From the NCBI GenBank assembly GCA_026388735.1, contig JAPLJG010000055.1, positions 1 to 52,141 of the forward strand: DNA of 52,141 nt, written 5' to 3'. The notes beneath the pieces were generated by a model that saw nothing but the letters and a program-made list of their open reading frames with translations, was not told where the DNA came from and did no database searches. How positions within the stretch are numbered: position 1 is the first letter of the stretch; each line of letters opens with the position of its first letter. The translations under genes were made by a program, and so were the position numbers. This stretch comes from Deltaproteobacteria bacterium (GTDB taxonomy: Bacteria; Desulfobacterota; Desulfobulbia; Desulfobulbales; Desulfurivibrionaceae). Shown in pieces: positions 1-52,141 of this stretch.

Positions 1-2060
1 GCCATGGTAATCCCGGCAGACGGCCCATCCTTGGGAATGGCCCCTTCCGGCACATGGATATGGATGTCAAGTTTTTGGTAAAAATCTGGCAACAGGCCAA
101 GCTGCAAGGCCCGGGTCCGCACATAACTCAAAGCCGCCTGGGCGGATTCCTGCATAACGTCACCAAGCTTTCCGGTCACGGCCAGATTCCCTTTCCCTGG
201 CATCAAGGCCGTTTCGATCTGTAGCAACTCGCCTCCCACCTCGGTCCAGGCCAAGCCGGTGGTGAGGCCAATTTTATCCCGTTCCTCCGCCAGACCGAAA
301 CGGTACCTGACCCCGCCCAGATACTTGGCAATGGCCGCATCGTTCAACCGATATCGTTTGTCCGTCTTTTTCTTTTGCCGATCCCGAGCCACCTTGCGAC
401 AGACCGAGGCAATGTTGCGCTCAAGATTTCGGACCCCAGCCTCCCGGGTGTATCTCCGGATAATCTCAAGAATCGCGCCATCGTTGAAGGTGATATCTTC
501 TTTCCCGAAGCCGTTGGCCTCCAGTTGTTTCGGCACCAAAAAGCTCTGAGCGATGTTCAGCTTATCCTCTTCTGTATAGCCATTGAGTTTGATTATCTCC
601 ATCCGATCCTGAAGCGGAGCAGGGATGGCATGCAGATTGTTGGCGGTGGTCACGAAAAAGACCCCGGACAGGTCATAGTCGAGATCAAGATAATGATCGT
701 TGAACGCAACATTCTGTTCCGGGTCCAACACCTCCAGTAGAGCGGAAGAAGGATCCCCTCGAAAATCCATGCTCATCTTGTCCACTTCATCAAGACAGAT
801 AACCGGATTCACAACCTTAGCCTTCTGCATGGACTGAATAATCTTGCCTGGCAATGCTCCGATATAGGTGCGTCGATGCCCTCGGATCTCAGCCTCGTCA
901 CGAACCCCGCCGAGAGAAAGCCGGACGAATTTGCGCCCCATGGCACGGGCCAGGGACTTGCACAGCGAAGTTTTTCCTACTCCAGGTGGCCCAACCAGGC
1001 AGAGAATCGGCCCCTTGATCTTATCAACCTGGGCCTGCACGGCAAGATATTCAAGGATCCGCTCCTTGGGCTTCAAAAGACCATGGTGATCCTGCGCAAG
1101 AATTTCCTCTGCCGCCAGAATGTCGATCTTTTCTTCTGTTTTTTCCCGCCAGGGCAGACTGAGGATGCAGTCAATATAATTACGGACCACCGTGGCCTCG
1201 GCCGACATGGCGGGCATCATCTTCAGCTTCTTAAATTCTTGTTCCAACTTGGCGCGAGCCGCCTCAGGCAGGTTTTTCTCCTGAATAACCTTGTCGAGAC
1301 CCTCAAGCTCGGAAGAAGCATCCTCGGCGCTCCCCATCTCTTTCTGGATGGCGCGAAGTTGCTCCGCCAGGAAATAATCCTTCTGGGTCTTATCCATTTT
1401 TTTCTTCACCCGGGCTCGGATAATCTCCTCAAGCTCGGCGATCTCAATTTCCTTATGGATAAGGGCCAACACCTGTTCCAGGCGCGCAACAACCGAGAAA
1501 TTCTCCAGGATACCCTGCTTTTCCTGCACATTCAGGGGCAGATGTGCGGCCAGGACATCGACAAATTTTACAGGTCTCTCAATGCGGGCCAAAGATTTCA
1601 CAACCTCGGCCGGCACTTTTTTGTTGTATTTGACATACTCCTTAAAGCTTGTCTGGATCTCCCGCACATAGGCGATGGCTTCAAGACCGCCCTCGTCCTC
1701 TGTCTCTTCGCCTTCAAGCTGCACAACAAAATAGTCGGGATTGGGCAGATGCTTTACGATCCTGCCCCTTCTTTTGCCTTCGACCAGAGCCTTGATCGTG
1801 CCATCCGGCAGACGGAGCAGTTGCATGACCGTGGCAACGGTTCCCACCGCATGCACGCTCTCCTCGGTTGGATCATCCTCGGCCGCGTCTTTCTGCGTTA
1901 CGAGAAAGATCTCGGAGCGCTTGGCCATTGCCTCTTCAAGCGCCTTTATGGATCGCTCCCGGCCAACCACCAAGGGCGCCACCATATAGGGGAAAATCAC
2001 AATGTCCCGCAAGGGCATCATCGGATAGGCAATTTTCTGTTCGGGATCAGACTCAACCAT
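1..2060 (-). CDS. lon: ATP-dependent protease Lon (3' end cut by window edge)
   Basis: Lon is a cytoplasmic ATP-dependent serine protease that degrades misfolded and short-lived regulatory proteins. The ATG at 2058-2060 opens a frame of 686 residues that runs off the left edge. It begins [13 protein letters not shown] and has the N-terminal substrate domain (about 10-205), a coiled-coil helical region, Walker A GPPGVGKT near residue 357 and Walker [10 protein letters not shown] near 417-425. The last readable residues, GPSAGITM, hold the catalytic serine (S681); the catalytic lysine would lie outside the window. The start follows clpX by 43 bases on the same strand, so it probably ends the tig-clpP-clpX-lon operon. 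Nothing looks broken; the truncation is only the window boundary. Confidence 0.97.
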
Positions 2061-2103
2061 ACTGTTTAACACACCCTTGCTGGGTTAATTAACGCTCGAC
2101 GAC

Positions 2104-3369
2104 TCAGGCGCTTTTCTTTGTTTCTGCGTCGTTATCGTACAAAATCACCGGATAATCGCCGTTCAGCACCACTTGCTCGCTGATCACGCATTCCCGCACG
2201 TTTTCCTTGGAAGGCAATTCATACATAATATCAAGCATTGCCTGCTCCATGACCGTTCTCAAGCCTCGAGCGCCGGACTTTCTCTTGATCGCCTGCTGGG
2301 CGATGGCCTTGAGCGCACCCTCGGTGAAGCGCAATCGGATATTATCAAAGGCAAAAAGACGCTCATACTGCTTGGTCAACGCATTTTTTGGCGTACGCAG
2401 AACACGGATCATGTCCTCTTCATCCAACTCCTCCATGGTCGCCACCACGGGCAAGCGACCAACCAACTCGGGAATCAAGCCGAAACGCAGCAAATCTTCC
2501 GACTGCACCTGGGCGAGAATATCCCCCACCGTCTTCTTCGGCTTGCCGACAACCTTGGCCCCAAACCCTATGGACTTGGTGCCGGTCCGCTGCTTGATCA
2601 CACCATCAAGCCCGACAAAGGCTCCGCCGCAGATAAAAAGAATATTGGTGGTATCAATCTTGATATATTCCTGCTGGGGATGCTTGCGCCCACCCTTGGG
2701 GGGAACGCTGGCCACGGTTCCTTCGATGATCTTCAGCAAGGCCTGCTGCACCCCTTCGCCGGAGACATCGCGGGTAATGGAGGCGCTGTCCGATTTCCGG
2801 GCGATCTTGTCGATTTCATCGATATAGATGATGCCGCGGCTGGCCCGTTGGATATCGTGATCCGCAGCCTGAAGAAGATTGACCAAGATGTTCTCCACAT
2901 CTTCACCGACATAACCTGCTTCGGTCAGGGTGGTGGCATCGGCCATGGCAAAAGGAACATTGAGGATCTTCGCCAGGGTCTGGGCCAGAAGCGTCTTGCC
3001 ACAACCGGTCGGGCCGACCAGCAGGATATTGCTTTTCTGCAATTCGACATCGCTGCCGTCGTTGCTGCTCTGAGCCTCTATGCGCTTGTAATGATTGTGC
3101 ACCGCAACCGCGAGGACCTTCTTGGCCTTGTCCTGACCAATCACATATTCATCAAGGTGGGCCTTGATGTCATGGGGCTTAAGGGTTGATGCCTCCAGTT
3201 GCGATTCCAGCGCCTGCTGCCGGTCCTCGGTGACGATCTCATTGCACAAATCTATGCATTCGTTGCAGATATACACCGTCGGCCCAGCGATCAGCTTTTT
3301 GACCTCATCCTGGCTTTTGCCACAAAAGGAACAGGTCACTTCCACTTCACCATTATGATCTTTTGCCAT
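2104..3369 (-). CDS. clpX: ATP-dependent Clp protease ATP-binding subunit ClpX
   Basis: ClpX is the AAA+ unfoldase that recognises tagged or native substrates and threads them into ClpP. The 421-residue protein is normal length. It has the N-terminal zinc-binding domain (C13, C16, C35, C38), Walker A GPTGCGKT at 119-126, Walker [11 protein letters not shown] near 180 and the IGF loop (in SIGFGA, near 266) that docks onto ClpP. Its start overlaps the end of clpP by 17 bases, which suggests translational coupling. The unfoldase therefore sits next to its protease partner and the alternative protease Lon, all cytoplasmic. Confidence 0.98.
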
Positions 3370-3973
3370 GACCTTTCTCCTCTTCAGGATTCGTCCGCTT
3401 CACCAGCACCTTGTCAATAACCCCATAGGCCTTGGCTTCGTCGGCGCCCATGAAAAAATCCCGGTCTGTGTCAACTTGAATCTTCTTGATTTTTTGCTTA
3501 GTATGATGCGCCAGAATGGTGTTTAAGGCCTGCCGCATCCGCAAAATTTCCTTGGCGTGGATATCAATATCGCTGGCCTGCCCCTGAAAACCACCCATGG
3601 GTTGGTGCAGCATGATCCGGGAGTTCGGCAACGCATACCGCTTCCCCTCCGTACCGGCGGCGAGGAGCACTGCACCCATGCTGGCCGCCTGCCCCATGCA
3701 CAGGGTGGCGATATCACACTTCACATAGTGCATTGTATCATAAATGGCCATGCCAGCCGTCACGACTCCCCCAGGAGAGTTGATGTAAAAGGTGATATCC
3801 TTGTCTGGATCATCGGCTTCCAAGAAAAGGATTTGAGCGATAATGATATTGGCTATATCGTCATTTATGGCCGAACCCAAAAAAATAATCCGTTCTTTCA
3901 ACAACCGGGAATAAATATCATAGGCCCGCTCTCCGCGGGGACTCTGCTCAACAACCATGGGAACGAGATTCAT
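3353..3973 (-). CDS. clpP: ATP-dependent Clp protease proteolytic subunit ClpP
   Basis: ClpP forms the tetradecameric serine peptidase barrel of the ClpXP complex. The 206-residue sequence contains the SPGG motif (66-69), the nucleophile S98 in GQAASMGA, H123 in MLHQPMGG and D172 in DTDRDFF, so the catalytic triad is complete. It lies 41 bases after tig and overlaps clpX by 17 bases, the standard order. A short N-terminal propeptide is possible, as the family is often self-processed, but no clear cleavage site can be picked from sequence. Confidence 0.98.
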
Positions 3974-4014
3974 ACACTTACTCCTTCAAGAAGTTACTGG
4001 GGATCACTTACACC

Positions 4015-5310
4015 CTAGGCAGCAGCGGGCACAATTTTCATCTTGGCTGCGTCAAGCAGGAAACTTAAGATTTTTTCGTTCAGCAGCTCCGCCATGAACG
4101 GCAGCAGGTCATCCCTGCTGGAAAAATATTTTTTCACTTCGCTGATCGGCATGTTGTACTGTTCGGAAATGCGTTTAAAGCCTTTGTCGATGTCTTCATT
4201 TTCCAGCTTGAGCCCTTCCTTTTCCGCGACCTTCTTCAAAAGGAAATCGCCCTTGACCCGTGCCTGAGCCGCAAGCTTATATTGCTCAATCAGGGCATCC
4301 CGGTTGAACCCGGCAGCTTCCAGAGTCATCCCCTGCCGCTCCAGGTTGCTTTCAAGCTCCTTGATCATTGCCTCTATTTCATAGGCCACCAGCCGAGGCG
4401 GAATCTCAAAATCATGATTTTCGATCAACACCCGCATCAACTTGTCGGTGAGATCGCCACGCTGGGCGTCCTTCTTGGCCTGTAGCTTTTTTTCACGAAT
4501 ATGGGCCTTGAGCGCCTCCAGGCTGGCAAAGTCCTCGCCCACTTCCTTGGCGAATTCGTCATCAAGAGCAGGCAGCAGCCGTTCCTTGACATCCTTGACA
4601 TTGAGCTTGAACTCCACCTTCTTGCCTGCCAGAATCGGATTGGCGAAGTTTGCCGGAAAATCTATTTCCTGAGAAGTTTCCTCGCCTTTCTTCAAACCAA
4701 TAAGTTTCTCTTCGAACTCGCTTCCATTTTGGCCGGCCCCCACATCAACCGAATAATTTTCTCCAACCACCTGCTTTATGGGGTTGCCGTTATGATACCC
4801 CTGAAAATCGATCACGGCCAGGTGCCCCTTGCCAATGGCACGGTCTTCAACGCTTTGCAGAGGAGCCATCTGCTTGCGCAGCGCTTCAAGTTCCTGGGAA
4901 ATCTCCTCGTCTGTCACCTCAAGCGCGGCCTGTTCGATCTCAAGGCCCTTATACTCAGCCAATTCGAACTGGGGCCGAACATCCACCTCTGCGGTGTAAA
5001 CAAAGGTGCCGTTCTCAGCAAATTTCTGTTCACGGATATCCGGGTGTACAACCGCGTCGATCTTGCTTTTCTCAAGGGCATCAAAATAGGTATCCTGGAT
5101 CAACTTCTCCGCCAAGTCATACTCAATCTTTGGCCGATAATTTTTTTCCAGCACCTGACGGGGCACCTTCCCCTTCCGAAACCCTTTCAATGAGACTTCA
5201 GAGTTTAGTTTCTTATAAGCGGACTCCAACTCCTGGGCAACCTGGGCTTCCGGCAGGGTGATAGTCATTTTTCTGGTAAGCGGGCTTACATCTTCGACAT
5301 TGATCTGCAT
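4015..5310 (-). CDS. tig: Trigger factor
   Basis: Trigger factor is the ribosome-associated chaperone and peptidyl-prolyl isomerase that meets nascent chains at the exit tunnel. I place the start at the ATG at 5308-5310 (MQINVEDVSPL), preceded by an AAGGTG ribosome site at proper distance. A longer frame seven codons upstream (MKQGRCC) is unlikely. The 431 residues show the N-terminal ribosome-binding domain with the FRKGKVP signature (about residue 45), an FKBP-type PPIase domain near 155-245 and the C-terminal helical arms. The stop codon is TAG. First protein gene of the tig-clpP-clpX-lon operon. Confidence 0.96.
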   Translation of the reverse strand: MQINVEDVSPLTRKMTITLPEAQVAQELESAYKKLNSEVSLKGFRKGKVPRQVLEKNYRPKIEYDLAEKLIQDTYFDALEKSKIDAVVHPDIREQKFAENGTFVYTAEVDVRPQFELAEYKGLEIEQAALEVTDEEISQELEALRKQMAPLQSVEDRAIGKGHLAVIDFQGYHNGNPIKQVVGENYSVDVGAGQNGSEFEEKLIGLKKGEETSQEIDFPANFANPILAGKKVEFKLNVKDVKERLLPALDDEFAKEVGEDFASLEALKAHIREKKLQAKKDAQRGDLTDKLMRVLIENHDFEIPPRLVAYEIEAMIKELESNLERQGMTLEAAGFNRDALIEQYKLAAQARVKGDFLLKKVAEKEGLKLENEDIDKGFKRISEQYNMPISEVKKYFSSRDDLLPFMAELLNEKILSFLLDAAKMKIVPAAA

Positions 5311-5351
5311 GCAACACCTTCCTTGTTTCAAACTTTTTTCAACAACACAGT

Positions 5352-5395
5352 CATACCGTGAAGGAACGTCTTCGAGGTTTTCTCCTCACGGTATG
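5352..5395 (-). other. Long hairpin between tRNA-Leu and tig
   Basis: CATACCGTGA (5352-5361) is perfectly repeated in inverted form as TCACGGTATG (5386-5395), with a 24-base loop. It lies in the minus-strand transcript between the tRNA and the tig start at 5310. There is no T-run after it, so it is not a standard terminator. It may be a processing site or a tig leader structure. Confidence 0.4.
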
Positions 5396-5414
5396 GATGA
5401 GATATTTGCCTATA

Positions 5415-5434
5415 CTCCGGCCTTCGAGCCGGAG
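5415..5434 (-). other. Short GC-rich hairpin 3' of tRNA-Leu
   Basis: CTCCGGC (5415-5421) pairs with GCCGGAG (5428-5434) around a 6-base loop, 11 bases downstream of the tRNA 3' end on the minus strand. No uridine tract follows on that strand. It is more likely a 3' processing or pausing structure than an intrinsic terminator. Confidence 0.35.
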
Positions 5435-5445
5435 CTGTTTTCTTG

Positions 5446-5529
5446 TGGTGCGAGAGGGGGGAGTCGAACCCCCATACCAAAGGCGCTGGTTCCTAAGACC
5501 AGTGCGTCTACCAATTCCGCCACTCTCGC
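5446..5529 (-). tRNA. tRNA-Leu (anticodon UAG)
   Basis: Read on the minus strand, the 84-base sequence folds as a class II tRNA. The acceptor stem is GCGAGAG/CTCTCGC, the D arm contains GAATTGGTAGACGC, the anticodon stem is CTGGT/ACCAG with loop CTTAGGA (anticodon TAG), there is a long variable arm, the T stem is GGGGG/CCCCC with TTCGACT in the loop, and discriminator A is followed by an encoded CCA. It would read CUA-type leucine codons. It lies upstream of tig on the same strand. Confidence 0.97.
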
Positions 5530-5726
5530 TTGAACATGGAAAAATAACCAACTTTCGGGTCACAGTCAAGGACGGCTTGCGATTTTATCCCGATTTAAAG
5601 CCAATTGCTCCCCCGAGGAGAGAGGACAACGGGCCGTTTCTCCGCCGTGGGCGCATAACCCAAACCTTTTCAAAAAACAAATACGAATACCAGCATTTCC
5701 ATTCCTGAAATTCGTCACAGCCCCAC

Positions 5727-5755
5727 TTGACAAGCCAGGGGAAAAAGGGTTTAAA
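5727..5755 (+). promoter_or_regulatory. Candidate sigma-70 promoter of the riboswitch operon
   Basis: TTGACA at 5727-5732 is followed after 17 bases by TTTAAA at 5750-5755. Transcription would begin near 5762, just before the riboswitch aptamer. The stretch between the tRNA (5529) and this promoter shows no gene or repeat that I can support. Confidence 0.6.
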
Positions 5756-5777
5756 AGCAAAAAAGAACAAACATTTC

Positions 5778-5937
5778 ATCATCCCGGAACACGGTGTAAA
5801 TCCGTGGCGGTCCCGCCGCTGTAATCGGGGATGCTGGTCAGCACAGGGAATTTCCCGGTCACTCCCAGAGCGTATCACTGTGGGGGGAAGGCCGCCGGCC
5901 AGCAGACGATCCGAAAGCCAGAAGACCTGGTGATAAT
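5778..5937 (+). promoter_or_regulatory. Cobalamin (B12) riboswitch
   Basis: The aptamer shows the family landmarks in order: CGGTGTAAATCCGTGGCGG with the following CCCGCCGCTGTAA (about 5792-5824), the ATCACTGTGG element (5876-5884), GGGAAGGC and the B12-box core AGCCAGAAGACCTGG (5916-5930). The core differs slightly from the usual GCCAGGAGACC. Known members bind adenosylcobalamin or related forms and reduce expression of the downstream gene. Here the aptamer is followed about 50 bases later by an intrinsic terminator, suggesting control by transcription attenuation of cbpA-cbpB. Confidence 0.9.
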
Positions 5938-5986
5938 GTTTCTCATGTATGTATTGCTGTTCGTCTGGGTATTCTAATGGAAACAG

Positions 5987-6028
5987 AACCCGGAGTGACT
6001 CCTATGGGGTTGCTCCGGGTTTTTTTTA
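5987..6028 (+). terminator. Intrinsic terminator, riboswitch expression platform
   Basis: AACCCGGAG (5987-5995) pairs with CTCCGGGTT (6013-6021), followed by an uninterrupted T-run. It sits between the cobalamin riboswitch and the cbpA start at 6061. It therefore probably forms when B12 is bound and stops transcription of the peptide operon. I did not identify an alternative antiterminator helix with certainty. Confidence 0.85.
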
Positions 6029-6060
6029 TGCACACTGATCAACAATAACAGGAGAACACC

Positions 6061-6189
6061 ATGAAAGCACAAAAACAGATCATTTCATACCGTCGGCGCT
6101 GCAACCTGATTGGCCAGGGAACCGGACTTTCCCATTATATCCTCCTCGCCCCCAGCGCGGACACAACACCAGAGGACGGCAGCAAGTAA
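6061..6189 (+). CDS. cbpA: CbpA-like modified peptide precursor (42 aa)
   Basis: A 42-residue ORF starts at the ATG at 6061, preceded by AGGAG at good distance. The peptide begins MKAQKQIISYRRRCNLIG, continues GQGTGLSHYILLAP and ends in an acidic tail (DTTPEDGSK). It has one cysteine, C14. Its stop codon overlaps the ATG of the radical SAM gene by one base (TAATG), so the two are translationally coupled. Position, length and context match what I recall of the CbpA precursor family: a short peptide under a cobalamin riboswitch, next to radical SAM enzyme CbpB. The modified residue and mature product cannot be told from sequence. C14, or the GQGTGLSHY segment, are the obvious candidates. Confidence 0.75.
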   Translation: MKAQKQIISYRRRCNLIGQGTGLSHYILLAPSADTTPEDGSK

Positions 6190-7580
6190 TGACACAAACA
6201 GACAAACAGACAGCAACGGCCATTTTCGCCAACACCGGTCATGGTCCGAATTTTTCCGTGCTGGAGATCGGCGATCCCGACCGGGTTGCGGTTGTAGAAG
6301 CGGACACGGCCTATTGGGCCCTGATTGACAGGGATGATCTGCCCCAGGCCCTGGCTGGCTCCATGGCCCAAGACTTCATGGTCCGGGCACCGGAGTTCCA
6401 GGCGGAAATGGACCACCTGCGCACGGGCTTGCAGCTCTCCGCCGCATATGTAAACCCCACCGAACGCTGCAACCTGAACTGCAGCTACTGCTACCTCCCC
6501 GAAGAGATGCGCAAAAACGGCATCGACATGGGGGAGGAAAAGCTGACGCTCGCCCTTGAACGGCTGCTGCAACATTTCCGGAAGATTTTGCCGGAAGGAG
6601 TAAAACCGCAGCTTATCTTCCACGGCAGCGAACCCATGGTGGCCAGGGATGCTGTGTTTGCCGCGATTGCGCGTTTTAAAAACGACTTCCATTTCGGCAT
6701 CCAGACCAACGCCACCCTGCTCGACGACACGGCAATCAGCTTTTTACGGGAACACAAGGTCGGCATCGGCCTATCCCTGGACGCCCCCACCGCAGAGGTC
6801 GCCAATTCCACCAGGAAGAACTGGCAGGGCAACGGCTATTACGACACCGTGGTCTCGGTGATCAAAAAACTCGTTGATTACCCGGCTCTCAATGTCATAA
6901 CCACCGTAACCCAAGCCAACGTGCATACCCTGACCGAGATGGTGGATTTTTATCACGGGCTGGGGGTGCGGGTGGTCATGCTCAATCCGGTGCGGTGCAC
7001 ACGTCAAGGCGGAATGGACCTGAAACCGGACAACCATGTTCTGGCCGAGGCTTTTTTTAAGGCGCTGGACCGATCTTTTGAGCTTTTTGAACAAACCGGC
7101 AGAAAGCTCGTCATCGCCAATTTTGCCAATGTTCTGGCCGGGGTTATCGGCCCGACCGGCCGCAGGCTGATGTGCGACATCTCTCCCTGCGGAGGCGGTC
7201 GTTGCTTCTTTGCCGTTGCCGCAGATGGCGAGGTCGTGCCGTGCAGCGAATTCATCGGCATGAACGAGTTTTCCGGAGGGAACATCTTTCGTGATGATCC
7301 TGCCGATATCCTTGCCAGCAAGCCCTTCCAGGAAGTAACCAACCGGAAGGTGGAAAAAATTATCCCCTGCGCAGGTTGCGCTATCCGGCATTTCTGCGGA
7401 GCGCCCTGCCCTGCCGAGATCTACAAGGTGTCCGGCGACATCAATGCACCGAGCCCTTACTGTAGCTTCTTTGAAGAGCAGGTGCGCCATGCCTTTCGGA
7501 TAATCTCACAACAGCGGGAGGATGCTTATCTCTGGAATAGCTGGCAGACCGAAACAGAAATGTCCTATTGCTGGAAGTAA
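6189..7580 (+). CDS. cbpB: Peptide-modifying radical SAM/SPASM enzyme, CbpB-like
   Basis: A 463-residue radical SAM enzyme. The canonical CxxxCxxC that ligates the SAM-binding [4Fe-4S] cluster is C94, C98 and C101 (in ERCNLNCSYCYLP). The C-terminal third (about 320-440) has many cysteines in a SPASM-like arrangement (CDISPCGGGRC, VVPCSE, IPCAGC, HFCGAPCP, YCSFFEE) expected to hold auxiliary Fe-S clusters. Such enzymes install thioether, C-C or other radical-based crosslinks on ribosomally made peptides. The substrate is very likely the 42-residue peptide whose stop overlaps this start. The N-terminal 85 residues could be a peptide-recognition region. A strong terminator follows the gene. Family assignment to CbpB rests on context and memory, not on a search. 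Confidence 0.82.
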   Translation: MTQTDKQTATAIFANTGHGPNFSVLEIGDPDRVAVVEADTAYWALIDRDDLPQALAGSMAQDFMVRAPEFQAEMDHLRTGLQLSAAYVNPTERCNLNCSYCYLPEEMRKNGIDMGEEKLTLALERLLQHFRKILPEGVKPQLIFHGSEPMVARDAVFAAIARFKNDFHFGIQTNATLLDDTAISFLREHKVGIGLSLDAPTAEVANSTRKNWQGNGYYDTVVSVIKKLVDYPALNVITTVTQANVHTLTEMVDFYHGLGVRVVMLNPVRCTRQGGMDLKPDNHVLAEAFFKALDRSFELFEQTGRKLVIANFANVLAGVIGPTGRRLMCDISPCGGGRCFFAVAADGEVVPCSEFIGMNEFSGGNIFRDDPADILASKPFQEVTNRKVEKIIPCAGCAIRHFCGAPCPAEIYKVSGDINAPSPYCSFFEEQVRHAFRIISQQREDAYLWNSWQTETEMSYCWK

Positions 7581-7594
7581 CTTTTTCCCATAAA

Positions 7595-7626
7595 AACCAG
7601 CCGGGGAGAGCCCCGGTTGGTTTTTT
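7595..7626 (+). terminator. Intrinsic terminator after cbpB
   Basis: AACCAGCCGGGG pairs with CCCCGGTTGGTT around a 4-base loop (AGAG) and runs into TTTTTT. This is a strong terminator 14 bases after the cbpB stop. It separates cbpB from the flavoprotein gene. Confidence 0.92.
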
Positions 7627-7739
7627 CTCGAAATTCTTCCTGTCCTTGCCAATCTCGATTACAATATCATGACAGATACACTCCCAACCGCCGCATAATA
7701 CCCCGATATCGTAAGCTGGAAAAACATGAGGAGAATGCC

Positions 7740-8318
7740 ATGAAAGTCGTCGCATTTAACGGAAGCGCCCGCAAGGGAGGAAATACCGCAAAATTGCTGA
7801 ATACCGCTTTGGAAGAGCTGTCTCGCCAAGGGATCGACACAGAGCTAGTGGAGTTGTCAGGCCAGCCGGTCTCCGGCTGCATCGCCTGCTACCAGTGTTT
7901 CAAGAACAAAGACAGTCGCTGCGCCGTAGAAAAAGACATCATCAACGACTGCCTTGCCAAGATGATCGCGGCGGATGGTATTCTCCTGGGTTCTCCGACC
8001 TACTTCGCCGATGTCTCCGCAGGGATGAAAGCCCTAATCGAGCGGTGCGGCATGGTTTCCCGGGCCAACGGCGATTTGTTCAAACGCAAGGCCGGAGCCG
8101 GGGTGGTGGCGGTGCGTCGGGCCGGAGCTATTCAGGTGTTCAACTCCCTCAACGCCTTTTTCCTCATCGGTCAAATGATCGTGGTGGGCTCTTCCTACTG
8201 GAATATCGGCATCGGCAGGGAGCCCGGCGAGGTGGTCAACGACGAAGAAGGCATAAAAACCATGCGCGACCTTGGCAGCAACATGGCCTGGCTCCTCCAG
8301 AAAATCAAAGCGGAATAA
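7740..8318 (+). CDS. Iron-sulfur flavoprotein / NADPH-dependent FMN reductase family
   Basis: A 192-residue flavodoxin-fold protein. The start MKVVAFNGSARKGGN is supported by GAGGAG 7-12 bases upstream; the open frame extends further 5' but that part looks noncoding. The N-terminal FNGSARKGGNT is the FMN phosphate loop. SGCIACYQCFKNKDSRC (about 44-60) gives C-x2-C-x2-C-x7-C, the compact cysteine motif of archaeal-type iron-sulfur flavoproteins, expected to bind [4Fe-4S]. SPTYFADVSAGMKALIER (about 84-101) is the family flavin/dimer motif. It probably moves electrons in the cytoplasm. It follows the cbpB terminator on the same strand, so it could be a reductant for CbpB, but it may also be independent. 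Confidence 0.85.
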   Translation: MKVVAFNGSARKGGNTAKLLNTALEELSRQGIDTELVELSGQPVSGCIACYQCFKNKDSRCAVEKDIINDCLAKMIAADGILLGSPTYFADVSAGMKALIERCGMVSRANGDLFKRKAGAGVVAVRRAGAIQVFNSLNAFFLIGQMIVVGSSYWNIGIGREPGEVVNDEEGIKTMRDLGSNMAWLLQKIKAE

Positions 8319-8357
8319 GCACAATCAGCTCAAAAAAAATCAAGCCCCCCCCGAACT

Positions 8358-8502
8358 GTAACTGTTCAGCAGCGCCGTTTCACTGCTGCCACAGATGCGC
8401 GCAAGAGGCTTGCGAAGTGTGTTATTGCACATGAGCAAGCCGATGACAGCTAAGCGAGCGTAGCGAGACTGCGAAGCAGATGTGGTGCTGCTGCACAGTT
8501 AC
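8358..8502. repeat. Quasi-palindromic interspersed repeat, copy A (145 bp)
   Basis: The ends are GTAACTGTTCAGCAGCGCC (8358-8376) and, inverted, GGTGCTGCTGCACAGTTAC (8484-8502), with two mismatches in 19. Inside is a second stem, GGCTTGC/GCAAGCC, enclosing a GTGTGT-TATT-GCACAT hairpin, then AAGCGAG units. Copies B (19973-20078) and C (45177-45319) share this order and orientation. It directly follows the recO stop (8505-8507, minus strand) and fills the gap to the convergent flavoprotein gene. It encodes no protein and no transposase is near. Confidence 0.85.
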
Positions 8503-8504
8503 TC

Positions 8505-9254
8505 TCAGCCAAGAAAACTCCAGGACTGCACCTCCCGCTGCAACAGATGGTTATCGTATCGTTTGAGCAGGGCAATGGCCTCCCGCGTGGCCGCCAGGGA
8601 AAAATGGAGCCGTTCAAGTTTACCTTGCTCCATATCCTGAACCCTACGCAACAATTGGATGGTCTGAATGGAAAGCGGCTGGGAGTTCCCTGTGGCCTGG
8701 GGCTCACAACGGCTACAGACCAACCCGTTTCGTAAGGGGCTGAAACGGTACAAGCCCCCTGGTGCCCCAAGGGCACGGCAATCGAGACAGCCTGTCAAAT
8801 CGGGACGATACCCCAGGATATCGAGCATCTTGACGTGAAAAAAGATGATCGTCCGGTTGACAGCCACTCCCGACACGGACAACCCCTCCAGCGCCCAAGC
8901 AAGCAATCGGAAAAGTCCTTCGTCACTGTCATGCTCCCTGGTCCAGTGCAAAATAAGTTCACAGAGGAGGGAGGCTGCGATATATAGTTCGTAGTTTTCC
9001 CTTAGCCGGGGAAAGGAATCCAGCAAATCAGCCTGATCCAGGCGCATGAGCGAACTGTGACGACTTGGGGCAAAGTGGATGGCAAGGAGGGAAAACAGCT
9101 CAAGCTTGTTAACAAAACGTTTCTTGCTGCGCTTGGCGCCCTTGGCGATGAGCACGATTTTGCCGTGCTCCAGGGTGTACACGGTGACAATCTTGTCGGA
9201 ATCACCGTGGTCTTTAACCTGAAGCACAATGGCCAGGCTTTGCTGCAAGGACAT
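8505..9254 (-). CDS. recO: DNA repair protein RecO
   Basis: RecO works with RecR and RecF to load RecA at single-strand gaps. The 249-residue protein begins MSLQQSLAIVLQVKDHGDSD and has the N-terminal OB-fold (about 1-80). The KIVTVYTLEHGKIVLIAKGAK segment is typical of the family, and a zinc-site pair is seen at CLDC and CSRC (near residues 154 and 179). It begins 15 bases after the rodZ stop, on the same strand, so it probably ends the mfd-surA-rodZ-recO run. Repeat copy A starts 2 bases after its stop codon. Confidence 0.93.
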   Translation of the reverse strand: MSLQQSLAIVLQVKDHGDSDKIVTVYTLEHGKIVLIAKGAKRSKKRFVNKLELFSLLAIHFAPSRHSSLMRLDQADLLDSFPRLRENYELYIAASLLCELILHWTREHDSDEGLFRLLAWALEGLSVSGVAVNRTIIFFHVKMLDILGYRPDLTGCLDCRALGAPGGLYRFSPLRNGLVCSRCEPQATGNSQPLSIQTIQLLRRVQDMEQGKLERLHFSLAATREAIALLKRYDNHLLQREVQSWSFLG

Positions 9255-9269
9255 CTGCTCTCGCTGTGA

Positions 9270-10415
9270 CTATTCAGTCGGAAAAGAAACCCGGGCACTG
9301 TCCATTGACTTGCCAAGGGGAGGAACCGGTTTACCATTCAGCATCAGGACGACACCTCCGGCATTCCCGACAAAAAGGGCAATCTTTTTTTCCGCCTGCC
9401 AGACCATATGATCTCCAGGCTGGTAAATAGCGGATTTCTTTTTTTCCTTGTCTATCTGCACGGAAAGCCAGGTCGACTCGGTAAACTTGGCCTCCAGAAC
9501 ATAATTCATCCCTGGGGCTTTTACCGTGGAAATCGTTGGTGCAACAACCGATACAGGAGCTGGCTTGGCCACCTCCTGATGCTCCGGGGTCGGCACCGGC
9601 TTCTCCTTAATAGCCTGCGGAAAAATTATGGGTTTTCCGTCATCTGTTTTTTTTTTAACTCCAAGGCCCGGTTCCCCATCGACCTTCTGGGGTTCCACCT
9701 GCCCGACCTTTTCGGGCAAGGAGAGGGCCTTCTTCTCTTCTTGCCCTGGTTTTACAGGGCTGGGCACAGGCGGGAGGGAAAGCGCCGGAGTTTGCGTTCC
9801 ACTCTGCGTCACAGGCGGCGGCGCCTGCTCTGTTCCCACGTTACCGACAGTGGCCTCTGTGCCTGGCTCGCTTGGCACCGGAACAGTCGGCGGCTGTTGC
9901 TGCTCAATTTGGACTTGGGGAATTGTATCTTTCGTGGAGATATCGACGGGAGGGGCGGAAGAATTTAAAAAACTTAAAACCAGATACCCGGCAAACAAAA
10001 GGACACCCGCGACAACAAAAAAGATAATAAAACGTCCCACAGGAAAAGTCTGTGCCTCGGCCATGGCCTCACCGGCAAGAACCTCCTGAACATTGATTTT
10101 TTCCGTTGGCCTGACTTCTCCAGCGTTCTGTTCGATATACCAGGCCAAGGCCTCATTGGGATCAAGGCCAAGATACTGCGCATAATTTTTCACAAAACCA
10201 CGGGCGAAAACCTCCGCAGGCAAAGCCTTGGGATTGTCCTCCTCAATGGCCCGAAGAGTTGAAGCATGAATACGCGTCTTTTCCGCAATTTCTTCGAGCT
10301 CTTTTCCTTGGTTTTGTCGATGCCTTTTCAAAAAGCTGCCAAGGGTTTCATCGGATCGTGACAAAGCGGTGGGTTGGCCGGTTGCATTATCAGCAGATGG
10401 TGAGTCCTTGGTCAT
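9270..10415 (-). CDS. rodZ: RodZ-like cytoskeleton/cell-shape protein
   Basis: RodZ links the MreB cytoskeleton to the membrane. The 381-residue form from the ATG at 10413-10415 has an N-terminal HTH_25 domain (about 20-95, LKRHRQNQGKELEEIAE and TRIHASTLRAIEED), one transmembrane helix (about 130-152), a long proline/glutamine-rich periplasmic linker and a C-terminal DUF4115 beta domain (about 285-370). I prefer this start over the ATG nine bases upstream because the AAGGG site is nine bases from the former and touches the latter. The stop is TAG. It lies between surA and recO. Confidence 0.88.
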   Translation of the reverse strand: MTKDSPSADNATGQPTALSRSDETLGSFLKRHRQNQGKELEEIAEKTRIHASTLRAIEEDNPKALPAEVFARGFVKNYAQYLGLDPNEALAWYIEQNAGEVRPTEKINVQEVLAGEAMAEAQTFPVGRFIIFFVVAGVLLFAGYLVLSFLNSSAPPVDISTKDTIPQVQIEQQQPPTVPVPSEPGTEATVGNVGTEQAPPPVTQSGTQTPALSLPPVPSPVKPGQEEKKALSLPEKVGQVEPQKVDGEPGLGVKKKTDDGKPIIFPQAIKEKPVPTPEHQEVAKPAPVSVVAPTISTVKAPGMNYVLEAKFTESTWLSVQIDKEKKKSAIYQPGDHMVWQAEKKIALFVGNAGGVVLMLNGKPVPPLGKSMDSARVSFPTE

Positions 10416-10510
10416 GTGAGACATCCCTTATCCAGAGGTTATGGGAACAGACTAGACGAAGCAGTTGTAACAAAAAATCGTGCCATTTTAACTGACAACA
10501 CAGACAGCAA

Positions 10511-10545
10511 TGTCGCGGCGCCAAGCGCCGTAACGGCTCCTAAAG
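10511..10545. repeat. Short palindromic repeat of the TTTAGGRGC family (copy 1)
   Basis: On the minus strand this reads ACTTTAGGAGCCGTTACGGC followed by GCTTGGCGCCGCGAC. It contains GGCGCcaaGCGCC-like self-complementarity and resembles the element at 48729-48774. The TAG of its TTTAGG motif is the stop codon of the surA-like gene. Confidence 0.55.
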
Positions 10546-11529
10546 TATTTTTTTGATATACGCCTGATCGCGAAGCTCTTTTACCCACTTCTGGAACTGG
10601 CTGTTCATCGTCTCCTCATACAGACGCTGCTTGATCTGTTCTTTCACTGACTCATATGAAGCCTGAAGACTGACATCGCCCTTATCGGAAAGAAGCTTAA
10701 AAAACTGGTACCCGGCCGGAGTCTCCTGAATGGTGCTGATCTGCCCCGGCTGTAGGCTGAGAATACTTGCCTTCATATAGGCCGCCATTTCCGATTTCTT
10801 GAAGACCCCGAGATCTCCCCCATCCTTGGCCGAGGGCAGATCGGAAGACTGTCGCGCCAAGGTGCGGAAATCCTGTCCGGCAAGAGCCTGCTGCCGAGCC
10901 TCTTCAGCCCGCCTCCGGGCGTCATCCTTGGCCGCCTGGGTATTTTCCTTCCAGCCAAAACCCATCTGCAAAACATGATAGGCGTCATCCTTCATTTTTT
11001 GGGCATAATTTTTTTCGTAATATTCACGTATTCGCTCTTCATTCACCACAACCCGCGAACGAATTTCGTAATCGATCAGCTTATCCTGCAACATCTGGCC
11101 TCTGATAATTTCCCGATAGTCTTGCTCGTTGGAACCCATGAGCGCCATCTGCTTCCAAAACTTTTCGGGGGTGGTCTTGTTACGCTCAATGATACTCTTG
11201 ATCGCAGCATCCACCTCGGGGTTAGTCACCGAAACCCCCATCTTCTTGGCCCGCTGTGCGACAATAAGCTTATCAATAAGGCTGGAAAGCATCTCCTCCC
11301 TGGCCTTCAGCAGAGTCCGCTCAACCTGTTCCGGTGGAGCTTCTTGGGTGATCCGACGAAACAGCGCCGCCCCTTCCCGATTGAGGTCGGAAAAGGTAAT
11401 GACATCATCGTTAACAATAGCGATGATACGATCCACCATCTCCGCCCTGGCAACAGGCGTATGGAAAAAAGCAAGAAAACACAGAGCCGCGCATAAAACA
11501 TGTAAGGTGATTTTCACAGACACACTCAT
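10540..11529 (-). CDS. surA: SurA-like periplasmic peptidyl-prolyl isomerase/chaperone
   Basis: A 329-residue exported protein. A signal peptide (residues about 1-29: basic VK, hydrophobic HVLCAALCFLAFF, cleavage after ARA) is followed by MVDRIIAIVNDDVITFSD, the SurA N-terminal domain, and a single parvulin (rotamase) domain near 175-285 (AYHVLQM, QDFRTLARQSSDLPSAKDGGDLGVFKK). SurA proteins escort unfolded beta-barrel proteins to BamA, and bamA lies three genes upstream in the same run, supporting that role. It has one parvulin domain, whereas the Escherichia coli protein has two. The stop codon TAG lies in a short dispersed repeat. Confidence 0.88.
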   Translation of the reverse strand: MSVSVKITLHVLCAALCFLAFFHTPVARAEMVDRIIAIVNDDVITFSDLNREGAALFRRITQEAPPEQVERTLLKAREEMLSSLIDKLIVAQRAKKMGVSVTNPEVDAAIKSIIERNKTTPEKFWKQMALMGSNEQDYREIIRGQMLQDKLIDYEIRSRVVVNEERIREYYEKNYAQKMKDDAYHVLQMGFGWKENTQAAKDDARRRAEEARQQALAGQDFRTLARQSSDLPSAKDGGDLGVFKKSEMAAYMKASILSLQPGQISTIQETPAGYQFFKLLSDKGDVSLQASYESVKEQIKQRLYEETMNSQFQKWVKELRDQAYIKKIL

Positions 11530-11597
11530 AACAGTTTGAAAATATTGTTTTTAATCTTATGTAACTTCATAACCGGCAAATTTTACCACAGTCATTT

Positions 11598-14500
11598 TCA
11601 AATGTCATCTTTCGCGAGCAAGTCAAGAATATTTTGCGCATTCTGGAGGGTTTGCTCCGGCAAGACACCAAGCTCTGTTGGGACGATCAAACGGAATTCA
11701 GGGGTGAAGCGCGCCTTATTTTTATATTTCTCAAGCAGACGCATGATCTTCTCCGGAGTCACCGGGGTTTTCTCATGAAAGGAGAAAACCAAATTGGCAG
11801 GCCCCTGCTCCAGCTTGCTGATCCACAGACGCCTGAGCAAGGTTTTCAGAGCCAGCACCTCAAACAGGTTAAGCGCCTCCTGGGGAAGCTGGCCATAGCG
11901 GTCGACAAATTCATCCTTCAGGTCCATCAGCTCTTCCACCTGCTCGGCATTGGTCAGGCGGCGGTAGGCAATGTAGCGCTGTTCTGTCGAGGGGATATAG
12001 CGTTCCGGAAGAAATGCCGAAAGCTTGAGATTGATTTCAGGCTCGATCTGCTCAAGGGGTTGTTCCACAGCAGCGCCTTTTCGCTTCAGGTCGAGAACGG
12101 TCTGCTGGAGCAGCTCAAGGTACAGGTCATAGCCCACTGCGGCAATATTGCCGCTTTGCGAGATGCCCAGGATATTCCCACCGCCCCGGATTTGCAGATC
12201 ACTCATTGCCAGTTTGAAGCCGCCGCCCAGCTCGTTATAATCCATGAGCGCCCGCAGACGCTGCTGGGCATCCTTGGACAGGCCGTCCAGGGAGGGGACC
12301 AACAGATAGGCATAGGCCTGCTCCCGCCCACGCCCCACCCTGCCGCGGAGCTGATATATTTCAGCCAGACCAAGCCGGTCTGCCCTGGTGATGACAATGG
12401 TGTTGGCGTTGGGGATATCAAGGCCTGATTCAATAATGGTCGTGCAGACCAGCACATCAATCTCTCCCTTGATAAAGCGGACCATGATCTCTTCAAGGGC
12501 CTTCCCTGGCATCTGGCCATGGGCCACGGCCAGCCGTGCTTCCGGGACCAGTTTCTGCACCCTGGCGGCCATTTCCTGGATGGAATAGACCCGGTTGTGG
12601 ACGAGAAAAACCTGCCCACCCCGTTGCATCTCCCTCACCACCGCCTCCTTGATCACCAGCTCGTCATCGCGGGCGACAAAGGTTTTCACCGGTCGCCGGA
12701 ACTCCGGCGGCGAGCTGATCACGGAAAGATCGCGGATACTGAGCAGGGAGAGTTGCAGGGTGCGCGGAATCGGAGTGGCGGTCAGGGTCAGGACATCCAC
12801 CTGGCTTTTGAGTTTTTTGAGTTTTTCCTTGTGAGAAACGCCGAAACGGTGCTCTTCGTCAATAATCAGAAGTCCGAGCCGCTTGAAGGCCACATCCTGG
12901 GACAGCAGCCGGTGGGTGCCGATCATAATATCGACCCGCCCCTGGTACAGCTCTTGAATAATCTGCTTCTGTTCCCCTGGACTACGGAAACGGGTAAGGC
13001 TTTCCACCCGAACAGGCAAGCCCTGCAACCGTTCCCGAAAGGTGGCGGCATGTTGCTCGGCCAATACCGTGGTCGGCACTAGGATGGCGACCTGAAAATT
13101 ATCGGCCACCACCTTGAAGGCCGCCCGGATCGCCACCTCTGTTTTGCCGTAGCCCACATCCCCGCAGACCAGCCGATCCATGGGCCGGGGCGCGGTCAGG
13201 TCGTCGAGCACCTCGTTGATCGCCTTGAGCTGCCCGGCAGTCTCATCATAGGGGAATGACTCCTCCATCTCATGGAACAACTCGTCCGGCGGCGAAAAGG
13301 CATGGCCTTCCACCATGGCCCGCCGGGCATAGAGACCCAACAGGTCCTGAGCCACCTTCCAGACCTCTTCCTTGACCTTTTCCCGCCGGGTCTGCCAGAC
13401 CTTGCCACCCAGCTTGTCGAGTTTCGGTTCGGTGTCGGAAAGTCCCTGATACTTGCTGATCACCTTGAGCTGGTCCACCGGCACGTAGAGCTTGTCTTCG
13501 TCGCGATACACCAGCTGGAAAAAATCGTTGGCTATGCCGCCCAACTCGATATTGATCAGCCCTTCGTACCTGCCCAGGCCATGGGCGGTGTGGACCACAA
13601 TATCGCCGATCGTAAGCTCGGCAAAGCTCACCGCAGGTCGAGTCCGCTGCCCGCCCTTCTTCTTGCCCGCCCCCAGGCGAAGCTGGCCGAAAAGTTCGCT
13701 TTCCGAAACCCAGTGCAATCGTGCGGCGGGCAGATCGAAGCCTGCTGCCAGCGGCGAATCCACCAGGATAATTTCGCGGCTAGCAGTAGCAGCCTCCGGC
13801 ACCGGGGCCGAGGTTATAGCCACCGGCAGATCGTATTGCCGGAGCAATTCCGCCGTGTGCTCCGCATGCCGCCTGGTCCGACAGGCAAAAAAGACCGTAT
13901 CTCCAGCCTCAAGCCAAACATGCAGCTGCCGGGCCAGTTCGGGCATCATCCCTTGATTTTTGCGTTGCAGCTCAAGCTGCTGCCTGAGCAGGACATGGTT
14001 GCCGCAGGGTATCTCCAGAGTTTCGCCCTCTTCCATGTCCGGATGGGCAAAATCGTAGAATCGGCCCTGCTGAAAACGGGCCAGCCGCTCACGCCATTCA
14101 TCTTCCGGCAGAAAGATCTGTTCCGGCGGCAAAACAGGCAGACAGGCGGCGGATGCCTCGGCAAAATTGGCCCCAATCCTTTCCCGGCACAGGGCGAGAC
14201 TTTCCGCAATGGCGGTGGGCGAGGAGAAAAAGATGAGGGTATCGTCCGCCAGGTAGTCAAGCACGGTCGAGGTTTCACAGAAGAGCGGCAGGAGAAATTC
14301 AACCCCGGGAAAGCGCTGGCGATGCTGGAGACAATCCTCCATGACCCTGACCCGCTCACTGTCCCAGGCAAGATCCTCGGCAAAGGCATTGAAGCGATCA
14401 ACCAGTTGCCGCAGCTCCTGCTCGTCAGCAGGATAGAGAATATCACTGACCGGCAGGAGAACGATCTCCTCGAGATCCTCAACCGAACGCTGACTGATGG

Positions 14501-15086
14501 GATCAAACTTGCGAATGGATTCAACGAGATCGCCACAGAAATCGAGACGAACGGGCATCTCAAAGCCTGTGGGAAAGATATCGAGAATACCGCCCCGCAG
14601 GCTGAACTCGCCCACAGATTGCACCAAGGCCGCGGCATCGTAGCCACAAGCGGCAAGAGAGGCGATCAACCCCTCAAGGTCGGTTTCCTCTCCCCGCATG
14701 ACCAGCTCGGCCAGACCGGCAAGGGTAGCACGGGGCAGAACCCTCCGCAGCAGGGCCTCAATGGACATGACCAGGATAAACGGCTTGTCGGCGCTATGGA
14801 TCTGAAACAGGGTGGCAAGGCGTTCGGCCACGGTCCGGCTGTCCGGCGACAACGGGGTATAGGGGGGAATTTCGTGGCCAGGGAAATAAAAAACCTGGGT
14901 GTCGCTGAAAAGCGTTAGATCCTGAACAAGGTGCTGGGCTGCTGTCTCACTTGGCGTAAGGCAGAGGATGGGCCGCTGCCCGAGCCGGGCTGTGCGGCCA
15001 AGATAAAAGGCCGTAGCGCTTCCGCGCAAGCCGATGATATTAACGGAACGGCCCTCGGTGAAGAGGGCCGTCAGCCTATTGTCCAT
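11598..15086 (-). CDS. mfd: Transcription-repair coupling factor Mfd
   Basis: Mfd removes RNA polymerase stalled at DNA lesions and recruits UvrA. I place the start at the ATG at 15084-15086 ([16 protein letters not shown]), giving 1162 residues, the normal length. A longer open frame reaches into bamA but those residues are not Mfd-like. The order is UvrB-homology module, CarD-like RNA polymerase interaction domain ([18 protein letters not shown], about 500), RecG-like helicase with Walker A GDVGYGKT (about 630), the DEEH box ([10 protein letters not shown]) and a TRCF C-terminal domain. It is 64 bases after bamA and 68 before surA. Confidence 0.96.
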
Positions 15087-15150
15087 TTTTTTGTCATAAA
15101 GATGGCGGGAACGCCGGGAACAGATAACCAATTTCTGGGACGGCCATTTT

Positions 15151-17877
15151 CTAAAAACCACCGCCGATGCTGAAATCCCAGACGCCCTGTTTCTCCCCCT
15201 CTTTCGGGGCGAGATTCCAGCCCCATTCAAGACGCAGAGGACCCATGGGCGACAGCCAGCGGAAGCCAAGGCCGGTGCTGTAACGCAGGTCCGAAACACT
15301 CCAGTTCTCTTCATTGGTGTAGACGTTGCCCACATCAAAGAACACCAAGCCTTTCAGGCCGATCTCCTTGACAATGGGAAAGATCAATTCCACGTTGGAA
15401 TACCACATCTTTTCCCCGCCCACCCTGGAATACGTATTATCAAGGGGATTTTTTTCCAGGGGGCTGATCTTACCGCTGTCAAAGCCCCGGATGGTGCTGA
15501 GTCCGCCCAAATAGAATTTTTCATACACCGGCAACTTCTTGTCTTCATTTTCAGTAACATAGCCCATGGAACCCTTGATGTGAAAGGTTGTGTCCCACAT
15601 CAATGGATAGTACCAGCCGGAAGTGGCCTCATACTTGGTGAAAGCGCTTTCCCCGCCCAAGGGTCCACCTGCATATTTAATGGAATAGTTGGTGAGCCAG
15701 CCCTTTGAGGCATCCGTGATTTTGTTCCGGGTGTCCTTGGCGACTCCGATTCGGGCAAAGCTTGTAGTATGAATATTCATAGAATCCAGCAAACTTTGTG
15801 GGACATTGGTCACCAACACATTGCTCATCTTGGTATCGTCAAAGCCATAGCCCCAACCGAGATTCCACTTGTTCCAGATCGGATAGCCAAAGCGCAAGGC
15901 AGCGCCGGTGGAATCCTTGGTGTAATCGTCGTATGTTCTGGACCAATTGTAGATATCATAGCCGAACAGCAGCTTGGTGTCGTTGAGATGGGGCTCGGTA
16001 AAGCTGAAGTTATAGCGGCTGCTGCGGGAGCTCATGTTGGCTTGCAGGGAGAGGCGCTGGCCCTTGCCGAGAAAGTTGTTTTCGCTGATCTCGCCCATGA
16101 ACATGAGGTTGTCCACCGAGCTGTAACCCGCCCCGATGCTGAAGGTACCGGTGGCCTTTTCCTTGACATCGACCACGACATCCATCAAGTCTGGCTGTAC
16201 CGTGGCCTCGGGAGTTACGTTCACCTCTTCAAAGAACTCAAGCCGCTGCAATCGCTCGCTGCTCTTTCTCACCGCGCTTGCGTCAAGCAGACCGCCCTCC
16301 TTGACCTGCATCTCCCGGCGGATGACCTTGTCCCTGGTGCGGGTGTTGCCCTTGATGTTGATCCGGTTTATGTGGATCAAATTCCCTTGGGCAATATTGA
16401 GGGACAAATCCATGCGCTTGTCTTCCTCATTCTTGGTGAGCTTTGGGTCCACCTCGGCAAAGGCATAGCCACTTTCCGCGTAACGGTCAGTAAGGCGCAG
16501 GACATCCTCCCGCAAGATCTTCCGGCTGAAGAATTTTTCCTTGCTCAACTCGACCAGAGTGAAGAGTTCGTCCTTATCGCCAACGATGTCGCCCTCGATT
16601 TCAATGGTGCCGACCCGGTAGCGGTCGCCTTCTTGGATATCAAAGGTAACATAGAGCCAATCACCTTCATCGGTTATCTCCGGCTCACTGATCCTGGCCT
16701 CGATGTAACCGCTGTTATGATACATGGCGCCGATCTTGGAACGATCCTGCTCCAGCAGATCACGCTTCAGCTTGCCCGACTCGGTAAACCAGGAGAGCAA
16801 CCCTTTTTCCGAAGTGGTCATCTCCTTGCGCAATTCCTTCTCGCTGAAGGCCTTGTTGCCGACAAAACGGATGCCCTTGATATACATCTTGACGCCTTCT
16901 TCTACGTCAAAGGTGACATTCACCTTGTCAGGCGTGGGATAGTCGAGCTTGGCGGCAACAGTGGTCCGGTAAAAACCCTTATCCTTGTAAAGCTTGCGGA
17001 TATTTTCAACAGAGGTCTGGACCTCCTTGGTATTGATAATGGTATTGGGCGAAACGCTCACCACCTCTTTCACATCTTTCTCTTCAAGCTCTTTCTCGCC
17101 GTTGATGAGAATCTGGCCGATTACTGCTTTTTCCGTAAGCTGAAAAACAACCTCCTTGCCTTTTTCCGTATCAGTAACAAGGATCTGCACATCATCAAAA
17201 TAGCCCATCTGGAAGATATTTTTCAGATCCGCCCGCAGAAGTTCCGGGGCATAGCGCTCCCCGGCCTGACTTTTTACCTGGCGCATGATGGCCCCGGAAT
17301 CTGTGCGGGTATTTCCGGCAATACCAATTGACTGAATGAGGAAATATTGCCCAGTGCTGGAGAGAATGTCATTGACCATCTGGCCCATGGCTTTCTGCAA
17401 CTCAGTCTCGTTATTGCTGACCTGATAATAAAATTTGGGCGGAGTGTTGCCAAGGATATCATAGACAACAAAATCCAGACTGAGCTGTTCACCAAGCTTG
17501 GTAATACTGCCGACCGCCACATAGTTGACCGCCGGGGAGGTGATCAATGGCTTCAGGGCCTCGGCCTTGGGAGGCCAATGCTCATAACCGAGTTTCTGTT
17601 GCACTTCTTCCCTGGACAGCATCACCAGGCCCTTGCTCTGCGCCACCTCCAGCAAGATCTTGTCGCTCAAGGCGAGAAGCGGCTCAACCCCGGTCTGGGC
17701 ATTGATCCGAGGGGGAACCATGACGGTATTCGGCTCTGTCCCTGCGGCAAATGCTTCTCCTGCCAGCGGCAGAAAGCTCTGGGCCACAAAAAGGACAAGG
17801 GCTGCAACAACAATCTGCATGGACCCCAAAAAACCACGGGAGCGTACTATGTGCCGGGCTGAGTTGTCTTGTTTCAT
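15151..17877 (-). CDS. bamA: Outer membrane protein assembly factor BamA, with extra N-terminal domain
   Basis: BamA is the core of the machine that inserts beta-barrel proteins into the outer membrane. The 908-residue protein starts with a signal peptide (about 1-43, ending AFA). An additional alpha/beta domain (about 50-170) precedes the POTRA repeats, which begin near IQSIGIAGNTRTDSG. Five POTRA domains (about 175-560) and a 16-strand barrel follow, with the LGGLSTIRGFDSG loop motif and the terminal phenylalanine of outer membrane barrels. E. coli BamA is about 810 residues; the difference is the extra domain. It is downstream of lolD and upstream of mfd and surA. Confidence 0.95.
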   Translation of the reverse strand: MKQDNSARHIVRSRGFLGSMQIVVAALVLFVAQSFLPLAGEAFAAGTEPNTVMVPPRINAQTGVEPLLALSDKILLEVAQSKGLVMLSREEVQQKLGYEHWPPKAEALKPLITSPAVNYVAVGSITKLGEQLSLDFVVYDILGNTPPKFYYQVSNNETELQKAMGQMVNDILSSTGQYFLIQSIGIAGNTRTDSGAIMRQVKSQAGERYAPELLRADLKNIFQMGYFDDVQILVTDTEKGKEVVFQLTEKAVIGQILINGEKELEEKDVKEVVSVSPNTIINTKEVQTSVENIRKLYKDKGFYRTTVAAKLDYPTPDKVNVTFDVEEGVKMYIKGIRFVGNKAFSEKELRKEMTTSEKGLLSWFTESGKLKRDLLEQDRSKIGAMYHNSGYIEARISEPEITDEGDWLYVTFDIQEGDRYRVGTIEIEGDIVGDKDELFTLVELSKEKFFSRKILREDVLRLTDRYAESGYAFAEVDPKLTKNEEDKRMDLSLNIAQGNLIHINRINIKGNTRTRDKVIRREMQVKEGGLLDASAVRKSSERLQRLEFFEEVNVTPEATVQPDLMDVVVDVKEKATGTFSIGAGYSSVDNLMFMGEISENNFLGKGQRLSLQANMSSRSSRYNFSFTEPHLNDTKLLFGYDIYNWSRTYDDYTKDSTGAALRFGYPIWNKWNLGWGYGFDDTKMSNVLVTNVPQSLLDSMNIHTTSFARIGVAKDTRNKITDASKGWLTNYSIKYAGGPLGGESAFTKYEATSGWYYPLMWDTTFHIKGSMGYVTENEDKKLPVYEKFYLGGLSTIRGFDSGKISPLEKNPLDNTYSRVGGEKMWYSNVELIFPIVKEIGLKGLVFFDVGNVYTNEENWSVSDLRYSTGLGFRWLSPMGPLRLEWGWNLAPKEGEKQGVWDFSIGGGF

Positions 17878-17983
17878 ACTCTCGCTTTAGCTGTAAAGGA
17901 ACTTGAGTGACCGCCCAAAGTGTGCGGACGTGCTGGCGATCTGTTAATGAGCGTATCAGAATTATCAGGCATTGAACCTACTG

Positions 17984-18688
17984 TCAAGAATCTTTACTGT
18001 TATCCAGAGTCCCGTCCCGCAAGGTGAGACAACGACTCATCCGCCGAGACAACTCAAGGTTATGTGTCACCATCACCGTTGCCAGGGACAGGGTTTCGCT
18101 CAACTCCCGGATAAGCTCAAAAACCTTGAGCCCGGTTTTGGGGTCGAGGTTCCCAGTGGGCTCATCCGCCAGTAAAACAGCAGGCTTCATGATCAGAGCC
18201 CGGGCCAGGGCGACCCGCTGCTGCTCGCCGCCGGAAAGCTCACCCACCTTGTGGGTGGAGCGGTTCAACACCCCGACCCGCTCCAAGAGATACTCCGCAT
18301 ACCCGACCAACTTTGCCCGCTTCTGTCCGGCAATAAGTCCTGGCAACAGAACGTTTTCCAGGGCGTTGAACTCCGGCAGCAGATGATGGGACTGAAAAAC
18401 AAAACCAATAACCTGGTTGCGGAACAGGGCCAGCTGATCTGCGGTTTTCGAAAAAACATTTTCGCCCCGGTAAAAAACCTGCCCCTGGCTGGGCTGATCA
18501 AGGGCGCCAAGGATATGCAGCAGGGTGGTTTTTCCGGTACCGGAAGCGCCGACCACCGCGACCATTTCCCCGGCGACCAACCGCAGATTTACCCCGGCAA
18601 GCACCTGCAGACTACCATGGTCGCTGTATTCCTTGTAAATATTCCGCGCTTCAAAAAAGAAGGCTGGTTCTTCCGCACCACTTTGCAT
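17984..18688 (-). CDS. lolD: Lipoprotein-releasing ABC transporter ATPase LolD
   Basis: LolD powers release of lipoproteins from the inner membrane to LolA. The start (MQSGAEEPAFFFEARN) is set by AAAGGAGG seven bases upstream, which overlaps the lolC stop codon (TAAAGGAGG). A longer frame exists but overlaps lolC. The 234-residue ATPase has Walker A GASGTGKT, the Q-loop in VFQSHHLLPEF (typical of LolD), signature LSGGEQQR, Walker B VLLADEPTGNLD and the H-loop TH. It is 13 bases after lolC and translationally coupled to it. Upstream of bamA, it belongs to the envelope biogenesis run. Confidence 0.95.
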   Translation of the reverse strand: MQSGAEEPAFFFEARNIYKEYSDHGSLQVLAGVNLRLVAGEMVAVVGASGTGKTTLLHILGALDQPSQGQVFYRGENVFSKTADQLALFRNQVIGFVFQSHHLLPEFNALENVLLPGLIAGQKRAKLVGYAEYLLERVGVLNRSTHKVGELSGGEQQRVALARALIMKPAVLLADEPTGNLDPKTGLKVFELIRELSETLSLATVMVTHNLELSRRMSRCLTLRDGTLDNSKDS

Positions 18689-18701
18689 GAACCCGCCTCC
18701 T

Positions 18702-19937
18702 TTACTCATAACGCAGGGCCACGGCCGGGTCGACCTTGGCCGCCTGCCAGGAGGGATACAGGGTGGCGACCAGGGTAATAACCGTTGCCGACAGAGCGAT
18801 AAGGATGACATCCGAGGGCAGGACCAGCACCGGCAAGGTGGAAATCGGGTACACGTCTGGCAGCTTGATGAACTGGTAGCGGCGTAAGATCGCGCAGAGT
18901 CCCAGGCCACCCAGCACCCCCAGCAACGTGCCGGCAAGACCGATAACCAATCCCTCGTAGATAAAAATCCGCATGATACTGGAGGAGGTCGCGCCCATGG
19001 ATTTCAGAATGGCGATATCCTTGTTTTTTTCCATGACCACCATGATCAGAGTGCTGACGATGTTGAAGGCGGCGACCATCACCACCAGGGCCATGATCAC
19101 GGAGAGAGCCGTCTTTTCCAGCTGGAGGGCGGAAAATATATTCCGATTCATCCGCATCCAGTCCTTGGCGAAATAATTGGGTCCCAAAGCATGTTCGATC
19201 CGCTTCGCAACCTGGTCCGCCTGATTGAGATCAGTGGTTTTCACCTCTAGGCCATGCACTGCGCCGGGCAGGTCAAAAAATCGCTGCGCCGTTTCCAGGG
19301 AGACATAGGCCAAGGCGGAATCATACTCGTACATGCCGGTTTCAAAAATCCCGACGACCTCACAGGTTGAAACTTTGGGGATCACGCCCATGGGCGTAAG
19401 GGGTCCAGAAGCAGAGATCAACCGCACCCGGTCATGAACCGAGACATGCAACTGAACGGCAAGCTCCTTGCCCAGAATGATACCAGGCAGTCTCCTTGCG
19501 CCATCACCCTGCCCCGGCGACAAATCCGCGATCTTGCCCTTGCGTAGATTTTTTTCCAGATTGAGCACGCCCTGGGCCGTGGCAGGATCAAGGCCGCGCA
19601 GCACAGCGCCGGTTCCGCCCTCGCCGCTGGTGATCATGGCCTGACTGTACAGATAGGGCGTGACCCCTCTCACCCCCTCAACCGTACGAACCTTTGCGGC
19701 AACCTCCTCGTATCCCCTTATATTGCCGCTATAATCCTGAACCACGACATGGGAGTTGATACCCAGAATCTTGTCACGAAACTCGGAGGTAAAGCCGGTC
19801 ATCACCGCGAGCACCACGATAAGGGCCATGACCCCAACCATGACCCCGGCAATGGAGATCAGCGAAATAAGCGAGATGAAACCGTGCTTGCGCTTGGCCT
19901 TCAGATATCGCAGACAAACAAACCATTCGAAATTCAA
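18702..19937 (-). CDS. lolC: Lipoprotein-releasing permease LolC/LolE
   Basis: The 411-residue MacB-type permease partners LolD. I start it at the TTG at 19935-19937 (reading MNFEWFVCLRYLKAKRK), with GAGGG five bases upstream and a family-typical N-terminus (FEWF..RYL). The frame stays open upstream through repeat copy B and would give a spurious 32-residue extension. Transmembrane segments lie near 20-48 (ISLISIAGVMVGVMALIV), about 270-300, 320-350 and 375-400. A large periplasmic domain sits between the first and second. One permease gene only, so the transporter is probably a LolF-like homodimer or uses a partner elsewhere. Confidence 0.92.
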   Translation of the reverse strand: MNFEWFVCLRYLKAKRKHGFISLISLISIAGVMVGVMALIVVLAVMTGFTSEFRDKILGINSHVVVQDYSGNIRGYEEVAAKVRTVEGVRGVTPYLYSQAMITSGEGGTGAVLRGLDPATAQGVLNLEKNLRKGKIADLSPGQGDGARRLPGIILGKELAVQLHVSVHDRVRLISASGPLTPMGVIPKVSTCEVVGIFETGMYEYDSALAYVSLETAQRFFDLPGAVHGLEVKTTDLNQADQVAKRIEHALGPNYFAKDWMRMNRNIFSALQLEKTALSVIMALVVMVAAFNIVSTLIMVVMEKNKDIAILKSMGATSSSIMRIFIYEGLVIGLAGTLLGVLGGLGLCAILRRYQFIKLPDVYPISTLPVLVLPSDVILIALSATVITLVATLYPSWQAAKVDPAVALRYE

Positions 19938-19972
19938 AATTCCCTCTCTTTCTGGAAAGGTGCCCCGGGATT

Positions 19973-20078
19973 GTAACCGTTCAGGAGCGCCGCAGATGCG
20001 CGGAAGAGGCCGACGAAGTGTGCTATTGCACATGAGCCAGCCGATGACAAAGCAGATGCCGTGCTCCTGGGCGGTTAC
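19973..20078. repeat. Quasi-palindromic interspersed repeat, copy B (106 bp)
   Basis: The ends are GTAACCGTTCAGGAGCGCC and GTGCTCCTGGGCGGTTAC. Relative to copies A and C, the terminal stem carries paired changes: CAGCAGC/GCTGCTG has become CAGGAGC/GCTCCTG, and AACTG/CAGTT has become AACCG/CGGTT. These are compensatory. The copy lacks about 40 bases of the inner region. It follows the lysS stop (TAA at 20084-20086) and precedes lolC. A second CAGTTAC at 20081-20087 partly overlaps the lysS stop. Confidence 0.85.
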
Positions 20079-20083
20079 ACCAG

Positions 20084-21559
20084 TTACTTGCTCTCTGGGC
20101 GCAGATGCGGAAAGAGAATAACATCCCGGATCGAAGCAGAGTCGGTCAGCAGCATGACCAGGCGGTCGATGCCGATTCCTTCCCCTGCCGCAGGGGGCAT
20201 GCCGTATTCCAGGGCCCGGACAAAATCCTCATCCATCTCGGGGAAGATCTCCTCGTCATTGCCCCGTTCGGCAATCTGCTTGGTCAGCCGCTCTTTCTGA
20301 TCAATGGGATCATTGAGCTCGCTGAAGGCATTGGCTATCTCCCGCCCGGTCACAAAAAGCTCGAACCGGTCAGTGACCTCGGGATTCTTCTCGTTGCGAC
20401 GGGCCAGGGGCGAGACCTCGGTGGGGTACTGGGTCACGAAGGTCGGATTGATCAGCTTTTCTTCCACCAACAGTTCAAACAGCTCGGTCTTGGCCTTGCC
20501 GTGCCCGGACAAAGGCTCAAGGGTGATGCCCTTTTCCTTGGCGAACTGTCGGGTGCAGTCCAGATCGGCGAGCACAGCCGGGTCAACTCCGCCCACCTCG
20601 ACCAACGCCTCATCCATGGTATAGCGCTTCCAAGGCGGGGAAAGATCAACCTCCTGCCCTTGGTAACTCACGGTCATGGAGCCGGTGACCTCGGCGGCGA
20701 CGTAAGAAACCATCTCCTCGGTGAGATCCATGAGATCTTCGTAGGTGGCAAAGGCCTGATAGAACTCAAGCATGGTGAATTCTGGATTATGCCGGGTGGA
20801 GAGGCCTTCGTTTCTGAAATTGCGATTGATCTCGAAGACCTTTTCAAAGCCGCCCACCAGCAGCCGCTTGAGATACAGCTCAGGGGCAATGCGCAGGTAG
20901 AGATCCATACCCAGGGCATTATGGTGGGTCTTGAAGGGCTTGGCCGTGGCCCCGCCGGCAATGGCCTGCATCATGGGGGTTTCAACCTCCATGAAGCCCC
21001 GGTTTATCAAAAACTCTCGGATCAGACGGATAATCTCCACCCGTTTGCGAAAGGTATCGCGCACCTCCGGGTTCATGATCAAATCGACATAGCGCTGGCG
21101 GTAGCGTGTTTCCACATCGGTGAGGCCGTGGAATTTCTCCGGCAGGGGCCGCAGGGATTTGGTGATCGGCTTCAGGCTTGCCGCGTCGATGGTGAGCTCG
21201 CCGGTCTGGGTGCGAAACAGGACTCCGCCAAAACCAACGATGTCGCCAACATCGAGTTTTTTGAAGATCTGATAGACCTCCACCCCAAGCTCATCGCGTT
21301 TGACATACACCTGGATACGACCGGTTTCATCCTGGATCTGGACAAAGGCGGCCTTACCGAATTTTCGCAGCGCCATAATCCGACCGGCCACTGATTTGAC
21401 CCCTTCTTCCAGCGGTGCGTCCGAGTTATCATTTTTCGCCAGGATATCGTTGATCCGATGAGCGGGCTTAAAATCGTTGGCATAGAGATTAACACCCAGC
21501 TCTGCCAGCTCCTGGGCCTTTTGACGGCGTTGCGTCAACACCTGATTCAGTTCTTCCAT
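20084..21559 (-). CDS. lysS: Lysyl-tRNA synthetase, class II
   Basis: LysRS charges tRNA-Lys in the cytoplasm. The 491-residue form from the ATG at 21557-21559 (MEELNQVLTQRRQK) has an N-terminal OB-fold anticodon-binding domain (about 55-160, VAGRIMALRKFGKAAFVQIQ) and the class II core: motif 2 around FRNEGLSTRHNPEFTMLE and motif 3 GEGIGIDRLVML near the C-terminus. A TTG five codons upstream is an alternative start; neither has a clear ribosome site. It stands at the head of the lysS-lolC-lolD-bamA run, a common arrangement. Repeat copy B separates it from lolC. Confidence 0.95.
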   Translation of the reverse strand: MEELNQVLTQRRQKAQELAELGVNLYANDFKPAHRINDILAKNDNSDAPLEEGVKSVAGRIMALRKFGKAAFVQIQDETGRIQVYVKRDELGVEVYQIFKKLDVGDIVGFGGVLFRTQTGELTIDAASLKPITKSLRPLPEKFHGLTDVETRYRQRYVDLIMNPEVRDTFRKRVEIIRLIREFLINRGFMEVETPMMQAIAGGATAKPFKTHHNALGMDLYLRIAPELYLKRLLVGGFEKVFEINRNFRNEGLSTRHNPEFTMLEFYQAFATYEDLMDLTEEMVSYVAAEVTGSMTVSYQGQEVDLSPPWKRYTMDEALVEVGGVDPAVLADLDCTRQFAKEKGITLEPLSGHGKAKTELFELLVEEKLINPTFVTQYPTEVSPLARRNEKNPEVTDRFELFVTGREIANAFSELNDPIDQKERLTKQIAERGNDEEIFPEMDEDFVRALEYGMPPAAGEGIGIDRLVMLLTDSASIRDVILFPHLRPESK

Positions 21560-21621
21560 ATCATCAATACTCAAACTTTTTAATAGTGGTTGGATAAAAG
21601 ATGGCCAGACAGCATCTGCGC

Positions 21622-22741
21622 CTAAAGATATTTGTCACGCAACAGCTTGGAAAGATCCCTGGTCAGGGCCAGCACCTTTTTGGCGTGGGCCAGAGGCAGG
21701 GAGCCGGTTCCGCAACTTGGGGTGATCAGGGTCTGTTGCAGCAGGGACTTATAATCCCAGGAACCGCCAACAAGCTGAGCGGCCTGCGCCTCCCAGCGCG
21801 CCAGAAGGGACTCCGCCGTTTCCTGCTCGATGTACTCCTTCTCCGAGGTGGGCACGATCCCCCAGGCAATAATGCCGCCCCGTTCCAGAAAGGCGAACAG
21901 CGCATCCTTGCAAGCAACCAGCTTGTCGAAAAACCCGTAGGCGTCAAAGCTGACAATATCAAGGGAAGTGGACAAGAGAAATTCCCAGTCGGTGTTGGCG
22001 CAAACATGGACGCCCACCAGCCCGCCCGCAGCCTGGGCCGCGCCAATAATTTCATTGAGTTCCTGACCAAGCTCATCCAGAGAAACACTGAGAAACATCC
22101 AGAGAAACACTGAGAAAAGCCGAAGAACCAAGACCGGCAAGGGCCGGTTCGTCGATAAAAAGAATAACCGGGGCCTGCGACTCCGCAAGCATCTGCACCT
22201 GCCAGGCTCCCTTGAGGGAAAGCCCCTTCACCACCATTTCCCGGATGGTCGGCTCGTAATAAGCAGCCCGCCCCTCCCGGTCATGGAGGCCGGTGAGCAG
22301 GGTAAACGGCCCGGTCATCTGTCCCTTGACCGCAGCCACGGTTTTCCCTGCAGCAGTGTTAACGGCAACAGCTTCCTTAAGGGCAAAAAGGCCGTGGGCC
22401 CTGTCTGGGCTCACGGCAAAAGGCGAGTTCGGCAGAAGACTTGGGTCTTCAAGGGCGGCAAGGTACTGCTCGAAATAGGCCAGCATCTCGTCGGCAAAGG
22501 TCTCGGTTTGGATATCAAAATAGGTGCGACCATCCTCTTCGATGATGCCGGGCATCCCTTCACTGAACTGACTGAGCATCCCTTCCTTGGGGTTACTCGG
22601 CAATTGCGGCCACAGAGGAATGTCGGGGGTGTGCTCGAAGATGAGGGAAAACGCTTCCCGGTGATCTGTAACCGGCAGGCTGCCAATGAGAGTCGCCAGG
22701 CCATTTGCCTGGAATCGGGAGGATGGATTGTCTTGGGTCAT
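21622..22741 (-). pseudogene. Core methionine synthase/UROD-like gene disrupted by a 22-bp tandem duplication
   Basis: The start at 22739-22741 (MTQDNPSSRFQANGLATLIGSLP) opens a frame that is clearly homologous to MetE/uroporphyrinogen-decarboxylase-like proteins up to SSAFLSVSLD, then goes out of frame. The downstream frame continues ELGQELNEIIGAAQAAGG to the stop at 21622. The break is an exact tandem duplication of 22 bases (22074-22095 and 22096-22117). Removing one copy restores 366 codons (365 residues) without interruption. Intact, the protein would have the zinc-ligand motif GVHVCANTDWEF and a C-terminal cysteine in ITPSCGTGSLPLAHAKK, both expected of a folate-independent core methionine synthase type. 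As given, the product would be truncated to about 220 residues without zinc ligands. Recent mutation, phase variation or a sequence error are all possible. Confidence 0.88.
22074..22117. repeat. Exact 22-bp tandem duplication inside the methionine synthase-like gene
   Basis: Bases 22074-22095 are repeated without change at 22096-22117 (each begins CATCCAGAG and ends TGAGAAA on the plus strand). Twenty-two is not a multiple of three, so the reading frame is shifted at this point. Confidence 0.97.
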
Positions 22742-22794
22742 AACTTTTTCCAGTATCAGGGAGTGGCGCGACTGACATGCGCCCGATTGCAAAA

Positions 22795-22836
22795 CAGGAT
22801 GTTAAAAAAGCAAAACTCAGCTTTTTTAACATCCTG
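22795..22836. other. Perfect 17-bp inverted repeat between glgP and the methionine synthase-like gene
   Basis: CAGGATGTTAAAAAAGC (22795-22811) and GCTTTTTTAACATCCTG (22820-22836) pair perfectly around an 8-base loop. It lies downstream of glgP (stop at 22911) and 54 bases upstream of the next start. It may act as the glgP terminator: the A/T block inside the stem and the lack of a T-run outside are unusual for that. An operator is the alternative. Confidence 0.6.
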
Positions 22837-22910
22837 CTAGCTATCAACAATGGGGCGAAAAGTCAATGCATTTTGGGAAAAGCGCCGTCTTACTCGAGGC
22901 CAGAATCCAC

Positions 22911-25385
22911 CTAATCCACCGGGATTCCCCAGATGTCACGGGCATATTCCCGGATGGTCCGGTCGCTGGAAAATTTACCCATCCTGGCCACATTGAGGAT
23001 GGACTTGCGGATCCAGTTCGGCTGATCCCGGTACAAATCGCCCACCTCTTTCTGGCAGCGGAGATAATCCTCCAGATCAAGCAGCAGCAGATACGGGTCG
23101 TTGAGGTTGAGCAGGCTCTCGACGATGGGGGCAAACAGGTTGGTGTCGCCCCGGCTAAAATAGCCGTTGCGGATGCTGTCCAGAGTGCGCTTCACCTCAG
23201 CGTTGTCGCGATACACGTCAAAAGCGTTGCGGTGGGGATTGCGTTTGGCTTCCTCGACCTCTTCCGTGGTCATGCCGAAGATAAACATATTCTCAGGGCC
23301 GACCTCATCGCGGATCTCGATGTTGGCTCCGTCCAGGGTGCCGATGGTAAGAGCACCATTTAAGGAGAATTTCATGTTGCCGGTGCCAGAGGCCTCGGTG
23401 CCCGCCGTGGAAATCTGTTCGGAAAGATCGGAGGCCGGGAAGATTTTTTCAGCGACAGACACGCCATAATTGGGGATAAACGCCACCTTGAGCCGATCTT
23501 GCACCCGCGAATCTTGATTGACCACCTCAGCCACCGAATTGATCAACTTGATAATCAATTTTGCCTTGAAATACGAAGGGGCTGCCTTGCCCGCGAAAAC
23601 AATGGTCCGGGCGGGAGAATCCGTGTCCTCCCCGTTGGCGATGCGGTGGTATAGGGTAATGACATGCAGGATATTGAGCAGCTGTCGCTTGTACTCATGG
23701 ATTCGTTTTACCTGAACATCGAACATGGTGTTGGGGTTGACCACCACCCCGCAATTTTCTTTGATGATGGCGGCAAGACGTTTTTTGTTCTCCGTCTTTA
23801 CCTTGGCCCATTTTTTCTGAAACTTCGGCTGATCGGCATAGGGTTCAAGGTTGCGCAGATAATCGAGGTTAGTGACCCATTCCCCGCCGATGGTGTCGGT
23901 GATCAGGCCAGCCAGGCCGGGGTTGCATTTAAGCAGCCAGCGCCGTTGGGTGATACCGTTGGTTTTGCAGTTGAAACGACCCGGGTAGAAATCGTGGAAG
24001 TCCCTAAAAAGCCTGGTCTTCAGGAGATGGGTATGGATTTCGGCCACCCCATTGACCGAATGGCTGCCAACGATAGCCATATACGCCATCCGCACCCTTT
24101 TCACCGGCCCTTCCTCAATGATGGACATGGAACGCAACAGATCGTCGCGGCCAGGATACCGGGCCGCAACCTCTGCAAGGAACAGGCGATTGATTTCGTA
24201 GATGATCTCAAGATGCCGAGGCAGCACCTTGCCAATCAGCTCAACGGGCCAGCTTTCCAGCGCTTCCGGCATCAGGGTGTGATTGGTGTAGCCAAAGGTT
24301 CCGACGCAGATCTGCCAGGCCTTTTCCCAGGGAACCGCCTCTTCATCCACCAAAAGCCGCATGAATTCGGGAATGGCGATGGAGGGATGGGTATCGTTGA
24401 GTTGCACGGCAATTTCATCGGCGAATGAATCGAAATCATCGTGCTTTTTCTTGTGCCGCCGGAGGATGTCCTGGAAGGTGGCGGCCACGAAAAAATACTG
24501 CTGCTTCAGGCGCAACTCCTGGCCTTGCCGGATATCGTCCGAGGGATAGAGAACCTTGGAAATCGTTTCCGACTGCACCTTTTCCTGCACAGCCGAAATA
24601 TAGTCACCCCGATTAAACGAGCCAAGATCAAGCTCACGGGAAGCCCTGGCTGTCCAGAGGCGCATATTGATAACTTGGTCATTGTTAAAGCCAGGCACCA
24701 GGACATCGCAGGCCATGGCCATGATTTCTTCCGTCTCGATCCACTCGGTCCGCAACTCACCCTTGTTGTTCCGGTACCGCTGCACCCGACCGTAATACTT
24801 CACCGGATAAAGATTTTGGGGCCTTTCATACTCCCAAGGAGTGCCGTAGCGCAGCCAATTATCAGGATGTTCCATCTGGAAGCCATCAACGATACGCTGA
24901 TAAAAAAGGCCATATTCATAACGGATGCCATACCCGTATGCCGGAACGCCCAAGGTTGCCAGAGAATCCATGAAACAGGCAGCCAGGCGACCAAGGCCCC
25001 CGTTGCCGAGAGCGGCATCGTCCTCTTCCTCCCTGATCTCTTCGAGATCGTAGCCCATCTCCTGCATAACCCCGGCCATCTCATCATAAAAACCCAGGTT
25101 AATAAGGCTGTTGCCCAATGACCGCCCGATGAGAAACTCCAGGGAGAGGTAGTAGACCCGTTTCTTACCCTTGGCGTAATAGCCTTTTTGCGTTGATATC
25201 CAGCGCTCGACCAGAAAATCACGGATAGTATAGGACAGGGCCTTGTACACATCTCTGCTTCCGGCCCGCTGGGGGTCACGACCAAGAAAACTCAAGATGT
25301 GGTGGTTGATCGTATTCAGGAAATCTTTTTTGGTGAGCGACTTAAAAATGGAACAGTACGGGCCTTGCGGAATCTTGTCGTTCAT
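22911..25385 (-). CDS. glgP: Glycogen/alpha-glucan phosphorylase
   Basis: GlgP releases glucose-1-phosphate from glycogen or maltodextrin with pyridoxal phosphate. I use the ATG at 25383-25385 (MNDKIPQGPYCSIFKSL); an in-frame upstream extension has no family character. The 824 residues include VYYLSLEFLIGRSL, the catalytic-site LGNGGLGRLAACF and the PLP-lysine signature EASGTGNMKFSLNGALTIGT, so all key elements are present. The stop is TAG. The 291 bases upstream contain two short palindromic repeats but no further gene. It implies that the organism stores glycogen. Confidence 0.96.
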   Translation of the reverse strand: MNDKIPQGPYCSIFKSLTKKDFLNTINHHILSFLGRDPQRAGSRDVYKALSYTIRDFLVERWISTQKGYYAKGKKRVYYLSLEFLIGRSLGNSLINLGFYDEMAGVMQEMGYDLEEIREEEDDAALGNGGLGRLAACFMDSLATLGVPAYGYGIRYEYGLFYQRIVDGFQMEHPDNWLRYGTPWEYERPQNLYPVKYYGRVQRYRNNKGELRTEWIETEEIMAMACDVLVPGFNNDQVINMRLWTARASRELDLGSFNRGDYISAVQEKVQSETISKVLYPSDDIRQGQELRLKQQYFFVAATFQDILRRHKKKHDDFDSFADEIAVQLNDTHPSIAIPEFMRLLVDEEAVPWEKAWQICVGTFGYTNHTLMPEALESWPVELIGKVLPRHLEIIYEINRLFLAEVAARYPGRDDLLRSMSIIEEGPVKRVRMAYMAIVGSHSVNGVAEIHTHLLKTRLFRDFHDFYPGRFNCKTNGITQRRWLLKCNPGLAGLITDTIGGEWVTNLDYLRNLEPYADQPKFQKKWAKVKTENKKRLAAIIKENCGVVVNPNTMFDVQVKRIHEYKRQLLNILHVITLYHRIANGEDTDSPARTIVFAGKAAPSYFKAKLIIKLINSVAEVVNQDSRVQDRLKVAFIPNYGVSVAEKIFPASDLSEQISTAGTEASGTGNMKFSLNGALTIGTLDGANIEIRDEVGPENMFIFGMTTEEVEEAKRNPHRNAFDVYRDNAEVKRTLDSIRNGYFSRGDTNLFAPIVESLLNLNDPYLLLLDLEDYLRCQKEVGDLYRDQPNWIRKSILNVARMGKFSSDRTIREYARDIWGIPVD

Positions 25386-25498
25386 GGTTGCGGCCTGCTT
25401 CCTTGAGTTTGATCTGCTTTGAAAAAATACCCCCCAGCTTCTACGACAACATCTGCTTTGTTCAGGGTACAACGGGGCTGAAAAAACAGTCAAACTTA

Positions 25499-25574
25499 TT
25501 TAGGGGTCGTTATGAAATAATCATTAGATTTTTCATCATCGCCGCTAACGCTGCTTCATTACGGCCCCTTATGC
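25499..25574. repeat. Short palindromic repeat of the TTTAGGGG family (copy 2)
   Basis: It begins TTTAGGGGTCGTTATGAAAT (25499-25518) and ends CATTACGGCCCCTTA, an imperfect inverted repeat; the interior carries CATCGCCGCTAACGCTGC. The first 24 bases recur almost unchanged at 25616-25639. It lies upstream of glgP and downstream of cca. No coding potential. Confidence 0.7.
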
Positions 25575-25614
25575 CGATCACAACATTTCAATGTGACACA
25601 TTTTGAACAACGGC

Positions 25615-25690
25615 TTAGGGGTCGTTATGAAATAATCTGTATTTTTTATCCCTTGAATTGCAGCCCCCCTATGCCGTTATAACGGCACTG
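25615..25690. repeat. Short palindromic repeat of the TTTAGGGG family (copy 3)
   Basis: It begins CTTAGGGGTCGTTATGAAAT, a direct repeat of copy 2 about 117 bases away, and ends with the perfect palindrome GCCGTTATAACGGC (25673-25686). That palindrome contains the TAA stop codon of cca (25677-25679). It may double as the 3' end structure of the cca transcript. Confidence 0.65.
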
Positions 25691-27164
25691 ATACCATCCC
25701 ATTCCTCAGAAAAATTTCAACCCAAGCCAGGGCCTGTTCCCGATCCGCCACCTGACCCTCCACCTGCGCCACGACAAGGCCATCGAGGATATTCTTGAAA
25801 ATTGGGCCGGGGTCGAGAGCAAAGACTGTAATCAGATCATGGCCGGTGATCAACGGGGAGCTGGCGAAGACCGGCTGGATATACTCCGCATACACCCCAT
25901 GCACTTCACGCAAAAGCGCGGCCAGATTTTCCTCCATGCCCTCGGGCTTACCCGCCCCCTGCCCGGCAAGGCTGTCCGCCATGGCCAGCAGAAAGAGACC
26001 GGCCAGATCATCACCAACCGCCTTGACCAGACGCAGACAGGCCTTGCGCGTAATCCCGGTGCGCAACCTGGCGTTGCTGAGATGAAAGGGCCACATGTGC
26101 AGGGCGATAAGCCGGGCCACCCGGTTGCGGTCGTCCTTAGGCCAGTGAAGCCTTTCGGCGATGGCCTCAAAAATCGCGGCCCCGGCCTGATCGTGGTTAT
26201 AGAAGGTTATCTTTTCTTCAACCAGCCGGTGGGTTTCCGGCTTGCCCAGGTCATGAAACAAGGCGGCCCATTTCAGCAAGGCGGCTGATTTCCCCTGGGC
26301 CATCTCGCTGAACAGTCCGCCCTGCCCCGGAAAATACCCCTCCGGATCAAGCAGGATCTTTTCCAGACAGCGCAAGGCCTCCAGACTGTGCTCAAACACA
26401 TCGAGATGATGGCTGGCCGGCTGAGCCAGGCCGCGGCCGGCAACAAGCTCGGGAAAAACCACCCACAAGAGACCGCCTTGTGCCATGCGACTGATCGTCT
26501 GCCAAGCACGGGGTGAGGCCATGATCAGACCAAGCTCATAGGCCACTCGCTCCATGGCCGGATCGGCCAGCAACTCGCGGTGCGCGGCAATGGCAGCCTC
26601 GGCCTGAGCATCGATGGTAAAACCCAGGGTGGCGGCAAAACGATAGGCCCGCAACAGCCGCAGGGGATCAGCCAGCAGATTGGCCACAGCCAGGATGCAG
26701 ATCTTTTTTTGCGCAAGATCGACCGCGCCGCCAAAAGAATCAATAACCGTAAGCGAGGCAAGGCCGCCGGTTTCAGGGGCAAGAGGGACGGCCATGGCGT
26801 TGATGGTAAAATCCCGCTGACCGAGATCGTCTTCAATGGTGGCGGTGTGATTTCTGAACCCGGAAAAATCAAGGGTAAGGCCCTGCCAGACAACCCTGGC
26901 CACGTCTTCCGCCTCATCGAGCAGGACAAAGGTGCCGCCCAGCAAGGCACTGACCTCACGGGCACAGGCCACAGCACTCTTCGGCACGGTAAAATCAAGA
27001 TCCTTAGCTGCTACCCCCAGCAACCAGTCACGCACCGGTCCACCCGCCACATACATGGGCTGCCCGCTGCGTTGTGCAACCTTACCCAAAGCACGGCGCA
27101 GCTCCTCGGGGTACGTTTGCAACCAATCCTGGGTTAATTCCGTCGCCGCTAACACTGCTGCCAT
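25677..27164 (-). CDS. cca: CCA-adding tRNA nucleotidyltransferase family protein
   Basis: A 495-residue class II nucleotidyltransferase that would complete or repair tRNA 3' CCA ends; a poly(A) polymerase I-like role is possible. The start is the ATG at 27162-27164 (MAAVLAATELTQDW), with GGGG just before it and the folE2 stop nine bases upstream. The N-terminus has MYVAGGPVRDWLLG and the catalytic DxD in KDLDFTV, followed by RRDFTINAMA-like RDFTINAMA. The C-terminal half has an HD phosphohydrolase domain (LFHDLGKPETH). The first 15 or so codons lie in a dispersed repeat (copy 4), so the N-terminus may be newly acquired. Confidence 0.9.
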   Translation of the reverse strand: MAAVLAATELTQDWLQTYPEELRRALGKVAQRSGQPMYVAGGPVRDWLLGVAAKDLDFTVPKSAVACAREVSALLGGTFVLLDEAEDVARVVWQGLTLDFSGFRNHTATIEDDLGQRDFTINAMAVPLAPETGGLASLTVIDSFGGAVDLAQKKICILAVANLLADPLRLLRAYRFAATLGFTIDAQAEAAIAAHRELLADPAMERVAYELGLIMASPRAWQTISRMAQGGLLWVVFPELVAGRGLAQPASHHLDVFEHSLEALRCLEKILLDPEGYFPGQGGLFSEMAQGKSAALLKWAALFHDLGKPETHRLVEEKITFYNHDQAGAAIFEAIAERLHWPKDDRNRVARLIALHMWPFHLSNARLRTGITRKACLRLVKAVGDDLAGLFLLAMADSLAGQGAGKPEGMEENLAALLREVHGVYAEYIQPVFASSPLITGHDLITVFALDPGPIFKNILDGLVVAQVEGQVADREQALAWVEIFLRNGMVSVPL

Positions 27165-27177
27165 ATCGCCCCTTACA
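27142..27177. repeat. Short palindromic-family repeat forming the folE2-cca junction (copy 4)
   Basis: On the minus strand it reads TGTAAGGGGCGATATGGCAG then CAGTGTTAGCGGCGAC, matching the minus strand of copy 2 (TAAGGGGCCGTAATGAAGCA then GCGTTAGCGGCGATG). Its TAA is the folE2 stop, its GGGG can serve as ribosome site, and its ATG is the cca start. Confidence 0.65.
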
Positions 27178-28066
27178 AATACCTGACGATTTCCGCCAGG
27201 GTGGTTTCCAGCCGACAACAGACATCGTGGATATGGATGCTCTCCAGGCTCAACGAGTCAATAACCACCAGGATTTCCGGCGGCAATATCTTGCCGAACC
27301 GCTCCCCTGCCTGCCGGGCCACCTCGCGCACCGCGTCCTCGGCAAACTGCGGCTGGCTGTGCGAGGTGTAGACCAGCTGGGCTTCGTCGGTTCTTTTCAG
27401 CAGATCCTGGGTCACATGCAGGGCCGCTTCCAGGCAGGCCAGCAGCTCACCAATACTTGGCGAAAACCCTGTCGACTGCAAGGAAAGGGTGGTCTGGGAA
27501 CGTTGCGAATGAGTGGGCAGGGGACAACCCCCACCCTCCTTGTGAAACAGGGTCTGGTTGTAAGCCTGGGTGCAAGGGCAGGCGGTGATATGGGCCACGC
27601 CGACCCCGAACATGGCCACGCTTTCCAGCTCCTCTCCCTGCCCGACCAGCTTCAGGTCAAGATTGACCGCTATGGAATCCATCGATTGCCTGCCGCTGAC
27701 CTTGGCCGTTCGGATAAGCGGCAACTGCCCGGCCAGCCTTACCCTGCCGCTGTTCGCGCCTTGACGCGACATCATCTCCCGGCCAAGCTGCAACCCGTAC
27801 TCCCGGAGATCAGCAAAATCCTTGTCATAAAGCGCAGCGATCACCTCTTCCATGCGGGACATATGGATGCCCCGAACCTGCGCAGCAAGATTCACCTCAA
27901 GCCTAGCCGTAAATGGAATCAAGCCCTCGGGCAGCCTGACCCAAACGGTTTTTCCGCAGATACCGACCTCCGGCAGGGGCAGGGCAAAGGAGGGCTGCTG
28001 CTGGGGGATATCAAGGCCCTCCGCCAAAACCCGGGCATGGTCCTGGGGGGATATAGATGATTTCAA
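27173..28066 (-). CDS. folE2: GTP cyclohydrolase FolE2 (MptA-type, type IB)
   Basis: FolE2 converts GTP to 7,8-dihydroneopterin triphosphate for folate or other pterins, using a metal other than the zinc of FolE. I start it at the TTG at 28064-28066 (reading MKSSISPQDHARVLAE): AGGAGG lies seven bases upstream and the TTG overlaps the stop of the preceding glycosyltransferase gene (TTGA). The 297 residues contain the family cysteine motif ITACPCTQAYN (about 162-172) and THSQRSQTTLSL. A longer ATG frame (MADHPAVVY) would overlap the upstream gene by 55 bases and looks non-coding. Followed closely by cca. Confidence 0.9.
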   Translation of the reverse strand: MKSSISPQDHARVLAEGLDIPQQQPSFALPLPEVGICGKTVWVRLPEGLIPFTARLEVNLAAQVRGIHMSRMEEVIAALYDKDFADLREYGLQLGREMMSRQGANSGRVRLAGQLPLIRTAKVSGRQSMDSIAVNLDLKLVGQGEELESVAMFGVGVAHITACPCTQAYNQTLFHKEGGGCPLPTHSQRSQTTLSLQSTGFSPSIGELLACLEAALHVTQDLLKRTDEAQLVYTSHSQPQFAEDAVREVARQAGERFGKILPPEILVVIDSLSLESIHIHDVCCRLETTLAEIVRYL

Positions 28067-28863
28067 ATAAGCTCCTCCTGTTTCAAAGAAATATACCACT
28101 GCTGGATGGTCTGCCAATCCCCCTGCCGCCTGGTCCAGTCGGCCAGAGCCTGAAAACGGCTCAGCTCCTCGGACGAAGCTCCTGTTTCCACCAGGGCAAG
28201 AGAGACCGAGGCCAGCAGGGTCTCAAGCCGATCGTTGTTCGCACCGTTACACAGACTGCCATGGTGCAGATGGCGCAGGGTGATGGGGTCCTCACCGCAA
28301 AAGCCAAAGGGAAACCGTTGGGCCAGCCGGATGAAAAATGACCAATCCTCGCCCAGCTCTCCGACGCCGAAACCACCCACCGCCGCAAAGGCCTCGGTCT
28401 CCACAGCCATTGCCGAAGGGACCAGAAAACACCAACGGGCCAAAGCGGCAAGACAGTGCCCTTCCACAGCCATGCCCGGCTCGGGGATGCAAAACTCCCC
28501 GCCCCCAAGCTGGTCATAATTTTTTGTCACCCCATAGGCCACCGAATAGCCACGAGCCAAGGTGCGTACCAAGCTTGTAACATGACCCGACAGCCAGACA
28601 TCATCGGAATCCAGAAACATGACCACCTCGCCGCAGGCCGCATCAACCCCGGCATTTCTTGCCAAGCCCGGGCCAAGACCGGAGCGTTGCAACAACCGCA
28701 CCTCGGGAAAACGCGCAGCCACAAAGGCAACGGTATGGTCCGTCGAACCATCATCCACGACAATGATCTCGCGCACCGGAGTATCCTGCGCGATCACACT
28801 GGCAATAGCCCGGCAGGTCATCTCCGGTCGATTTCTGGTGGGGATTACGCAACTGATCCGCAT
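28063..28863 (-). CDS. Family 2 glycosyltransferase
   Basis: A 266-residue GT-A fold enzyme, probably cytoplasmic or membrane-associated, using a nucleotide sugar. From MRISCVIPTRNRPEMTC the order is typical: TRNRP loop, IIVVDDGSTD (first DxD region), GLARNAGVDAACGEVVMFLDSDD (metal-binding DxD) and an acceptor domain with GELGEDWSFFIRLA (catalytic ED). The substrate cannot be predicted. It has no transmembrane helices. The start could also be a TTG 12 codons upstream. Its stop overlaps the TTG start of folE2. Confidence 0.85.
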   Translation of the reverse strand: MRISCVIPTRNRPEMTCRAIASVIAQDTPVREIIVVDDGSTDHTVAFVAARFPEVRLLQRSGLGPGLARNAGVDAACGEVVMFLDSDDVWLSGHVTSLVRTLARGYSVAYGVTKNYDQLGGGEFCIPEPGMAVEGHCLAALARWCFLVPSAMAVETEAFAAVGGFGVGELGEDWSFFIRLAQRFPFGFCGEDPITLRHLHHGSLCNGANNDRLETLLASVSLALVETGASSEELSRFQALADWTRRQGDWQTIQQWYISLKQEELI

Positions 28864-29169
28864 GGCCTGTTGTGGTTCCTCATGATTTGCCTCGTGCAAT
28901 ACAGCCTACATCCTGCCGCATTTCAGCATAACACAAAAAAAAGACCTGCTCCAAGGATGAAGGATGCGGACAGTATCTCGACCGATTTTATCCTTGCCTT
29001 TCAATCCCATGCCACATAGAATCACCAAATATTGAATCCAATGAAAAGAATAGGGATGCCCCCTCTTTTTCCCAAGGTTACCTGACCCCATATCCAAGAG
29101 GGACGCGCTAAAACGCGCCCCTTAACGTTACATTAGCATCACAAATAATCAAAAGATGCCCAGTGAACT
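28864..29169. other. Intergenic region between divergent genes (306 bp)
   Basis: No gene is supported here. The only structure noted is a small imperfect hairpin GGGACGCG-ctaaaa-CGCGCCCC at 29100-29121, in the leader region of the plus-strand DUF2784 gene. Promoters for both genes must lie in this stretch; I could not identify convincing -35/-10 pairs. Confidence 0.5.
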
Positions 29170-29541
29170 ATGACCTACCGCATAGCCGCCGACTGTATCC
29201 TCCTGCTGCACCTCGCCTTCACCCTTTACACTGTGCTGGGCGGCTTCCTGGTACTGCGCCGCCCCTCCCTAATCTGGCTGCATCTCGCGGCTGTATGTTG
29301 GGGGGTAGTGATCGAATGGGCGGATTGGATCTGTCCGCTTACGCCGCTGGAGAATTTTCTCCGCGAACGGGGCGGCGAGGCGGGCTATGCGGGAGGGTTC
29401 ATCGAGCATTACCTTGCCCTGCTTCTCTACCCAGAAAATCTTACCATTGCGTTGCGTTATCTGCTTGGCCTGGGCCTTGTCGCAGCAAACCTGATCATCT
29501 ACGGATATATTTTTCTGGCACGTCGCCGACCACGCCCATAA
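29170..29541 (+). CDS. DUF2784 family membrane protein
   Basis: A 123-residue integral membrane protein of unknown function. It has four predicted hydrophobic segments (about 5-27, 33-52, 78-90 and 92-117). The conserved family motifs are visible: LHLAFTLYTVLGGFLVL, WADWICPLTPLENFLRERGG and GGFIEHYLALLLYP. The family is widespread as a single small gene, with no established activity. It stands alone on the plus strand and its 3' end abuts the terminator of the convergent cytochrome gene. Confidence 0.88.
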   Translation: MTYRIAADCILLLHLAFTLYTVLGGFLVLRRPSLIWLHLAAVCWGVVIEWADWICPLTPLENFLRERGGEAGYAGGFIEHYLALLLYPENLTIALRYLLGLGLVAANLIIYGYIFLARRRPRP

Positions 29542-29578
29542 AAAAGCCCCCTTCCCCGGGGAGAGGAGGAAGGGGGCT
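29539..29578 (-). terminator. Intrinsic terminator of the cytochrome gene
   Basis: AGCCCCCTTCC (29545-29555) pairs with GGAAGGGGGCT (29568-29578). Read on the minus strand the stem is followed by TTTTTT, so it terminates the octaheme cytochrome transcript. It overlaps the last codon of the convergent DUF2784 gene and may also stop that transcript partly. Confidence 0.88.
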
Positions 29579-29601
29579 CACTGGTGCAAAAACCAGGGGT
29601 A

Positions 29602-31044
29602 TTACTTCTTCATCCTGGCGGCGCCTTTGGTTTTAATGGGATCGCCCTTGTAGCCCAGAGCCTTCCAATCAAGACGCCCAGTTGCAGCATGACAATCGTT
29701 GCACTTCAAGGCCTCGCTGGCCGGGGCAACCATGTGGTTGATCCGCCAGTACATGACCGTGGGGGCAAAATCGAAGCTGCCGCTGTATGCCAGACCTGAT
29801 GCTTCGCTCCCTGCCCTGACCGCCTTGTCCCAGTCATAGTTCTTCCAGTAGGCGTCCTTGTCTTCCTTGTTACTCGGCCAGACCTTTGGGGTCAGGAAGT
29901 ACTTGTTTTCCTTGTCGTAGATCTGCTTGCCGGTATGCACCTTGAACGGATAGATCTTGGCGGTCTTGTCCTTGATGCTGCCCACCGGCGCGTTCAACTC
30001 GGTGACCTTGGCAGGATCGATCTTCTCGCCGCGCAGATAGACAGTGGCCTGGCCGTTGTACCACTTGTAGGCGGGCTGAACGTCTTTCGCCCAGGTGAAA
30101 TGGCCTTTCTTTTTATCGTAGCCGTCACGCTTCTCCGTGCCGAACACCTGCTCGTCCACCTTGATATCCTGACCAGCGGTGGACCAGTCCCAATTCATCT
30201 TGGTGGGCATGGCCTTGGCAAAGGTGGGAATATGACAGGTCTGGCAGGCCACGGTGCCGGTATGCTTGTTCAAGTTGGCATTTTTGTGGGGTTTGGCATC
30301 ATGACACTGGGTGCACTCCAGATGGTTCTTGCCTCCGGGCGTAACCACCAGGGCATTGCCCTTGATGTTATGCTTCTGGGTGGTATGGCACTCGGTGCAC
30401 TGGAAGTTCAGACCGTCGGAGCCCATGTGCACGTCAATGGCTTTGGTGGGATTGGCCATGGAGGAGTCGATGTCACCGTGCTTGACGTTGTTGCCGCCGC
30501 CGCCAAAACCATGGCAGGATACGCAGTTTTTCCTGGCGGGCTTGCCCACGCTTTGGGCCACAGTCACCAAATCAACGGGCTTGGCGTCAAACTCCGGGTT
30601 GCCGGTGAAGCCGTTGGGCATCCCTGCGGCCGGAGGAGCCTTTTTGTAGGTCCCTGTGCTGTCATGACAGATCAGGCAATCCACCTTGGTTTTATCGGTG
30701 AAATCAAACTTGGCATCCTTCCAGCCGTAGCTGATATGACAGCTGGTGCAACGCGGCCAGTTGGCGTCCAAGGAGATGCAGAAGTTGTTGATGGCGTTCT
30801 TCTTGCCGAGCATGACCTTGCCCTTCTTGCCGGAGATCTCCTGCTCGCTGGCCCAGGTCCAATGGGTGGTTTTCATAATATCCGTTGCCGCGTCCGCATG
30901 GCACTCCAGACATTTTTTGGTCACATCCATGGGCGTGGCAAACGGCCCGGTGATCGCCTTGTGCGCCTCACCTGCATACGCCGATCCGCCAGCCACCACA
31001 GCGGAAACCGCCAGCATTGCCGAGAATACACGGTATTTCTTCAT
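29602..31044 (-). CDS. otr: Octaheme cytochrome c, tetrathionate reductase (Otr) family
   Basis: A 480-residue periplasmic multiheme protein. From MKKYRVFSAMLAVSAVVAGG the first 24 residues form a signal peptide ending AYA; GGAGG precedes the start. Exactly eight CxxCH heme motifs are present in order: CLECH, CTSCH, CLICH, CVSCH, CTECH, CTQCH, CQTCH and CNDCH. In the known Otr structure one heme iron is bound by a lysine and is the active site; which lysine here cannot be told. Relatives reduce tetrathionate, and in vitro also nitrite and hydroxylamine. It has its own terminator and stands alone, so the electron donor is likely encoded elsewhere. Confidence 0.88.
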   Translation of the reverse strand: MKKYRVFSAMLAVSAVVAGGSAYAGEAHKAITGPFATPMDVTKKCLECHADAATDIMKTTHWTWASEQEISGKKGKVMLGKKNAINNFCISLDANWPRCTSCHISYGWKDAKFDFTDKTKVDCLICHDSTGTYKKAPPAAGMPNGFTGNPEFDAKPVDLVTVAQSVGKPARKNCVSCHGFGGGGNNVKHGDIDSSMANPTKAIDVHMGSDGLNFQCTECHTTQKHNIKGNALVVTPGGKNHLECTQCHDAKPHKNANLNKHTGTVACQTCHIPTFAKAMPTKMNWDWSTAGQDIKVDEQVFGTEKRDGYDKKKGHFTWAKDVQPAYKWYNGQATVYLRGEKIDPAKVTELNAPVGSIKDKTAKIYPFKVHTGKQIYDKENKYFLTPKVWPSNKEDKDAYWKNYDWDKAVRAGSEASGLAYSGSFDFAPTVMYWRINHMVAPASEALKCNDCHAATGRLDWKALGYKGDPIKTKGAARMKK

Positions 31045-31364
31045 AAACTCTCTCCTCCTTAAAAAATTACAAGTATCCTTTACCCCTTTCTTGATCTCAG
31101 GGCGAAGGCGGAAAATCCTGCCCAGCACAGAGCTGATCGCGGCAATTTCATTAGCAAATTAAATGCCAATATAGGAGAAAACGAATAAGAGAATGATTTA
31201 CCGATGCAAACCACACATGGCAGGGGCATGACGTCATGACAAAGGGGGGCAATCTTTTTTGACAAGACAGGAGAGACACGAAACAACTTACAGAAATAAT
31301 AGGATAAATCACCAAAAACCAGCGCAAACGCGCAAGATACCTTGCGCCCTTTACTCCCTGAAAC
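31045..31364. other. Long upstream region of the cytochrome gene (320 bp) with a perfect palindrome
   Basis: No gene is supported in this stretch. CATGACGTCATG at 31228-31239 is a perfect 12-base palindrome, about 185-195 bases upstream of the cytochrome start, of the type bound by a dimeric regulator. A GGAGG ribosome site precedes the cytochrome start. No convincing -35/-10 pair was identified. Confidence 0.45.
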
Positions 31365-32120
31365 CTACATGCTCCGGTTGCCAGGCGGAAAACACAAGGC
31401 CGCTTCCCGAACCCGACCAGCCAAGCGATGTTCAATATACTCGCCAACCCGTGGCAGCATATCATCCAGGTACTGGCCAATCTCTTGCTCCTTTGCCGTG
31501 GTCAGGGTCTGGCAGAACAGACATTTCCTCTCGCCTCCGCCCGTGGAGGGCAGGCCGAAATCCTCCAGAACATGCCGGGTGATCATCTGGTCGTCAAAAT
31601 CCTCGTACACCGGGAAAGTGGTGTTGATCCCGAACCGGGCCGACAGCTCCCCAATCTTTTCCATAAAAATCGGGGTCTGCTCGGGGTAATACCCCTGCTT
31701 CTTGGTGTAGCCAGCCACGAAATGGGGAACAAGATGCTCGTGGCAATAGATGATGGCCCGGGCGTGCATGGCAAGCTTGCAGGCCACACAGACGAGATTT
31801 TTCCCGTTGTACAACGGCATGTACTCTTCATAGCGATCAAGCCATAGCCCCTGGAATAGCCTGCCCATATCAAGCTCCACCATCTCCGCCTCCGGTATTT
31901 TTGCGGAATCGGCGGCATTGGCAAGCAGGATCTTTTGTGCGACCAGGAAACGATTTCTGGGGAAGTCGGCAAAGCGGCCCATGCCGTTGAGCATGTGGAG
32001 CAGATGGATGCGCATCGGTCGAACTAGGCCTGGATGATGCCCGGAGCTGGCCAGGGCATAGAGGGCAAGGGAATCGGTCCCTCCGGAATACAAGATCGCC
32101 AGTTCCTGCTGCATGGTCAT
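31365..32120 (-). CDS. PP-loop ATPase-like protein of unknown function
   Basis: A 251-residue protein beginning MTMQQELAILYSGGTDSLALY: SGGTDS (about 12-17) is the PP-loop that binds ATP in adenylating enzymes such as QueC, TtcA, ThiI and asparagine synthetase. Two CxxC pairs, VCVACKLAMHARA (about 110-115) and RKCLFCQT (about 200-204), could hold zinc or an Fe-S cluster. I do not recognise the precise family; it is not an obvious QueC. Its start overlaps the stop of the RibD-type reductase by four bases (ATGA), so the two form a tightly coupled pair, suggesting a joint modification or small-molecule pathway. Confidence 0.75.
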   Translation of the reverse strand: MTMQQELAILYSGGTDSLALYALASSGHHPGLVRPMRIHLLHMLNGMGRFADFPRNRFLVAQKILLANAADSAKIPEAEMVELDMGRLFQGLWLDRYEEYMPLYNGKNLVCVACKLAMHARAIIYCHEHLVPHFVAGYTKKQGYYPEQTPIFMEKIGELSARFGINTTFPVYEDFDDQMITRHVLEDFGLPSTGGGERKCLFCQTLTTAKEQEIGQYLDDMLPRVGEYIEHRLAGRVREAALCFPPGNRSM

Positions 32121-32761
32121 CCCTCCTTGTTGACCCGGTATTTCAAAAACACCTCCCCGGTTGCCGCAGCCTCGCAGGAAACCAGGACCAGCGACAGAAA
32201 CGGCTCGCCCAAGGGCCCCAGCCCGCCGCAGAAAGAGGCCGCCCCCTGATCTCCGGAAAGTTTCGGGGTCAGAGTGAGGAGAATCTCATCGACAACCCCC
32301 TGCTGTAGGCAGGCGTAGTTCAAGCGACCGCCGCCCTCAATCAGCACCGAGGAAACACCTCGCTCTGCCAAATAGGCCAGGGCCGCAGCCAGGGAAAGTC
32401 CCCCAGCGAAATCGGCAGGCAAGGCCACGACCTGAGCCAGTGTGCCCAGCCGATGCCGCAATCCCGCAGCCGCTATTTCGCCGGTAAAGATAAGCGGCGG
32501 CGGGCCTTGGACAAATATCTTTCTCCCGGCCACCGGGATATCTCCGGAGGCGGTAATGAAGGCCCTGATCCGCCGGGGCACAAGATGCCCGCCTGGTCCC
32601 CGCATCTCCGGGTCACCCTGGCGGAGGGTTTCCGCGCCCAACAGGCTGGCATCGGTTGCCACCCGCATTTTTTCAAGAACCCCCCGGTCAACCGGGCTAC
32701 CGGTAAGACCGGGGCCGATGCGGCCGCAGATGGTGCTGGCTGCAATGATGGTTACTTTCAC
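32117..32761 (-). CDS. RibD C-terminal-type pyrimidine/pterin reductase
   Basis: A 214-residue dihydrofolate-reductase-like protein matching the stand-alone RibD_C family, which reduces the ribosyl side chain of 2,5-diamino-6-ribosylamino-pyrimidinone phosphate in riboflavin synthesis, or related pterin-like substrates. MKVTIIAASTICGRIG gives the N-terminal strand. TDASLLGAETLRQGDPEMR and VSSVLIEGGGRLNYACL are the NADPH-binding family motifs. It lacks the deaminase domain of full RibD. The next gene, the PP-loop ATPase, overlaps it by four bases. True substrate unknown. Confidence 0.8.
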   Translation of the reverse strand: MKVTIIAASTICGRIGPGLTGSPVDRGVLEKMRVATDASLLGAETLRQGDPEMRGPGGHLVPRRIRAFITASGDIPVAGRKIFVQGPPPLIFTGEIAAAGLRHRLGTLAQVVALPADFAGGLSLAAALAYLAERGVSSVLIEGGGRLNYACLQQGVVDEILLTLTPKLSGDQGAASFCGGLGPLGEPFLSLVLVSCEAAATGEVFLKYRVNKEG

Positions 32762-32796
32762 GCCGCCATCTCCCTAAAAATTCCTACAGGTTTTCA

Positions 32797-32825
32797 TTGA
32801 CAAGACGGGCCTTTTTTCCCATAGA
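32797..32825 (+). promoter_or_regulatory. Possible promoter of the ParB-like gene
   Basis: TTGACA at 32797-32802 is a perfect -35 element. The candidate -10 after 17 bases, CATAGA (32820-32825), is weak. It lies about 65 bases upstream of the gene start at 32888. Confidence 0.35.
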
Positions 32826-32887
32826 GTCAAGCATCCCTGAGCCCCGACAATCCTGAAAAAAATCGTCAGCTACCCAAGAGAACGCCA

Positions 32888-33841
32888 ATGCCGCCCACCT
32901 TCCGCTCAAGCCTCGTCAATCTGCACCACATCAATTTCCAGGATTTCAGCAACAGCCTAACCCCGGAAGAAGCTCGGGAGCCAAGTGCTGCGCTGGTGGA
33001 GTCCGTTGCCAGAGCCGGGATTCTCCACCCCCCCATCCTCAGGGAACTTGGCCGGGCCAGCCTGGAGATCGTCACGGGCCGCAGACGCCTGCTGGCGGCC
33101 CAACAGACCCTGCACAGCATCTCCGCCATCTGCCTGGTTCTGCCTGCGGAAACCCTGCCCACAGAAACCCTGGCCATCAATCTGGAAGACACCTTGCTCC
33201 GGGGCGACATCACCGTGATCGAACAGGCGATCTTTTTCCAAAAAATCCTTGGCCATCTAGATGAAAACGAGGCAGCCCGCCGGTTTCTCCCTGCCCTAGG
33301 GCTGGAGCCGCACCGCCATCATCTGCACAACCTGCTACAACTGCTTGGGCTTGAAGAGCACCTGCTGGGCGCGGTCCACGAAGGACGATTACACGATGGG
33401 GTGGCCAGGGAATTGCTGGGCCTGAATTTCACCGACCGCCTTTCCCTGTACGAAGTCATGGAGATCCTCAGCCTCAGTGTCAGCAACCAGAAAAAAATCA
33501 CCGCCTGCTGCCGGGAACTAGCGGCCAGACACAACACCTCGGTCATGGCCCTGCTCTGCCAGCCCGAGGTGCGGGAAATCCTTGATCCCCAGGAAACCAA
33601 CATCCCCCAGAAAACAGCGAAGCTCATGCAGTGGCTCACCAATCAGCGCTTCCCCAGCCTCGCTGCGGCGGAACAGGAATTCCGCACCTTCGCAGCTACC
33701 CTCAAGCTGCCCAGTACGGTGACCCTCAGCCACTCGCCCTCCTTTGAGCAGGATCAAGTGCACCTCTCCATCCCCTTTGCCAACCGGGAAGAGCTGCGCC
33801 AGATTTGGCCGCTCATCGCCAACGCCTTAAAGACGGAATAA
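32888..33841 (+). CDS. Orphan ParB/RepB-like nuclease-domain protein
   Basis: A 317-residue protein with an N-terminal ParB-like domain (about 8-105): VNLHHINFQDFS, ILHPPILREL and the basic EIVTGRRRLLAAQ box, matching the GRRR box of ParB. The middle (about 105-210) looks like the helical DNA-binding domain. There is no ParA gene beside it, so this is not an evident partition pair. It stands alone on the plus strand, convergent with the HD-GYP gene (two bases between stops). Function unknown; it could be a transcription regulator or nucleoid factor. Confidence 0.8.
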   Translation: MPPTFRSSLVNLHHINFQDFSNSLTPEEAREPSAALVESVARAGILHPPILRELGRASLEIVTGRRRLLAAQQTLHSISAICLVLPAETLPTETLAINLEDTLLRGDITVIEQAIFFQKILGHLDENEAARRFLPALGLEPHRHHLHNLLQLLGLEEHLLGAVHEGRLHDGVARELLGLNFTDRLSLYEVMEILSLSVSNQKKITACCRELAARHNTSVMALLCQPEVREILDPQETNIPQKTAKLMQWLTNQRFPSLAAAEQEFRTFAATLKLPSTVTLSHSPSFEQDQVHLSIPFANREELRQIWPLIANALKTE

Positions 33842-33843
33842 GG

Positions 33844-35400
33844 CTACCCGGCCAAGCTGGTTCTGATGGCCAGGATCGTGTCGATATTTTCAAAGAAGAG
33901 ATCCACCAGAACCGGGTCAAAGTGTGCGCCCCGTTCCCTGCGGATAAGATCAAGGATGGCCTCCATCTCCCAGGCCTCACGGTAGGAACGATCATTACCC
34001 AGGGCGTCAAACACATCGGCAATGGCGGTGATTCTCGCGCTGATGTGGATATCCTCCCCTTTCAAACCTTTGGGATACCCGCTACCATCAAATTTTTCAT
34101 GGTGCTGCAGGGCAATGACAATGGCGGTCTTGATAATCTCCCGGTCGGAAAGGCCCATTATCTCCTGAGCCCGGATGGTATGGGTCTTCATGATCTCAAA
34201 CTCTGCGGCGGAGAGCGGCCCGGTCTTGTTAAGGATGGCATCGGGGATCGCGACCTTGCCCACGTCATGCATGGAGGAAGCTAAACGGATCACCTCCACC
34301 TCCCGCTGGCTCAAGCCATGTTTTTCAGCGAGCAACCGACTGTATTCCGCCACCCGGCGGACATGGTTGCCTGTCTCCAGGGAACGCATCTCGGCAAGTT
34401 CGCCCAGGGTGTAGATGATCTCCTTCTGGGTTCCTTCAATCTCCTGGTTCAAGAGCACGTTTTCGTAGGCCACCTGCACGTTGCCGCAAAAAACCTCGAT
34501 CATTCGACGGTCGAGTTCGCTAAGATCCCGCCAGCCCTCAAGATAGATAACCGTTTCTTCCCCCCGCTCACTGCGGAAGTAGCCGATGTAACAGTTGTCC
34601 TCGCAGATGGATTGCTTGAGCGTTGTCGCCCGCAGAACATAGTCAAGAACCTTGTCCGGCAAAACTCCGCTGGCTTCAGCGTCGAGATACGGCTCATAGG
34701 AACCGGTGGCAGCAAGCATCTTCAAACTGCCCTGCACATTGCTCACCGCAATACCCGAGGTCTGACAATACAGGGCATTTTCACTGAGATGCAGGATAGC
34801 AACCATCTGGGTCAAGACCCCGCTGGCCAGATTCTTGATCGAGCGCAGCCGACAGATAGAAGTGGCCGCCTCAATGATCTTTTCCAAACCCTTACGGTTG
34901 GCCTCGATGGTGAGGATATCGCGGTAGGAGCGCAGGGACGCCACCATGGTGATGAAAAGTTTCTGGGCAGTAAGCTCGGTTTTTTCTTTGTAATCGTTGA
35001 TGTCATACTCGATGATAACCTTCTCCGCAGGCGCTTGCCCCGGCTGCCCGGTGCGGAGGATGATCCGGACAAAGGAATTTTTCAGCTCCTCCCGGATGTA
35101 ACGGATCACTTCAAGTCCGGCATCGGTTTTCTCCATGACCACGTCAAGAAAGATGATGGCGGTATCGGGGTGTTCGGCAATAAGCTCCCTGGCCTCCCGA
35201 CCGGAATAGGCATGTAGAAAAAACAGCCCTTTATTCTCATAAGAAAAATCAGCAAGAACCAGCTTGGTGACGGCGTGCACCTCTTCTTCGTCATCAACCA
35301 CCAGCACCTTCCAAGCGCCATTGCTCCCGGCCTTTTGCCGGGAAGACACAGCTCCCTCCGGCTCATCCACAAAAAAAACTACCTCATGTGATTCAACCAT
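33844..35400 (-). CDS. Response regulator with REC, DUF3369 and HD-GYP domains
   Basis: A 518-residue regulator. The receiver domain (about 31-145) has acidic VVDDEEE and the phosphoacceptor in IIFLDVVME. A DUF3369 sensory module (about 150-320) follows, then an HD-GYP domain (about 335-500) with HDVGK, QHHEKFDGSGYPKG and the GYP motif intact, expected to hydrolyse cyclic di-GMP. Activity would depend on phosphorylation by the histidine kinase whose gene ends 8 bases inside this start (ATGGTTGA overlap). Together they form a two-component pair that lowers c-di-GMP, likely affecting motility, pili or biofilm. Confidence 0.92.
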   Translation of the reverse strand: MVESHEVVFFVDEPEGAVSSRQKAGSNGAWKVLVVDDEEEVHAVTKLVLADFSYENKGLFFLHAYSGREARELIAEHPDTAIIFLDVVMEKTDAGLEVIRYIREELKNSFVRIILRTGQPGQAPAEKVIIEYDINDYKEKTELTAQKLFITMVASLRSYRDILTIEANRKGLEKIIEAATSICRLRSIKNLASGVLTQMVAILHLSENALYCQTSGIAVSNVQGSLKMLAATGSYEPYLDAEASGVLPDKVLDYVLRATTLKQSICEDNCYIGYFRSERGEETVIYLEGWRDLSELDRRMIEVFCGNVQVAYENVLLNQEIEGTQKEIIYTLGELAEMRSLETGNHVRRVAEYSRLLAEKHGLSQREVEVIRLASSMHDVGKVAIPDAILNKTGPLSAAEFEIMKTHTIRAQEIMGLSDREIIKTAIVIALQHHEKFDGSGYPKGLKGEDIHISARITAIADVFDALGNDRSYREAWEMEAILDLIRRERGAHFDPVLVDLFFENIDTILAIRTSLAG

Positions 35401-37345
35401 GCGCTACCCCCCCAGGTATGACGGCCGGGAAAAGAAGAACAAAGACTGTCCCCTTCCCTGGCTTGCTTTCACAGGTTATTGTCCCCATCAATTTTTGGGT
35501 TACCAAATTATATACGATATGCAGCCCTAAACCGCTCCCCCCTTTTTTTCGGTTTGTCGTAAAAAAGGGATCAAAGGCATGACTGAGCTGATCCTCGGTC
35601 ATCCCCTTGCCGTCATCGGTGTAGCGAAACAGGACATTGCCGCCCTGTAGCCCGATATCAAAAAACAGAAAACCGACCTCATCCTCATCATAGGCATGGG
35701 TCAGCGAGTTGGTAATAAAATTGGTGACGATCTGGGAAAAAGCCCCAGGATAGCTGTTCAGTTCCAGATCCTCGGGGCAGGAGATCTCCAGGCGATGGCC
35801 AGTGTTCTTCAAAACCGGCCTGAGACTTAAGCAGACCTCGGCCAGATACTCCTTGACCCGAAAGGTCCTGCGCCCCTCCCCGGATTGATCCACCGCCACC
35901 TGTTTGAAACTGCGGATGAGCTCCGCCGCCCGGTTCAGGTTGGAAAGAATCAGCTTCGCGCCATTCTGACAGAGCGCAAGATATCGGTCAAGATCGCCAC
36001 GTTTCATGCGCCCTTCCCCATAGAGCGCCGCTATCTCCCTGGTCTCGTTTTCCAAATGCGAGGCCGCCGTTACACCTACGCCAACAGGGGTGTTGATCTC
36101 ATGGGCAACCCCTGCCACCAAATCTCCCAGAGCCGCCATCTTTCCGGATTGCACCAGTTGGGCCTGGATCTGCTCCAGTTGCCCCAGGGTTTCCCGCAGT
36201 TCCAGATTGGCGGCATCCAGGCGGGCGGTGCGCTCCATAACCCGCCGCTCCAGGGTTTCGGTCAGGCCCAGCAGGTCGTGCTCAGCCTGCTTGCGCACGG
36301 TAATGTCTTCGAACACCACAACCGTACCCATAACCTTGTCGCCTTCCACAAGGGGAGTGCCGACAAACTCCACCGGAAAAACAGCACCGTCCTTTCTGCC
36401 GAAGTAGCTTTCTTCCCCTTGGTTTTTCCGGCCCTCAGCATAGGCTACGCACACCGGGCAATCCTCCCGGCCATACGCCTCGCCATCCCAGCGCACATGA
36501 TGTCGAAAATCGTGCAGATGGTTGCCGATCAATTCCGCCTCATCATAGCCAAGGATCTGCAAGCCCGCCGAGTTGACAAAGGTGATGCGGCCTTCGGTGT
36601 CCAAGCCATAGATCCCTTCCCCGGCAGAATTCAGGATCAACTCATACTCCCGGTGCAGCCGGGCAAACTGATCTTCCGCGGCATGGCGCTCGGCAACCTC
36701 TTTTTGCAACAGGAAATTGGCGTCCTCCAGATCGACGGTTCGCTCACGGACCCGTTCCTCCAGCTGATGGTGGGCTGTCGCCAGTTTATGCTCCGTTTCC
36801 AGACGCAGACTGATTTCCCTTTCAAGGGGAGCGAAAGCGATACGCCGCAGAGTGAACCACAGGGCAATTCCCGCGATGGCGGTGAGGAGAAACGAGGCAA
36901 GACCCAGCTGCCAGTGGAGCTTGCGGAGAAGAGTATCCACCTCGCCGGAGGAAGACTCCATCTGCAAGGTCAGCAGCTGCTTGCCCTGAAAAACCACCTT
37001 CTCTTCAACCAGAGAGGCTCTTTCTCCTTGCTTGGGGCGACGGAAGACAATCAGCTCCCGGCCTTCGGGGCCAACGGCGACCAGACGCACCACCTCGGGA
37101 TGCTCCTCGCCCCAACGCAGAACAAAGCTGTTGATCCAGTCGTAGTCATATTTGAGGAGTGGTTCAAGGAAATTGGCCGCCATCAATTGCAGATCGCGGC
37201 GGGCCTGATCTTCCGCCCGGGAAAACAAAAAATTCCGTTGATGGTGAGCAATGATGATATCGCCCAGGACCATGAAAAAAAACAAGACGGCCATGAACGC
37301 CATGACCGCCTTGTTGTATCTTCGTTGTTGCGGGCCTGATTGCAT
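35393..37345 (-). CDS. Membrane-bound PAS sensor histidine kinase
   Basis: A 650-residue kinase. One transmembrane helix near 14-34 and another near 147-167 enclose a small periplasmic sensor. A coiled coil, a PAS domain (about 235-360, with a DCPVC cysteine pair near 300), a HisKA dimerization domain with the phosphorylated histidine in VAGVAHEINTPVG (about 433) and an HATPase_c domain (N-box ITNFITNSLTHAY, G-boxes DDGKGM and GGSGLGL) follow. Translation is coupled to the HD-GYP regulator, its likely target. It is 20 bases downstream of nrdJ on the same strand, perhaps co-transcribed. The signal sensed is not evident. Confidence 0.92.
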   Translation of the reverse strand: MQSGPQQRRYNKAVMAFMAVLFFFMVLGDIIIAHHQRNFLFSRAEDQARRDLQLMAANFLEPLLKYDYDWINSFVLRWGEEHPEVVRLVAVGPEGRELIVFRRPKQGERASLVEEKVVFQGKQLLTLQMESSSGEVDTLLRKLHWQLGLASFLLTAIAGIALWFTLRRIAFAPLEREISLRLETEHKLATAHHQLEERVRERTVDLEDANFLLQKEVAERHAAEDQFARLHREYELILNSAGEGIYGLDTEGRITFVNSAGLQILGYDEAELIGNHLHDFRHHVRWDGEAYGREDCPVCVAYAEGRKNQGEESYFGRKDGAVFPVEFVGTPLVEGDKVMGTVVVFEDITVRKQAEHDLLGLTETLERRVMERTARLDAANLELRETLGQLEQIQAQLVQSGKMAALGDLVAGVAHEINTPVGVGVTAASHLENETREIAALYGEGRMKRGDLDRYLALCQNGAKLILSNLNRAAELIRSFKQVAVDQSGEGRRTFRVKEYLAEVCLSLRPVLKNTGHRLEISCPEDLELNSYPGAFSQIVTNFITNSLTHAYDEDEVGFLFFDIGLQGGNVLFRYTDDGKGMTEDQLSHAFDPFFTTNRKKGGSGLGLHIVYNLVTQKLMGTITCESKPGKGTVFVLLFPAVIPGGVAHG

Positions 37346-37365
37346 GCAAACGCCCTCTTATCCAC

Positions 37366-39549
37366 TCAGCAGGAAGAGTAGCCGCAACTGACGCACTGGT
37401 TGCAGCCGCCGCTGCGCCGCAGACTCAGCTTGCCGCAGGCCGGGCAGGAGGCATAGGAGGAAGGCTCAGCGTAAGGCTCCGGGTCCTGCTCCACCTCGCC
37501 TTCGCCACTCTTGTCCAAAACCTTGGCCAGGGCTGCGGGGATAGAGTAGCACCGACCCAGCGAAGCGCTGATCCAGGCGCCGTCGGAGGAGATATCCTCC
37601 AGGGTCCGGGCAATCTTGCCCACCAGCCGGTAGTCGTGCTGGAGCGCCACGGAAATGACCCGCCCCAGGGCCTCGCTCATTCCGTGCAGGGTCGAGCCGG
37701 ACTTGGTGGTGTTGAGGAAGATCTCCCGCACATGCCCCTGTCCGCCCTTGTTGGCCGTGATATAGAGCGGTGCCGGCCCCCTGAACTTGTAGGTGCTGCC
37801 GCTGCGTACGTCCATATCGCAGAATTCACAGGTATCCTCCAGCTTACCGCCATGGTCGCTCAGCACCCCTTCCATGGAGGAATCGCGGAACATGGTGATG
37901 CCCTTGAGATTGCTTTTCCGGGCGTACTGGAGGATCTTCTTAATGTCTGCCACCGTGGTGTCGGCGGGCAGGTTGATGGTCTTGGAAACCGCGGTATGGT
38001 TGAAGGCCTGGCAGGCCTCAAGAATCCGGATCTGCTGATACGGCTCGATCTTGTGCGCGGTCTGCTCGGCAATCCATTCCAGCTTCTCCTCCTCGTACTG
38101 GTAAAATTCCAGGGGCACAAGGACAAACTCCTTCCAGGAATCATCCACATCCTTGACCTTGCGGCGCTGGATCATGGAGAAATAGGGCTCCACCCCGGTA
38201 CAGGCCACCCGCATCAACTGGGAGATGGAACCGGTGGGGGCCTGGGAGGTGGTCACCGAGTTATACAGGCCACCGAGTTTGCGCAGGAGGCCGAAGATAT
38301 CGCCGGTCCGCTTGCGCCACTGGGCCTTGTTGGGCATGTCCGATTCAATGAAAGCCAGGGCCTCGCTGTCGATTTTATCGACATAGGTCATGTTCCATTC
38401 CTGGGGAGTAAGCTTTTTCTGCTTGCCCTCCTTCTTGATGAACTCGGCATAATCAATACTGCCCTGCATGGACCCCAGCATCAGGGCCAACTGGGTTGCC
38501 TTGGCAAAAAGCGGCGCCTCGTGCTCATCGGCATAGGAAACGCCGAAATGGTTCATGGCATGATGCAGGCCGGTAAAGCCGATGCCGATGGGCCTAAACT
38601 TGAGGGTGTTGGCCTTGATCCGCTCAATGGGCGGGAAGCCGCCCAGGTCGAGGATCTCGTTGCCGGCGATGGCCGCAAGCCTGGCCGCCTCGAAAACCCC
38701 ATCGAAAAACGTGCCCTTGTCCTCGTTGAGGCATTTGGACAGACAGACGGTGAGCAGGTTGCAGGCCGTATCCTTGGTGGAAAGGTATTCTCCGCAGGGG
38801 TTGGAATAAATCGGATTGTGCTTGGCGAGCACCGGGGTGTTGGCCAGGCTCTTCTGGGTGAAGAGTAGGCCGGGATCGCCGGATTTCCAGATGTATTCGG
38901 CCACCAGGGTGGTGAGTTCCTCATTATCCCAGAATTTTTCGTCGGTCACATTGAGCGAGACGTTGCAACCGCTGTACCGGCCGGGATTCTCCCCTTTGAA
39001 GGTGACGAACTCCTTAATGTCCTTGATATCCCAGTCCGCCTGAATCATCAGGGCGCCCCGCCGCTTGCCGCCTTGGCTGATGCGCTCCGAGAGGTGGGAA
39101 AAGCCCTTGGCAAAGGAAACCGGCCCGGAAGCAAGGCCTTGACCGTTATCAACGATGGTGCCCTTAGGCCGGATCTTGGTCACGTCGATGCCGCCGCCGC
39201 CGGCATGCTGGAAGATGCTGACCAGATCCCGCTCCATGTCGAAGATCGCATCGGTGGAGTCTTCCACATCACCCAGAGGATAGCAGGAATAATAACCGGC
39301 CCTACGGGTGTAGGGGTTGCCGCCGTTCATCAGAAAGGGCGTGGCCGTAATGATGGTGCCGTGGATCAGGGCCTTAGCCACTGCTGGGTGCTTGAACTGC
39401 TTGCTGATGCGCAACAGCACCTGGGTCATGTCTTTTTCCATGGGCACCCCGGTTTTATTATTGCGGATAGCGTACCGGGCCTGGACCAGATACTGTTCAA
39501 AACGCTCCCATTCCTTCAGCGCTTCATCAAAACTGATTGGTAATTCCAT
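37366..39549 (-). CDS. nrdJ: Adenosylcobalamin-dependent ribonucleotide reductase (class II)
   Basis: The 727-residue enzyme makes deoxyribonucleotides using adenosylcobalamin rather than oxygen or a glycyl radical, suited to an anaerobe that makes or imports B12. YYSCYPLGDVEDS and SNPCGEYL carry the active-site cysteines, SQAPTGSISQ and the (beta/alpha) barrel motifs are intact. The TSCPD-type domain (LNTTKSGSTLHGM, about 610) and a C-terminal cysteine cluster CPACGK and CNQCVSCGYSSC for redox regeneration are present. The start ATG is at 39549. A possible NrdR-like box lies at 39624-39639. Confidence 0.95.
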   Translation of the reverse strand: MELPISFDEALKEWERFEQYLVQARYAIRNNKTGVPMEKDMTQVLLRISKQFKHPAVAKALIHGTIITATPFLMNGGNPYTRRAGYYSCYPLGDVEDSTDAIFDMERDLVSIFQHAGGGGIDVTKIRPKGTIVDNGQGLASGPVSFAKGFSHLSERISQGGKRRGALMIQADWDIKDIKEFVTFKGENPGRYSGCNVSLNVTDEKFWDNEELTTLVAEYIWKSGDPGLLFTQKSLANTPVLAKHNPIYSNPCGEYLSTKDTACNLLTVCLSKCLNEDKGTFFDGVFEAARLAAIAGNEILDLGGFPPIERIKANTLKFRPIGIGFTGLHHAMNHFGVSYADEHEAPLFAKATQLALMLGSMQGSIDYAEFIKKEGKQKKLTPQEWNMTYVDKIDSEALAFIESDMPNKAQWRKRTGDIFGLLRKLGGLYNSVTTSQAPTGSISQLMRVACTGVEPYFSMIQRRKVKDVDDSWKEFVLVPLEFYQYEEEKLEWIAEQTAHKIEPYQQIRILEACQAFNHTAVSKTINLPADTTVADIKKILQYARKSNLKGITMFRDSSMEGVLSDHGGKLEDTCEFCDMDVRSGSTYKFRGPAPLYITANKGGQGHVREIFLNTTKSGSTLHGMSEALGRVISVALQHDYRLVGKIARTLEDISSDGAWISASLGRCYSIPAALAKVLDKSGEGEVEQDPEPYAEPSSYASCPACGKLSLRRSGGCNQCVSCGYSSC

Positions 39550-39623
39550 CGGGCACCCCTCGGGTAAATGTCTTGGTTCTCACGGAAATAAAACACGATA
39601 TGGCGCATCAGCCACAGATGCTA

Positions 39624-39644
39624 CCACAAGATGTTGTACAACAT
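39624..39644. promoter_or_regulatory. Possible NrdR-like operator upstream of nrdJ
   Basis: CCACAAGATGTTGTAC (39624-39639) matches 11 of 16 positions of the NrdR consensus as I recall it, and overlaps the perfect 14-base palindrome ATGTTGTACAACAT (39631-39644). It sits about 75-95 bases upstream of the nrdJ start. NrdR boxes normally occur in pairs; no second box was found, so this is tentative. Confidence 0.3.
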
Positions 39645-39756
39645 ACCCAAAGCGGGGCGTGGAAGAAAGAACTTTTTCAGATAAAAAAAACAGAAAAAAA
39701 AAGACAGACTGCCTCTTTTGGTTAGGGGCAAGCCCCCCGGCGGAAAACATCTCGAC

Positions 39757-41790
39757 CTACTTCCTCTTGCGTTGGACCAGAGGCAATTGAATGATAAAAA
39801 TAGAGCCCTCGCCAGGGCTACTTTTGGCAAAGATCCTCCCGCCGTGCCGGGCGACGATCTTTTCGCAGGTTGCCAGACCGATGCCGGTCCCTTCATATTC
39901 ATGCCGACCATGCAACCGGACAAAGGGCTGAAAAATCCGCTCCGCATACTTTTCCTCAAAGCCAATGCCATTGTCCTGCACCGTGATTTCATAGATCTTG
40001 CCCGGCAGCGTTCTGCCCTTCACCTCAACCACCGGGGACAGATCTGCCTGACGGTACTTCAGGGCATTGGCAATGAGATTCTGAAAAAGCTGGCGGAGCT
40101 GGGTTCTGTCTCCTTCGATGGCTGCAAGAGTACCCACGCCAACATTTCCCTGCGCCTGTCTGATCCTCTCTTCAAAATCTCCCAGCACCTCCCGCAGAAG
40201 ATCATCCAGCACAACCACCCCAAAAGGGTGTTCGCAGTTGCGCACCTTGGACAACTGCAAGATATCATCCACCAGTTCCTGCAACTGCCGACCGGCCCTA
40301 AAAATACGCTCAAGGTATTCGCCCGCCTTGCCGTCGAATTTTTCCGGCCATTTGGCCAGCAACCGTTCGGCAAAGGCGACGATCAGCAGGAGCGGCTCTT
40401 TCATGTCGTGGGAGGCCACATGGGCAAACTGTTCCAGCTCGGCGTTGGAACGCCTAAGGCTTTCCGCCAACAGTTCCAGCTCCTGCTGCGCCTGCTGGCG
40501 CTCGGCCACCTCCAACAGAAGCTGCCGATTCACGGTCTCGGCCTCCTGGGTTCTTTCATCCACCATCTCTTCCAGCCAGGTGCGGTACTCCTTCAGCTCG
40601 TCTTCCATCTTCCGCCGCTTGGTGACATCGGAGAAAACCCCGGTGGCTTGATCATCCGCGACATGGGCCCGGTCATGCACCCAAATCCATTTCCCGCTCT
40701 TATGACGCAAGCGGTAACGAAGATTAAAATCCCTCCCCTTGCTGAAGAGAAGTCCATAGCGTTTCCGAACCTCCACGGCATCCTCAGGATGAACGCTACC
40801 GAACCTGCTCTGACCAAGCAACTCCTCTGGCTCATAGCCGCAAATCTTTTTCACCTTGGGACTGACATAGGCCAAGTTCCCCTCTGCATCCGCCCGCCAG
40901 GTGACATCAGGGATATTCTCAACCAGGGTCCGAAACTGCTCCTCGCTTGCGTGTAGGGCCAGCTCAACCTGCCTCTGCGCGGTGATATCCTGTAGCACCA
41001 CGATACCACCGGAATCCTCTCCGTTCACAAACCCAAGGGAGGTACCGCTCATCAGCACAGTCCGGGTCTCCCCCGCAACCGGGATACTGATCTCAATACT
41101 GGAAAACGACCCCTGTTCGGACAACGCCTTTTCAAGCAGACAGGCCTCACAAACCTGGTGGCCGAGAACAACGGAACAAGATTTTCCGACCAATGTCTCG
41201 CCTCGCACCTTGAAAAAATCCTCAAAGGCATCATTGACATCCACCAGACACCGTTGCCGGTCCACGATAAAAGCCGGCTCTGCCATCCGAGAGAACACTG
41301 CGGCATAGCGCCTTTTTTCATTGAGGATGAACTGCCGCGCCTTACGGAGCCGGTGCTGAGCAGAACCACTTTCCTCCTTGGCCCACTGGCTGACAGCAAC
41401 CGCTTCCAATCGGTCAAAAAAAACAGCACATCCCACCCAATCTTTTCCGGGTAAACAACTCAAAAAAGACTGACGGGCACATTTCAACAGGGAGAAAAAG
41501 ATGGCAAAAGAGAGGCCGAGCGGCCTGAAGGTGCGTACGGCCTCAAAACCGGCGGCAGCGGGGAGATCGTTGGCACGACCGCCTGACTGCGATGGAGCGG
41601 CGGTTACTGCGGCAAGGAAACCGGAAAGATCTTCGGCAAGACAGACAAGATACAGCTCCCAGGCCTTTTCCTGCTGGGCAAGATACGGGGCATAGCCGGA
41701 TTCTTCGGCCAACGCGGCAAAGGCCGCGAACATCCCCTGCGCATCAGAGCGCAAAGAGCCAAGCGTATCCCCCTCAGGTTTTTTCGCCAT
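39757..41790 (-). CDS. Cytoplasmic PAS-PAS sensor histidine kinase
   Basis: A 677-residue kinase without transmembrane segments. An N-terminal region (about 1-160) of unknown fold has several cysteines. A PAS domain (about 165-280, with the cysteine pair of HQVCEACLL), a second PAS/PAC domain (about 290-400, FRTLVENIPDVTW) and a coiled coil follow. HisKA carries the histidine in FAHVASHDMKEPL (phytochrome-like group) and HATPase_c has DNGIGFEE and GTGIGLATC. It has no adjacent response regulator. It overlaps the open frame of the der C-terminal region by 17 bases. Confidence 0.9.
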   Translation of the reverse strand: MAKKPEGDTLGSLRSDAQGMFAAFAALAEESGYAPYLAQQEKAWELYLVCLAEDLSGFLAAVTAAPSQSGGRANDLPAAAGFEAVRTFRPLGLSFAIFFSLLKCARQSFLSCLPGKDWVGCAVFFDRLEAVAVSQWAKEESGSAQHRLRKARQFILNEKRRYAAVFSRMAEPAFIVDRQRCLVDVNDAFEDFFKVRGETLVGKSCSVVLGHQVCEACLLEKALSEQGSFSSIEISIPVAGETRTVLMSGTSLGFVNGEDSGGIVVLQDITAQRQVELALHASEEQFRTLVENIPDVTWRADAEGNLAYVSPKVKKICGYEPEELLGQSRFGSVHPEDAVEVRKRYGLLFSKGRDFNLRYRLRHKSGKWIWVHDRAHVADDQATGVFSDVTKRRKMEDELKEYRTWLEEMVDERTQEAETVNRQLLLEVAERQQAQQELELLAESLRRSNAELEQFAHVASHDMKEPLLLIVAFAERLLAKWPEKFDGKAGEYLERIFRAGRQLQELVDDILQLSKVRNCEHPFGVVVLDDLLREVLGDFEERIRQAQGNVGVGTLAAIEGDRTQLRQLFQNLIANALKYRQADLSPVVEVKGRTLPGKIYEITVQDNGIGFEEKYAERIFQPFVRLHGRHEYEGTGIGLATCEKIVARHGGRIFAKSSPGEGSIFIIQLPLVQRKRK

Positions 41791-41989
41791 ATTCCTTGCG
41801 TTGTCGTTCCTTAAGAATAATCTTGATGGGAATGGAATCCAGCTTGAGCCCGGCGCGGAACTGGTTCAACAGGTAGCGGAGGTAGGAAAAATGCACCCCC
41901 TTGGGATAGTTGGTAAAAACGATAAAGGTGGGCGGCTTGGAGGAAATCTGGGTCGTATAGTAGAACTTGAGGCGGCGCCCCTGGTGCAT
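41774..41989 (-). pseudogene. der: KH-like C-terminal domain of Der, in frame with the upstream part
   Basis: The 71-residue open frame begins MHQGRRLKFYYTTQ and continues SKPPTFIVFTNYPKG, the recognizable C-terminal KH domain of Der. It is in the same frame as the GTPase part and is joined to it by codons TAG-GGG-CAT-AAT-CCG-ACC; only the amber codon interrupts them. A weak AGGGG site 12 bases before the ATG might allow separate translation. Otherwise this part would be lost unless TAG is read through. Confidence 0.85.
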
Positions 41990-42004
41990 GGTCGGATTAT
42001 GCCC

Positions 42005-43123
42005 CTACAGCGCTGCCTGCAAGATTCGGTTGAGCTTGCCGGTTGAAAAAGTGCCGCAATACTGCTTGTAGATCTTGGCCACCGTGGGCAGCAACTGCTT
42101 GACTCCAGCGCCGGTAAGGGCGGAAATCTTGAGCACCGGAGCATATTCAACAAAACTCGTGGCCCGGGCAATCTCTTCCATCAACTGTTTCTGCCGCTTC
42201 GCATCCCCATGGAGCAGATCCCATTTATTCACCAGGATCAGGCAGGCCCGGCCCCGTTCAAAGGCATAGCCCAGCACCTTGGTGTCCTGCTCGGTGATCC
42301 CCTCGCCGGCATCAATCAGAATCAACACCAAATCGCAGCGTTCCAAAGCGCCCAGGGCCTGGAGCACGCTGAACTTCTCCAGCTTTTCCTGCACCTTGCC
42401 CTTGCGCCTGATCCCCGCCGTATCGATGAGCAGATACGGCTGCTTGCCAACGGTAAGCAGGGTGTCCACCGAATCCCTGGTGGTGCCGGGGATGTCCGAG
42501 ACCACCATACGCTCTTCGCCCAACAGCCGGTTGATCAGGGAAGACTTACCCACATTGGGCCGCCCCAGACAAGCCAGACTGATGGTATCCGGCGGGATGT
42601 CTTCGGATTCGGGAAAAACCGGCAGGGTCTCGATTAGGGTCTCGAAAAACGACTTAACCCCATAGCCGTGCGCCGCAGAAACCGGCCAGAGCTTATCCAC
42701 CCCAAGCTCGTAAAATTGGGGGAGCAACCGTTGCTCAAGCTCCGGGCTGTCCACCTTATTGACCAGAAAATGGACTGGTTTCTTGGTCCGCCGCAGATAG
42801 TCGGCCACCTCAAAATCTTCCGGCAGCACCCCCTCCTTGCCGTCAAGCAAGAAAAGAATTACATCCGCCTCACGCATGGCCTGCATGGTCTGCTCACGGA
42901 TCAACCCGGCCATCATTTCCCGACCGTCGCCCTCGATACCTCCGGTGTCAACGAGGATAAAGGTCCGCTCCTCCATGGTCACCTGTTCATAATGACGGTC
43001 CCGGGTTACGCCGGGGGTGGGGTCGACAATGGCCTTGCGATGCTTGGAGAATCTATTGAAAAGGCTTGATTTACCGACATTGGGCCGGCCGACCAGGGCA
43101 ACTATGGGGTATCGGGTCTGCAT
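42005..43123 (-). CDS. der: GTPase Der (EngA), stopped before its KH domain by an in-frame TAG
   Basis: Der is an essential double-GTPase that assembles the 50S ribosomal subunit. The 372 residues hold GTPase domain 1 (P-loop GRPNVGKS at 12-19, DTGG, NKVD) and GTPase domain 2 (GRPNVGKS near 187, DTAG, NKWD). The sequence then stops at KLNRILQAAL-TAG. In other Der proteins this point is a single residue between the G2 domain and the KH domain, which continues here in frame at 41774-41989. A single base change such as GAG to TAG would explain it. Starts at ATG 43121-43123, downstream of the AmgK-like gene. Confidence 0.93.
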   Translation of the reverse strand: MQTRYPIVALVGRPNVGKSSLFNRFSKHRKAIVDPTPGVTRDRHYEQVTMEERTFILVDTGGIEGDGREMMAGLIREQTMQAMREADVILFLLDGKEGVLPEDFEVADYLRRTKKPVHFLVNKVDSPELEQRLLPQFYELGVDKLWPVSAAHGYGVKSFFETLIETLPVFPESEDIPPDTISLACLGRPNVGKSSLINRLLGEERMVVSDIPGTTRDSVDTLLTVGKQPYLLIDTAGIRRKGKVQEKLEKFSVLQALGALERCDLVLILIDAGEGITEQDTKVLGYAFERGRACLILVNKWDLLHGDAKRQKQLMEEIARATSFVEYAPVLKISALTGAGVKQLLPTVAKIYKQYCGTFSTGKLNRILQAAL

Positions 43124-43148
43124 GGGAGTTATGGGGTTCCGTTTTGGT

Positions 43149-43196
43149 TTTAGGGGCCATTACGAAATAGCAGCACTGCTATCTTTAAACAACGGC
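43149..43196. repeat. Short palindromic repeat of the TTTAGGGG family (copy 5)
   Basis: It begins TTTAGGGGCCATTACGAAAT, related to copies 2 and 3, followed by AGCAGCACTGCT and ending AACAACGGCG. It lies between the amgK-like gene (stop at 43185-43187) and der. The stop codon lies within it. Confidence 0.5.
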
Positions 43197-44222
43197 GTCC
43201 AGTAAATTTCTCGCCTGCTCCACCACAGCACGCAGGCAGGGAAAATCCCGGCCCTGCGGCGCGGCCAGGTGTTCATGAAGGGTACTGGCAGCGGGGGTAA
43301 TGAACTGCCGAAAAAACTGTTTCCCCCGATTTTTCGAGAGAAAAGCAAAAGCTCCGAGAATCTGCAGGTTACGTTGCAGGACGATGTAGTAATATCCCTC
43401 AATGAATCGTCCCCGGTCAAGAGGAATGTGAGAGGCAAGGGCATCCAGATAACAACCAAGGAGGGCCTGCTGCCGATCTGAGGACAAACCGACATAGGGA
43501 TCGATGAGCAGGGAGGCGAGATCATACCCCAACGGCCCCAATCTGGCACCCTGAAAATCAATAATTCTGATTTTTCCGTCACATACCATTAGGTTGCGCG
43601 ACTGAAAATCCCGGTGCAAAATAAAATCGGCGGGTTCCTGCATGGCCCGATCCGCCAGAAAGATAAACTCCTGACCAAGCCCCTGGGGTAAATTGTTCAT
43701 CCCCAAAAAATCCTCGCACAAGGCCTTCTGGAAATAACCGGACTCCCTGGCCAGCATAAGTTCGCGGTCATACCGGGGGGTATCCCAACACCAGTCCGAC
43801 TGAAAACCATGCCGCGTCTCGGTCTGCAAATGGACCAGAGCTGCCAGGGCCTGCCGATAGTAAGCCTCTACCTCCGGCGCCTGCACACCGTTCTGGAGCA
43901 CCAGATCATGGAGCTTGGTATCGCCCAGATCCTCGCAGAGGATAAGACCGCAATCCTCGGCGAAACCGTAGATTCGCGGCACCGGGACCCCATGGCTGAA
44001 AAAATGACGGCCAATTGCATTGGCAGCCCGCGCTTCGGCCATGCCTTGGGCCTGAGTGCCGCTTGGCAAGACCGCCAGCAGGGAAAGGCCGCCGACGGCA
44101 AACCGGTAGAACTGCCGATCGGAGCCATCCCCGGCCATCCTGTCCGCCACCTGAATTTCCGGGGGGAGACCCTGCGCGGCCAGCAACCTGCCCAAGGTCT
44201 GCCTGTGCTGATCCGTAAACAC
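43185..44222 (-). CDS. amgK: AmgK-like sugar kinase (aminoglycoside phosphotransferase fold)
   Basis: A 345-residue kinase of the aminoglycoside/choline kinase fold. Known relatives (AmgK) phosphorylate N-acetylmuramate and N-acetylglucosamine at C1 in cell wall recycling, giving MurNAc-1-P for MurU. The N-lobe has GDGSDRQFYRF, the catalytic loop is HRDFQSRNLM and the metal motif IIDFQGARLGPLGYDLASLL. The start is a GTG (44220-44222) one base after the stop of the preceding gene, with GGAGGGGG just upstream, so it is translationally coupled. The partner MurU-like gene is next, supporting the recycling assignment; symbol by family and context. Confidence 0.82.
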   Translation of the reverse strand: MFTDQHRQTLGRLLAAQGLPPEIQVADRMAGDGSDRQFYRFAVGGLSLLAVLPSGTQAQGMAEARAANAIGRHFFSHGVPVPRIYGFAEDCGLILCEDLGDTKLHDLVLQNGVQAPEVEAYYRQALAALVHLQTETRHGFQSDWCWDTPRYDRELMLARESGYFQKALCEDFLGMNNLPQGLGQEFIFLADRAMQEPADFILHRDFQSRNLMVCDGKIRIIDFQGARLGPLGYDLASLLIDPYVGLSSDRQQALLGCYLDALASHIPLDRGRFIEGYYYIVLQRNLQILGAFAFLSKNRGKQFFRQFITPAASTLHEHLAAPQGRDFPCLRAVVEQARNLLDAVV

Positions 44223-44223
44223 G

Positions 44224-45123
44224 TTAATCCCCCTCCATGATGATACTGTCGGTCACGATGCTGCCGGGGGCGACCCTGGCCCCATCCCAGACCACAACCC
44301 GCGTAAGGCTGGCCCCCTCGCCGATAGTTGCCCCATGCCCAATGGCAACCCAATCCTGAAAAGAAACCCCGGCCCCAAGCACAGCATCTTTTCCAAGATA
44401 AAAAGGTCTCCCCCCATTGCCTGGAAAAAATCCGGGCAATCGCCCGTTCAGGAGAATATCCTCATGGAGCTGCAGATAATCCGCCGGAGTACCCATGTCG
44501 GTCCAGAAATGACCCGAGACCACCAGGGCCTGGATAGTCCCCCCGCGTTTGAGCAACTCGACATAACAGTCGAGGATGTTATAAAAAACGCCCTCTGGCA
44601 TCAGGGAGAGAACCGCCGGGTTGATAACCTGCACCCCGGTGAAGGCCAGAAGCCGTTCGCCCTCCCCAGCCGGCCCGGCAAAGCCAACGATCCCGCCCTC
44701 GCCATTGACCCGAACATTGTTGAAACGCGGGCAATCGTGCAGCACCATGGTCACATCCGCGCCGGAGACGCAATGACTCCGATAGGCCGCAGCCAGATCA
44801 AGGTCATGGACAATATCGCCGTTGACCGCAAGAAAAGGAGCATCGTCGAAATGACTTTGCGCCAGACGCAGGCCACCACCGGTTCCCAGCTCCATATCTT
44901 CCATCTGGACATGGACATCCCCTTGCCCCTGAAGCATGGCCCTGATCTGTTCCCGGAGATGGTGGGCATTGACCACGATACCCTCGGCCCCGCTCCGGCG
45001 GAGCTGGGCCAGGGTATGGGTCAGGAGGGGGGTGTCAAGCACTGGGAACAGCGGCTTGGGGCGTTTCAGGGAGTAAGGACGCAGACGGGTTCCGAAACCC
45101 GCAGCCAGAACCATGGCTTTCAT
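44224..45123 (-). CDS. murU: MurU-like nucleotidyltransferase
   Basis: A 299-residue NTP transferase with KAMVLAAGFGTRLRPYS (nucleotide-binding loop), LGTGGGLRLA, a GDIVHD metal motif and a C-terminal left-handed beta-helix (AVLGAGVSF, GHGATIGEGASL, WDGARVAPGSI). Relatives form UDP-N-acetylmuramate from MurNAc-1-P, the second step of the anhydro-MurNAc recycling route. The stop is one base from the AmgK-like start. Separated from lpxI by repeat copy C. A sugar-1-phosphate other than MurNAc-1-P is possible. Confidence 0.82.
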   Translation of the reverse strand: MKAMVLAAGFGTRLRPYSLKRPKPLFPVLDTPLLTHTLAQLRRSGAEGIVVNAHHLREQIRAMLQGQGDVHVQMEDMELGTGGGLRLAQSHFDDAPFLAVNGDIVHDLDLAAAYRSHCVSGADVTMVLHDCPRFNNVRVNGEGGIVGFAGPAGEGERLLAFTGVQVINPAVLSLMPEGVFYNILDCYVELLKRGGTIQALVVSGHFWTDMGTPADYLQLHEDILLNGRLPGFFPGNGGRPFYLGKDAVLGAGVSFQDWVAIGHGATIGEGASLTRVVVWDGARVAPGSIVTDSIIMEGD

Positions 45124-45176
45124 GAGAGGTATATTCCTGATGTCTGAGTATCAGTAACAAAAAGATAGATCTGCAA

Positions 45177-45319
45177 GTAACTGTTCAGCAGCGCCGCTTC
45201 GCTGCTGCCACAGATGCGCGGAAGAGATCTGCGAAGTGTGCTATTGCACACGAGCAGACCGATGACAGCTAAGCGAGCACAGCGAGACTACAAGCAGAGT
45301 GGTGCTGCTGAACAGTTAC
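45177..45319. repeat. Quasi-palindromic interspersed repeat, copy C (143 bp)
   Basis: The ends are GTAACTGTTCAGCAGCGCC (45177-45195) and GGTGCTGCTGAACAGTTAC (45301-45319), one mismatch in 19. Inside, GATCTGC and GCAGACC flank a perfect GTGTGC-TATT-GCACAC hairpin; compared with copy A (GGCTTGC/GCAAGCC), two pairs are exchanged while pairing is kept. The lpxI stop (TAA at 45316-45318) lies in the last bases of the repeat. Confidence 0.87.
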
Positions 45320-46155
45320 GACAACGCCAAGGTTCCGTCCGGCAGCTCCTCCACCCCGACCACGACAATCCCGGCCCGGTTGGCCATATCGACCACGGCC
45401 TCCCGGTCAAAGAGCAGGGCCTGGCCGGTTTCCACCGCCAGGACAGCAGCCTTGACCGCAGACATGGTCTCAATGGTTTTTCCGCCGATGGCCGGCAGGT
45501 CAAAACGAAAATCCTGCTTGGGCTTTTTCACCTTGACGACCACGGTCTTCTCTTTCCCCAGGGCGCCGCCCCTGGTGATGGCGGCATCCGTCCCCTCAAT
45601 GGCTTCCACCGCCAGCACGGTACGATTTCGGACCACAACGCACTGTCCGATATCAAGGGCGCCGATGGCCCTGGCGGTCTGCCAACCGAAACGGATGTCC
45701 TCCAGCTGTTCGGCTGTGGGCCTTTTCTTGGTAAGAACCCCTTTGGGAAAGAGCAGATCCTTGAGGTACAGGGTCGATTCCAGAACGTGGATACCTTCTT
45801 TTTCCAGGGCCTCTGCAACCGCCCGCAGGATGGCGTCGTCCTGCCGAACATCTATTTTGTTCCACAGGGTCAACCCCTTGAGGTCCGGCCAGACATCCTT
45901 GAAGATTTTGGTTTTGGTGATATCGCCCAAAAAAACGGTTTCCGTGACGCCATGCTCCCGGAAAAAACTTATAATCCGGCCAAGCTGGCCGAGTTTTACC
46001 CAGCAGAACCGATCGGCGATGCCTTCGAGTTCGGGCCAGGATTCCCCCTGGTGCGCAACGATGACCACCTCACGCCCCGCCTTCTTGGCGGCCTCGGCAA
46101 AGAGCTTTGGGAACTGACCGCCGCCGGCGATTATGCCGATGCTATTCTTCGTCAT
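45316..46155 (-). CDS. lpxI: UDP-2,3-diacylglucosamine diphosphatase LpxI
   Basis: LpxI hydrolyses UDP-2,3-diacylglucosamine to lipid X in lipid A synthesis, replacing LpxH. I use the start MTKNSIGIIAGGGQFP at 46153-46155; the open frame extends upstream into lpxA without family character. The 279 residues contain the IIAGGGQFPKLFAE loop and the ALDIGQCVVVRNRTVLAVEAIEGTD signature of the family. It overlaps lpxA by 14 bases, so it is coupled to it. It follows lpxA in the lipid A run, which fits. Its stop codon is in repeat copy C. Confidence 0.93.
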   Translation of the reverse strand: MTKNSIGIIAGGGQFPKLFAEAAKKAGREVVIVAHQGESWPELEGIADRFCWVKLGQLGRIISFFREHGVTETVFLGDITKTKIFKDVWPDLKGLTLWNKIDVRQDDAILRAVAEALEKEGIHVLESTLYLKDLLFPKGVLTKKRPTAEQLEDIRFGWQTARAIGALDIGQCVVVRNRTVLAVEAIEGTDAAITRGGALGKEKTVVVKVKKPKQDFRFDLPAIGGKTIETMSAVKAAVLAVETGQALLFDREAVVDMANRAGIVVVGVEELPDGTLALS

Positions 46156-46945
46156 CACCGGCCATGCGTACCGCCCCACGTTTCGAGGTGGCAAAGAAAT
46201 TCACCAGCTTGGCAACCGGCGCACAGTCGGGAATCTCCTCCAGGGTCTTGGCCAGCGCCTCCTGGAGCAATAATTCCGGGCTACGAAAGATAATCTTGTA
46301 GGCCTGCCCCAATTTCTTGATCTCATCTGCGGTAAAGCCAGAGCGGCGCAGGCCGATGCGGTTGATGCCCGTTACCCGCATCTGGTTACGAATCCCGGCC
46401 ATGATCACGTAGGGCGGCACATCCTTGCTGAGCCCTGACATGCCGCCGATATAGGCATACTCGCCGATCCGAACGAACTGGTGCACGGCGGTGAGACCGC
46501 CGATGATCACCCGGTCCGCGACCTCGACATGCCCACCCAGGGTGGCGGCGTTGGCCATGATGACATGGTCCCCGACCACACAGTCATGGGCAATGTGGGT
46601 GTAAGCCATCAGCAGATTACCGCTGCCCACCGTGGTTACCCCATGGCCGCCCGGGGTTCCGCGGTGGATGGAAACATACTCCCGAATCTGATTATCATCG
46701 CCGATCACCAGCCGGGTGGGCTCATTATTGTATTTCAAATCCTGGGGCGGACCGCCGATATTGGCAAAGGAACCAATGGTGTTGCGGGCGCCGATGGTTG
46801 TCAGGCCGGTGACCACGGCATGGGGACAAACCACACAATCAGGGCCGATCTCCACCCCTTTTTCGATAACGGCATAGGGGCCGACCGTGGTGGAGGCATG
46901 GACCTTCGCCTCGGGATCAATAACTGCGGTAGGATGTATGTTCAT
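46142..46945 (-). CDS. lpxA: UDP-N-acetylglucosamine acyltransferase LpxA
   Basis: LpxA transfers the first 3-hydroxyacyl chain to UDP-GlcNAc, the first step of lipid A. The 267-residue protein starts MNIHPTAVIDPEAKVHAS and is built of left-handed beta-helix hexapeptides. Catalytic histidine is expected in the HIAHDCVVGDHVI stretch, and the C-terminal helical part GLRRSGFTADEIKKL is typical. It lies downstream of fabZ and overlaps lpxI by 14 bases. Confidence 0.96.
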   Translation of the reverse strand: MNIHPTAVIDPEAKVHASTTVGPYAVIEKGVEIGPDCVVCPHAVVTGLTTIGARNTIGSFANIGGPPQDLKYNNEPTRLVIGDDNQIREYVSIHRGTPGGHGVTTVGSGNLLMAYTHIAHDCVVGDHVIMANAATLGGHVEVADRVIIGGLTAVHQFVRIGEYAYIGGMSGLSKDVPPYVIMAGIRNQMRVTGINRIGLRRSGFTADEIKKLGQAYKIIFRSPELLLQEALAKTLEEIPDCAPVAKLVNFFATSKRGAVRMAGDDEE

Positions 46946-47012
46946 TGCACCTTCGCTTAGGTTTGGTTAGGTGGGACATCAGAAACGGGAAGTCAGAGCC
47001 TTGGGAAACGAT

Positions 47013-47459
47013 TCAGGCAAAGGTGGCCATGAGCTCCGCTTCCGCCACGAGCTTGCCATCGACAAAGGCTTTGCCCTCCATCTTCCAGAATCTGGCCTTG
47101 CGTTTACTCACCGAAAGCTCGTAATACAGCTGGTCTCCGGGCACAACCTTTTGCCGAAATTTTACGCCGTCAAGACCGGCAAAATAGACGAGTTTACTGG
47201 CAACCGCCTCTGGATCGGTGACATAGGCAAGAATCGCTCCGACCTGGGCCATGCCTTCAAGGATCAAGACCCCAGGCATAACAGGGTGCCCAGGGAAATG
47301 GCCCTGGAAAAAATTTTCGTTCATAGTCACATTTTTATATCCCCGGATGGACTCACCAAGATGCATCTCAACAATACGATCTACCATGAGAAAGGGATAC
47401 CGGTGCGGCAAAATCTTCAGGATTTCCAGAATATCAAGCTGTTGCAGATCAGAATTCAT
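47013..47459 (-). CDS. fabZ: 3-hydroxyacyl-ACP dehydratase FabZ
   Basis: FabZ dehydrates 3-hydroxyacyl-ACP in fatty acid elongation, using the same substrate that LpxA and LpxD draw on. The 148-residue hot-dog-fold protein shows LPHRYPFLMVDRI (active-site histidine), GHFPGHPVMPGVLILEGMAQ (the glutamate-bearing helix) and ends LVAEAELMATFA. It stands between lpxD and lpxA, the conserved order. Confidence 0.96.
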   Translation of the reverse strand: MNSDLQQLDILEILKILPHRYPFLMVDRIVEMHLGESIRGYKNVTMNENFFQGHFPGHPVMPGVLILEGMAQVGAILAYVTDPEAVASKLVYFAGLDGVKFRQKVVPGDQLYYELSVSKRKARFWKMEGKAFVDGKLVAEAELMATFA

Positions 47460-47536
47460 GCCACATCTCCTCTCTTTTCACTGAACCAAAATCGCTGCCG
47501 GACCATTTTTTCCCGGCAAGCAGACCTGCTGTTTAC

Positions 47537-48607
47537 TTAATTGCTGCCAAGGCTATCATCTTCACCCGGGGTTATTGCCTGGGACAGCCCGGCAACCTCC
47601 CGACGCAGCTCCCGCAGTTCCCGCACCATTTCCGGGAGTTTCGCATAGGCGGCGCTGGAACGCAACCAAGTTTTATGAGGGATCGCCGGAATGCCGGCCA
47701 CGATGACGCCAGGCTCCAAGTTGTTATGCACCCCTGACATGGCCGCAATCATTACCCGGTCCCCGAGATGGATGTGCCCGGCAAGACCGACCTGCCCCCC
47801 GATAATCACATTATTGCCGGTGGTGGTGCTGCCTGCCATACCCACCTGAGCAACAAGCAAGGCATCCTCACCAATAATAACATTATGGCCAAGCTGCACG
47901 AGGTTATCAATCTTTGTTCCCCGCTTGATCCAGGTTTTGCCAAAGGTGGCCCGATCAATACAGGTATTGGCGCCAATCTCCACATCGTCATCAATCTGGA
48001 CCACGCCAACCTGCGGGCGTTTGACATGGTGCCCGTTTCCATCGGTGGCGTAACCAAAGCCGTCACTGCCGATCACAGCACCGCTATGAATGGTGACCCG
48101 GTTCCCGATTTGGCAGCGGTGCCCGATCGTCACGTTGGCATACAGCACCACATCGTCGCCAATGACGGCATCATCGTACACCACCACCCCTGGATGCAGG
48201 GTTACCCGCTGCCCCAACCGAACCCGATCGCCAAGATAGACCAACGGACTGATGGCGACCTCGGCTGGGATATGACAATCTTGACCAACCACCGCCCGCG
48301 CATCAATGCCCGTGGCGGCAAATGGCTCCGCAACAAACAGGGCATGGATGTGGGCCACGGCCAGATAAGGGTTCCTGACCCGAATCGCCGGAGTGCTGAT
48401 CTCGGTGACCGCAGTCGGCACAATGATCGCCGAGGCATTGCACTCATCAAGCCGGGCCCCACGTTTCAGATCGGCGACAAAAGTTATCTCGCCCGCAACA
48501 GCGCTGTCAAAATCAGCAACGCCGCCAATGAGCACCTCGGGATCACCAACCAGCTCCCCCTGAACCAGGGTAGCCAGTTCCGCAAGACGTTTCTTCTCAC
48601 AAGCCAT
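47537..48607 (-). CDS. lpxD: UDP-3-O-acylglucosamine N-acyltransferase LpxD
   Basis: LpxD adds the second (N-linked) 3-hydroxyacyl chain to the lipid A precursor. The 356-residue protein has the N-terminal uridine-binding domain (about 1-100) and a long left-handed beta-helix (hexapeptides such as [20 protein letters not shown]) with the conserved GSDGFGYA loop near 190. A good GAGAGGGAGAGG region precedes the ATG at 48605-48607. First gene of the lpxD-fabZ-lpxA-lpxI run. The gap upstream holds palindromic repeat copy 6. Confidence 0.96.
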
Positions 48608-48728
48608 ATCCTCTCCCTCTCTCTGCTGCCCGTCGGATGCACGACAACCTCCCGGAACATAAGAAAAAAAGTTCGTTATTGTTCACAAACAAACTGCAGC
48701 ACTAACTGGTCACACGGCAATGATTGTT

Positions 48729-48774
48729 TCATCGCCGTTAACAGCAGCGTAAGCGGCGCTGCTACGGCTCCTAA
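48729..48774. repeat. Short palindromic repeat of the TTTAGG family (copy 6)
   Basis: The plus strand reads TCATCGCCGTTAACAGCAGC then GTAAGCGGCGCTGCTACGGC and CTCCTAA; the minus strand therefore starts TTAGGAGCCGTAGCAGCG. AGCAGCG and CGCTGCT form an internal hairpin. It resembles copies 1, 2 and 4. It lies between the IHF/HU gene terminator and lpxD. Confidence 0.6.
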
Positions 48775-48824
48775 AAAAAAAGACGGGCTGCCTCCTTGCT
48801 GCCAAGGGAAACACAACCCGTCTT
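48773..48824 (-). terminator. Intrinsic terminator of the IHF/HU gene
   Basis: On the minus strand AAGACGGG (48824-48817) pairs with CCCGTCTT (48787-48780), followed by a T-run of about nine (48781-48773). It lies downstream of the IHF/HU-type gene (stop at 48870). Confidence 0.85.
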
Positions 48825-48869
48825 GATAAAGACGTCAGCGTCGAAAATACGCCCCCTCGGAGAAGGGTG

Positions 48870-49154
48870 TTATTCTCCGTTAATCCTGGAACGCAGAAGT
48901 CCGGACGGCTTGAAGGTAACCACCTTCCTGGCGTCCAGAATCAATTCATCGCCGGTCTGGGGATTTCTCCCCCGCCGAGCATTTTTCTTTTTCACGTTGA
49001 ACTTGCCAAAACCACTGATCAACAGATCCTCACCGGTATTCAGGCATTTTTTAGCAATGCGCAGAAAAGCCTCCACGGCCTCGGCAGCCTGGGCCTTGGT
49101 GAAGTTATGATTTTGATATACCTTTTGGACAAGATCCGCTTTTGTCAGGGTCAT
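48870..49154 (-). CDS. IHF-alpha/HU-family DNA-bending protein
   Basis: A 94-residue nucleoid protein of the HU/IHF family. MTLTKADLVQKVYQNHNF, the strand SGFGKFNVKKKNARRGRNP with the DNA-intercalating arm and ARKVVTFKPSGLLRSRIN are the typical parts. The C-terminal KVVTFKPSGLLRSRIN is more like IHF alpha than HU, but subtype is not certain. It acts in the nucleoid, bending DNA at replication, recombination and regulated promoters. It is downstream of eno on the same strand and ends in a strong terminator. Confidence 0.9.
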   Translation of the reverse strand: MTLTKADLVQKVYQNHNFTKAQAAEAVEAFLRIAKKCLNTGEDLLISGFGKFNVKKKNARRGRNPQTGDELILDARKVVTFKPSGLLRSRINGE

Positions 49155-49203
49155 GAAGCCCCTCCTTTATTGACGCATAACATGTTCAACCAATTGATAA
49201 TTG

Positions 49204-50511
<1,308 letters not shown>

Positions 50512-50545
50512 TTATTAAAAACCAATACAGGCTAGCCCGTGCAGA

Positions 50546-51760
50546 TCAACCACCAGACACTGCCCCTGCCATACTGAAGATGGGTAGGTACATGGCAATA
50601 ACCAGCCCCCCGATCATGCCGCCCAAAAAACACATCATCAACGGTTCAATTGCCGCAGTCATATTTTCTACGGCCTGGTCAACCTCTTCATCATAAAAAT
50701 CTGCAATCTTGGTCAACATAACATCCAGAGCGCCGGTGGCTTCACCGACATTAATCATCTGTACTACCATGCCCGGGAAAACCCCTGTCTCCTCCAGGGG
50801 CTCGGCAATGGCCCGCCCTTCGCTGATACTGTCCGTCACCCTGAACACCGCCATCTCAATAACCTTATTCCCTGCAGTTCTTGCCACAACATTTAGGGCT
50901 TCCAGAATCGGCACCCCGCTTTGTAGCATAGTACCGAGGGTCCGAGTGAACTTGGCCACCGCCACCTTCCGCACAAGAGGCCCTACAATGGGCACATTCA
51001 GCATCATCCTATCTATCTGGATACGTCCCTTCTCCGTTTTGTATACCTTTTTCACCACAAAAATCGCGGCAAAAATCGCCCCGATAATGAAATGGAAATT
51101 ACCTTTGGTGAAATCACTCATGTCAACAACCATCTGAGTCGGTGCTGGCAGGGCCTTTCCTAAGCCAGCAAACATCTGCTGAAACACCGGCACCACAAAA
51201 ATAAGCATCACCCCCATAACCACCAAAGAGATACAGAGACAAATAACGGGATAGGTCATGGCGCCTTTCACCTTCTTCTTGAGCGCCATGTTTTTCTCCA
51301 TGAAGGCTGCCAACCGATTTAAGATGGTATCCAGAATACCGCCAATCTCGCCAGCCTCCACCATATTGCAGTACAGTGTGTCAAAGCATGCGGGATGTTT
51401 TTTCATAGCATCGGCAAAGGTGGTGCCAGACTCGACATCCGTCCTGATTGCCCGCAGCACCTTCTTGAAGGTCGGATTTTCCACCTGCTCCCCCAAAATC
51501 TCCAGGCTTTGCACCAGCGGCAGACCTGCATCGATCATGGTGGACAACTGGCGGGTAAAGATAACCACATCCTTACCGGTTATTTTTGGTTTTAAAAACT
51601 CAACATTCTCGAACATATCCTTGGGGGCTTCTTTCAACATGGACGGCGTTATCCGCATCTTTTTCAGATGCGATTGCGCCATGGCTTCGTTGGGCATTTC
51701 TATCTTGCCCTTACGTTTTTCCCCATAGGAGTTGACACCCTTCCAGATATAAAACGGCAT
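50546..51760 (-). CDS. pilC: Type IV pilus / type II secretion inner membrane protein PilC
   Basis: PilC is the inner membrane platform that works with the PilB/PilT motor ATPases in pilus extension and retraction. The 404-residue protein has the two repeated T2SSF domains (about 65-190 and 265-390), with transmembrane helices near 168-193, 215-235 and 370-395. The N-terminus MPFYIWKGVNSYGEKRKGKIEM is a typical N-terminal segment for the family. The usual neighbours pilB and pilT are absent here; eno follows. A near-copy of its codons 44-59 lies in inverted orientation at 52094-52141. Confidence 0.95.
   Translation of the reverse strand: MPFYIWKGVNSYGEKRKGKIEMPNEAMAQSHLKKMRITPSMLKEAPKDMFENVEFLKPKITGKDVVIFTRQLSTMIDAGLPLVQSLEILGEQVENPTFKKVLRAIRTDVESGTTFADAMKKHPACFDTLYCNMVEAGEIGGILDTILNRLAAFMEKNMALKKKVKGAMTYPVICLCISLVVMGVMLIFVVPVFQQMFAGLGKALPAPTQMVVDMSDFTKGNFHFIIGAIFAAIFVVKKVYKTEKGRIQIDRMMLNVPIVGPLVRKVAVAKFTRTLGTMLQSGVPILEALNVVARTAGNKVIEMAVFRVTDSISEGRAIAEPLEETGVFPGMVVQMINVGEATGALDVMLTKIADFYDEEVDQAVENMTAAIEPLMMCFLGGMIGGLVIAMYLPIFSMAGAVSGG
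51578..51625 (-). repeat. Inverted repeat arm inside pilC (matches 52094-52141)
   Basis: This 48-base part of pilC (codons for PKDMFENVEFLKPKIT) is present in inverted orientation at 52094-52141 with one mismatch in 48. The first 36 bases are identical. The match reaches the right edge of the window and may continue beyond. Confidence 0.97.
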
Positions 51761-51795
51761 ATCCCTTTCCCTCTCTTGCTGAAATTAAACCGACA

Positions 51796-51831
51796 CTTAT
51801 ATCTTATATCTTAAGATTTTCTCAAAAACAA
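51796..51831 (-). promoter_or_regulatory. Candidate pilC promoter
   Basis: On the minus strand TTGTTT (51831-51826) is followed after 17 bases by TATAAG (51808-51803). A second TATAAG lies seven bases further (51801-51796). It is about 45 bases upstream of the pilC start. Confidence 0.55.
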
Positions 51832-51931
51832 TAGATAGATAGCGTTTATTTTATGACTGAAAATCCCGTGACGCCTACTATTTTTGCCAAGTAAGAACCT
51901 CTTTAAGCCGCACGACCTTCTTCTTTTTTTG

Positions 51932-51960
51932 TTGACACGGCAGGCGGGATAATTTAAATA
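51932..51960 (+). promoter_or_regulatory. Possible divergent promoter for the rightmost gene
   Basis: TTGACA at 51932-51937 with TAAATA at 51955-51960 after 17 bases. The -10 is poor. It points toward the plus-strand gene starting at 52079. The intervening leader (about 51965-52065) contains a CGCCG-GTTTG-CGGCG hairpin but no recognized riboswitch. Confidence 0.3.
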
Positions 51961-52078
51961 AGCTGATTCTTTACTGAGATGTTGCGCCGGTTTGCGGCGA
52001 CTTCCTGACTACCCAACAAACAGTTCCCAATCAGGGGATGACACGACTCCCGACATGGGTTTGATTCGGAGGATGACA

Positions 52079-52141
52079 ATGGCAAAAGCGGCTCCCAAGG
52101 ATATGTTCGAGAATGTTGAGTTTTTAAAAACAAAAATAACC
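52079..52141 (+). CDS. Start of a second PilC-like gene (truncated by window edge)
   Basis: An ATG at 52079-52081, preceded by GGAGG, opens 21 codons in frame to the right edge: MAKAAPKDMFENVEF followed by LKTKIT. The protein matches pilC residues 42-59 (KEAPKDMFENVEFL and KPKIT) but lacks the first 41 or so residues of PilC. It is divergent to pilC. It could be a shorter pilC paralogue, the edge of a larger inverted duplication, or an assembly artefact. The rest lies outside the window. Confidence 0.7.
   Translation, partial: MAKAAPKDMFENVEFLKTKIT

Follow-up and report, generated by a model that had tools for sequence, protein, structure and literature searches.

The window analysed here, a 52,141-nucleotide stretch of a Deltaproteobacteria bacterium genome, contains on its forward strand a cobalamin riboswitch, a 42-codon open reading frame and the gene of a radical SAM enzyme. 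The aptamer core occupies positions 5786–5929 (+) and ends at its 3' side in the B12 box AAGCCAGAAGACCTG. The Rfam model RF00174 matches 5786–5926 (+) with 68.9 bits (E 5.5e-15; gathering score 31.5), bearing out the B12 aptamer proposed by the first-pass annotation; model R1 gives 135.8 bits, the window itself being among the 21 sequences that built it. Between aptamer and small ORF lies the intrinsic terminator that had been claimed there (5985–6031, +; folding and pattern scan), the probable expression platform of the riboswitch. It consists of a hairpin at about 5985–6023 followed by a T run, and positions 5990–6032 fold with −22 kcal/mol (z −5.8), a stability reached in none of 200 shuffles. 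Such a terminator is present in 33 of 44 aptamer-to-cbpA stretches, versus 0–1 of 44 in shuffles (four at each of three stem lengths). The terminator described after the enzyme gene is also there, a 15-bp hairpin with T run at about 7593–7626 (+; −25.2 kcal/mol, z −5.9), although it is missing from the plus-strand output of the pattern scan. The proposed promoter was not confirmed: a consensus scan of window positions 5600–7700 lists none, and the promoter-like TTGACA-17-TTTAAA at 5727–5755 (+) was read from the sequence by eye. Judging from its sequence, the aptamer would bind corrinoid and lower cbpAB expression; given aptamer and terminator, expression is predicted under B12 starvation. The only other cobalamin riboswitch found in the source genome heads a TonB receptor/BtuF-CbiZ/TonB/CbiA/BtuF/BtuC/BtuD operon.

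The small ORF (6061–6189, +) has its own ribosome-binding site, AGGAG at 6050–6054 (+), and its stop codon is joined to the ATG of the enzyme gene in the motif TAATG, the genes overlapping by one base at position 6189, all as first read. Its 42-residue product, with the core YRRRCNLIGQGTGLSHYILL, resembles the precursor peptide CbpA. The curated CbpA model TIGR04164 aligns to it over model positions 2–21 of 25 with 25.9 bits (E 5e-6), below the cut-off of 35, and by that rule the window peptide is to be called CbpA-like only. It also differs in the seven residues that separate the cysteine from GLSHY, a spacer length seen in 18 of the 76 unique cores. The model has a single match per genome in 41 of the 45 CbpB genomes searched and in none of 14 controls. 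It under-detects this branch, since the best match lies below the cut-off in 14 of those 41 genomes and the four genomes without a match nevertheless hold the ORF at their loci (L009, L010, L013, L015). A profile rebuilt from 80 other CbpA-like peptides, some of which extend upstream of the probable start by a few codons, gives the window peptide 55.5 bits (E 1.7e-16) among 1,328 frames, far above every other frame of the window; the ORF is therefore more than chance.

A pattern search for the core R-x-x-C-x(5-7)-G-L-S-H-Y finds a CbpA-like ORF adjoining cbpB in 84 of 87 loci, so that the small ORF, whose conservation among relatives the first-pass annotation had made a test of its reading, is conserved. 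The 87 loci include duplicates (L027/L043 and L028/L087, with the same peptides and aptamer coordinates), which leaves the 76 unique cores. Since R, C, G, L and H were prescribed by the pattern, the free counts are those of Ser (71 of 76), Tyr (73 of 76) and the flanks. A single cysteine is present in 74 of the 76, and the window peptide also has one. Compared with the nearest relative (L033), the window ORF shows eight silent codon differences, one of them in the stop codon, and three changed codons, all in the tail behind the core. Being short and placed between riboswitch and enzyme gene, the ORF could be taken for a regulatory leader or a chance frame instead of a substrate; we reject this as hardly credible, in view of the recurring core pattern, the profile E value and a metagenome-assembled genome (MAG), G398, in which cbpA has its own ribosome-binding site on a different contig from cbpB.

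The enzyme gene, cbpB (6189–7580, +), encodes a radical SAM/SPASM peptide-modifying enzyme of 463 residues. The CbpB model TIGR04163 matches it over its full length (positions 2–428 of 428) with 665.9 bits, 290 above the cut-off of 375, and the small ORF adjoins it as in the 84 loci above. Pfam recognises Radical_SAM (PF04055) and SPASM (PF13186) domains. The CxxxCxxC motif, formed by Cys94, Cys98 and Cys101, is invariant in 49 aligned members, as are Cys329, Cys334, Cys352, Cys394, Cys397, Cys403, Cys407 and Cys425 of the cysteine-rich C-terminal part, in keeping with the original description. The assignment to CbpA/CbpB thus stands for the enzyme, and position, motif and rebuilt profile carry it for the peptide too, despite a score below the TIGR04164 cut-off. 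A family with a known small-molecule substrate, which had been named as contrary evidence, was not encountered, the best family being peptide-modifying. The CbpAB interpretation is supported by this family assignment, together with the conserved ORF and the Rfam aptamer match; the earlier observation holds as a whole, the promoter excepted, and had named the family correctly.

The AlphaFold2 model of CbpB (mean pLDDT 89) has its best PDB match in 5why/5wgg, which we take to be the SCIFF maturase CteB and which the PDB title calls a thioether-bond-forming enzyme. This is the closest solved relative (sequence E 1.8e-34, fold E 6.1e-22; 456 alignment columns with 5why); both enzymes combine radical SAM and SPASM domains, at an identity of about 21%. 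Ahead of the barrel, the N-terminus of the model contains three strands and two helices, and a Pfam search of residues 1–84 recognised no RRE domain there. The SCIFF-maturase model TIGR03974 scores 106.8 bits on CbpB, below its cut-off of 425, and its name refers to six cysteines in SCIFF, whereas 74 of the 76 CbpA cores have one. The next-best families, PapB (NF047865, 136 bits), DynA (NF041298, 139 bits) and the quinohemoprotein amine dehydrogenase maturase (TIGR03906, 130 bits), are each missed by more than 200 bits. The ranthipeptide maturase PapB is described, in excerpts of PMC9413430, as forming cysteine thioethers.

Within the phylum, 36 of 395 genomes exceed the TIGR04163 cut-off and, among the matches listed, scores drop from 407 to 123 bits. 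Four further genomes from the GTDB family of the source organism, and 11 from its order, have no CbpB; the enzyme is therefore dispensable. Going by record titles and origins, many of them MAGs, cbpAB occurs in at least Thermodesulfobacteriota, Myxococcota, Pseudomonadota, Actinomycetota and Planctomycetota, and also in Verrucomicrobiota, Omnitrophota, Nitrospirota and Elusimicrobiota, with a CbpA core much alike across phyla. The family is already named in the public model library. Our search of one collection of open-access papers, with most subscription papers outside its scope, found no paper on the CbpAB pair, its product or its function, which agrees with the earlier remark that product and chemistry are not characterized. 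Two candidate sources were discarded: in the excerpted text of PMC12727194 CBP occurs solely within the Pfam name CBP_BcsQ, taken for the match, and in that of PMC5682303 "Cbp" matched through journal identifiers only.

Beyond what had been noted before, most cbpAB loci carry their own cobalamin riboswitch: it lies upstream of cbpAB in 28 of the 30 loci L003–L032, the window's own included, and in 43 of the 57 loci L033–L089. A cobalamin-assembly or BtuFC gene is found within 3 kb on the same strand in 8 of the 12 evaluable riboswitch-less loci versus 6 of the 43 riboswitch-bearing ones (Fisher p 7e-4, ignoring relatedness of the loci; L050 and L083, truncated where their contigs end, were left out). 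Among the matches listed, the riboswitch-less loci L038 and L078 each have a riboswitch upstream on their contig, in the same orientation, at distances of about 10 and 14 kb. A genome-wide scan covered 50 of the 57 loci L033–L089, and two of the 50 CbpB genomes, G398 and G409, have no cobalamin riboswitch among the matches listed. In G409 cbpAB sits among cob/btu genes, and B12 control is not seen, given the lack of a listed riboswitch in the genome.

The corrinoid link of cbpAB is backed by gene neighbourhoods, in a minority of loci by a cob/btu operon. In L006 and L007, cbpAB follows CbiC; in L039, L047, L050, L061 and L084 it is surrounded by uptake and assembly genes, in sets that vary by locus (CobT, CobS, CbiB, CobD, CobQ, BtuF, BtuC, CobA, TonB receptor). 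Cob/btu genes occur within 10 kb in 19 of 57 CbpB loci versus 2 of 23 loci of other radical SAM enzymes (p 0.026, again ignoring relatedness), a modest enrichment; ABC-ATPase, Asn_synthase-like, Diphthami_syn_2 and TonB-receptor clusters were left out of these counts. The other 38 CbpB loci have none of the scored genes within 10 kb and so are tied to B12 by the riboswitch alone, where it is present. On the CbpB tree, the cob_operon state, a label we assigned from the neighbourhood table, needs six changes. As separate observations, an RND-type pair, named by eye, lies near cbpB in five and four loci, and neighbour cluster 19 corresponds, in four loci, to an ORF that runs antisense to cbpB. 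As a linked partner, the FMN reductase gene at 7740–8318 was considered and set aside as weak, its cluster having three members (the window, L033 and L037).

These neighbourhoods bear on what the product might do. Cobalamin riboswitches also control B12-independent isozymes, so that the cbpAB product could be a stand-in sparing a B12-dependent reaction during starvation; where cbpAB lies among genes for corrinoid uptake and assembly, as in a minority of loci, this location fits making or using corrinoid instead, and we think a stand-in quite improbable. Radical SAM/SPASM enzymes often make signal or antimicrobial peptides, and a generic ABC ATPase cluster, identified as such by family search, lies near cbpB in 13 loci. 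In five of these 13, however, the ATPase follows BtuC, and the core is much alike across phyla, unlike most weapons, making a secreted RiPP produced when B12 is short very unlikely. The peptide could also be processed to a small redox cofactor, as PqqA is into PQQ, which would reduce cob(II)alamin for adenosylation or loop assembly. A SPASM enzyme with one short precursor per genome would suit this, as would the cobA adenosyltransferase that neighbours cbpAB in eight loci. Yet no peptidase or further cofactor gene was recognised among the clusters present in four or more loci (10, 18 and 19 being outside the family search), and conservation spans a long core rather than just one or two residues; we consider such a cofactor improbable.

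Ring-synthesis markers were used to place the product relative to cobalt insertion. CbiC and CbiF were searched in 80 of 86 CbpB genomes (G042, a fragment, and G073, G257, G316, G334 and G443 were dropped) and CobS in 22 genomes; G236 and G405 have identical CbiC and CobS coordinates. Of the 30 good CbpB genomes, 29 contain CbiC, versus 43 of 80 CbpB-negative ones (phylum genomes at least 95% complete, selected by hand along the approximate sequence of their handles, some being passed over). A role in synthesis would be compatible with this difference too. In 14 of the 80 CbpB genomes, 13 of them MAGs whose completeness is not stated and one an isolate (G441, Dechloromonas hankyongensis, L082), neither CbiC nor an over-cut-off CbiF was found. 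CobS is present in 11 of these 14, mostly incomplete MAGs; in one of the 11, G414 (L053), the cbpB match contains a stop. Assembly gaps matter here, since CbiC, over-cut-off CbiF and CobS were not found in the source genome while CobS, CbiF and a fragment of CbiC are present in G395, its near twin. Matured CbpA might be a cobalt metallophore or chaperone feeding the chelatase at low B12, with the conserved Cys, His and Tyr binding the metal. B12 control, the cob-operon location, the frequent CbiC and a single cysteine plus GLSHY segment that are metal-binding in kind would all agree with this. It appears unlikely to us, as the 11 CobS genomes argue against cobalt insertion, incomplete as most of them are, and L047, L061 and L084 have no CbiC, CbiD or CbiG within 10 kb (cobalt-insertion and cobalt-transport genes being outside the scored set). 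These uptake- and assembly-only loci and the 11 genomes make an action of the product on finished or imported corrinoid more likely than one on cobalt insertion.

We therefore favour, with moderate confidence, the reading that the cbpAB locus is a self-contained RiPP unit that belongs to the CbpAB family, is repressed by B12 and yields a modified peptide serving corrinoid handling. With corrinoid plentiful, the aptamer would bind it and the terminator at 5985–6031 would stop transcription; with corrinoid scarce, the CbpA-like peptide and CbpB would be made. CbpB would then bind the short Lys/Arg-rich peptide and modify its core by SAM radical chemistry, most likely at the conserved cysteine and possibly by a cross-link towards the GLSHY segment. 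Going by neighbourhoods and gene presence, the modified peptide would act at a step after ring assembly and cobalt insertion, remaining inside the cell to bind, deliver or finish imported or newly made corrinoid. More specifically, and tentatively, matured CbpA could bind the corrin cofactor with the GLSHY histidine as axial ligand, an intracellular salvage carrier made only when B12 is short, which we hold possible though doubtful.

Accessory proteins are known from Bacteroidetes cobamide transport loci, where excerpts of PMC8941943 describe BtuH as B12-binding and needed for efficient transport. Like the BtuH loci, cbpAB comprises accessory genes tied to B12-regulated uptake; unlike the protein BtuH, CbpA is a short peptide that has a radical enzyme dedicated to it, and its corrinoid binding is putative. 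By placing CbpAB in corrinoid handling, the neighbourhoods make the question of the peptide's role testable. B12-type molecules may be handled by the cell with the help of the modified peptide. If the peptide does bind or deliver corrinoid, B12 metabolism would gain a component of a new kind, and matured CbpA would be a ribosomally made, radical-modified peptide that acts as a cofactor chaperone.

The operon lies on the forward strand of the window. A cobalamin aptamer (Rfam RF00174, 68.9 bits, E 5.5e-15) occupies positions 5786-5926 and is followed, at about 5985-6023, by a terminator hairpin of 18 pairs with a T run, located by pattern scan; folding of 5990-6032, 5' of the peptide gene, gave a z of -5.8. 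The 42-codon cbpA-like ORF (6061-6189), with AGGAG ahead of it at 6050-6054, overlaps as TAATG with the 463-codon cbpB (6189-7580). A second hairpin with a T run is seen 3' of cbpB at about 7593-7626, though it is absent from the plus-strand list of the pattern scan. The consensus scan of the locus returned no promoter, a promoter-like sequence being recognised only by eye. Upstream of the aptamer, the opposite strand carries a tRNA gene, trigger factor, clpX and, by eye, a clpP-like ORF. Directly past the cbpB terminator is an NADPH-dependent FMN reductase-like gene (PF03358; 7740-8318, forward strand), a homologue of which is also found 3' of cbpB in the near-twin locus L033.

The 463-residue protein contains the Pfam domains Radical_SAM and SPASM and falls, as the first-pass annotation had proposed, into the CbpB family (NCBIfam TIGR04163, 'peptide-modifying radical SAM enzyme CbpB'), scoring 665.9 bits where the cut-off is 375; the runner-up, DynA, scores 139.2 bits. 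TIGR04163 exceeds its cut-off in 36 of 395 genomes of the phylum, and the scores of the matches listed show an empty gap between 407 and 123 bits. The same family search found no CbpB in four other genomes of the GTDB family and 11 of the order. From a scan of a genome collection 80 loci were kept, comprising 57 CbpB members (L033-L089; 46-92% identity, one partial, some from genomes also in the phylum search) and 23 other radical SAM proteins (L090-L112; identity up to 31%). The AlphaFold2 model, computed from an alignment of 49 members, reaches a mean pLDDT of 89. Its best match among solved structures is 5why/5wgg (CteB), whose title refers to thioether bond formation; anaerobic sulfatase-maturating enzyme and ChlB come next. 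A search by sequence points the same way, with 5wgg at E 1.8e-34. Three actinobacterial loci (L054, L059 and L072) encode another radical SAM protein from the CbpB blast cluster, its start about 0.8-0.9 kb past cbpB on the downstream side.

The window peptide scores 25.9 bits with TIGR04164, the CbpA family, under the cut-off of 35. With a profile of 80 other such peptides, from which the window and L033 were left out, it comes first of the 1,328 frames of the window, at 55.5 bits (E 1.7e-16), the second-best frame having 12.3. By pattern search, a CbpA-like ORF adjoins cbpB in 84 of 87 loci; it was not found at L050 and L083, both cut by contig ends, nor at L036. The ORFs of L006, L007 and L018 were missed by a narrower pattern and recovered by eye and by a wider one, which itself required R, C, G, L and H. 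In the 76 unique cores, the spacer from Cys to Gly-Leu is five residues (52 cores), six (6) or seven (18). Ser is retained in 71 and Tyr in 73 of them; core and tail together contain only one Cys in 74. Of 45 CbpB genomes, 41 have exactly one TIGR04164 match each, whereas 14 control genomes have none; the other four CbpB genomes (G162, G187, G211 and G352) have a divergent ORF by pattern.

The genome of L036, G398, has no CbpA-like ORF near cbpB. Its single cbpA, of 31 codons with AGGAGGTG ahead of it, is on an 87-kb contig, while cbpB is on another, of 61 kb; no Rfam riboswitch was found in 18 kb around this cbpA. Retention of cbpA without an adjacent cbpB argues that cbpA encodes a separate product, although G398 is a metagenome-assembled genome (MAG) and the separation could possibly stem from mis-binning. 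In this region (L120), a radical SAM/SPASM-like gene (7791-8984) precedes cbpA (9110-9202) by about 125 bases; its best family is TIGR04084, with a score of 90 bits, which is under the cut-off of 225, and it is not cbpB.

An Rfam cobalamin aptamer is present above cbpAB in 28 of the 30 loci L003-L032, including the window's, and our own model, built from 21 aptamers, finds a match upstream in 43 of the 57 loci L033-L089. Between aptamer and cbpA, a terminator occurs in 33 of 44 stretches (these 43 loci and the window), against 0 or 1 of 44 after shuffling, so corrinoid repression through premature termination is likely for those loci. The other 11 (five Actinomycetes/Actinobacteria loci, four alphaproteobacterial loci, L048 and L053) may have riboswitches that act on translation. 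Besides the aptamer above cbpA, five loci (L046, L068, L069, L070 and L075) contain at least one extra cobalamin aptamer match, in some cases on the other strand.

Neighbouring genes were clustered around the 57 loci and the window and then searched against families. Recurring neighbours are cobB/cbiA (9 loci), cobA (8), cobT and cobQ (7 each), cbiB (6), cobD, BtuF-like and BtuC (5 each), cbiD, cobU, cbiC and cobS (4 each) and cbiG (3). Also recurring are an ABC ATPase of generic type (13), two genes recognised by eye as an RND-type pair (5 and 4), an antisense artefact (4) and genes of the Asn_synthase-like, TonB-receptor and Diphthami_syn_2 kinds (4 each). A cob or BtuFC gene lies within 10 kb of 19 of 57 CbpB loci versus 2 of 23 other radical SAM loci (Fisher p 0.026); direct search found none within 10 kb of the remaining 38 CbpB loci. 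Counting same-strand genes no more than 3 kb away, the figures are 15 of 57 versus 0 of 23. Adjacency at this closer range is seen in 8 of 12 evaluable loci without their own riboswitch versus 6 of 43 with it (p 7e-4). On the CbpB tree, the cob-operon label needs six changes, five forced by well-supported branches. In L006 and L007, cbpAB comes after cbiC. L038 and L078 each have a riboswitch farther upstream, at about 10 and 14 kb respectively, on the contig and strand that carry cbpAB. B12 control thus seems to be preserved either through a riboswitch of the pair itself or, at some loci, through that of the operon. At least 48 of 50 CbpB genomes have a cobalamin riboswitch; among the matches listed there was none for G398 and G409 (the genome of L047).

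In L039, L047, L050, L061 and L084, cbpAB is set amid varying combinations of cobT, cobS, cbiB, cobD, cobQ, btuF, btuC, ABC ATPase, cobA and TonB receptor, gene sets for corrinoid uptake and lower-part assembly. Directly before cbpA or after cbpB, four of these salvage-type operons (L039, L047, L061 and L084) encode an Asn-synthase-like protein (PF00733), that of L084 weakly similar to lasso peptide cyclases, which could act on the CbpA peptide or on corrinoid amides. An ATP-pyrophosphatase-type protein (Diphthami_syn_2, PF01902) is encoded near cbpB in L047, L050, L061 and L084, and the cbpB-btuF interval contains small radical SAM-type proteins without assigned family (L047:5644-6372, L061:4254-5138 and L061:5140-5859, the last called by cluster only).

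Among 80 CbpB genomes, CbiC is present in 63, CobS in 72 and either in 76. Seventeen lack CbiC; G005 and G439 have CbiF above cut-off, and the window's own genome was excluded, since CbiF, CobS and a fragment of CbiC are present in G395, its near twin. This leaves 14 with neither CbiC nor CbiF above cut-off: one isolate, Dechloromonas hankyongensis (G441), and MAGs of unstated completeness, including G414, with a stop inside its cbpB match. Eleven have one or two weaker CbiF matches, of at most 158.6 bits, taken as uroporphyrinogen methyltransferase kin. CobS is found in 11 of the 14, including the genomes of L039, L047, L061 and L084 (G401, G409, G421 and G442). These gene sets point to salvage more than to ring synthesis. 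By contrast, 29 of 30 good CbpB genomes have CbiC, the exception being the window's own, as against 43 of 80 CbpB-negative ones (p 9e-6, ignoring relatedness), so the pair also goes with synthesis. Both observations fit the handling of finished corrinoid. The only other cobalamin riboswitch found in the window's genome heads an operon for corrinoid salvage and remodelling: TonB receptor, BtuF-CbiZ fusion, TonB, CbiA with an amidotransferase domain, BtuF, BtuC and BtuD. The fusion is a single ORF (L113:6482-8488; PF01497 and PF01955).

CbpA would be the substrate of CbpB. Its single conserved Cys, together with the relatives that form thioethers (5wgg, PapB), makes a Cys cross-link the first guess. 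Among the cbpAB neighbour clusters, neither a recurring peptidase nor an exporter dedicated to the peptide was recognised, so the modified peptide probably stays intracellular. The family is already known by name (TIGR04163/TIGR04164) and uncharacterized, and we found no description of the pair in one open-access library. The window's pair is a further member of this kind, for which the comparison provides a sharper functional hypothesis: modified CbpA would serve corrinoid handling and, in the boldest reading, may bind the corrinoid itself.
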